DNA of 37,779 bases from Burkholderiales bacterium. Lineage in GTDB: Bacteria; Pseudomonadota; Gammaproteobacteria; Burkholderiales; Burkholderiaceae_F. Positions 1-37,779 of the stretch are shown here, in pieces. The notes below the pieces were generated by a model. It had not been told where the DNA came from. It saw nothing but the letters and a program-made list of their open reading frames with translations, and did no database searches. Position 1 is the first letter of the stretch. The number at the start of each line of letters is the position of its first letter. The translations under genes and the position numbers were made by a program. The stretch spans positions 8,215-45,993 of the forward strand of contig OKRD01000154.1 of assembly GCA_900290335.1 (NCBI GenBank), written 5' to 3'.

Positions 1-15
1 CCGGTGCAAGCCGCT

Positions 16-507
16 TCAGACCCGCAGCACGCGTTCCCCGCGCCCGATGCCGGAGCTGCCGGTGCGCACGGTTTCCAGGATCGCCGAACGGTCCAGCGCC
101 CGCAGGAAGGCGTCGATCTTGCCGGTGTTGCCCGTGAGCTCGATCGTATAGGTCTTCTCGGTGACGTCGACGATGCGGCCTCGGAAGATGTCGGCCATGC
201 GCTTCATTTCGTCACGCTCCTTGCCCACCGCGCGTACCTTGATGAGCATGAGCTCGCGCTCGGTAAAGTCGGCCTCCGTCAGGTCGACCACCTTGACCAC
301 CTCGATCAAGCGGTTCAGGTGTTTGGTGATCTGTTCGACCACGTCGTCGGATCCCGCCGTGACAATCGTCATGCGCGAGAGCGAGACGTCCTCGGTGGGC
401 GCGACGGTCAAGGTCTCGATGTTGTACCCGCGGGCGGAAAAAAGACCGACCACGCGCGAGAGCGCTCCGGGCTCGTTCTCCAGCAGCACAGAAATGATAT
501 GGCGCAT
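16..507 (-). CDS. ilvH: Acetolactate synthase small (regulatory) subunit
   Basis: This is the regulatory subunit of acetohydroxyacid synthase, which activates the catalytic subunit and carries valine feedback inhibition in valine and isoleucine synthesis. The 163-residue product starts MRHIISVLLENEPGALSRV, a typical IlvH N-terminus and ACT domain (about residues 3-75). The C-terminal regulatory domain follows and the length is normal. I chose ATG at 507; a TTG 18 bases upstream overlaps the ilvB stop and would add six residues not typical of the family. It lies 14 bases behind ilvB in the same direction, so it is almost certainly co-transcribed and translationally coupled. ilvC would be expected just beyond the left edge, but this cannot be seen here. 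Confidence 0.95.
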   Translation of the reverse strand: MRHIISVLLENEPGALSRVVGLFSARGYNIETLTVAPTEDVSLSRMTIVTAGSDDVVEQITKHLNRLIEVVKVVDLTEADFTERELMLIKVRAVGKERDEMKRMADIFRGRIVDVTEKTYTIELTGNTGKIDAFLRALDRSAILETVRTGSSGIGRGERVLRV

Positions 508-521
508 CGGGCGGCTACCTA

Positions 522-2396
522 TCAAAGATCCTCGGCACCGAGAATCATCTCGGTCAAGCCCTGGCCGGCGCGCACCATGGGCCAGACGTTCTCGGTCGGA
601 TCGGTAATGAAATCCAGAAACACCAGCCGATCGCGCAGCGTGGTGAAGGCCTCGCGCAGCGCCGGCTCCACATCGGCCGGTTTCTCGATCCGCATGCCCA
701 CGTGGCCGTAGCTCTCGGCCAGGCGCACGAAGTCCGGGAGCGCATCAATATAGGACTCCGAGTAGCGGCCGCCGTACTCGAGCTCCTGCCACTGCCGCAC
801 CATGCCCAGGTAGCGATTGTTGAGGTTGATGATCTTGGGCGTGAAGCGGTACTGCTTGCAGGTCGACAGCTCCTGGATGTTCATCTGGATCGAGCCCTCG
901 CCGGTGATCACCGCGACCTGCGCCCCGGGGTTGGCCATCTGCACGCCCATGGCGTAGGGCAGGCCAACGCCCATCGTTCCAAGCCCCCCGGAATTGATCC
1001 AGCGGCGCGGCTTGTCAAAGCGGTAGAACTGCGCCGCCCACATCTGGTGCTGGCCGACGTCGGAGGTCACGAAGGCCTCGCCCTGCGTGATCTGCCAGAG
1101 CTGCTCGACGACGTACTGCGGCTTGAGCACCTTGGCATCGCGGTCGTACTTCAGACAGTCGCGCGCGCGCCACTGCTTGATCTGCTGCCACCATGGCGCC
1201 AGCACCTTGGGATCGGGGCGGGCGCCGAGGGCCTCGACCTGCGCCAGGATTTCGTTGAGAACCTCGCGCACGTCCCCGACGATGGGGACGTCGACCTTGA
1301 CGCGCTTGGAGATCGACGAAGGATCCACGTCGACGTGGATGATCTTGCGCGGGTTCTGGGCAAAGTGCTTTGGATTGCCGATCACCCGGTCATCGAAGCG
1401 GGCGCCCACCGCGAGCAGGACGTCGCAGTTTTGCATCGCCAGGTTGGCCTCGATGGTGCCGTGCATGCCCAGCATGCCAAGAAACTTCTCGTCCGAGGCC
1501 CGATATCCCCCGAGTCCCATGAGCGTGCTGGTGCACGGAAAGCCGAGCAGGTCGACTAGGCGGTTGAGCTGTCCTGAGGCGTTGGCCAGGATCACGCCGC
1601 CGCCGGTGTAGATCATCGGCCGCTGCGCCGCCAGGAGCAGCTGCACGGCCTTCTTGATCTGGCCGGTATGGCCCTTGACGATCGGGTTGTAGGAGCGCAT
1701 CTGCAGCTCGCGCGGGTAGGCAAAAGCGTGCCGCGCGATCGTGACGTCCTTGGGGATGTCCACTAGTACCGGGCCGGGCCGACCGCTGGCGGCAATGTGA
1801 AACGCCTTGCGTATGGTCAACGCGAGGTCGGCCACGTTCTTGACCAGGAAATTGTGCTTCACGCAGGGACGCGTAATGCCGACCGTGTCGCATTCCTGGA
1901 AGGCGTCCTGCCCGATCGCGTGCGTCGGAACCTGGCCGGAAATGATCACCAGCGGGATCGAATCCATGTAGGCGGTGGCAATGCCAGTGACCGCATTGGT
2001 GACCCCCGGACCGCTCGTCACCAGCGCCACACCGACCTTGTGGCTCGACCGCGAATAGGCGTCGGCCGCGTGCACCGCCGCCTGCTCGTGCCGCACCAGG
2101 ATGTGCTGGAAGTAGTCCTGCTTGAATATCTCGTCGTAGATGTACAGGACCGCGCCGCCCGGGTAGCCGAAGACGTGGCGCACGTCCTCTTCCTGCAGGC
2201 AGCGGACCACGATCTCGGCACCAGTAATCGGTTCACCGGAACGGGCCGAGGACGACGTCGATTCGGGACTGTTGGCGGTGCGGTTGGCGGCGCCCGCCAG
2301 GGGGTCGGCCTGGCGCGAAGACTCGGCGCGCAGCGACCGCGGGGATGCTTCCGTCGACTGGGGAACGGTTGCCTCGTCGTGGGCAAGAGATCTCAT
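522..2396 (-). CDS. ilvB: Acetolactate synthase large (catalytic) subunit
   Basis: This thiamine-diphosphate enzyme condenses two pyruvates, or pyruvate and 2-oxobutyrate, in branched-chain amino acid synthesis. The catalytic core begins near residue 56 (ITGAEIVVRCL). It contains the ThDP-activating glutamate region (LVRHEQAAVHAADAYSR), the FAD/central domain, and the ThDP/Mg motif, which reads GEGSIQM...NLNN. GEG in place of GDG is, as I recall, common in betaproteobacterial homologues. About 55 Ser/Ala-rich residues precede the core; such variable N-terminal tails occur in this lineage. ATG at 2396 is preferred over the adjacent TTG at 2399, since GAGAGGA lies just upstream. ilvH follows at once. 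Which isozyme this corresponds to (IlvB or IlvI) cannot be decided. Confidence 0.95.
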   Translation of the reverse strand: MRSLAHDEATVPQSTEASPRSLRAESSRQADPLAGAANRTANSPESTSSSARSGEPITGAEIVVRCLQEEDVRHVFGYPGGAVLYIYDEIFKQDYFQHILVRHEQAAVHAADAYSRSSHKVGVALVTSGPGVTNAVTGIATAYMDSIPLVIISGQVPTHAIGQDAFQECDTVGITRPCVKHNFLVKNVADLALTIRKAFHIAASGRPGPVLVDIPKDVTIARHAFAYPRELQMRSYNPIVKGHTGQIKKAVQLLLAAQRPMIYTGGGVILANASGQLNRLVDLLGFPCTSTLMGLGGYRASDEKFLGMLGMHGTIEANLAMQNCDVLLAVGARFDDRVIGNPKHFAQNPRKIIHVDVDPSSISKRVKVDVPIVGDVREVLNEILAQVEALGARPDPKVLAPWWQQIKQWRARDCLKYDRDAKVLKPQYVVEQLWQITQGEAFVTSDVGQHQMWAAQFYRFDKPRRWINSGGLGTMGVGLPYAMGVQMANPGAQVAVITGEGSIQMNIQELSTCKQYRFTPKIINLNNRYLGMVRQWQELEYGGRYSESYIDALPDFVRLAESYGHVGMRIEKPADVEPALREAFTTLRDRLVFLDFITDPTENVWPMVRAGQGLTEMILGAEDL

Positions 2397-2489
2397 CAAA
2401 TCCTCTCAAGGTCCTTCTGGAGATTGATCGGACGCCGTTCCATACCCGCTTATGGCGAGCGGTGCGGCGAAATCGCGGCTGAGTGGGCA

Positions 2490-2518
2490 AAGATAGCGCA
2501 GCGCATCAATTTTCGCAA
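2490..2518 (-). promoter_or_regulatory. Candidate sigma-70 promoter of ilvB-ilvH
   Basis: Reading the minus strand, TTGCGA (2513-2518) and TATCTT (2490-2495) are separated by 17 bases, each matching 4 of 6 consensus positions. It would give a leader of roughly 85 bases before the ilvB ATG. No leader peptide rich in Leu, Val or Ile with an attenuator was recognised. The call rests on pattern only. Confidence 0.4.
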
Positions 2519-2540
2519 ATTTATCGTTGTCGCCCCGGGC

Positions 2541-2557
2541 GCCGGCACGGTGCCGGC
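2541..2557. repeat. Inverted repeat between ilvB and the sigma factor gene
   Basis: GCCGGCAC (2541-2548) and GTGCCGGC (2550-2557) are perfect 8-base arms around one base. The dyad sits just upstream of the candidate ilvB promoter in a divergent intergenic region, so it could be an operator. It could also be chance in GC-rich DNA. No T-run follows on either strand, so it is not an intrinsic terminator. Confidence 0.4.
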
Positions 2558-2596
2558 CGCCTGTTACGTTCTGATACGATTGCCCGCCGATTCGCG

Positions 2597-2618
2597 GGGC
2601 GCTGCCCAAGCAGCGCCC
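2597..2618. repeat. Stem-loop upstream of the ECF sigma factor gene
   Basis: GGGCGCTGC (2597-2605) and GCAGCGCCC (2610-2618) form a perfect 9-bp stem with a CCAA loop. It ends 32 bases before the ATG of the sigma factor gene, so it is probably in that gene's leader or promoter. Role unknown; with the dyad at 2541 it is the main structured element in this 254-base divergent gap. Confidence 0.45.
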
Positions 2619-2650
2619 GCCTGGCTGCTTCGGCGAGCACAACCTGATCC

Positions 2651-3214
2651 ATGGCGACCCGCGCAGAACTATCGGAATTCCTAGCTGGAGCGGAACGGCG
2701 TGCCTACAAACAGGCGCTGTTCGCGGTTCGTGACCAGGACAATGCCCTGGACATCGTCCAGGATTCCATGTGCAAGTTGTCCGAAAACTACGGTCAGCGC
2801 CCGGCGCACGAATTGCCGCTGCTGTTCACCCGGATCGTGCAAAATACCATTCACGACTTTTTTCGCCGCCAAAAGGTGCGGTCGACGTGGATTACGCTGT
2901 TTTCCGCGCTTTCCTCGTCCGATTCCGACGACAGCGATCCGCTGGAATCGCTGGAGGCCAGGCCCGGGTCCCCGGCGGCGGAAAGCGCCGCCGACCTGGT
3001 GGAGCGGGACCAGGTCGTGCGGATCATCGAACAGGAGGTTTCACGGCTGCCGGCACGTCAACGGGAAGCCTTCCTGCTGCGTTATTGGGAAGATCTCGAC
3101 GTTGCCGAAACGGCGGCGTCGATGAAGTGCTCGGAAGGCAGTGTAAAGACCCACTGCTCGCGGGCGACGCAGGCGCTTGCCAAGGCTTTGCGCGCCCGGG
3201 GTATCGAACTATGA
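2651..3214 (+). CDS. RNA polymerase sigma factor, ECF (RpoE-like) type
   Basis: A 187-residue ECF-class sigma factor. Region 2 lies at about residues 10-75 (DNALDIVQDSMCKL, then LFTRIVQNTIHDFFRRQKV, the -10 recognition part). An acidic, Ser-rich linker follows (about 85-115). Region 4 with its helix-turn-helix is at about 125-180 (LPARQREAFLLRYWED...SVKTHCSRA). The stop codon overlaps the ATG of the DUF3619 gene (ATGA), implying coupled translation. A sigma factor followed by a single-pass membrane protein and a secreted protein suggests envelope-linked control, with the DUF3619 product as candidate anti-sigma factor; that role is inference. This gene trio upstream of ilvB is, as I recall, conserved in Burkholderiales. 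Confidence 0.9.
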   Translation: MATRAELSEFLAGAERRAYKQALFAVRDQDNALDIVQDSMCKLSENYGQRPAHELPLLFTRIVQNTIHDFFRRQKVRSTWITLFSALSSSDSDDSDPLESLEARPGSPAAESAADLVERDQVVRIIEQEVSRLPARQREAFLLRYWEDLDVAETAASMKCSEGSVKTHCSRATQALAKALRARGIEL

Positions 3215-3624
3215 ACGAAGCCGAATTCGCCTATCGCATCCGCCAAGCTCTCGACGAAAGCACCGACCGCCTCGATTACACGGTCAGCTTGCGTCTGCAG
3301 AAGGCGCGCCAGCTGGCCCTGGAACGCAACGTGGCGCGAGCGTCTGCGCCGGTCTGGGTTCCCGCCTTGCAGCTATCGCCGGCCGACAGCGCTGCGGCGC
3401 TGGGGGGAGGCTCGCGCGGTTCGGCATGGCTGCTGCGCATTGGCCTGGCGGCTCCTCTCGTGGCACTGGCCCTGGGGATCGTCGGCATCAAAGAGTGGCA
3501 GAGCGACCAGATGGTTGCCGAGGTCGCCGACATCGATTTCGCGGTCCTGCTCGACGACACACCGATCGACACCTATGCACACCAGGGATTTGGCGTATAC
3601 CTGCGTGAAGAAAACGGTATGTGA
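3211..3624 (+). CDS. DUF3619 family membrane protein (possible anti-sigma factor)
   Basis: The product is 137 residues starting MNEAEFAYRIRQALDES, with ATG overlapping the sigma factor stop. The N-terminal about 65 residues are soluble and charged. One membrane span follows at about 70-93 (WLLRIGLAAPLVALALGI), then a short C-terminal part with the segment AVLLDDTPIDTYAHQGF. The sequence fits the betaproteobacterial DUF3619 family. The topology (cytoplasmic N-terminus, one span, small outer domain) and coupling to an ECF sigma gene resemble anti-sigma factors. No zinc-binding HxxxCxxC motif of classic ZAS anti-sigma factors is present, so that function is only a hypothesis. Confidence 0.8.
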   Translation: MNEAEFAYRIRQALDESTDRLDYTVSLRLQKARQLALERNVARASAPVWVPALQLSPADSAAALGGGSRGSAWLLRIGLAAPLVALALGIVGIKEWQSDQMVAEVADIDFAVLLDDTPIDTYAHQGFGVYLREENGM

Positions 3625-3630
3625 TCGCTC

Positions 3631-4236
3631 GTGACCGCGATAGGCCCCATGCTGCGAATGCTCGTCGCCGGCGGTTTGCTGGGCTTTGCCGCCGTGGCGG
3701 GCTCGGTCGGCATGCAGCCCACCGAAGCGAGCAAGGCCGCGGCCTCCCATACCGCCGGCAAGCACACCAGCCCGACGTGGGCGCAACTCAATGCCGAACA
3801 GCGCGAGGCGCTGTCGCCGCTTGCCGGTGACTGGGACAAGTTCGACGACACGCGCAAGAAGAAGTGGCTCGACATCGCCGTGCACTACAAGAATCTCTCG
3901 CCCGACGGCCAACAGCGGATGCACGAACGCATGCCGGATCTGGCCAAACTGACCCCCGAGCAGCGGACGCGGGCACGCGAGAACTTCAAGAAGGCCTACG
4001 CCCTGCCGCCGGAGCAGAGGCGCACCCTTACGCAGCAGTTCCAGGACCTGCCGGAGGAGAAAAAACGCGAGCTCGCGGAACTGTCCAAGAAAAAGCCCGA
4101 TCCCCCGCCCAGGCGTCCGGCCGCAGCGCCCAAGGCCGCCGCGGCCCATCCCGGGGCGGCCAAGGTCGACTCCAACCCGGACGGCGCCAACCCAGCGCCG
4201 GTGGCCGCCGGCAGCGGCGCCGGCGCCGGTCATTGA
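3631..4236 (+). CDS. DUF3106 family secreted protein
   Basis: A 201-residue exported protein. The start is GTG at 3631, or ATG at 3649 giving MLRMLVAGGLLGFAAVAG, a normal signal peptide. The mature part is mostly helical with repeated W/L-LxPEQR units (WAQLNAEQREALSPLAGDWDK, LTPEQRTRARENF, LPPEQRRTLTQQF), the DUF3106 signature. These spaced LxxEQR motifs resemble periplasmic stress chaperones of the Spy/CpxP type, which is only a likeness. The tail (about 145-201) is low-complexity Pro/Ala/Gly. It lies six bases behind the DUF3619 gene in the same operon, which suggests a periplasmic product tied to the sigma factor response. Confidence 0.8.
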   Translation: MTAIGPMLRMLVAGGLLGFAAVAGSVGMQPTEASKAAASHTAGKHTSPTWAQLNAEQREALSPLAGDWDKFDDTRKKKWLDIAVHYKNLSPDGQQRMHERMPDLAKLTPEQRTRARENFKKAYALPPEQRRTLTQQFQDLPEEKKRELAELSKKKPDPPPRRPAAAPKAAAAHPGAAKVDSNPDGANPAPVAAGSGAGAGH

Positions 4237-4276
4237 GGCGACCGCCCCCCAACCCTGCGCTTTCACGGTGCGTCCA

Positions 4277-4546
4277 ATGCCTACCAACGATGCGACACTG
4301 CAGTCCGAATTTGACCAGGCCGTGGCCCGGTCCAAGACCCTGAAGCAACGCCCGGACAATGCCAGCTTGCTCAAGCTCTATGCGCTCTACAAGCAGGCCA
4401 CGGAAGGCGACGTCGCCGGCGCCCGGCCCGGGGCGATCGACTTCGTCGGGCTAGCCAAATGGAAGGCCCGCGAGGAGCTGCTCGGGGTCAGCGCCACCCA
4501 GGCGATGCGGCGCTACGTCGCCTTGGTAGCGGAGCTCGAAGACTAG
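4277..4546 (+). CDS. Acyl-CoA-binding protein (ACBP)
   Basis: A small protein of 89 residues that covers nearly the whole ACBP fold, four helices binding long-chain acyl-CoA. Family marks are LLKLYALYKQATEGDV (helix 2), ARPGAIDFVGLAKWKAR (helix 3, with the Lys-Trp that contacts the acyl-CoA) and a final helix AMRRYVALVAELE. I used ATG at 4277; a GTG nine bases upstream is possible. ACBPs are common in eukaryotes and patchy in bacteria. A role in buffering acyl-CoA for lipid or PHA metabolism fits the nearby PHA genes but is inferred. It converges with the PHA-granule gene, leaving only 10 bases between the stops. Confidence 0.9.
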   Translation: MPTNDATLQSEFDQAVARSKTLKQRPDNASLLKLYALYKQATEGDVAGARPGAIDFVGLAKWKAREELLGVSATQAMRRYVALVAELED

Positions 4547-4556
4547 GGCGATCGCC

Positions 4557-4841
4557 TTACTTGTTCTGCGCCAGCACCTCTTCGAGGCGCCGGCCGATGC
4601 TCTGCTCGATGGAGTTCTTGAATGCCTTGAGCAGGAATCCCAGGTGTATCTCCAAGGCGATCTGGCTCGGGCTCACCTCGATCCAGCCTCGCACGCCACC
4701 GCGCTGAAAGTGCAAGGTGTTGCCCTTCCAGTGACTCGTTAGCGCGTACTCGCGCGCCAGATCCTCGGCGGCGGCCTGCGCCGCGGCCTTGGCCCGACTC
4801 ACCGGCAGGCCATGCGCACGCGCAATTCGAATGTCGGCCAT
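4557..4841 (-). CDS. Polyhydroxyalkanoic acid system family protein
   Basis: The 94-residue product starts MADIRIARAHGLPVSRAKAAA and has the layout of the PHA_gran_rgn family: an N-terminal helix and a sheet region (WKGNTLHFQRGGVRGWIEV), then a helix with LGFLLKAFKNSIEQSI and a C-terminal Arg/Glu-rich helix. Members are found near PHA granule genes and are suspected of regulating or binding granules; no enzyme activity is known to me. ATG at 4841 fits the family start; the frame is open upstream to 4904. It lies 129 bases downstream of the hydroxyacid dehydrogenase on the same strand. The phaZ depolymerase nearby supports a PHA-storing organism. Confidence 0.85.
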   Translation of the reverse strand: MADIRIARAHGLPVSRAKAAAQAAAEDLAREYALTSHWKGNTLHFQRGGVRGWIEVSPSQIALEIHLGFLLKAFKNSIEQSIGRRLEEVLAQNK

Positions 4842-4970
4842 GGACGATCGCAATTCCGTTGAAAAGACCAAAGTCGTACGGCGCTGGCGGCGCAGACCCG
4901 CCATCGGCGCCGATTTTACTTCGCCGGCGAGTGCCGGCGCGAGCTAAATTGTGCGCCATTGGCGGGTCAA

Positions 4971-6011
4971 TCACCCGGCCGCCGGAGCGGCGCAGCGGCG
5001 CGACGCCCATACCTCGCCGTTTACCAGGGCGCGCGGGCGCCGGCCCTGCAGCACGTCGGCGAGGTTCTCGATGGCCAGGCGCACCATGGCACGGCGCGCC
5101 GTGGCGGTGGCCGAGCCGATGTGCGGCGTGAGCACCACATTGTCCAGTGCCAGCAGTGCCGGGTGGATGTGCGGCTCGTTTTCCATCACGTCCAGGCCGG
5201 CCGCAGCCGGGCAGCCGGCACGCAGCGCCTGCGCCAGGGCGGCGTCGTCGACGATGCCGCCGCGGGCGATATTTATCAGCACCGAGCCGGGCTTCATCTG
5301 GGCGAGCTCGGCGGTGCCGATCAGGTGATGCGTCGCCGCACTATAGGGTACGAGCAGCACCAGGAAGTCGGCATCGCGCAGCAGCTGCGGGCGCTCGACC
5401 CACCGGGCCTGTTCCGGCGCCGCACCCGGCACGGCTTGCGCGGGCAAGGCATGGCGATTGTGATAGATCACGCGCATGGAAAACCCTTGGGCACGGCGGG
5501 CGATTGCCTGGCCGATGCGACCCATGCCAAGGATCCCCAGCGTGGCCCCGCAGACGTCGGCGCCCAGAAACGCGTCGTAGGCGAACCGCTCCCAGCGCCC
5601 GGCCCGCGTCCAGCGATCGGCTTCCACCACCCGGCGGGCCGCCGCCAACAGCAGCGCCCAGGCGTGGTCCGCGGTCGCTTCCGTGAGCACGTCGGGCGTG
5701 TTGGTCGCGACAATGCCGGCGCGCGTGCACGCCGCCACATCGATGTTGTTAAAGCCCACCGCGATATTGCTGATGACGCACAGGCGCGGACATCGTGCCA
5801 GCACCTGGGCATCGATCTGCCGCACGGGGTCGGTGAGCAGCGCGTCGGCAGCCGACAGGCGCGCCAGCAGCTCCTCGGTCGTCCAGTTCGCATCGTCCTG
5901 GTTGTCCAGCACCTCATAGTCCCGGCGCAATTGCTGCGCCAGGTCCGGGAAGATTCGCCGTGTTACGACCACTCGCGGCCGGTTACCGGTGTCCGCGCCC
6001 GTTACCGCCAT
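4971..6011 (-). CDS. D-2-hydroxyacid dehydrogenase (glyoxylate/hydroxypyruvate reductase-like)
   Basis: An NAD(P)-dependent oxidoreductase of 346 residues. The Rossmann motif [15 protein letters not shown] is in the middle. The catalytic trio is present: Arg in INIARGG, Glu in MENEP and His in TPHIGS. The N-terminal substrate-binding part includes [11 protein letters not shown]. This pattern is closest to glyoxylate/hydroxypyruvate reductases, but substrate choice among phosphoglycerate, glyoxylate and other 2-oxo acids cannot be read from the sequence. ATG at 6011 has GGAGG seven bases upstream. The open frame reaches back to 6458, but that part lies antisense to fdxA and is not coding. The gene diverges from fdxA. 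Confidence 0.9.
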
Positions 6012-6138
6012 CGCTGCCTCCGTCACGCCGCGCCCCCATCGGGCGCGGACAAATGGTACGGTGGATCGGTCCCCGGCGAGAAGGTGCCCCTGGCGGCGGC
6101 CGCTGCCCCAACGCCCGGCCGCGTTCCCCAGCAAGGGT

Positions 6139-6170
6139 TTGACGCACTGCGGTACTATCAGTGGTGTCAA
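6139..6170. repeat. Inverted repeat (operator-like or leader stem) before fdxA
   Basis: TTGAC-G-CACTG (6139-6149) faces CAGTG-GT-GTCAA (6159-6170) across a 9-base centre. Ten bases pair, with a small bulge in each arm. It ends 24 bases before the fdxA ATG. In this divergent 183-base gap it could be a regulator site or a stem in the fdxA leader. No known regulator consensus was recognised. Confidence 0.45.
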
Positions 6171-6194
6171 CGTTTTTGCGCTGGATCCTTGCTG

Positions 6195-6518
6195 ATGACC
6201 CACGTCGTTACGGAATCTTGCATTCGCTGCAAGTACACCGATTGCGTCGATGTCTGCCCGGTTGATTGCTTTCGCGAGGGGCCGAACTTCCTGACCATCG
6301 ATCCGGACGAGTGCATCGACTGCGCGGTCTGCATTCCCGAGTGTCCGGTCAACGCGATCTACCCGGAGGAGGACGTGCCGGCGGATCAGCAGCATTTCAT
6401 CGCGCTGAACGCGGAGCTGGCCAAGCAATGGCCGTCGATCACGCGTATGAAACCGCATCCTACGGACGCGGATGAATGGAAAGACGTCAAGGTAAAGTTG
6501 CAGTACCTCAAGCGCTGA
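6195..6518 (+). CDS. fdxA: Ferredoxin, 7Fe-8S type
   Basis: A 107-residue low-potential electron carrier of the FdxA family. The first cluster motif is [14 protein letters not shown]; this spacing usually holds a [3Fe-4S] cluster. The second is [12 protein letters not shown], a normal [4Fe-4S] binding motif whose partner Cys comes from the first half. The long C-terminal extension (about 60-107, ending [10 protein letters not shown]) is typical of proteobacterial FdxA. ATG at 6195 gives the standard [12 protein letters not shown] start. The ribosome-binding site is weak (GGATCC). Its redox partners are not evident from the neighbours. Confidence 0.95.
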
Positions 6519-6522
6519 TTCG

Positions 6523-6547
6523 GCCGGCCTGTTGACGATTGGCCGGC
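6523..6547. repeat. Inverted repeat between fdxA and phaZ
   Basis: GCCGGCC (6523-6529) and GGCCGGC (6541-6547) are perfect 7-base arms around 11 bases, directly after the fdxA stop. There is no following T-run, so it is not a clear terminator. It could act as an mRNA 3' end stabiliser or be chance. Confidence 0.3.
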
Positions 6548-6574
6548 AGAGCGAGCGAGGGAACGGAGGTCGAT

Positions 6575-7837
6575 GTGCTCTACCAGATGCACGAGTGGCA
6601 GCGCAAGCTTCTTAACCCGCTTTCGGCTTGGGCCGATGCGACATCCCGCATCCTGTCCAATCCCTACAGTCCCCTGGCGTACACGCCGTTTTCGCGGCGC
6701 CTGGCGGCGGGCTACGACCTGCTGCATCGACTGGGCAAGCACTACGAGAAACCCGCGTTCGGATTGGCCACGACACTGATCGACGGCGTCGAGGTCGAGG
6801 TCGTCGAGAAGGTGGAATTGGCCAAGCCGTTTTGCCAACTGCTGCACAAGCCGTTTTGCCAACTGCTGCACTTTGAGCGTGTGCTGCCGGCGGGGCTCGC
6901 GCACCGCGAGCAGGACCCGACCGTGCTGATGTTCGCGCCGCTCTCGGGCCACCACCCGACGCTGCTGCGCGACACGGTCCGCACCCTGCTGCCCCACTGC
7001 AACATCTACCTGACCGACTGGATCGACGCGCGCCTGGTGCCGCTGTCGCAGGGTCCCTTCCACCTAGACGACTACGTCGAATACTGCTTGGAGTTCATTC
7101 GCCGGCTCGGGCCGCGCGTGCATCTGATCTCCGTGTGCCAGCCGACGGTGCCGGTGCTGGCCGCCGTTTCCCTGCTGGCCAGCGGCGCGGACCCTGCCTT
7201 GCCGCGGTCGATGACGATGATGGGGGGACCGATCGATACCCGGCGCAACCCGACCCAGGTCAACGCGCTGGCGCAGCGCAAATCGTACGACTGGTTCCGC
7301 AGCCACGTCATCTTCAAGGTGCCCTCCAGCTACCCAGGCTACCTGCGCGAGGTCTACCCGGGGTTCCTGCAGCACGCCGGATTCGTGGCAATGAACCCCG
7401 ATCGGCACGTCGAGTCGCACTGGGACTATTACCTGGACCTGGTCAAGGGCGACCTGGAGGACATCGAGGCACATCGACGTTTCTATGACGAGTACAACGC
7501 GGTGATCGACCTGCCGGCGGAGTACTACCTCGACACGATTCGTGTCGTCTTCCAAGACCACCAGTTACCCTGCGGAACCTGGCACGTGCGCGGCCAGCGC
7601 GTCGCGCCCGAAGACATCCGCGACGTGGCGCTTTTCACGATCGAGGGAGAACTCGACGATATCTCCGGCAGCGGCCAGACGCAGGCGGCGCACGATCTGT
7701 GCCGCGGCATCCCGGCGGATCGAAAGCAACATCTGACGGCCATGGGGGTCGGTCACTACGGGATCTTCTCCGGCCGCCGCTGGCGTGAGAACATCGCCCC
7801 GCGCATCACGGATTTCATCCATGCGCATGATTCGTAA
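6575..7837 (+). CDS. phaZ: Intracellular poly(3-hydroxybutyrate) depolymerase
   Basis: It degrades storage PHB granules inside the cell. The 420-residue protein matches the PhaZ family along its length: MLYQMHEWQRK start, APLSGHHPTLLRDTVRTLLP, YLTDWIDARLVP, the nucleophile motif SVCQPTVPVLA (Cys188 in this numbering), PGFLQHAGFVAMNPDRH and a C-terminal GHYGIFSGRRWRE with the catalytic-type His. The start is GTG at 6575: GGAGG at 6565-6569 is five bases upstream, and family proteins begin MLYQ. Residues 84-91 (KPFCQLLH) are repeated exactly at 92-99 by a 24-bp tandem duplication; homologues I recall carry this stretch once. The frame stays open, so activity may be intact or altered. Confidence 0.92.
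   Translation: MLYQMHEWQRKLLNPLSAWADATSRILSNPYSPLAYTPFSRRLAAGYDLLHRLGKHYEKPAFGLATTLIDGVEVEVVEKVELAKPFCQLLHKPFCQLLHFERVLPAGLAHREQDPTVLMFAPLSGHHPTLLRDTVRTLLPHCNIYLTDWIDARLVPLSQGPFHLDDYVEYCLEFIRRLGPRVHLISVCQPTVPVLAAVSLLASGADPALPRSMTMMGGPIDTRRNPTQVNALAQRKSYDWFRSHVIFKVPSSYPGYLREVYPGFLQHAGFVAMNPDRHVESHWDYYLDLVKGDLEDIEAHRRFYDEYNAVIDLPAEYYLDTIRVVFQDHQLPCGTWHVRGQRVAPEDIRDVALFTIEGELDDISGSGQTQAAHDLCRGIPADRKQHLTAMGVGHYGIFSGRRWRENIAPRITDFIHAHDS
6824..6871 (+). repeat. 24-bp perfect tandem duplication inside phaZ
   Basis: Bases 6824-6847 (beginning AAGCCGTTTTGCC) are repeated without change at 6848-6871. The unit is eight codons, so the reading frame is kept and KPFCQLLH is doubled. Complete identity of the copies points to a recent slip event, or to an assembly artefact. 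Confidence 0.97.
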
Positions 7838-7891
7838 TCCCCTGGCCCCTGCAGTAGGCTTCGTTTGCTTGAACTTCCCGGAGGATCATTG

Positions 7892-8275
7892 ATGCACCGT
7901 GCAAAAAAAGTCGTCGCTGTAATCGCTTCCTCGTGCATGCTGGCTGCGTGGCTCCCGATGCCCGCGCACGCGGCGCTGGTGGGAACCCAGCAGGTCCTGC
8001 ACGCCGACAGTGCAGCGCGCGCGCACATCAACGCATGGTTGGCGCGCGATGACGTGCGTCAAGCGCTGCTGGGCAACGGGGTCGACGCGAACCAGGTGCA
8101 GGCGCGCGTCGATGCGCTCACGGATGAGGAGGCGGGCGACCTTGCCAACCGCATCGACCGTCTGCCCGCCGGCGGCGACTTCCTCGGTATCCTGCTTGCC
8201 GTGTTCGTGATCCTGCTGATCACCGACATCCTGGGCCTGACGAAGGTGTTTCCATTCACGCGCCCGGTTCGCTAG
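7892..8275 (+). CDS. PA2779 family small membrane protein
   Basis: A 127-residue protein with a signal peptide (MHRAKKVVAVIASSCMLAAWLP, cut after AHA near residue 29). A helical middle follows (VLHADSAARAHINAWLARDDVRQALLGNGV, ALTDEEAGDLANRID), then a C-terminal membrane span (LGILLAVFVILLITDILGL). This matches the PA2779/DUF6627 family, usually found beside a PA2778-type C39 peptidase, as here. ATG at 7892 has GGAGGATC upstream and is preferred over earlier in-frame starts. Function is unknown; the pairing suggests it is the substrate or membrane partner of the peptidase. Its stop lies just before a strong hairpin. Confidence 0.85.
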   Translation: MHRAKKVVAVIASSCMLAAWLPMPAHAALVGTQQVLHADSAARAHINAWLARDDVRQALLGNGVDANQVQARVDALTDEEAGDLANRIDRLPAGGDFLGILLAVFVILLITDILGLTKVFPFTRPVR

Positions 8276-8290
8276 CCCAGCGCTTCGTTC

Positions 8291-8320
8291 GCAAAGCCCC
8301 CGCTTTGGCGGGGGCTTTGC
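8291..8320 (+). promoter_or_regulatory. Perfect 13-bp stem-loop at the PA2779/PA2778 junction
   Basis: Arms 8291-8303 and 8308-8320 are fully complementary around the tetraloop TTTG (8304-8307), and TTTT follows at 8321-8324. It looks like an intrinsic terminator 15 bases after the stop of the PA2779-like gene. It also lies inside the apparent signal-peptide codons of the next gene, and the only nearby TTG start codon sits in its loop. It could be a partial terminator, a translation control element, or both. Confidence 0.75.
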
Positions 8321-9240
8321 TTTTGGCCGGGCTGAGCGCTTGCGCCACGCCGCAGTCGGACGCCCTGCGCAGCGCCCTGCCACCGGGGGCCGAGCTCGAC
8401 ATTCGCGGCGCGCACGAACTCGAGCAGGTGCCGTTCTATGCCCAGGAGCGCGACCAGTGCGGGCCGGCAACGCTGGCGATGGCGCTGAGCGCATCGGGCC
8501 CGCAGGTTGATCCCGACTCGCTCCGCGCGACGGTATTTGTTCCCGGCCGGGGCGGCTCCTTGGCGCCGGAGATGCTCGCGGCGGCGCGGCGCCAGGGGCG
8601 CCTGGCGGTGCAACTGGCACCGACGATCGAGGCCGTGCTGCGGGAAGTCGACGCCGGCAACCCGGTGATTGTGTTGCAGAACCTCGGCCTGCCCATCTTT
8701 CCGGTGTGGCACTACGCGTTGGTGATCGGCTACGACATCGGGCAGGACCGGATCGTGCTGCATTCGGGACCCGAGCCGCGACTGCAGCTGAGCCTGGAGC
8801 TCTTCGAGCGCACCTGGGCGCGCGGCGGGAATTGGGCGATGGTCGCGGTGGCGCCGCAATCTCCCCCGCTCTCGCCGACGATCGATGCCCTGGTCGAGGC
8901 AGCCGCGGCGCTCGAGAGGGTCGACGTGCGTTCGGCGCGCCTGGCCTACGGCGCCTTGGCGCAGCGAGCGCCGGGGAGCTTTGGCGCCTGGATGGGACTG
9001 GGCAACAGTGCCTATACCCTCGGCGATCCGGCCACCGCGGTGACGGCATTTGCCAGGGCCAGCGAGCTGCAGCCGCAACGAGCCGATTCCTGGAACAACC
9101 TAGCCACGGCCCTGCTGGCGCAGGGGTCGATTACGGCGGCGCGCGCTGCCATCGAGCGCGCGCTTGCCCTGGGCGGAGCGCACCGCAATCTGTACGAACA
9201 GACCGCCGCCGAGATCGAGCGCGCCCCACAGTCCCCCTGA
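8305..9240 (+). CDS. PA2778 family C39-like cysteine peptidase, lipoprotein with TPR
   Basis: The product is about 311 residues from the TTG at 8305. A lipobox LSAC at residues 10-13 indicates a lipoprotein. The C39-like domain (about 30-190) has the nucleophile region RDQCGPATLAMAL and the His motif VWHYALVIGYD. A tetratricopeptide region (about 205-305: GAWMGLGNSAYTLGDPATA, SWNNLATALLAQG) follows. The start is uncertain. The frame is open further upstream and encodes a typical positive n-region (RFVRK) before the hydrophobic stretch, yet no ATG, GTG or TTG occurs there. The nearest non-standard candidate is ATT at 8254. The pair with the upstream membrane protein suggests proteolysis at the envelope; substrate unknown. 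Confidence 0.85.
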   Translation: MAGALLLAGLSACATPQSDALRSALPPGAELDIRGAHELEQVPFYAQERDQCGPATLAMALSASGPQVDPDSLRATVFVPGRGGSLAPEMLAAARRQGRLAVQLAPTIEAVLREVDAGNPVIVLQNLGLPIFPVWHYALVIGYDIGQDRIVLHSGPEPRLQLSLELFERTWARGGNWAMVAVAPQSPPLSPTIDALVEAAAALERVDVRSARLAYGALAQRAPGSFGAWMGLGNSAYTLGDPATAVTAFARASELQPQRADSWNNLATALLAQGSITAARAAIERALALGGAHRNLYEQTAAEIERAPQSP

Positions 9241-9312
9241 GGGCAAGAGGCTTCCACCGAGGGCATCGATCGGCCGCCGCCAGGCGCCTGCTCGCTCTGG
9301 GATAATGAACGC

Positions 9313-10065
9313 ATGCAACCGCACGCGCAGCCATCGGAGCATGAGTCGACACGAGCGGCGCAGGGCGCCGCCTCGGACCCGCAGAGCCCACTGGTGCTGG
9401 CCGTTGACGCGCTGCTGCCCCAGACCCAGTGCGGTCAGTGCGGCTACGAGGGGTGTCTGCCCTACGCGCGAGCGCTGGCCGCAGGCCAGGCGCAGATCAA
9501 CCGCTGCCCCCCCGGCGGCGACGATGGCATCGTGGCGCTGGCGCAGCTGCTCGAGCGCAGTGTCCTGCCCCTGGATCTGGCCTGCGGCACACACCGCGAA
9601 CTCCACGTGGCGCGCATCGACGAGAGCCGCTGCATCGGCTGCACGCTTTGCATCCAGGCCTGCCCGGTCGACGCCATCGTCGGCGCCGTCAAGCAGATGC
9701 ATACCGTGGTGGCGGCCGATTGCACCGGTTGCGATCTTTGCCTGCCGCCCTGCCCGATGGACTGTATCGACTTGGTTCCCGTGCGTCCGGCTCGCCCCTG
9801 GACGCGGCAAGATGCCGATCGCGCCCGCCGACGCATGCACGAGCGCAGCGCGCGTTTGCTGCGCGAGCAGTCGGACCATGACGCGCGCCTGGCCGCCAAG
9901 GTCCAGCACAAGCTGGTGGAGCTCGATGCTCGCAGCGACCTGGCCCAGGAGGAGGTCGCGCGGCGCAGATCCATTATTGAAAGCGCGCTGGCGCGCGTGC
10001 GAAGCCGGCGCGCCGGCGAGGCCGCCGCCGAGCATTCCGAGCGCGCTGGCGCGGGACGCACGTGA
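9313..10065 (+). CDS. rnfB: RnfB-like iron-sulfur electron transfer protein
   Basis: A 250-residue RnfB/RsxB-like protein. The N-terminal 4Fe-4S domain has [13 protein letters not shown] and a later Cys (NRCPPGG). Two ferredoxin motifs follow: [12 protein letters not shown] and [12 protein letters not shown]. The C-terminal about 90 residues are charged and probably coiled (many Arg/Glu, ending near RVRSRR). There is no N-terminal membrane helix, unlike true RnfB, and no rnfA, C, D, G or E nearby. It is therefore a soluble, stand-alone form, which I recall as common next to nth in betaproteobacteria. It might supply electrons for iron-sulfur cluster or redox upkeep; this is inference. GATAAT lies seven bases before the ATG and no clear ribosome-binding site is seen, so a leaderless transcript is possible. 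The nth gene overlaps its stop. Confidence 0.9.
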
Positions 10066-10709
10066 CTCCGCGCAAGCGCCAAGCGCTGTTCGAGGCCTTC
10101 GCGCAGGCCAGTCCCCACCCGAAGGGGGAACTGAAGCATTCGTCGGCCTTCGAGCTACTGGTCGCCGTGGTGCTATCGGCGCAGGCCACCGACCGCAGTG
10201 TCAATGCCGCCACCGAGGCGCTGTTCGCCAAGGCCAACACGCCGGCGGCGATCGAGGCGCTTGGCGAATCGGGCCTGATCCCGTACATCCGCACCATCGG
10301 TCTGTACCGCTCCAAGGCGGCCAACATCATTGCCCTGTGCCGCCAGCTACGCGAACGCCACGCTGGCCAGGTGCCGCGCACGCGCGAGGAACTCGAAGCC
10401 CTGCCGGGGGTCGGCCGCAAGACTGCCAGTGTCGTGCTCAATATCGCCTTTGGCGAACCCTGCATTGCCGTCGATACGCATTGCTTCCGGGTCGCCAATC
10501 GCACGGGCCTGGCACCGGGCAAGAACGTGCGCGAGGTCGAACAGCGGCTGCTCAGCGCCGTTCCCGCCCCGTTTCGGCATCATGCGCACCATTGGCTCAT
10601 ACTGCACGGACGCTATGTTTGCAAGGCGCGCAAGCCCGAGTGTTGGCACTGCATCATTTCGCGGCAGTGTGAGTACCCAAGCAAGACTCCGGCGCCACCA
10701 GCGCGGTGA
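10062..10709 (+). CDS. nth: Endonuclease III
   Basis: A DNA glycosylase/AP lyase for oxidised pyrimidines in base excision repair. The 215-residue protein has the helix-hairpin-helix [13 protein letters not shown], with the catalytic Lys in GRKTA. The catalytic Asp is in [11 protein letters not shown]. The C-terminal [4Fe-4S] loop has spacing C-x6-C-x2-C-x5-C ([17 protein letters not shown]). The start is GTG at 10062, which overlaps the rnfB stop as GTGA, so the two are translationally coupled. Length is usual for the family. The rnfB-nth pairing is recurrent and may reflect the need of Nth for its cluster. Confidence 0.96.
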
Positions 10710-10751
10710 ACTTGCCGACGATGCGGCGTATTTTGTCCCGGGAAGCACGGC

Positions 10752-11201
10752 ATGCTGCAACCGACCCGCGAGGAAGTTCGACGATTCTTCTGTGACGCGT
10801 GGCGCAAGCATTGCGCCAGTCAGCCGGCGTCCCCGCTGGAGCGCATTGCCGTCGGCTGCATCCTCGAGCACCCCGAATACCAGCAACTGCTGGCCGACGT
10901 GGACCGCGTGCTGGACCGAGACTTCCCTGTCGAGGCCGGGCGCGAGAATCCCTTTCTGCATCTGTCGATGCACTTGTCGCTCGAGGAACAGGCGTCGATC
11001 GATCAGCCTCCCGGGGTGCGGACCCTGCTCGAGGCCCTGCAGCGGCGCCTTGGCGATCGCCACGCGGCCGCGCACGAGGCAATGGAATGCCTGGGCGAAA
11101 TCGTGTGGCGCGCGCAACGCGGCTCGCTGCCGCCCGACATGAGCGCCATCAATCACGCGTACATCGAATGCCTGCGACAGCGGCTTGGACAGGAACCCTA
11201 A
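10752..11201 (+). CDS. DUF1841 family protein
   Basis: A 149-residue cytoplasmic protein of unknown function that matches the DUF1841 family. It has an N-terminal REEVRRFFCDAWRKH, a central ILEHPEYQQLL, the strong family motif NPFLHLSMHLSLEEQ-SIDQPPGVR, and a C-terminal GDRHAAAHEAMECLGEIVW. Conserved His and Glu residues in the last two motifs could bind a metal, but nothing proves this. The stop overlaps the ATG of the moxR gene by one base (TAATG), tying it to the AAA ATPase/VWA pair downstream. No signal peptide or membrane span is seen. Confidence 0.85.
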   Translation: MLQPTREEVRRFFCDAWRKHCASQPASPLERIAVGCILEHPEYQQLLADVDRVLDRDFPVEAGRENPFLHLSMHLSLEEQASIDQPPGVRTLLEALQRRLGDRHAAAHEAMECLGEIVWRAQRGSLPPDMSAINHAYIECLRQRLGQEP

Positions 11202-12061
11202 TGAACAAGACAGCAACCGGCCGCTTCAACGGCACCGAGACGTACGTCGCGAGCGACGATCTGCGGCTTGCGGTCAACGCCGCGCTGACCCTGCAGCGTC
11301 CCTTGCTCATCAAGGGAGAACCGGGAACCGGCAAGACCATGCTGGCCGAGGAAGTTGCCCGGGCACTGGACATGCCGCTGTTTGCCTGGCACATCAAGTC
11401 AACGACCAAGGCCCAGCAGGGACTATACGAATATGACGCGGTATCGCGGCTGCGCGATTCGCAGCTCGGAGACGCGCGCGTTGCCGAAATCGGCAATTAC
11501 ATCGTGCGCGGCGTGCTCTGGCAGGCCTTCGAAAGTCCGGAGCCCGCCGTCCTGTTGATCGACGAAATCGACAAGGCCGACATCGAATTTCCCAATGACC
11601 TGCTGCGCGAGCTCGATCGCATGGAGTTCGCCGTCTACGAAACGCGCCAGACGATCCGCGCGGTGCATCGGCCGCTGGTGGTCATCACGTCGAACAACGA
11701 GAAGGACCTGCCCGACGCCTTCCTGCGGCGCTGCTTCTTCCACTACATACGATTCCCGGATCGAAGGACCATGCAGGAGATCGTCGACGTGCACTTCCCC
11801 AAGCTGCGCGCCGAGTTGCTGCGCAATGCGCTCGAGTCCTTCTTCGCCATCCGCGACCTGCCGGGCTTGAAGAAAAAGCCCTCGACCTCGGAATTGCTCG
11901 ATTGGCTGCGACTGCTGGTCGCCGAACAGATCCCCCCCGAGGCCCTGCACGCCAAGGATTCGGCGATCTTCGTGCCGCCGCTGCACGGCGCGCTGCTCAA
12001 AAATGAGCAGGACCTGCACCTGTTCGAGCGTCTGGTCGAGATGAACCGCCAGGGGCGCTGA
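11201..12061 (+). CDS. MoxR-type AAA+ ATPase
   Basis: A 286-residue AAA+ ATPase of the MoxR/dynein-related class, which works as a chaperone with VWA-domain partners. It has Walker A GEPGTGKT (about residues 40-47), Walker B VLLIDEIDKAD (about 112-122), sensor 1 in VVITSNNEKDLPDAFLRRC and a helical lid with LLDWLRLLV. ATG at 11201 overlaps the DUF1841 stop, and its own stop overlaps the VWA gene start by one base. This arrangement (ATPase followed by VWA protein) is the standard module for metal insertion or assembly of enzyme complexes. The client is not apparent here. Confidence 0.93.
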   Translation: MNKTATGRFNGTETYVASDDLRLAVNAALTLQRPLLIKGEPGTGKTMLAEEVARALDMPLFAWHIKSTTKAQQGLYEYDAVSRLRDSQLGDARVAEIGNYIVRGVLWQAFESPEPAVLLIDEIDKADIEFPNDLLRELDRMEFAVYETRQTIRAVHRPLVVITSNNEKDLPDAFLRRCFFHYIRFPDRRTMQEIVDVHFPKLRAELLRNALESFFAIRDLPGLKKKPSTSELLDWLRLLVAEQIPPEALHAKDSAIFVPPLHGALLKNEQDLHLFERLVEMNRQGR

Positions 12062-13233
12062 TGCTCATAGACTTCTTCTTGCACCTGCGCGCCGCGCGCC
12101 TGCCGGTGTCGATCAACGAGCTGCTGACACTGCTCGAGGCGCTGCAAAGCGAGGTGATCCAGCCTTCGCTGGAGGACTTCTATTTTCTGGCGCGCACCTG
12201 CCTCATCAAGGACGAGACCCGCTTCGATCGTTACGACCAGGCCTTTGGCGAGTACGTTCGCGGGCTCGCCGCCGGCACGCCCGAGCTGCGCGATATCCCC
12301 GCCGAGTGGTTCCGCCAGCAACTGCAGCGCCGCCTGTCGGCCGAGGAACTGGCGCGCCTCGAGAAGCTGGGTTGGGAGCGGCTGATGGAGGAGCTGCGCA
12401 AGCGACTGCTCGAGCAGGACGGCGCGCACCACGGCGGCAGCAAGTGGATCGGCAGCGGCGGAACCTCGCCCTTCGGTCACGGCGGCGCCCACCCCGAGGG
12501 GATCCGCATCGGTGGCCCGTCCCGCGGCAATCGCGGCGCCGTTAAGGTCTGGGAAGCACGCGCCTACCGCGACTATGACGACCAGGTGGAGCTTGGAACC
12601 CGCAACATCCAGCTGGCGCTGCGACGCCTGCGCCGCTTTGCGCGCGAAGGCGGCGAGCTCGAACTCGATCTGCCCGACACGATCCGCTCCACGGCGCGCA
12701 ACGCCGGCCATCTGGACCTTAAGCTCGTGCCGGAGCGCCGTAATCGGGTCAAGGTGCTCATGCTGCTCGACGTCGGCGGCACGATGGACGAGCACGTCGC
12801 CGCGGTCGAGGAGCTTTTTTCCGCCGCGCGTACCCAGTTCCAGCACCTGCATTTTTATTACTTCCACAACTGCGTTTACGACCAGCTGTGGCGCAGCAAC
12901 CGGCGCCGCCACAGCGAGCGCTTCGAAACCCGCGACATACTGCGCAAGTACAACCGGGACTACAAGCTGGTGTTCGTCGGCGACGCGACCATGAGCCCGT
13001 ACGAAGTTCTGCAGGCGCACGGCTCCGTCGAGTACGACAATGTCGAGCCGGGCGCGGCCTGGCTGCAGCGCCTCGCCGCGCAGTTTCCGCAGTTCGCCTG
13101 GATCAACCCGGAGCCCGAGGCACTCTGGCCCTATCGCCAATCGATCTCGATCATTCGCCAGCTCCTGGCCGGCAGGATGTACCCGCTGACACTGGAAGGA
13201 TTGACGCGCGCCATGCGCGTGCTGGCAAGGTAA
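12061..13233 (+). CDS. VWA domain protein, partner of MoxR ATPase (CoxE-like)
   Basis: A 390-residue cytoplasmic protein. The N-terminal part (MLIDFFLHLRAARLPVSINE) is typical of the family. A Gly/His-rich linker (about 140-160, HHGGSKWIGSGGTSPFGHGG) precedes the VWA domain (about 220-390). The metal-site motif, normally DxSxS, reads LLDVGGTMDEHV. A DxGG[ST] form is usual in this subfamily as I recall it, so metal binding may be altered. Other marks are FVGDATMSPYEVL and INPEPEALWPYRQS near the end. It overlaps moxR by one base and surely acts with it. It converges with the GspE-like gene, 12 bases between the stops. Confidence 0.9.
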   Translation: MLIDFFLHLRAARLPVSINELLTLLEALQSEVIQPSLEDFYFLARTCLIKDETRFDRYDQAFGEYVRGLAAGTPELRDIPAEWFRQQLQRRLSAEELARLEKLGWERLMEELRKRLLEQDGAHHGGSKWIGSGGTSPFGHGGAHPEGIRIGGPSRGNRGAVKVWEARAYRDYDDQVELGTRNIQLALRRLRRFAREGGELELDLPDTIRSTARNAGHLDLKLVPERRNRVKVLMLLDVGGTMDEHVAAVEELFSAARTQFQHLHFYYFHNCVYDQLWRSNRRRHSERFETRDILRKYNRDYKLVFVGDATMSPYEVLQAHGSVEYDNVEPGAAWLQRLAAQFPQFAWINPEPEALWPYRQSISIIRQLLAGRMYPLTLEGLTRAMRVLAR

Positions 13234-13245
13234 CCGGGGCTTGCC

Positions 13246-15150
13246 TCAGTCGCCAAACGGCGGTGCGGCGCGCAGCACCTCTTCCACGGTCGTCGTGCCG
13301 TGGGCGATCTTTTCGGCGCCGGAGACGCGCAGGGAACGCAGACCCTCCCGCGCGGCCTGATTGCGGATTTGCTGGATATCCGCGCCCTCGGCAACCAGGG
13401 AACGGATGGCATCGCTGACCACGAGCAGCTCGACCAGGCCGGTGCGCCCGAGGTAGCCCGTGCGACGGCACTCCAGGCAACCGACCGGCCGCCCGACCTT
13501 TTGCGGCGGGGCCGAGCGCCAGGGGGCGACCAGGTCCCGCCAGAGCGCCTCGTCGATGTTGAGGTCGCGCGCCTTGCAGTGCGGGCACAGGGTGCGCACC
13601 AGGCGTTGCGCCAGGATGCCGATGACGGTGGCGTTGATCAGGTAGCGGGGAACACCGAGCTCGACCAGCCGGGCAATCGAGGCCGAGGCGTCATTGGTAT
13701 GCAGGGTCGAGAAGACCAGATGCCCGGTGAGCGCGGCCTGCACCGCCATGTCCGCCGTTTCCTTGTCGCGCACCTCGCCAACCATGATCACGTCCGGGTC
13801 CTGCCGCATCAGCGCGCGCAGCCCATCGGCAAAGCCCAGCTCGATCCCATGCTGGACCTGCATCTGGTTGAGGCTCGGATCGATCATCTCGATCGGGTCT
13901 TCGACGGTGCTCACATTGACTTCGTCGGTGGCGAGCTGCTTGAGCGTCGAATACAGGGTCGTCGTCTTGCCCGAGCCGGTCGGCCCGGTGACCAGGATGA
14001 TGCCCGAGGGGCGCGTGATCAACTCGGCCCATATCTTGGCATCGCCGTCGGAGAAACCCAGTTCGGCATAGCTGCGCACCACGACTTCCGGGTCAAAGAT
14101 CCGCATGACCAGCTTTTCCCCGAAGGCCGTGGGCAGACTCGAGAGGCGGATCTCGACTTCGCGCCCGCCATCGCCGCCGATGCGCGTCTTGATGCGGCCG
14201 TCTTGGGGCCGGCGCCGCTCGACCACGTCCATGCGCCCCAGCAGCTTGATGCGGCTGGTCATGGCCTGCATCACGCCGGGCGGCACCTGGTAGACCTGGT
14301 GCAGCACGCCGTCGATGCGAAAGCGCACGACTCCCTGTTCGCGCTTGGGCTCGAGATGAATATCGCTGGCGCGCTGATCAAACGCGTACTGCAGGATCCA
14401 GTCGACGATGTGAATGACGTGCGCATCGTTGGCCTCGACCTTGCCTCCGAGCTCGACCAGTTGTTCGAAGTTGCTCACCAGGCTGGACGTTCCGGACTTG
14501 CTCGCGCCCTTGACCGACTGGGCCAGCTTGTAGAACTCGGTGGTAAAGCGTGCCACGTCCACCGGGTTGGCCACCACCCGTCGCACGGACTTCTTGGTCA
14601 CCTGCTCGATTTCGCGCACCCAGCCGTCCAGGAACGGCTCGCACGTGGCGATTACCACCTCGACCGGGGAAACGGCGATCGGCAAGATGGAATTGCCGGT
14701 GGCGTAGGCGCTCGACATGACCTCGACCACCCGCGTGAAATCCACCTTCAGCGGGTCGATGTGCTGGTAGGGCAGGCCGGCGAGCTCCGCCAGCCACTCG
14801 GTAAGCGATTCGAGGTCCAGCAGCCGGCGCTCGCTATCGGCACTGCGGAAATTCATCTCGGCCACCAGGACGAGCGGATGGCCGTTGCGGTCGCGGTCCG
14901 AGATCGCGAAGATCCGCTCCGCGTCGTCACGCGAGAGCAGGCCATCGTCGACCAGACGCTGGACGACGAAACTCAGGGTCACGCGGGTGGTGGTTGCCGC
15001 CCGTTGCGGCGCGGCGGCGGGCGCCGGTTCCGGTGCTTCGGCTGCGGCTCGCTTGACCGCGCTCACGGCCGGGGGTGCCGCGCCGCCCTGGGCATGGCGC
15101 AAACCATCGGGGCCGGCGTCCGCAACGGCAGGTCCCGTACCCCAAGCCAC
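13246..15150 (-). CDS. GspE/PulE/PilB-like secretion ATPase (orphan)
   Basis: A hexameric ATPase of the type II secretion/type IV pilus class, about 634 residues from GTG at 15150. An Ala/Pro-rich segment comes first. An N-terminal GspE/MshE-like domain (about 55-170; FVVQRLVDDGLLSRDDAERIF) follows. The catalytic part contains the Asp box (RASDIHLEP), Walker A GPTGSGKT (about 389-396), Walker B VIMVGEVRDKETA, the His box (LTGHLVFSTLHTNDA) and the zinc tetracysteine CPHC...CLEC. The start is unsure: the frame is open to 15222, and 15150 is four bases after the DUF1631 stop. No pilin, PilC/GspF or secretin gene is nearby, so its machine is unknown. Confidence 0.9.
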   Translation of the reverse strand: MAWGTGPAVADAGPDGLRHAQGGAAPPAVSAVKRAAAEAPEPAPAAAPQRAATTTRVTLSFVVQRLVDDGLLSRDDAERIFAISDRDRNGHPLVLVAEMNFRSADSERRLLDLESLTEWLAELAGLPYQHIDPLKVDFTRVVEVMSSAYATGNSILPIAVSPVEVVIATCEPFLDGWVREIEQVTKKSVRRVVANPVDVARFTTEFYKLAQSVKGASKSGTSSLVSNFEQLVELGGKVEANDAHVIHIVDWILQYAFDQRASDIHLEPKREQGVVRFRIDGVLHQVYQVPPGVMQAMTSRIKLLGRMDVVERRRPQDGRIKTRIGGDGGREVEIRLSSLPTAFGEKLVMRIFDPEVVVRSYAELGFSDGDAKIWAELITRPSGIILVTGPTGSGKTTTLYSTLKQLATDEVNVSTVEDPIEMIDPSLNQMQVQHGIELGFADGLRALMRQDPDVIMVGEVRDKETADMAVQAALTGHLVFSTLHTNDASASIARLVELGVPRYLINATVIGILAQRLVRTLCPHCKARDLNIDEALWRDLVAPWRSAPPQKVGRPVGCLECRRTGYLGRTGLVELLVVSDAIRSLVAEGADIQQIRNQAAREGLRSLRVSGAEKIAHGTTTVEEVLRAAPPFGD

Positions 15151-15154
15151 ATGA

Positions 15155-17557
15155 CTACGCCACCGCCAGCCGGCTCGCCAGCTCCGCAGCCCGGTTCGGG
15201 ACATTGGCAAAGTCGGCCACAACGGCGTGCGCGGCGCGCTCGGTAAGCGGTGCGCTCTCCAGCGGCCGGATGAAACCGCGGCGCAGGTAAGAGTGGATCA
15301 GGTCGGGGGACATCACGTGCGCGCGATTCTCCGGGCCGCTGCTGAACATGAACATCGTGCGCAAGGGGCTGATCCAGCGCAGTCGCGCCCGGAGGAAGGC
15401 TTCGCCATCCCAAAGCTCAAACCAGCTGCCGCGCGTCCAGTGCGACAGATCGTGATCCATGCGCGCCTCTTCCGTCTTGTCGATCACGCCCACGTCGGTC
15501 AATGCTGCCGGCACCGACAATTCGACCTGATGTTCGGCAGCGGCGCGGAGCACCGCTCGCGTAGGCACCTTGACGCCGCCCGGAATGGCGGTCAGCGGGA
15601 AGGTCGCCGTGAGCTGCAGTCCGTCCATCTTGGCGCGAATCTCCGAGGACTGCAAGGAGTTCTTGATGTACGTCGCCTGGTCGGTCGGCTTGACGGCAAA
15701 GGCATGCGCGGCCATCAGACTCTGGAGAAAGTCTTCCTGATCGCGCTGCGGGTAGCGTATCAGGGCAAGGCCGTCGCGAACGATGCGCGTGAGCACCGGA
15801 ATGAGTTCTACCAGGCGCCGGCGCTCTTCGGCCGTCGCCTTGGGCTGCACGCTCCAGACAATCTCGTGGATCGCTTCGCGGAAACTCTTCGAATAACCCT
15901 TGGTGTGGTCGTCGCGCAGGCTCGCCTGCACCAGCACCTGCACCCAGGGGCCGATGAGAAAGTCGCGCAGGTAGGGCTCGAGTTCCACCCGCTCGAACGC
16001 CCGCCGCACCTGTATGGTCGTATTGATGCTGAGGACTTCCCGCTTCTCGGCCTCCTCGAGCGCGCGCTTGGCACGGGCGATCGGGTCGCTTTCGCGCGGC
16101 TCGATATCCCCGAGAAAGGTCTCGAATTCATTGAGCGCGGTCTCAAACAGTCCGACGTCGCGGTCGAACTTGAGCATGACCTGCCGCACCAGGCGGTCGA
16201 CTTCGGCGCGGAAGCGCTCATTCTCGTCGCCGTACGGCTCCCAGCCCACCGCCGCGGCGGCAATCCGATCGATCAGGCGGCGGGCCGGGTGGGAACTCGA
16301 CGCAAAGAACGCCGCATCCAGCAGGGCCGCCTTGAGCACCGGAAACTGCAAGCGCGACAGCAGCGCCTTGATCTCCAGCGGCACCTGCGCGTCGCGCATT
16401 ACGTGGTCGAACATCATGCCGACGATCTCGATCGTCAGCTTGTCCACGGTGCGCGTCGACTGCGAAATCAGGTGTTCGCGCCAGGCGTTTATCGAGCCGG
16501 CGGGGGTGCCGGCGAACAGCGCCCCATGGATGCCCTCCAGGCCGAGGTTCTGCAGCTCCGCCAGGGCATCGAGCAGCATCGGCGCGACCGGCCCCTGTCC
16601 TGCCGTCAACGGCGGCAGGACATCGCCGGATACGTTTGCCTGCAGGCGCCCGAGCAGCTCCTTGAGAATGGCGCGCGCGTCTGCCTGACCATCGCCGCCC
16701 GTAATGCTGGACCTCGCACCGTGAACCACGGGTTCGCCGCGACGCACCGCGGCCTCGACACCGGTCCCGGGACGAGCCTCTGCGCCGGCGTTGGGTTCGG
16801 TTGCGCCGTGCGGCGCCAGCGCGCCAGCCGGCGGCGGCACCGTTGCGGCGCTTGCCCGGCGCGCGCTGCGCGCACGGCGGATCGCACGCGCCTCGATGCC
16901 GTGCGCGCGGAAGTGATCGAGCAAGGACTGCGAAATCCGGCCGATCTCGCCCGCGACATCGGGCTCGAACGAGGTCAGGAAGAACACCCAGGCCTCGGGA
17001 TGCAGGTGCACATCGATTGCCGCCTGCAGCAGCGCCGGAACGATGACGTCGGGGCCAAACGGGTTGTCCGCAAAGGGCACCTGCTCGCGATTGCAGAGAT
17101 AAGCGACGATCAGCTGCAGGTCGCGCAGCGGCTCCTCGACGAGCCCGCGCATGCGTCGTGCCGCGCGCGCGGCGATCGCTTCTCCGCCATCATCGGTCTC
17201 TCGCACCAGTTCGAGCTTTGCCGCATCGAGCTCGCTGGCGCCGGCCGGGACATTGCGCGGCGCCATCAGGCGCTCGAACGCATAGTCCTGCTGCTGTGGC
17301 AGACGCCGCAACAAGGCATCGCGCAGGGCGTCGGACTTGGTGGCCAGCAGTCGCTGCACCAGCGGCGAACCGATGTCGAAATCCCAGCGCGTGGCCAGGC
17401 TGTCACGCACGAGCTCGACGATTTGCGGGAACGAGCCGGCCATGAGCTCGCACGAGATCGCGGCCGCCGAGCGCATCAGCGCCGACGACTGGCTGGCCGA
17501 CAGGTACGGCAGGGGGCCCGATGCGGCGCTAGCGGCGGGAGGATTGTGGCCGTTCAT
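15155..17557 (-). CDS. DUF1631 family protein (copy 1)
   Basis: A large soluble protein of about 800 residues matching DUF1631. Early motifs are SPLVQRLLATKSDALRDALLRRL and a central helical part with HPARRLIDRIAAAAVGW, a strong family block shared with the second copy. The C-terminal about 110 residues form a separate module (TRGSWFELW...RARLRWISPLRTMFMF...LIHSYLRRG) that looks like a small beta domain. No function is established to my knowledge. ATG at 17557 is preferred to the TTG before it. A good sigma-70 type promoter lies about 50 bases upstream, and the GspE-like gene follows after four bases, so the two form an operon. Confidence 0.85.
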   Translation of the reverse strand: MNGHNPPAASAASGPLPYLSASQSSALMRSAAAISCELMAGSFPQIVELVRDSLATRWDFDIGSPLVQRLLATKSDALRDALLRRLPQQQDYAFERLMAPRNVPAGASELDAAKLELVRETDDGGEAIAARAARRMRGLVEEPLRDLQLIVAYLCNREQVPFADNPFGPDVIVPALLQAAIDVHLHPEAWVFFLTSFEPDVAGEIGRISQSLLDHFRAHGIEARAIRRARSARRASAATVPPPAGALAPHGATEPNAGAEARPGTGVEAAVRRGEPVVHGARSSITGGDGQADARAILKELLGRLQANVSGDVLPPLTAGQGPVAPMLLDALAELQNLGLEGIHGALFAGTPAGSINAWREHLISQSTRTVDKLTIEIVGMMFDHVMRDAQVPLEIKALLSRLQFPVLKAALLDAAFFASSSHPARRLIDRIAAAAVGWEPYGDENERFRAEVDRLVRQVMLKFDRDVGLFETALNEFETFLGDIEPRESDPIARAKRALEEAEKREVLSINTTIQVRRAFERVELEPYLRDFLIGPWVQVLVQASLRDDHTKGYSKSFREAIHEIVWSVQPKATAEERRRLVELIPVLTRIVRDGLALIRYPQRDQEDFLQSLMAAHAFAVKPTDQATYIKNSLQSSEIRAKMDGLQLTATFPLTAIPGGVKVPTRAVLRAAAEHQVELSVPAALTDVGVIDKTEEARMDHDLSHWTRGSWFELWDGEAFLRARLRWISPLRTMFMFSSGPENRAHVMSPDLIHSYLRRGFIRPLESAPLTERAAHAVVADFANVPNRAAELASRLAVA

Positions 17558-17605
17558 CAATGTGCAGCGGTGACAAACCCGGAGACGGACCCGGATCTGA
17601 ACCCG

Positions 17606-17633
17606 AATGTAGCCTGCGAATTCGATCTGTCAA
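17606..17633 (-). promoter_or_regulatory. Sigma-70 type promoter of DUF1631 copy 1 and gspE-like gene
   Basis: Minus strand: TTGACA (17628-17633) is a perfect -35 box and TACATT (17606-17611) a 4/6 -10 box, spaced 16 bases. The predicted start point is near 17598, about 40 bases before the ATG. It lies in the 166-base gap behind the spermidine-synthase-like gene, so the downstream pair can be expressed apart from the upstream pair. Confidence 0.6.
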
Positions 17634-17723
17634 GCCGCTTCGCCGGCCCGAACGCGGCATTAAGTTTCCGACCAAGGCGACGAGGGCGACGCAGGACCGC
17701 ACGTTCGGTGTCGCGTGAATAGG

Positions 17724-18506
17724 TCACAGGCGGAACCGCGAGCCGGCCCCGAGCACCAGGCGCCGAGCGGCAGCGGTTCGCAATCCGCCGAGCCACGCCA
17801 GGGCCGGCAGCCCGAAGCGGCGCTCGAGCGCCTGCGCGCGCAGGCAAAGGACATCGGCATCCCAGGGGCGGGGAGCACCGGTAAAGGCGAGCACCACGCT
17901 GTTGCCCGCCGCGGTGCGAGGCAAGCGCAGCCAGCGCGCGCCGAACGCCGCGCCGATGGCTGCCAGGCTCGACCGCAGCGACCGGCCAAAGAGATTGAAC
18001 ACGCCGATTCCGCCCTCGCGCAGGGCGGCGCGACAGGCTCGATAGAAGTCGACGTCGTCGAGCACCGGTCCGCGCGCCTGCGCGTCGTACAGGTCCACCT
18101 GCAGCCAGTCGGCGCCGGCGGGAATGCGCCGGATGAACGTTGCGGCGTCCGCCTGCACCACGCGCAAGCGCGCATCGTCGCGCGGCAGGGCGAACCACTG
18201 CCGGGCGACGCGGATCACGGCCGGATCGATGTCGACCGCCAATACGCGGCTGGCTCGCAGGTGCCGATGGCAGAATTTGGTCAGCGCAGCGGCCCCGAGG
18301 CCCAGCTGCACCACCTGGTCGGGCTTGGGCGCGAACAGCAGCGGAGCCATCATCTGCTGCTGGTACTCGAGCTCCAGGAAAAACGGCTGCGCCAGGCGCA
18401 TGGCGCCCTGCACCCACTCGGTGCCAAAGTGCAGGTAGCGAACCCCGTCGGCCTCCGACAGCGTGACCGCCCCGGCCGCTGCGGCGCGCCCCGGGGGCCG
18501 ATTCAC
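17724..18506 (-). CDS. Spermidine synthase-like methyltransferase-fold protein
   Basis: The 260-residue product has a spermidine-synthase/SAM-binding fold: VVQLGLGAAALTKFCHRH (glycine loop), RVLAVDIDPAVIRVAR (acidic loop binding the ribose), LRVVQADAATFI and LQVDLYDAQARGP. The usual polyamine synthase N-terminal sheet domain and the motif with the catalytic Asp are reduced or absent. Real spermidine synthesis is therefore doubtful; an unknown aminopropyl or methyl transfer is as likely. The start is GTG at 18506, overlapping the stop of DUF1631 copy 2 (GTGA). It is translated with that gene, which hints at a shared process. Confidence 0.75.
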   Translation of the reverse strand: MNRPPGRAAAAGAVTLSEADGVRYLHFGTEWVQGAMRLAQPFFLELEYQQQMMAPLLFAPKPDQVVQLGLGAAALTKFCHRHLRASRVLAVDIDPAVIRVARQWFALPRDDARLRVVQADAATFIRRIPAGADWLQVDLYDAQARGPVLDDVDFYRACRAALREGGIGVFNLFGRSLRSSLAAIGAAFGARWLRLPRTAAGNSVVLAFTGAPRPWDADVLCLRAQALERRFGLPALAWLGGLRTAAARRLVLGAGSRFRL

Positions 18507-20965
18507 GCTTCCCCATTGGCGCCATCGGCCGCCGCCCGGGACGAGCGCTCCAGGTCGGCCAGGACCGTGTGAAAGGCGCGCGCCACCAGGGGCATCGACT
18601 CGGCGGGTGCAATCCAGGCGCAGCGCAGATAGGTGATCAGGCCCTCGCGCGAGAGCGAGTAGAGGGCATTGCCCTGCGGCGCTGAAAACAGGGCCAGCGA
18701 CCCGCCCGGGGTAAACCCTTCGAGGCGAACGCGGGTCGAGGCGCGGCCCACGTGCAGGTCAAACCACGTCTTTTCGTGCCAGGCGGCGATCTGCTGCTCG
18801 GCCTGGACGGCGTCGAGCGGGCCAAACGACGGAACATGGTCTTCCCGGATCCACTGGTGGGAGACACCCGATCCGCTGGCCTGCAGGACCTGGTGAACGG
18901 CTTCATCGAGCACGTCGATGGGCCCCTCGGGTGCGGACTGCGGGGAGCTCCCGATGCGAAACCCGTCCAAGCGGATGCGCACGGTGCTCACCGAGAACGC
19001 ACCGGCGGCGGGGGCCGGCGATTCGCTGGCCTTGAGCGCGAGCGAATGCGCACTCATGAGCTGGTTGAGCAGTTCGAGTAGTTTTTTCTCGGGCCAGCTG
19101 ATCAAGCGCAGACCGTCGCGCAGGCTCCCCAGCACCGCGGGTATGGTGTCGACCAGCCGCTTGCGGTCCGCCGCATGGGCCAGCGGCTGCACGCTCCACA
19201 CCAGGTCGGGCACCGCGCTCAGGAGGCGGCGCAGCAGGCCGGGCTCCCGGCTTTCGCGCGCCGCGGCCTCCACCAGCACCCGCGCCCACACCCGCAGCAG
19301 GAACACCCGCAGGTAGCCCTCCATGTGCGCACCCTCGAGGATTTCGCGCAGGAATGCGGAGACTTCACCCGCACGGATCTCGCGCTCCTCGGCCTCGCGC
19401 AGCGCCTCCCATGCGCTGGCAAGCGGATCGGCTTCCTGGCCGGTGTCGGCACCGAGCGATGTCGAGAATTGCGTCGCCGCCTGCACAAACGCCGAGGGTG
19501 CCTCGCCGGGGGAGTGCAGCACGTATTGCACCGCCGCCCGCACCTGCTGCAGGTGGCGGCGACTGCCGCTGGCATCGGCGGTCCAGCCGACCGACGCGCT
19601 GCCGATCGCGTCGATCAGGCGGCGCGCCGGGTGGTCCAGACGGACGAAAAACGTGGGGTCGGCAAGCGCCACTTCCAGGGCCGGAAAACGCAGGAACAGC
19701 AGCAGCGCGCGTAGCGGTGCGGGGACGAGCTGGTCACGCTCGATCCGGGTGAATAGTCGCGCGACCAGCTGGATCGTGAGCTTGTGGACGGGCTGGGTCG
19801 CCAGCGCGATCAGCCGCTGGCTGAGCTCGCGCGTGCTGGCCGGTTCCTTGTCGGCCTCCTGTTTGCGCTGCCGGGCCGCCAAGAACTCCGCATCCTGCTT
19901 TTGCGCGGCGATCATGGCGTTGGCCAGTTTGGTCGACGGCGGCACAGGCGCCACTTCGCGCCCCAGCGCCGCACTGCGCGCGGCGCTGACGGCGGCCTCG
20001 ACGAGCGAGCTGGCGTTGACGCCGACGAGCGCCTGCAGGCGCCCGTATTCGACCATCAACGCTTCCCCCGCCTCGGCGCCCGCATCATGGTTGCGACCGG
20101 CGGCCGTGCCCTGGCCCCTTGCCAAACCCACCCTGCCCGGCCCGGGCGCCTTGCCGGTCGATCGACCCAGACTGCCCGCGTCGATGGGTCCCGGTCCCAG
20201 TTCCGGGCCAACGGAAGAATTTCCCAGGGCGGCCGGCAGATCGGCACGAAGGGTTGGCGGACCGATATTGCGCTGCGCCGGGCTCACGCGTACGACCGGC
20301 GCCGGAACACCGATGCCCTTGCTGTCGAGGAAACGGTTGATGGCCTCGTAGGTGGCCGTCAGCGGCGGTTGGAGCGCGCCGGGAAAGTGGCGCAGCAGCG
20401 CTGCCAAGTCGCCGTGGGCCGAGATCACCGGCGAGAGCGTCTCAGACATCGCCTCGAGAAACACGCCTGGACGCAGCACGGCGTCGGTTTCGTGCAGTTC
20501 CCGATCGCCGACCAGAGTCTGCAGCCGCTGCAGCAACGCCGCAAAGGGAACCTGGACCAGGTTGCGCAGCCGCGCGCTCAACTGGTCGACCTGGTTGCTG
20601 AGGTCCGACGCGTCGATCTCGATCAACGACAGCGCCGGTTGGCGCAGCGCCGGCGCAGCCCGCTTCCCCAACATCGACGCCCGGCCGTCCTCGAATTTGC
20701 TACGCAGGATGCCGCGGTAGGTATGCGCCAGCGTCTTGACTTGCAGCGCAACGGTACGGGCGCAGCGCACCTGGGTCTCGTCGCCCGAGCGCGCCCCAGC
20801 CGACACCGCTTCGTTGAAGACATCGCTTGCCCGCGACAGCAGGGTGTCGGAGACGAGCTCCCAGCACTGTTCGAGCAGGCTCTCGGTCTGACGATCGCGC
20901 TCCGGATCGCGGGCAGCCGGGGCCGAACCAGCCGCCGCAGCCGGGTTCGGCGCTTCCTGGGTCAC
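18503..20965 (-). CDS. DUF1631 family protein (copy 2)
   Basis: An 820-residue protein of the DUF1631 family. The N-terminal half is helical (LLEQCWELVSDTLLSRASDVFNE; SLIEIDASDLSNQVDQLSARLRNLV). A Pro/Gly-rich linker lies at about 215-280. The shared block (HPARRLIDAIGSASVGW) follows, and the C-terminal module (HEKTWFDLHV...RVRLEGFTPGGSLALF...LITYLRCAWI) ends the protein. It is clearly a diverged paralogue of copy 1 in the same architecture. The start is GTG at 20965 with a weak GGAGA upstream. It lies 92 bases downstream of htpG on the same strand, and its stop overlaps the spermidine-synthase-like gene. Function is unknown. Confidence 0.82.
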   Translation of the reverse strand: MTQEAPNPAAAAGSAPAARDPERDRQTESLLEQCWELVSDTLLSRASDVFNEAVSAGARSGDETQVRCARTVALQVKTLAHTYRGILRSKFEDGRASMLGKRAAPALRQPALSLIEIDASDLSNQVDQLSARLRNLVQVPFAALLQRLQTLVGDRELHETDAVLRPGVFLEAMSETLSPVISAHGDLAALLRHFPGALQPPLTATYEAINRFLDSKGIGVPAPVVRVSPAQRNIGPPTLRADLPAALGNSSVGPELGPGPIDAGSLGRSTGKAPGPGRVGLARGQGTAAGRNHDAGAEAGEALMVEYGRLQALVGVNASSLVEAAVSAARSAALGREVAPVPPSTKLANAMIAAQKQDAEFLAARQRKQEADKEPASTRELSQRLIALATQPVHKLTIQLVARLFTRIERDQLVPAPLRALLLFLRFPALEVALADPTFFVRLDHPARRLIDAIGSASVGWTADASGSRRHLQQVRAAVQYVLHSPGEAPSAFVQAATQFSTSLGADTGQEADPLASAWEALREAEEREIRAGEVSAFLREILEGAHMEGYLRVFLLRVWARVLVEAAARESREPGLLRRLLSAVPDLVWSVQPLAHAADRKRLVDTIPAVLGSLRDGLRLISWPEKKLLELLNQLMSAHSLALKASESPAPAAGAFSVSTVRIRLDGFRIGSSPQSAPEGPIDVLDEAVHQVLQASGSGVSHQWIREDHVPSFGPLDAVQAEQQIAAWHEKTWFDLHVGRASTRVRLEGFTPGGSLALFSAPQGNALYSLSREGLITYLRCAWIAPAESMPLVARAFHTVLADLERSSRAAADGANGEA

Positions 20966-21057
20966 CTGACTGGTCTCCGCATCGGCATCGATTAGCGCAA
21001 CAAATCCGATGTTACTTCAGCCGACGGGAGGGCGCCGGGGACGGTCCCGGCGAGCCG

Positions 21058-22980
21058 TCAGCCGGCGCCTTTGACGCCGCCCGCGAGCAGCAGGGCATTC
21101 ACCCGCTTGACGAAACTCGCCGGGTCATCGAGCTGGCCGCCCTCGGCCAGGATGGCCTGCTCGAGGAGCAAGTGGGCCCACTCGCCCAGGTCCGCCGGGT
21201 CAGCCTGCAGGCGCTGCACCAGGGGATGGTGCGGATTGAGTTCCAGAATCGGCTTGCTCGGCGCGGCATCGTGACCGCTCGCCTTGAGCATCCGTTGCAG
21301 GTGGGCGCTCATCGCATCCTTGTCGACCACCACGCAGGCCGGCGACTCGGTCAGGCGCAGGGTAATGCGAACATCGGCGACCCGGTCCCCCAGCGCTTCC
21401 TTGATCCGCGCCACCAGGTCCTGGTACTCGTCCTGCGCCTTGCGCTTGTCTTCCTGGTCCTGCTCGTCGTCCAGGGCGTCAAGCGCCAGGTCGCCCTTTG
21501 CCACAGAGTTCAGGGGTTTGCCCTCGAACTCGGTCAGAAAAGAGAGCATCCACTCGTCGACCCGGTCCGTGAGCAACAGGACCTCGACGCCTTTCTTGCG
21601 AAATATTTCCAGGTGCGGGCTGCTGCGCGCGGCCTCGATCGACTCGGCCGTCACGTAGTAGATGGCCGACTGGCCGGCCTTCATCCGGCCCACATACTCT
21701 GCCAGCGAGGTGAGCTTGCCGCCATCGGCGGCGGTCGACGCAAAGCGCAGCAAGCGGCCGATGCGCTCGGCATTGGCAGGGTCCTCGCCGATGCCTTCCT
21801 TGAGCACGGCGCCGAACTCGCTCCAAAATCCCGCATAGTCTTCGGCCCGATTTTGCGCCAGCTCCTCCAGCAGCGACAGGACACGTTTGGCACAGCCCTC
21901 GCGGATCGCCTTCACGTCTCGGCTCTCCTGCAGGATCTCGCGCGAGACGTTTAGCGGCAGATCGCTGGAGTCGACGATCCCGCGGGTAAAACGCAAGTAC
22001 GAGGGCAGCAGCTGCTCGGCGTCGTCCATGATGAAGACGCGTCGAACATAGAGCTTGAGGCCATGCGTGCGCTTGCGATCCCAGAGGTCGAAGGGCGCGC
22101 GCTTGGGGATGTAGAGCAGCTGAGCGTACTCGTTGCGCCCCTCGACGCGATTGTGCGTCCAGGCCAGCGGATCGCCGAAGTCGTGGGAGACGTGCTTGTA
22201 GAACTCCTTGTACTGCTCATCGCTGATCTCGGACTTGGGCCGGGTCCAAAGCGCCGAGGCCCGGTTCACCGTCTCGAGCTCCTGCGTCCGGCGCAGCTGA
22301 TTGCTGTCCTTGTCCCACTCCTCCTTGTGCATGCGAATGGGCGTGGCGATGTGATCGGAGTAGTGCGTCAGAATGGATTTGAGTTTCCAGCCGGAGAGCA
22401 GCTCGTCGTTGCCGTCCTTCAGATGCAGGACCACGTCGGTGCCGCGTTCCGAGCGCGCGGCCGGTTCCACCGTAAATTCCCCGCCGCCGTCGGACTCCCA
22501 GCTGGTGGCTGCCTCCGCCGGCGCGCCCGCCCGCCGCGATACCACGGTGACCCGATCGGCGACGATGAACGAGGAGTAAAAACCCACGCCGAACTGGCCG
22601 ATCAGTTGCGAGTCCGTGCGCTGATCCCCCGTGAGTTGGGCGAAGAACTCGCGCGTCCCGCTCTTGGCGATGGTGCCCAGGTGTTCGATGAGCTCCTCGC
22701 GCGTCATGCCGATGCCGTTGTCCGAGACCGTGATGGTGCGCGCGTCCTTGTCGTACGAGACCTCGATGGCCAGCTCCTCGCCGGCCGGCAGCAGGGACGG
22801 CTCGGCGATAGCCGCAAAGCGCAGGCGGTCGCACGCATCGGAGGCGTTGCTCACCAGCTCGCGCAGGAAGATCTCGCGGTTGCTGTAGAGCGAATGGATC
22901 ATCAGGTGCAGCAGCTGCTTGACCTCGGCCTGGAATCCAAGGGTTTGCCGGGAATCGTGTATCGCGTTGTCTGTTGTCAT
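21058..22980 (-). CDS. htpG: Molecular chaperone HtpG (Hsp90)
   Basis: The bacterial Hsp90, an ATP-dependent cytosolic chaperone dimer. The 640-residue protein has the GHKL ATP site: [26 protein letters not shown] and the lid [13 protein letters not shown]. The middle domain carries the catalytic-type Arg region ([11 protein letters not shown]), and the C-terminal dimerisation domain ends [15 protein letters not shown] at 22980 (MTTDNAIHD) is chosen; the upstream open frame to 23076 is leader. A heat-shock-like promoter and a 10-bp stem-loop lie in the 121 bases between parC and this gene, so heat induction through RpoH is likely. Confidence 0.97.
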
Positions 22981-23010
22981 GATTGGTTTCCACGTACGAC
23001 AAATCGGGCC

Positions 23011-23034
23011 GCGCCACCGCGGGGGCGGTGGCGC
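23011..23034 (-). repeat. 10-bp stem-loop in the htpG leader
   Basis: GCGCCACCGC (23011-23020) and GCGGTGGCGC (23025-23034) pair perfectly around a 4-base loop. It lies 31 bases before the htpG ATG and downstream of the predicted transcription start, so it is in the leader RNA. No T-run follows, so it is not a usual terminator for parC. It may slow translation, protect the mRNA, or be a protein-binding dyad. Confidence 0.65.
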
Positions 23035-23048
23035 GCTACCAAGCGCCC

Positions 23049-23077
23049 ATATTGGGTCGGCAACTCGTTTCTTCAAG
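23049..23077 (-). promoter_or_regulatory. RpoH (sigma-32) type promoter of htpG
   Basis: On the minus strand CTTGAAG (23071-23077) and CCCAATAT (23049-23056) are spaced 14 bases. This resembles the heat-shock consensus CTTGAAA ... CCCCATnT. It lies just after the parC stop, with a predicted start near 23042. htpG is a classic RpoH target in proteobacteria, which supports the reading. Confidence 0.6.
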
Positions 23078-23101
23078 CCTCCAGAGTGCCGGCCTCCGGA
23101 C

Positions 23102-25432
23102 CTAGGGCGCGGCCGGCTCGGGCTTGGCCAGGGTCAGCGCGCGGATCCGCGGGCTCAGCAAGGTTCCCTTGCGCGCGCGCTTGCCCATAAAGGCGGCAAG
23201 CTCGCGGCCGCTCACGGCGATGCGCACGCTCTTTCCGCTGCGCGGCGCGGTGCCGGTCACGACCACCCCGGAATCGCCGCAACTCAAGGCGCCGACCATC
23301 TTCTCGTCCTTGTCCAGGCCCAGGAAGATGACGCCACGCCCGCCAGCGGCCTGTGCCTTGATCTCGCCGGCGGCGAACACCAGCATCCGGCCGCCTGCGG
23401 AGACGCAGGCGATGCGGTCGTCCGTCTGCGAATCCACGACGGCCGGACGCAGCGGTTCGGAGCCCTCGTCCAGGCTGAAGAACTGCTTTCCCGCCCGCTG
23501 GCGCGTAAGCAGGTCGCCCAGCTGGCACGCAAATCCCGTTCCGCCGCTGCTCGAGAGCAGCAGTGGCGCGTTGGCCGCACCAGCCACGTAGGCGACCAGG
23601 CGCGTGCCCGGTTCGAGTTCGATCATCGAGGTCACGGGCAGTCCGTCGCCACGGGCCGAGGGCAGGTTGGCCACGGCGACGGAGTAGCAGCGCCCGTTCG
23701 AACCGATGGCAACAAGGTGATCGACGGTCCGGCATTCGTAGGCGCCGTGCAGGCTGTCGCCGGCCTTGAAGGCGAATTGGGCAGCGTCGTGGCCGTGGCC
23801 GTTGCGCGCCCGGACAAAACCCTGCGCGGACACAATTACGGTAACCGGCTCATCGAGGACCCGGGCTTCGAGCACGGTGCGTTCGGCCGATTCGATCAAG
23901 GTGCGGCGCGCGTCGCCGTGCTTTTGCGCATCCTCATCGAGCTCCTTGCCGACCTGGCGACGCAGCGCCGGCTCCGAATCGAGCAACTTGCGCAGCACCG
24001 CTTGCTCCTTGTGCAATTCCGCCAGTTCCTGCTCCAGACGGATCGCTTCGAGCCGGGCCAGCTGACGCAGCCGCAGTTCCAGGATGTCCTCGGCCTGGCG
24101 CTCGGTGAGCCGGAACACGCGCATCAGTTCAGGCTTGGGTTGGTCCGAATTGCGGATCAGCTTGATGACCCGGTCGATGTTAAGCAGCACCAGCTGCCGG
24201 CCCTCGAGAACATGGACGCGGTCGAGCACGCGATCGAGCCGGTGGCGGCTGCGCCGGCGCACGGTCTCGACGCGAAACTCCACCCACTCGCGCAAGATCT
24301 CGACCAGGGTCTTTTGGCAAGGCCGGCCATCGCGGCCGATCATCACCAGGTTGATCGCCACGTTGCCTTCCAGGCTGGTGTGGGCCAGCAGCGTTTGGAC
24401 CAGCTCCTGGCGCTCGATCTTCGAGGTGCGCGGCTCGAACACCAGCCGCACCGCCGCATCGCGGCTGGACTCGTCGCGCATGCGGTCGAGCACCGCCAGC
24501 ACGACCTGCTTGGTCTGCTGCTGCTCGGGGCTCAAGGACTTGCGGCCTGCGCGCACCTTGGGATTGATGAGTTCCTCGACCTCCTCCTGGACGCGCCGCG
24601 CCGACGTTCCCGGCGGCAATTCGGTGACGACCAGCTGCCATTGGCCCCGTGCCAGATCCTCGAAGCGCCAGCGGGCGCGGACCTTCAGGCTACCGCGCCC
24701 GCTCTCGTAGGTAGCGCGAATCTCCTCGTCACTGGAGATCACCTGACCGCCGCCGGGGAAGTCGGGCCCGCGCAGATGCTCGAGCACTTGCGCCAAGGTG
24801 GCGCCGGGCTGGCGCAGCAGGACCTGCGTCGCGCGCACCACTTCGCGCAAGTTGTGCGACGGTATCTCCGTGGCCATGCCGACCGCGATGCCCGACGCGC
24901 CGTTGAGCAGCACCAGCGGCAGGCGCGCCGGCAGCAGGCGCGGCTCCTGCTGGCTGCCGTCGTAGTTGGCGGCGAAATCGACGGTTCCCTGATCGAGTTC
25001 ATCGAGCAGCAGGCGTGCGATGGCGGTCAGGCGCGCCTCGGTATAGCGCATGGCCGCAGCCGGGTCGTCGTCCCGGCTACCAAAGTTCCCCTGGCCATCG
25101 ATCAGCGGGTAGCGCAGCGAGAACTCCTGCGCCATGCGCACCATCGCGTCGTACGCCGCCTGGTCGCCGTGGGGGTGAAACTTGCCGATCACATCGCCCA
25201 CCACCCGCGCCGACTTCACGTGCTTGGAGCCGGGCCCCAGGCCCATGGCGTGCATGGCGTACAGGATGCGTCGCTGGACGGGCTTTTGTCCGTCGGTCAC
25301 CTCCGGTAGCGCGCGTCCCTTGACGACGGATACGGCGTAGTCGAGATACGCGCGCTGCGCAAATTGCGCCAGCGTCAGGGTCTCGCCCGGCTCGCCGGCG
25401 GTCGAAGCAAACAGGTCGGTTTGTTGCGTCAT
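23102..25432 (-). CDS. parC: DNA topoisomerase IV subunit A
   Basis: The DNA-cleaving subunit of topoisomerase IV, which unlinks daughter chromosomes. The 776-residue protein has the winged-helix region [19 protein letters not shown] and the catalytic Tyr130 in [12 protein letters not shown]. It has a coiled-coil arm (about 400-490) and a C-terminal beta-pinwheel with repeated blade motifs. The quinolone-determining position equal to Ser80 of E. coli ParC is Gln91, and Glu84 corresponds to Asp95. The GyrA-box of gyrase was not seen, in line with ParC. It lies 84 bases downstream of the PAS-GGDEF-EAL gene, which separates it from parE. Confidence 0.95.
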
Positions 25433-25516
25433 GTTCGGCTGCTGGCTGGGTTCAGATCCGGGCGCCCGCTCCTGCGTACGGCCCCGCGCGCCGCCCGGCT
25501 GGTCGGGGCTGCGGGC

Positions 25517-27256
25517 TCACGCACGCTGCACCTGCCGGGCGCGGTCTTCCAGGAAACTCCCGAGAAATTCCTCGGCCGGCATCGGCCGTGCGAACAAAAA
25601 ACCCTGGGCCGAATCGCAACCGAGGGTGTGCATCCAGTCCTTCTGCTTGGCCGTTTCGACGCCCTCCGCGGTAACCGTCATGTCGAGCTTGTGCGCCATC
25701 TCGATCACCGCCTGGACGATGCTGTTCGTGCGCCCGTTCTGCATGCACTCGATCGTGAAGCTGCGATCGATCTTGAGCCGGTGCATGGGCAGGTCGCGCA
25801 GGTGGGCCAGGCTGGAATAGCCGACGCCGAAATCGTCGAGCGCCGCCTTGATGCCGGCGTCGCGCAAGCGCCGCAGGTTTTCCTGGGAAACCGCCGAAGC
25901 ATCGATGAGGCCCGTTTCGGTGATTTCGATTTCGAGTTCCTCCGCCGCAACCGCGAATTCGTCCAGGGTCAAGAGGACGAACTCGACGAAGCCGGGATTG
26001 CGCATCTGCACACCGGAGACATTGATCGCGATCGGCGGCAGGTCCAGGCCGATCTGGCGCCACAGCTGACGCTGGCGACAGGCCTCGCGCAGCACCCACT
26101 CCCCGACACCCTCGATCAGGCCACTCTCCTCGGCAATGGGGATGAACTCGCCCGGGGAAATATCGCCGAGCTCGGCGTCCTTCCAGCGCAGCAGGGCTTC
26201 GGCCCCGACCAGGCGGCCTTCGGGCAGCGATACCAGCGGCTGGTAGAACAGGCGGAAGTCACGCGACTCGTAGGCCTTGCGAAACCGTTGCTCCAGCAGT
26301 ACGCGCAGCTCCGTGCGCCGCGCCAGCTCCGGCGTGAACAGCGCTTGCGTGCCGCCGCCAGCCTCCTTGGCACGCAACAAGGCGGCATCGCCAGCATTGA
26401 ACAGTGCGTCCAGGTCGCCGCCGTCCTTGGGAAAAAATCCCACACCAACCGAGGCACGAACCGAAACCTCGATGTTGCCAAGGCGCTCGGAGCGGGCGAT
26501 CGCCTCGGTGACGTCGCGGGCGACCGCATCGACGAGATCGGAATTGACGACATCCACCAGCAGGGCGACGATCTCGTCGCCGCCGCGGCGGCCCAGCAGG
26601 TTCGGCGGGCGCACGACTTCGCGCAGGCGCGCGGCCACCGCCGCGAGCACCCGGTCGCCGACGCGATGGCCGTAGACGCTGTTGAGCACCCGGAACCGGT
26701 CCAGGCCGATGCACAGCAGGGCGCACTGGTGCCCTCGCGCGTAGGCATCGGACAGCACCTGCTGGGCGCTCTCATCGAAGGCCTTGCGATTGAGCAGCAG
26801 GGTCAGCGGGTCGATGCTGGCAAGGTCCCGCAGCGCGTCCTGCGTGCGGGTTTGCTCGGTAATATCGCGTCCGATGCCGGCGTAGCCGGTGAATTGGCCT
26901 GCCGGGTCGAAAATCGGCACGCCGCACAGCTGCTGCACCGCCGCCCCCTCGCCAACGAGCGGGCGCCGAACCACGAGGTCGGAGAAGGGTAGGCGGGCCT
27001 CGAGGCGCTGCTTGTGCTCTTGCCAGGTCGACGGCCGCAGGAGTTCCCCCGGGATCTCCCAATCACGCCTGCCGATCCACTGCGAAAACGCCGCCTCGGC
27101 TGCACTAGGGCCGCCGTGCAGGATCGTCAAGCGCAGGACAGCATCGGTCTCCCAGTACCAGTCGCCGCTGCGCAGGGCCAGCGCGCGCAGGCTGGCCTCG
27201 CCGGCGCGCGCCCCTGCCGGCCAAGCGTCCGCTTCAGACATCGGCTTCGACATCAT
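25517..27256 (-). CDS. PAS-GGDEF-EAL protein, probable c-di-GMP phosphodiesterase
   Basis: A 579-residue signalling protein without membrane spans. A PAS domain lies at about 30-140 ([32 protein letters not shown]), then GGDEF (about 145-305) and EAL (about 325-565). The GGDEF part looks inactive: the metal-binding DxD region reads GLDRF (184-188), the signature is GGDEI (225-229) and no RxxD inhibitory site precedes it. The EAL part keeps its catalytic marks: EALLRW (353-358), [24 protein letters not shown] (474-483), KIDRSF, EGVE and QGFLFARP. Net c-di-GMP hydrolysis is expected. The first of three possible ATGs (27256, 27253, 27241) has GGAG upstream; all overlap the end of parE. Confidence 0.92.
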
Positions 27257-29216
27257 TGCCGTGCATCTCCAGCCACGCCTTGCGCGAATGCGCCTCGCCG
27301 CGTCCCATGAGCATCGTCATGGTGTCGACGGTCGCGCGTTGATCGAGCGTCCCCAGGGACACCGGCAGCAGCCGACGCGTATCCGGATTCATCGTCGTCT
27401 CCCACAGCTGCTGCGCCGTCATTTCGCCCAATCCCTTGAAGCGCCCGATCTCCACGGCCTCCGGCCGCACCCCCTCGTCCTGGAGCTTGGCCATGGTCGC
27501 TACGCGCTCCTCCTCGTCCAGGCAGTACAGGCGGCGCGCAGGGCGCCGGCCCTGCGGGCCCACGTCGAGGCGAAACAGCGGCGGCCGCGCGACATACACG
27601 TGGCCGGTTTCGATCAAGCGGGGGAAGTGCCGGAAAAACAAGGTCAGCAGCAGCACCTGGATATGCGCGCCGTCGACGTCGGCGTCGGCCAGGATGCAGA
27701 TCTTGCCGTAACGCAGACCGCCAAGATCGACTTCGCCGTCGGTGCCGTGCGGATCGACGCCAATGGCCACCGCGATATCGTGCACCTCGGCATTGCCAAA
27801 CAGCCGGTCCCGCTCCACCTCCCAGGTATTGAGCACCTTGCCACGCAAGGGCAGGATCGCCTGGTACTCCTTGTCCCGACCAAGCTTGGCCGAGCCGCCG
27901 GCCGAATCCCCCTCGACCAGGAACAGCTCGTTGCGCGCGATATCGGTACTCTCGCAGTCCGTAAGTTTGCCGGGCAATACGGCGACCGCCGAACCCTTCC
28001 TCTTTTCAATCTTTTGCAGCGCGCGCGTGCGCGCCTGCGCCTGCTGCACGGCAAGCTCGGCAATGCGGCGCCCGTGCTCGGGATGCTGGTTGAGCCAAAA
28101 CTCGAGCTGCGGACGCACGAACGAGACGATCAGGCGCACTGCGTCCCGGCTGTTGAGGCGCTCCTTGACCTGCCCCTGGAACTGCGGATCGAGCACCTTG
28201 GCCGAAAGCACAAAGCTCACGCGCGCGAACACATCCTCGGGCAGCAGCCGCACACCCTTGGGAAGCGCGCCGTGCGCTTCGGCAAAGGCCCGCACCGCGG
28301 TAAACACGCCTTCGCGCAAGCCCGATTCATGCGTGCCCCCGGCCGTGGTCGGAATCAGATTGACAAAGGACTCGCGCGCTACCGGCCCTTCGTCGGTCCA
28401 CGCCAGCACCCAGCGCGCGCCCTCGCCTTCAGCAAAGCTCGCATCGTCGGCGGGCGCGTAGCCCTCGGCCTCGAGGATCGGCGCGACCAGTTCGCCGCCG
28501 AGCGCCCCGCGCAGATACTCGCCCAACCCGCCATCGAAGCGCCAGCTCCGCTCCAGGCCGCTGCTGGCGACGCGCAAGCTGACCTGCGTGCCCGGCATGA
28601 GCATCGCCTTGCTGCGCAGCACGCGCTCCAACTCCTCGACGGAGACCCGCGCGCTGTCGAAGTACTTGCCGTCGGGCCAGACCGTGACGCGCGTGCCGCT
28701 TTGCTTGTCGGTCGCAGCGAGCGCTCGCGAGCGCAAGGGTTCGACAACCTCGCCGCCCGCGAAGGCGATTCGATGTTCGCGCCGATCGCGCCAGACGACC
28801 ACCTCCAGGCGCTTGGACAGCGCGTTGGTGACCGACACGCCTACGCCGTGCAGGCCGCCGGAGAACGAATACGCGCCGCCAGCGCGCTTGTCGAACTTGC
28901 CACCCGCGTGCAAGCGCGTGAAGACGATTTCGACGACCGGGACCTTCTCCTCGGGGTGGAGGCCGACCGGGATGCCGCGCCCGTCATCCTCCACGCTCAC
29001 CGCGCCGTCGGCCCCGACGCGTACATCGATGTGCGAGCCGAAACCGGCAAGGATCTCATCGGCGGAGTTGTCAATCACTTCCTGGATGATGTGCAGCGGG
29101 CTCTCGGTGCGCGTGTACATTCCCGGACGCTGGCGCACCGGCTCGAGTCCCTTCAGGACCCGAATCGACGCTTCCCCGTATTGGGCCGGGCCGCCTCGCG
29201 AACGCGTCGCGCTCAT
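27234..29216 (-). CDS. parE: DNA topoisomerase IV subunit B
   Basis: The ATPase subunit of topoisomerase IV. The 660-residue protein has the GHKL site ([35 protein letters not shown]) and the switch-lysine region of the transducer. The TOPRIM motifs are [10 protein letters not shown] and [10 protein letters not shown], and the C-terminus carries [19 protein letters not shown]. Length and lack of the long GyrB insertion favour ParE over GyrB, and the parC gene nearby agrees. ATG at 29216 is chosen; the frame is open to 29336 without family likeness. The ribosome-binding site is weak. A promoter candidate overlapping DnaA boxes lies about 150 bases upstream. Its 3' end overlaps the PAS-GGDEF-EAL gene. 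Confidence 0.94.
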
Positions 29217-29366
29217 CGGCTCGGCCGTCCCCAAGGCAGCCTCGGGCGCACCGCACCGGCGAGACAGTCCTCCAACGCTCCTCCCACGCCTCTGAAGATC
29301 GGCAACACAAAACCCGCTTTCGTCACGCACGCCCACGCGCCTGGCCGGCTCATGGCGAATCCAGCG

Positions 29367-29395
29367 ATTTTATCCACAGACGGTGTGGATAAGAA
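29367..29395 (-). promoter_or_regulatory. Candidate parE promoter overlapping DnaA boxes
   Basis: Minus strand: TAAAAT (29367-29372) matches the -10 consensus at 5 of 6 positions. TTCTTA (29390-29395) is a weak -35 box at 17-base spacing. The spacer is almost wholly occupied by the DnaA-box dyad, so DnaA bound there should block RNA polymerase. The -35 match is poor; treat as a candidate only. Confidence 0.35.
29370..29392. promoter_or_regulatory. Two perfect DnaA boxes head to head
   Basis: TTATCCACA (29370-29378, plus strand) and TGTGGATAA (29384-29392, the same box on the minus strand) are separated by GACGG. Both match the strongest known DnaA box. They lie between the divergent parE gene and tRNA-Arg. 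No other origin marks (AT-rich unwinding region, box cluster, dnaA or gidA) are visible in the window, so control of parE or DnaA titration is likelier than a replication origin. The same dyad could fold as a 9-bp stem, but there is no T-run. Confidence 0.8.
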
Positions 29396-29479
29396 CCCCG
29401 CCATGCAGCGCAAAGCACGCAGGCACGCGCAGTACCCTGGACTGCGCATTCCTGAGGCATATTGCCACCGTCGCGCCCG

Positions 29480-29485
29480 TATACT
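29480..29485 (+). promoter_or_regulatory. -10 box of the tRNA-Arg gene
   Basis: TATACT lies 10 bases before the first base of the tRNA, a fitting distance for a -10 box. No convincing -35 box at 16-18 bases was found. Confidence 0.45.
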
Positions 29486-29495
29486 TCGCGCGCCT

Positions 29496-29570
29496 CTCCC
29501 CGTAGCACAATGGATAGTGCACGCGCCTCCTAAGCGTGAGATCCAGGTTCGACTCCTGGCGGGGGGACCA
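29496..29570 (+). tRNA. tRNA-Arg (anticodon CCU)
   Basis: A full cloverleaf can be drawn. The acceptor stem is 29496-29502 with 29560-29566 (one U-G pair) and the D stem GCAC/GTGC. The anticodon stem CGCGC/GCGTG holds the loop CTCCTAA, giving anticodon CCT (29529-29531). The variable loop is short (AGAT). The T stem is a perfect CCAGG/CCTGG around TTCGACT. CCA is encoded (29568-29570). It reads AGG codons. Its 3' end is nine bases from the orn stop on the opposite strand, with no evident terminator between. Confidence 0.97.
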
Positions 29571-29579
29571 CGGGCGCAA

Positions 29580-30191
29580 TCAGCGCACGGTAATCCAGTT
29601 CACGCGGTAGTGCTGCAGCTCGGCGATCGACTCGTAGACATCGGCCAGCGCCTCGTGCCGGCTTTTCTTCTCGAAACTTCGATGCACCTCCGGGTTCCAG
29701 CGCTTGGCCAGTTCCTTGAGCGTGCTCACGTCCAGGTTGCGGTAGTGAAAGAACGCCTCCAGGCGCGGCATCCAGCGCGCCAGGAACCGCCGGTCCTGGC
29801 AGATCGAGTTGCCACACATGGGCGACTTGCCCGCCCGCACATACCGCCCCAGGAATCCGAGCACCGTCTGCTCGGCCAGCGCCTCGTCCATGGGGGACTG
29901 GCGAACCCGCTCGATGAGTCCCGAACGACCGTGGGTCGCACGATTCCAGGCGTCCATGCCGGACAGCACGGACTCGGGCTGGTGGACCACGACGACCGGA
30001 CCTTCGGCAACGGTCTCCAGGTTGGCATTGGTGATGACCACGGCCACCTCCAGGATCCGATCCGAGTCGGGGTGCAATCCGCTCATCTCCATGTCGATCC
30101 AGACAAGGTTATTGTCGTCAATCGCGAGCTCTTTCGCGCCGGCGGTCTCGGGCGCGGCGCTCGCGATCTCGGGGGCGGAGTCGTGTGCCAT
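29580..30191 (-). CDS. orn: Oligoribonuclease
   Basis: A 3'-5' exonuclease of the DEDDh class that degrades 2- to 5-nt RNAs, including pGpG from c-di-GMP breakdown. The catalytic Asp and Glu are in [11 protein letters not shown], the second Asp in the [16 protein letters not shown] segments, and the His in [13 protein letters not shown] at 30191 gives 203 residues, with about 25 acidic, Ala-rich residues before the usual family start ([10 protein letters not shown]). A start further in is possible but no better one was seen. It diverges from the M48 protease gene and converges with tRNA-Arg. Orn completes the c-di-GMP breakdown begun by EAL proteins such as the one at 25517. Confidence 0.95.
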
Positions 30192-30338
30192 AATTTTCGT
30201 TTCGTCAGCGCGCGTGCCTTGTGGCGACCTGTTGAGCAATCGAGCCTTTGGCCAAGCGGCCGGAATTGTCGCACGCCCCGGCGCGCGCACGCGCGCAGAC
30301 CGCGGAGCGACCGGCGCCGCCGGTGAACCCCAACGACC

Positions 30339-31601
30339 ATGAGCCTGCTCTTTGCCTTTGTCCTGGGCATCCATTTCGTTCTCAAGCTCTGGCTGAGCGG
30401 GCGCCAGGTCCGCTATGTCGCCCTGCGCGCCCAGCAGGTGCCCGAGCAGTTTGCCGACACTATCGGCCTGGAGGATCACCGCCGCGCCGCGCGTTACACG
30501 ATCACCAAGCAGCGCCTTGCCATGCTCGAGACGCTGGCCGGCACCGTGCTGTTCCTGGCGCTGACCTGGGGTGGGGGCCTGCAAGGGCTCTACGACGGCC
30601 TGGGTTCGGTGCTTGCGGCTGGCCTGGGTTTTGATCTGGCACTGGTTGCCTGCGTGCTCGCCTTGCTCGGGCTGGTTGACTTGCCGTTCGCCTGGTGGCG
30701 GCAATTCCGGATCGAGCAGCAATTCGGGTTTAACCGGATGACCCAGGCGATGTTCTTTGCCGATGCGCTCAAGTCCGTGCTGGTCGGCGCGGCGCTTGGC
30801 CTGCCGCTGCTCGCCGCCGTGCTGCAGCTCATGCGCGCCGGCGGGCCCTCGTGGTGGCTGGCGGCCTGGCTGCTGTGGTCGACGTTTTCGCTCTTGCTGA
30901 GCGTGGCGTATCCGTGGTTGATCGCACCGTTGTTCAATCGCTTCACGCCGCTGGGCGACGAGGCCTTGCGGCAACGCATTCGCCAGCTGCTCGAGCGCAC
31001 CGGCTTTCGCAGCAACGGCGTCTACACCATGGACGGGTCGCGCCGCTCAACGCACGGCAATGCCTACTTCACCGGCCTGGGGGCGGCCAAGCGCATCGTC
31101 TTCTACGACACCTTGATCGAGCGCCTGCATCCGGACGAGATCGAAGCCGTGCTGGCGCACGAACTTGGCCATTTCCGGCTCCATCACGTAGCCAAGGGCA
31201 TCGCCAGCAGCCTTGCCATCGCGCTGCTCTGGCTGGCGCTGCTCGGTTGGTTGCAGTCCCAGCCTTGGTTTCCTGCCAGCCTGGGCGTTGTGATGCGCGT
31301 CGATCTTCCCAGCAACGGCCTGGTGCTGGTTCTTTTCGGTCTCGTGATGCCGCTTTTTTCGTTCGCCTTTGCCCCGCTGCAAAGCGCGGTTTCGCGCCGT
31401 CACGAGTTCGAGGCCGACGCTTTCGCGGCGCGCCACGCCTCGGCCCGATCGCTGGTCCGCGCCCTGGTCAAGCTCTACCAAGACAACGCGGCCACCCTCA
31501 CGCCCGATCCTGTTCACTCGGTCTTCTACGATTCGCACCCGCCGGCATCGACCCGGATCAACCGGTTGCTCGCCAGTGCCCCGGCGGCCGCAACCCCCTG
31601 A
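30339..31601 (+). CDS. M48 family membrane metalloprotease (Ste24/CAAX protease type)
   Basis: A polytopic zinc protease of 420 residues. The N-terminal half has several membrane spans (about 1-20, 62-82, 92-115, 145-165, 172-195). The zinc motif HELGH is at residues 274-278 and the third ligand Glu is in [11 protein letters not shown]. Another span pair lies around 290-340. The Ste24-like layout (long N-terminal membrane part, HExxH late) sets it apart from HtpX. In bacteria such enzymes are thought to serve membrane protein quality control; substrate unknown. rsgA begins 26 bases before its stop, so the two are co-transcribed. The gene order with orn and rsgA is, as I recall it, typical of Burkholderiales. 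Confidence 0.92.
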
Positions 31602-32583
31602 CAGCTCTGCCGCCCGCGCGCCGCAGGCGAGGGGCGCGGCACCGCAGCGCTCGGGCGATTGCTTGGACGAGCGCTGCGCGGGCCGCGTCGTCGCGCGCTT
31701 TGGTTCGCGCTACATCGTTGCCGTCGATCGTGCCGCGGGCGACACGGCCGCGGGACAAGAGTTGGACGCGATCGGCCGCGGCCGACGGCAGGACATCGTC
31801 GTTGGCGACCGCGTGCATTGCTCCCGGGAGCAGGGCTTGCTGGTGATCGAAGCGGTCGAGCCGCGACGTAATCTATTGTTTCGGGCCGACGCCAACCGCA
31901 CCAAGCCGCTGGCCGCCAACGTCGATCAGATTGCGATCGTCTTTGCCGCACAGCCGCCGCCGCAGCCCGAGTTCGTCTGGCGTGCCCTGCTGGCGGCCGC
32001 TGCAGCGGGAGTCGAACCGGTCGCCATCCTCAACAAGATCGACCTGGAAAGCGCTGCCGCGCTGGCGGCGCTGGACGAAGTAGCCCGACTCGGTGCGCGG
32101 GTCGTTCGGGTCTCCGCGCGCGGCAACCCTCGGGGTGCAGCCCAGCAGCTCGAGCAGGTATGCCGGGACCGGATAACCTTGTTCGTGGGCCAATCGGGCG
32201 TGGGCAAATCGACCCTGCTCAACCTGCTGATCGGTTCGGAACTACGTACCGGGGTCCTCTCGCGGCGCGGCACGCACGGCCGCCAGACGACGACCGCGAC
32301 CCGCTGGTTGGCCTACGGCACGCGCGGGGCCGTGATCGATTCGCCCGGATTTCACGAGTTTGGCCTCGGCCATCTGTCGGCCGCCGAACTGGCGCGGTCG
32401 ATGCCAGACTTCGCCGCAGTCACGCAGCCCTGCCGCTTTGCCGATTGCCACCATGCGGAGGAACCCGATTGTCAGGTTCGGGCAGCGGTCGAGGATGGCC
32501 AGATCAGCCGCGCGCGTTACGAGTTCTATCGCAAGCTGCTCGCGCAAGATTCGGGCACCATGGCCGCGCATTCCAGGAAGTGA
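31576..32583 (+). CDS. rsgA: Small ribosomal subunit biogenesis GTPase RsgA
   Basis: A circularly permuted GTPase that checks late 30S maturation. After an N-terminal OB fold (about 35-95; GRVVARFGSRYIVAV), the G motifs come in permuted order: G4 LNKID, then G1 GQSGVGKST, then G3 DSPGF. A C-terminal zinc knuckle follows (CRFADCHHAEEPDC). The start is uncertain: GTG at 31576 gives 335 residues and overlaps the M48 gene by 26 bases, while TTG at 31663 gives 306 residues. Related proteins often have a basic tail before the OB fold, so I used the GTG. No clear ribosome-binding site decides it. Confidence 0.93.
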   Translation: MPRRPQPPDSSAARAPQARGAAPQRSGDCLDERCAGRVVARFGSRYIVAVDRAAGDTAAGQELDAIGRGRRQDIVVGDRVHCSREQGLLVIEAVEPRRNLLFRADANRTKPLAANVDQIAIVFAAQPPPQPEFVWRALLAAAAAGVEPVAILNKIDLESAAALAALDEVARLGARVVRVSARGNPRGAAQQLEQVCRDRITLFVGQSGVGKSTLLNLLIGSELRTGVLSRRGTHGRQTTTATRWLAYGTRGAVIDSPGFHEFGLGHLSAAELARSMPDFAAVTQPCRFADCHHAEEPDCQVRAAVEDGQISRARYEFYRKLLAQDSGTMAAHSRK

Positions 32584-32616
32584 CACGTCGGCGCGCGCCC
32601 GCTTCGCACCGACCGA

Positions 32617-33582
32617 TCAGGCGAGCGCAGCGGCGAGCGTAAGCAGCAGCAGCAAGACCAGCCACAGGACCATCGCGCGCCACGCCAGTCCGACGGCCGA
32701 GCGCAGCGCGTCGGGACCGGGCTCCGCCAGCCCGGCCCCCTCCTGCGCCGAAGCATCGAGATACTTGGCCGAATCGACGGTGCTCAGCACGCGAACACCC
32801 ATCGCGCCGCCTGCGGCGGCCAGAATCAACCCGCGCGCGCTGACCGTGCTGGGCTTGGAGTCAACCGTCATGTGGCGCCAGCAGTAGGCAGCACCCTCGA
32901 AATCCCCGACGATAGCGAATCCGAGCGCGGTCAAGCGCGCGGGCAGCCAGTCGATCAAGGCATAGGCCTTCTGGGCAAACTGACCGAACTGATCCGGCAC
33001 CATCGCCGCCTCGCCCGCCGAGGCCGGCCGATTCCAGTGCCGCGACAGGTATTCGCTGAGGCGATAGAGCACGGCGCCACTGGGGCCCGGCAGAACCAGA
33101 AACCAGAACAGCACGCCGAACACGTGCCGGTGGGCCGCCAGCAGTCCGAACTCGATCGACTGGCGCGCGATCTCGCCCTCGTTGAGCTCCGTCGGATCAA
33201 ATTCCGGGTCGGTGCGGCGGCGCCACTGGGCAAAGACGCGCCGTGCCTCGTCGGCGTCGCCGCGCTCCAGGGCGGTCTGGATGACGGTGATCGGGTGACT
33301 GAACTGGCGAAAGCCAAGGGCGAAGAACAAAACGAGCACGTCGATCGCGAGAGCGGCAAACCAGTTCCAGGACCGTGCCAATTCGAATACCAGCACCGTT
33401 ACGGCAACGCCGGCACCGACGACCAGGAGCCACCCGTAGGCGCCGTGGCGCGGCTTGCCGGCGTTGAGATTGTGCGACACCTTGTCCGCCCACGCGGTGG
33501 CCCCGGCGTAGACGGGATTGGACGACGGCATCGCCCGCACCTGTTCGAGCAGCAGGGTAAGAATCAAGGCAAGCCAGCTCAT
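32617..33582 (-). CDS. CobD/CbiB family membrane protein
   Basis: A 321-residue membrane protein starting MSWLALILTLLLEQVRA. It has several spans (about 1-20, 55-75, 80-100, 155-180, the last about 300-318) and conserved loops FRQFSHPITVIQTALERGD and RLSEYLSRHWN. This matches the CobD/CbiB family, whose founder is adenosylcobinamide-phosphate synthase. No other cobalamin genes are in the window, and betaproteobacteria carry a diverged relative at this locus (possibly AmpE/regulatory-like), so B12 synthesis is uncertain. ATG at 33582 fits the family; the frame is open to 33612. It follows the NUDIX gene by 26 bases and converges with rsgA. Confidence 0.85.
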   Translation of the reverse strand: MSWLALILTLLLEQVRAMPSSNPVYAGATAWADKVSHNLNAGKPRHGAYGWLLVVGAGVAVTVLVFELARSWNWFAALAIDVLVLFFALGFRQFSHPITVIQTALERGDADEARRVFAQWRRRTDPEFDPTELNEGEIARQSIEFGLLAAHRHVFGVLFWFLVLPGPSGAVLYRLSEYLSRHWNRPASAGEAAMVPDQFGQFAQKAYALIDWLPARLTALGFAIVGDFEGAAYCWRHMTVDSKPSTVSARGLILAAAGGAMGVRVLSTVDSAKYLDASAQEGAGLAEPGPDALRSAVGLAWRAMVLWLVLLLLLTLAAALA

Positions 33583-33608
33583 GGAGGCAGATTGTATGGT
33601 GTCCGCTC

Positions 33609-34289
33609 TCAAGCCAGCAGGAAGCGGTACAGGTTGCGCAGCATGGCCGCGGTGGCGCCCCAGATCAGGTACCGGCGGCGGCCGAAATACTCCATGGAAT
33701 ACACGCAGCGGCGCCGGCCGTCCTGCAGGACTACGCGACGCTGATGATTGGCGCCGTTCATCAGGAACGACAGGGGAACCTCGAAGTATTCCTCGACCTC
33801 CAGCGGATCGGCGTGCAGCTCGGCACCGGGCCCGATCAAGCCCACGACCGGTACCACGCGGTAGCCGCTGATCGTGAGGTACTGCGGCATGGTGCCGAGC
33901 ACCTCGACCAGCGCGTGTTCCAGGCGTATCTCTTCGTGGGCTTCGCGCAGCGCTGCATCGACCGCGCTCACCTCGCCGGGTTCGAGACGGCCGCCGGGAA
34001 AGCTGATCTGGCCGGCGTGGTCCTGCAGGCGTGAGGAGCGCACGGTAAAGAGCACCTGCAGCCCATCGCCGCGCTCCAGCAGCGCAATGAGCACCGCCGC
34101 CGGGCGCAGCGGCTGATCGGGGGCGAACAAGTCGCCATCGCCGCCCTGCTCGACCCGCCAGGCACGGGGCTCGAGAAAACGGGCGCGCAGCGCCTGCGGC
34201 GTGAGGCGCGCCGCGTCGATCGCCGGCCCACGCTGGGCCTCGAACTCCGGGTCGAACGGCAGCGTGTCGGGATCAATCGGGATGCGCAT
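33609..34289 (-). CDS. NUDIX hydrolase, CoA pyrophosphatase-like
   Basis: The 226-residue protein has the CoA-pyrophosphatase signature LFTVRSSRLQDHAGQISFPGG running into the Nudix box (GRLEPGE...REAHEEIRL), which holds the catalytic Glu pair in REAHEEI. The Gly that ends the general box is Arg here; NudL-type enzymes tolerate change there. The expected reaction is cleavage of CoA or acyl-CoA to phosphopantetheine and 3',5'-ADP, a housekeeping role. ATG at 34289 has GAGG upstream. It lies 70 bases downstream of rplS on the same strand and may be read through from the ribosomal operon. Confidence 0.9.
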   Translation of the reverse strand: MRIPIDPDTLPFDPEFEAQRGPAIDAARLTPQALRARFLEPRAWRVEQGGDGDLFAPDQPLRPAAVLIALLERGDGLQVLFTVRSSRLQDHAGQISFPGGRLEPGEVSAVDAALREAHEEIRLEHALVEVLGTMPQYLTISGYRVVPVVGLIGPGAELHADPLEVEEYFEVPLSFLMNGANHQRRVVLQDGRRRCVYSMEYFGRRRYLIWGATAAMLRNLYRFLLA

Positions 34290-34359
34290 CGCGCCGCCTC
34301 GCCGATGCCCTATGCCGCGATCTCATGACGGCCGCGCTCGCTGACCGCCGGCGCAGGCC

Positions 34360-34734
34360 TCATCCCTCGTTCTTGGACTCGAGCTTCTCGCGGATGCGCG
34401 CCGACTTGCCCGAACGCTGGCGCAAGTAATAGAGCTTGGCGCGGCGCACATCGCCGCGCCGCTTGACCTCGATCGACGCGATCGAGGGCGAATAGGTCTG
34501 GAAGGTGCGCTCCACCCCCTCGCCGCTCGAGATCTTGCGCACCACAAAGGAACTGTTGAGGCCGCGATTGCGGCGCGCGATGACCACGCCTTCATAGGCC
34601 TGCACGCGCTTGCGTGTTCCCTCGACGACGTTGACACTCACGATCACCGTGTCGCCCGGCGCAAATTCCGGAATCGACCGGTTGGCGCTCAGGCGCGCGA
34701 TTTCCTCATTCTCCAACTGCGTGATCACGTTCAC
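34360..34734 (-). CDS. rplS: 50S ribosomal protein L19
   Basis: The 124-residue L19 sits at the 30S-50S interface. Family marks are [52 protein letters not shown] and the basic end [14 protein letters not shown]. The start is GTG at 34734 ([11 protein letters not shown]), since GGAGA lies seven bases upstream and L19 proteins begin MN(L/V)I. Earlier frame to 34803 is not coding. It is the last gene of rpsP-rimM-trmD-rplS, 101 bases behind trmD. Confidence 0.97.
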
Positions 34735-34835
34735 GTTCGCTCTCCAAGTGCCATCATGGTGCGGCGGTCTTGCCGGCACCGAGCGCACCCTGCGCGCCGG
34801 CACCGTCGTTTTGTTTTCCGCCCCAGAGGATGGGG

Positions 34836-35552
34836 TTACTTACTGCGTACATCACCTGACAACAGGTCCGGACGCACCCGCTGCGTCCGGACCATCGCCT
34901 GCTCTTCGCGCCAGCGCGCAATTCGCGCATGGTGGCCCGATAGCAGCACCGCCGGGACCGGCTGGCCGCGCCACAATTCCGGCCGAGTGTACTGGGGCAC
35001 GTCGAGCAGGCCGCCGACGAACGATTCGTTCTCGACCGACTCCTGCTTCATCGTTCCCGGCAAATGCCGCACCACTGCATCGATCAGCGCCATGGCCGCA
35101 ATTTCGCCGCCGGACATGATGAAGTCGCCAACCGATATCTCCTCGTCCACGAAGGTATCGACAAAGCGCTGATCGATACCTTCATAGCGACCGCAAACCA
35201 GCACCAGGCCAACCCGCGCGGCCGCCTCGACGGCTAGCGAACGGACCCTGGCATCGCGCAACGGCACACCGCTGGCCGAAAGCGCGATGACCTGTGTGCG
35301 CTCGCAGCCTGCCGCCCGCTGCGACTTGCGCGCCGCCTCGACGCACTGCGCCAGCGGCTCGGCCATCAATACCATCCCCGGTCCACCGCCAAAGGGCCGG
35401 TCATCGACGGTGCGATGCAGGTCGGTCGTGAAACTGCGTGGGTCCCAGCATGCCAGTTGCCACGCGCCCGATTCATGGGCGCGGCGCGAGACGCCAAACG
35501 CCGTAAGCACCGAAAACATCTCGGGGAACAAGGTGACCACGTCCACTCGCAT
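34836..35552 (-). CDS. trmD: tRNA (guanine-N1-)-methyltransferase
   Basis: It makes m1G37 in tRNAs, preventing frameshifts. The 238-residue protein has the SPOUT knot fold: [13 protein letters not shown] at the start, [17 protein letters not shown], the knot with [15 protein letters not shown] and the cofactor loop [12 protein letters not shown]. The C-terminal part includes [12 protein letters not shown] and [14 protein letters not shown] at 35552 has AAGGGGCG upstream and agrees with the family start; the longer frame to 35645 does not. It is 102 bases behind rimM in the rpsP operon, a rather long gap for this operon. Confidence 0.97.
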
Positions 35553-35654
35553 GCTCGCCCCTTGCACCGCCCTGCCCCGCACCGTCTCGCCGTCCTTGCC
35601 GCCACGACGCTGGCCGCAGGCCACGAAGAGGCCTTGGGGCCCCAATGCACCACC

Positions 35655-36230
35655 CTACCACTGCAAGTCCCAGTCGACGAGGATCCGCTGCGTGGCAATA
35701 TCGACCGCATCAATATACGCCGCGACCATCGGAATGAGGACCGGTCCGGCCGCACCCTCGCCGGCTGCCGCCCGCTCCACCTCCAGCAGATCGTGCGCAC
35801 CATTGTTGCGCAGCCCCCGCACTGCTCCCAGTTGCTGCCCGCTGCGGTTGACAACGAGCATGCCGATCAGATCGACCCAGTAGAACTGTCCATCGGGCAA
35901 GCGCGGAAATTGCGCCCGCGATACGGCGACGCGCCAGCCTTTGAGCGCTTGCGCGGACTCCGGGTCCTCGCAACCGCGCCACTTGGCGACCAGCCCGGTG
36001 CCCTGTGCGCGTACGGCGGTCACTTCCCGCGGTAGCGGGGAACTGCCCGCCGGTTGCGCCGCGCCCGGGCGCAACAACCACCACTGCCGCGCCTGTTGCA
36101 ACACCTGCGCGTCGCCCGAGTGCGGCTGGACGTGGGTCCAACCGTGTAATCCGAACGCGCCCCGCAAAAAACCCAGTTCCACCAAATCAACCGGAGCCCT
36201 GGCGCCGGTGTCTGCGGCGCCCTGATTCAT
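35655..36230 (-). CDS. rimM: Ribosome maturation factor RimM
   Basis: A 30S assembly factor that binds S19. The 191-residue protein has the N-terminal RimM barrel with FLRGAFGLHGWTHVQP and a PRC-barrel C-terminal part (QFYWVDLIGMLVVNRSGQQLG; VLIPMVAAYIDAVDI; ILVDWDLQW). The usual VGR(I/V) start of the first strand reads VELGFL here, a mild departure. ATG at 36230 (MNQGAADTG) is used; the frame is open to 36269. It follows rpsP after 44 bases and precedes trmD. Confidence 0.94.
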   Translation of the reverse strand: MNQGAADTGARAPVDLVELGFLRGAFGLHGWTHVQPHSGDAQVLQQARQWWLLRPGAAQPAGSSPLPREVTAVRAQGTGLVAKWRGCEDPESAQALKGWRVAVSRAQFPRLPDGQFYWVDLIGMLVVNRSGQQLGAVRGLRNNGAHDLLEVERAAAGEGAAGPVLIPMVAAYIDAVDIATQRILVDWDLQW

Positions 36231-36274
36231 GACACCAAGGGCTCGGCCGGGACTGCCAAAGCCGACCAACGGAT

Positions 36275-36601
36275 TCAGGCCGCCGTCGTGGCCTGCCCTT
36301 CAGCCGCCGCTGGCGCTGGCGCTGCCGCGACGCCTGCGCCCGCGCCCGCAACGCCGTCTTGGGCGCCAAACTGCTTGACCAGACGCGCAACGGTCGGACT
36401 CAGTTGGGCCCCGACTCCGCTCCAGTACCCCAGGCGGTCCGCGGCGATGCGGAATTTGACATCGCCCTCGGCAGCAACCGGATTGTAAAAACCGACGCGC
36501 TCGATGAAGCGGCCATCGCGCGCGCTGCGCGAATCGGTCGCGACGATGTTAAAAAACGGGCGCTTTTTGGCACCGCCCCGAGCCAACCGGATCACCACCA
36601 T
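36275..36601 (-). CDS. rpsP: 30S ribosomal protein S16
   Basis: A 108-residue S16. The conserved part (about 1-80) has [38 protein letters not shown] and [15 protein letters not shown]. The last 25 or so residues form an Ala-rich tail ([20 protein letters not shown]), longer than usual for S16. ATG at 36601 is canonical. It is the first gene of the operon and has a promoter candidate 38-66 bases upstream. Confidence 0.97.
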
Positions 36602-36638
36602 GGAATTGTCTGCCTTGCCGAATGTCGATAAACCGCGC

Positions 36639-36667
36639 ATTCTAGCTCGACGATCCGCCCCACGCAA
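36639..36667 (-). promoter_or_regulatory. Candidate sigma-70 promoter of the rpsP operon
   Basis: Minus strand: TTGCGT (36662-36667) and TAGAAT (36639-36644) with exactly 17 bases between. The -10 box matches at 5 of 6 positions. The predicted start near 36632 leaves a leader of about 30 bases before the rpsP ATG. It lies in the 112-base gap behind the MgtE-N/CBS gene. Confidence 0.55.
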
Positions 36668-36713
36668 GGCGACCCGCGGCGGGGTGCGTCCGACGGCCCT
36701 TACCGGCCAACGG

Positions 36714-37779
36714 CTAGTCGAGGCGGGGCTTGAGGCCGCGCACGTCGTGGTCGGACACCACGCCGAGCAAGCGCCGATTCTCGTCGACGACCGGTATTGC
36801 CCGCAGTCCGTAGCGCGAAATCGCGTGGACCGCATCGCGCAGCGTCTCGTCCGGATGCAGCGTGATGAGCTGCTCGGTCATCAGCGCGCCGAGCGTCTGG
36901 TCGCCATCGGCGGCAACCAGCTCGCGCAAGCCCACCACTCCCAGGAGCCTCCCCTCGCCGTCGACCACGTACAGGTATGTGAGAACGTCCTTTTCCCGCG
37001 CCAGTTCCCGGTAGTCGGCGAGCACCTGCTGGACAATGGCCTGCGCCGGCAAGCGTATGCAGCCTTGCGTGGCAAACAGCAGGATGTTTTCGTCGTGGTG
37101 CTCGACGATGCGCCGGACCTTGCCGGCGTCCTCGGCATCCATCAGCGCCAGGATGCCGTCGGCGTCGGACGCTGGCAGAATTGCCAGGATGTCGGCCGCC
37201 TGTGCCGGACTCATTTCCCCGATCAGGCGCGCCGCGCGATCGTGCTGCATCGTCGCCATGAGCTCGCGCTGCACCCGCGGCTCGATCTCCTCGAGGGTCT
37301 CGGACGCATGCTCCGGATCGAGCTGATTGAACAGCGCCTGGCGCTGACCGCTGTCGAGCTCCTCGAGGATGTCGGCCAGATCGACCGGGTGCATCTCCAG
37401 AATCTTGGACTTGAGCACGTTGAGCTTGACGTCGCCGGAAAAGCTGCCCAGGTCATCGGGCAACGGTTGCACATAGAGCCAGGAGACCGTCGAATCGCTG
37501 CCGCGCTGCTGCGCGAAGAAATTGGCTAGGTGCCGCAGGCCCAAGCGCCGCAGCAGGCGGTGGCGGCTGAAGTCGACTTCGCTCGCATACAGCTTGCCGG
37601 CCTGGAATGCCAGCTTGACGTCGTACACGACCTCGACCTCGCGACCATCCATGTCAAGGATCTTCTTGTCGAGGATGAAGTCGCGCAGCAGTATGGCGCC
37701 GGCGGCCGGCGAGTGCTGGAATGCGTCCAGGTCTTCGGCCTCGATCGCGATCTCGTTGGTCGAGATGACGACCACCTTG
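36714..37779 (-). CDS. PRC/MgtE-N/CBS domain protein (5' end outside window)
   Basis: At least 354 residues are visible; the frame is open to the window edge, so the N-terminus is missing. The first about 100 residues contain PRC-barrel-like strands ([28 protein letters not shown]). Next comes an MgtE N-terminal helical domain (about 120-220; [50 protein letters not shown]). A CBS pair ends the protein ([44 protein letters not shown]). There is no MgtE membrane channel: the gene stops after the CBS domains. It may be a cytosolic metal-sensing partner of a separate transporter, for example an NRAMP gene, perhaps next door outside the window. Confidence 0.85.

Follow-up and report, generated by a model that had tools for sequence, protein, structure and literature searches.

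The closest described systems are the DARS1 and DARS2 sites of Escherichia coli, in which DnaA boxes I and II oppose each other (accessible text of PMC5742627 and PMC8682772). According to the available portion of PMC5742627, boxes II and III are both opposed by box I, DARS1 and DARS2 share one spacing, and Asp269 and Leu290 of DnaA have roles at DARS. In E. coli K-12, DARS1 (L195) reads TTATCCACT-ATTCC-TGTGGATAA-CCA-TGTGTATTA and DARS2 (L197) reads TTATTCACC-TTTTC-TGTGGATAG-AGT-TGTGAAGAA; at both, boxes I and II stand head-to-head across 5 bp and a tandem box III follows after 3 bp. DARS1 has only minimal accessory regions (PMC8682772, accessible part), and nucleotide exchange needs all three core boxes (PMC4245941, accessible part). 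Conservation of DARS2 features is described for beta- or gammaproteobacteria close to E. coli in the available text of PMC5742627 and for gammaproteobacteria only in that of PMC4245941; given the former statement, DARS beyond the enterics is not wholly new.

Binding of DnaA in E. coli has been assigned to 16 regions, of which 15 hold close matches to tandem double boxes 2 to 3 bp apart, and 13 of 32 perfect boxes lie inside bound regions and 19 outside; parE is not among the 16 regions (all from the accessible part of PMC11317965). Two reviews, in the portions available, name parE in other connections, namely, GATC clusters and topoisomerase function (PMC10532879 and PMC13220808). Our literature search, which had most subscription papers outside its scope, returned no paper describing control of Burkholderiales parE by DnaA, DARS at xseA, or DARS cores on the side of priA.

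A head-to-head DnaA box pair upstream of parE

In the window (the whole stretch of Burkholderiales DNA analyzed, 37.8 kb), positions 29370 to 29392 read TTATCCACA-gacgg-TGTGGATAA, which is two exact DnaA boxes head-to-head across 5 bases; the interval 29367 to 29395 is this dyad with 3 bases on either side. The parE-proximal arm (TTATCCACA, 29370 to 29378, plus strand) reads TGTGGATAA in the sense of parE, and the tRNA-proximal arm (29384 to 29392, minus strand) is likewise an exact TTATCCACA. The 5-bp spacer between them (29379 to 29383, no strand) is constant in length and variable in sequence across loci; the same length separates box I from box II at DARS1 and DARS2 of E. coli. The gene parE, for topoisomerase IV subunit B, lies at 27234 to 29216 on the minus strand. 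On the other side, the divergent tRNA-Arg(CCT) gene (29496 to 29570, plus strand) begins 103 bp from the end of the pair and is followed to the right by a gene for an orn-like oligoribonuclease with an RNase_T domain (29580 to 30191, minus strand). To the left of parE are a GGDEF-EAL gene (25517 to 27256, minus strand) and then parC (23102 to 25432, minus strand), and the two topoisomerase IV genes are split by the GGDEF-EAL gene.

The original prediction had placed two facing exact boxes between parE and tRNA-Arg and had held such a pair unlikely by chance, with boxes fewer in GC-rich DNA; both statements were confirmed. The window has no further exact box, and a looser search with TTWTNCACA returned the same two only. 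The analytic expectation at the window's 66.8% GC is 0.059 boxes; dinucleotide shuffles of the window contained a mean of 0.03 exact boxes, and none of 100 shuffles reached 2. The genome assembly (2.76 Mb, 175 contigs, 83.5% complete) holds 4 exact boxes in total, comprising the parE pair, one other, and one near dnaA, just upstream of that gene and 3.1 kb before gyrB. Besides the parE pair, no exact head-to-head pair with a spacer of 2 to 12 is present in this 83.5%-complete assembly. Genome G002 is a single contig of 3.28 Mb; if it is treated as circular, about 0.97 Mb separate the parE pair from gyrB, used as a marker of the dnaA region.

Perfect boxes are rare in these genomes (4 to 10 each in this genome and the four same-genus genomes examined), a rarity that would suit a site that passively titrates DnaA and leaves parE unregulated. 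We consider such a site quite improbable, as it would consist of two boxes only, and the neighborhood and spacer of the pair are fixed, with a promoter-like hexamer kept on one side of it. A chance origin of the pair was rejected on the basis of the shuffles, the conservation across genomes, and the spacer bias described below.

Conservation, spacing, and lineage limits

The main comparison set contained 61 genomes (60 relatives and the genome of the window). Exact head-to-head pairs with spacers of 2 to 12 occurred in 19 of them, one pair each, with a spacer of 5 in 18 and of 6 in one; 14 of the 19 were immediately upstream of parE, and each of these 14 had spacer 5. At the level of the family (67 genomes), there were 20 exact pairs, 15 of which had spacer 5. 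All seven genomes of the genus carry the pair upstream of parE, and the core TCCACA-N5-TGTGGA is found there in 16 of the 18 genomes with ParE of at least 74% identity (own genome included); of the remaining two, G008 has a degenerate N5 pair at parE and G033 has none. Comparison by eye of the 32 genomes with ParE of at most 68% identity and a match covering the N terminus revealed no exact core pair at parE, and one of these genomes, G058, has such a pair 3 kb from parE.

A wider survey of 80 named Burkholderiales parE loci, with spacers of 0 to 12 allowed, yielded 21 loci whose best match had 4 mismatches or fewer, and the spacer was 5 in all 21. These were 5 exact pairs, 11 Paraburkholderia loci, L040, L053, L065, and two poor matches, L038 and L080 (the latter with 4 mismatches), which were discounted. 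The 11 Paraburkholderia pairs have the form ATGTCCACA-N5-TGTGGACA and are located at -44 in one locus and at -51 or -52 in the other 10. In a ParE tree comprising 81 rows (6 exact, window included; 14 degenerate; 61 without a pair), the labels were clustered. The six exact rows fell within a set of 8, together with L040 (degenerate) and L022 (none), and Paraburkholderia formed another group. With the poor L080 match discounted, no pair label was found in the 26 rows of the Oxalobacteraceae branch or in the 23 rows of the Sphaerotilaceae branch. The parE pair is lineage restricted. Conservation was borne out within the genus and among the closest ParE sequences, but general conservation at Burkholderiales parE was rejected. 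As 61 of the 81 tree loci are without the pair, any coupling that it provides is not general.

Spacing was examined independently of parE with the core motif. TCCACA-N5-TGTGGA was present in 38 of the 61 genomes, at 59 sites in total; the reversed control gave 3, and the other 20 spacers between 0 and 20 totaled 107 sites, or 5.35 each. The excess at N5 has a Poisson P of ~4e-40 when computed as if sites were unrelated, ignoring kinship and repeat copies in G050; the 59 sites are not independent, since 3 are near-identical repeat copies in G050 and 7 come from one genus. Tail-to-tail pairs numbered 92 over 21 spacers (~4.4 per spacer, the background level), and the opposite orientation was therefore rejected as an enriched arrangement. 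Among 143 genomes of the class, the N5 core pair was present in 88 and the reversed control in 7, which makes the DARS box spacing widespread. The G050 copies of TCCACA-N5-TGTGGA lie in three stretches that are near-identical over the bases compared (L157, positions 101 and 14030; L158, position 939), perhaps a repeat carrying a DnaA-type dyad.

Near-perfect dyad symmetry and a fixed spacer are features of many dimeric repressors, and the palindrome could in principle be the operator of a regulator other than DnaA. This is very improbable, given that each arm is the DnaA consensus, that the spacing is that of E. coli DARS, and that related sites at xseA and priA add a third box in tandem, a feature not expected of a symmetric operator. 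An action of the pair mainly on the divergent tRNA-Arg gene would fit the presence of tRNA-Arg(CCT) at all 14 exact-pair parE loci, at a distance of ~210 bp or less in 13 of them. Against it stand the 103-bp gap in the window, the distance of 1.1 kb in the remaining locus (G026), and the Paraburkholderia loci, 9 of 11 of which have no tRNA-Arg in the 3 kb examined, with that of the other two at ~3 kb; we regard an effect of this kind as extremely doubtful.

A candidate parE promoter at the pair and the DnaA of the organism

The parE-side box is overlapped by a -10-like hexamer for parE, TAAAAT (29367 to 29372, minus strand; 5 of 6 matches to TATAAT), as had been predicted, and transcription would start near 29360. 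This hexamer is on the parE side of the pair in 11 of 16 sites, and its mirrored counterpart is on the other side in none of the 16, a one-sidedness that argues for promoter constraint. The other five of these close-clade sites do not have TAAAAT, nor do the pairs of Paraburkholderia, L053, and L065 have such a -10. A putative -35 (TTCTTA, 29390 to 29395, minus strand) matches TTGACA at 3 of 6 positions with 17-bp spacing and is weak and not conserved. A standard sigma-70 consensus scan passed no promoter, and no terminator passed either.

ParE could start in the window at the ATG at 29216 or at either of two in-frame GTGs (29330 and 29336); initiation from beyond the dyad was rejected because an in-frame stop lies at 29372, inside it. 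In genomes G001, G002, G003, and G005 (loci L003, L004, L005, and L006), an ATG in the ParE frame follows TAAAAT after 7 bases. The parE transcript may be nearly leaderless in these four genomes, and the 7-base gap would put the dyad at about -10 to -35.

The DnaA protein encoded in the same genome (P0004; Bac_DnaA_C, 111.6 bits) matches E. coli DnaA at 253 of 461 aligned positions (55% identity) and has a DNA-binding domain matching that of E. coli. It keeps the helix-turn-helix core GGRDHTTVLHA, as well as Asp269, Arg281, Arg285, and Leu290; Arg227 of E. coli DnaA (AID-1) is His in P0004. The helix-turn-helix, with this core, is where DnaA makes its contacts.

On balance, we think it probable that the locus is a two-box head-to-head DnaA site with the I-N5-II geometry of a DARS core, placed on the parE core promoter and repressing it when bound. 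Two DnaA molecules would bind the pair face to face, bound DnaA would cover the -10 region, and transcription of parE, and with it topoisomerase IV, would be held down. Expression of parE would then respond to how much DnaA is present, to its nucleotide state, or to its local availability, for instance, as a fork passes parE. The steps differ in strength. Binding of DnaA to the facing boxes is strongly suggested by their conservation, the fixed spacing, the resemblance to DARS, and the match of the DnaA helix-turn-helix; the counterpoint for binding in vivo is that E. coli binding is tied to tandem boxes (PMC11317965, accessible part) and the parE pair is without a tandem partner. Occlusion of the promoter by DnaA is moderately indicated. 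The idea that DnaA represses parE, part of the original prediction, gained plausibility from the presence of the pair throughout the genus and from the one-sided TAAAAT, but the weak -35, the lack of a sigma-70 hit, the 5 of 16 sites without TAAAAT, and the change of Arg227 to His argue against it. A coupling of parE expression to the cell cycle is only weakly suggested. Were it true, the protein that initiates replication would be connected with the enzyme that separates linked daughter chromosomes. We did not find such a coupling reported, and the arrangement hints that, in this clade, initiation of replication and the untangling of chromosomes are tied together.

Three-box cores elsewhere and comparison with known DnaA sites

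The full I-N5-II-N3-III pattern, with at most 1 mismatch, had 35 matches in 24 of the 61 genomes and none in the reversed control. By comparison of coordinates, such a core lies within 400 bp upstream of an xseA match in 14 genomes. With looser scoring, 22 of 53 xseA upstream regions had three boxes, spaced by 5 and 3, with scores of 6.5 of 9 or higher; each of 54 other spacer combinations gave 0 or 1, and 265 shuffled sequences gave none (an XseA match was present in 58 genomes, all of which were scanned except G009, G015, G025, G029, and G036). The xseA-upstream cores lie between xseA and an exbB-like gene, e.g., at L136:2967-3001, L139:2428-2462, and L156:2975-3009. In the genus, the xseA site has boxes II and III and no box I in all six genomes examined (G004 has no XseA match), and the same is the case in G012, G026, G028, and G031; we read this absence as a probable loss of box I. 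A three-box core with at most 1 mismatch was not found in 6 of the 7 genus genomes, G004 being the exception.

Beside priA, there were 7 three-box matches in 6 genomes, and hemE flanks the opposite side in G040, G043, G049, and G059 (PriA was confirmed by Pfam in L176, L184, and L190; the other priA and all hemE names were read by eye). DnaA dyads or DARS-like cores beside priA, often in the priA-hemE gap, were seen in several families (L159, L176, L241 to L244, and L247). In L244, hemE is on the left; G043 has two such elements in a row, 465 bp apart; and the priA side of G002 has a tandem pair. A similar three-box arrangement occurs upstream of a gltX-like gene, named by eye, at L239:2488 and L240:2506 (G027 and G013, one genus). 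With the cores at xseA and beside priA, the recycling of DnaA becomes accessible to experiment in Burkholderiales.

At parE, a tandem box III at 3 bp from box II is absent from all 16 sites, where the best third-box score is 1.5 to 5.5 of 9 (2.75 in the window). The site is a two-box relative of DARS, and a full DARS was rejected. A scan of the window with an IHF-like motif gave 6 matches against a chance mean of 4.2, which is no enrichment, and the nearest match to the pair with at most 1 mismatch is 846 bp away (30238 to 30250). An IHF site at the pair was rejected on this distance and on the chance frequency. The predicted likeness to DARS thus stood for the geometry, including a spacing match that the prediction had not stated, and failed for box III and IHF.

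The pair might instead act as a reduced DARS that promotes ADP release and so reactivates DnaA, its position at parE being incidental or serving a double function, as with DARS1 beside uvrB. The I-N5-II geometry is identical to that of DARS1 and DARS2, and since the genus has an xseA site without box I and lacks other cores in all but one genome, the parE pair may be the principal head-to-head site that remains. However, box III is missing throughout and exchange is described as needing three core boxes (PMC4245941, accessible part), and in G011, G014, G016, and G023 a full xseA core coexists with the parE pair, which speaks against a simple replacement of one by the other. We consider a reduced DARS rather unlikely; nucleotide exchange without box III would be possible but less likely than promoter occlusion, the most economical function. 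An extension of both ideas, which we hold to be unlikely, is that DARS-type cores have been dismantled and reused in Burkholderiales, with II-III kept at xseA of the genus and the head-to-head pair in the parE promoter, where face-to-face DnaA would both release ADP and gate topoisomerase IV synthesis. A single site would then couple the recharging of DnaA to decatenation.

The E. coli promoters regulated by DnaA (nrdA, dnaA, rpoH, polA, and mioC; PMC11317965, accessible part) resemble the candidate parE promoter in that DnaA boxes lie close to it and the gene has a part in replication, but their boxes are tandem double boxes 2 to 3 bp apart, whereas the parE pair is head-to-head with no tandem partner. 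The site shares with datA and other DnaA-box clusters the presence of consensus boxes away from oriC; the likeness to datA that had been proposed did not hold further, as there are two boxes only, no additional boxes clustered at the pair, and no IHF-like match within 800 bp. The xseA and priA cores have the same I-N5-II pair and add a tandem box III at 3 bp, and the parE site is the reverse of the genus xseA site, with I and II perfect or nearly so and III absent. Compared with E. coli DARS1 (bioD-uvrB) and DARS2 (rppH-mutH), the parE pair is without the tandem box III at 3 bp and, unlike DARS2 with its IHF and Fis sites, without an IHF-like match within 800 bp. Its arms are both perfect, whereas box I is off by 1 base in DARS1 and by 2 in DARS2. 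With these two sites it shares the box I-N5-box II geometry and a place adjoining a DNA maintenance gene.
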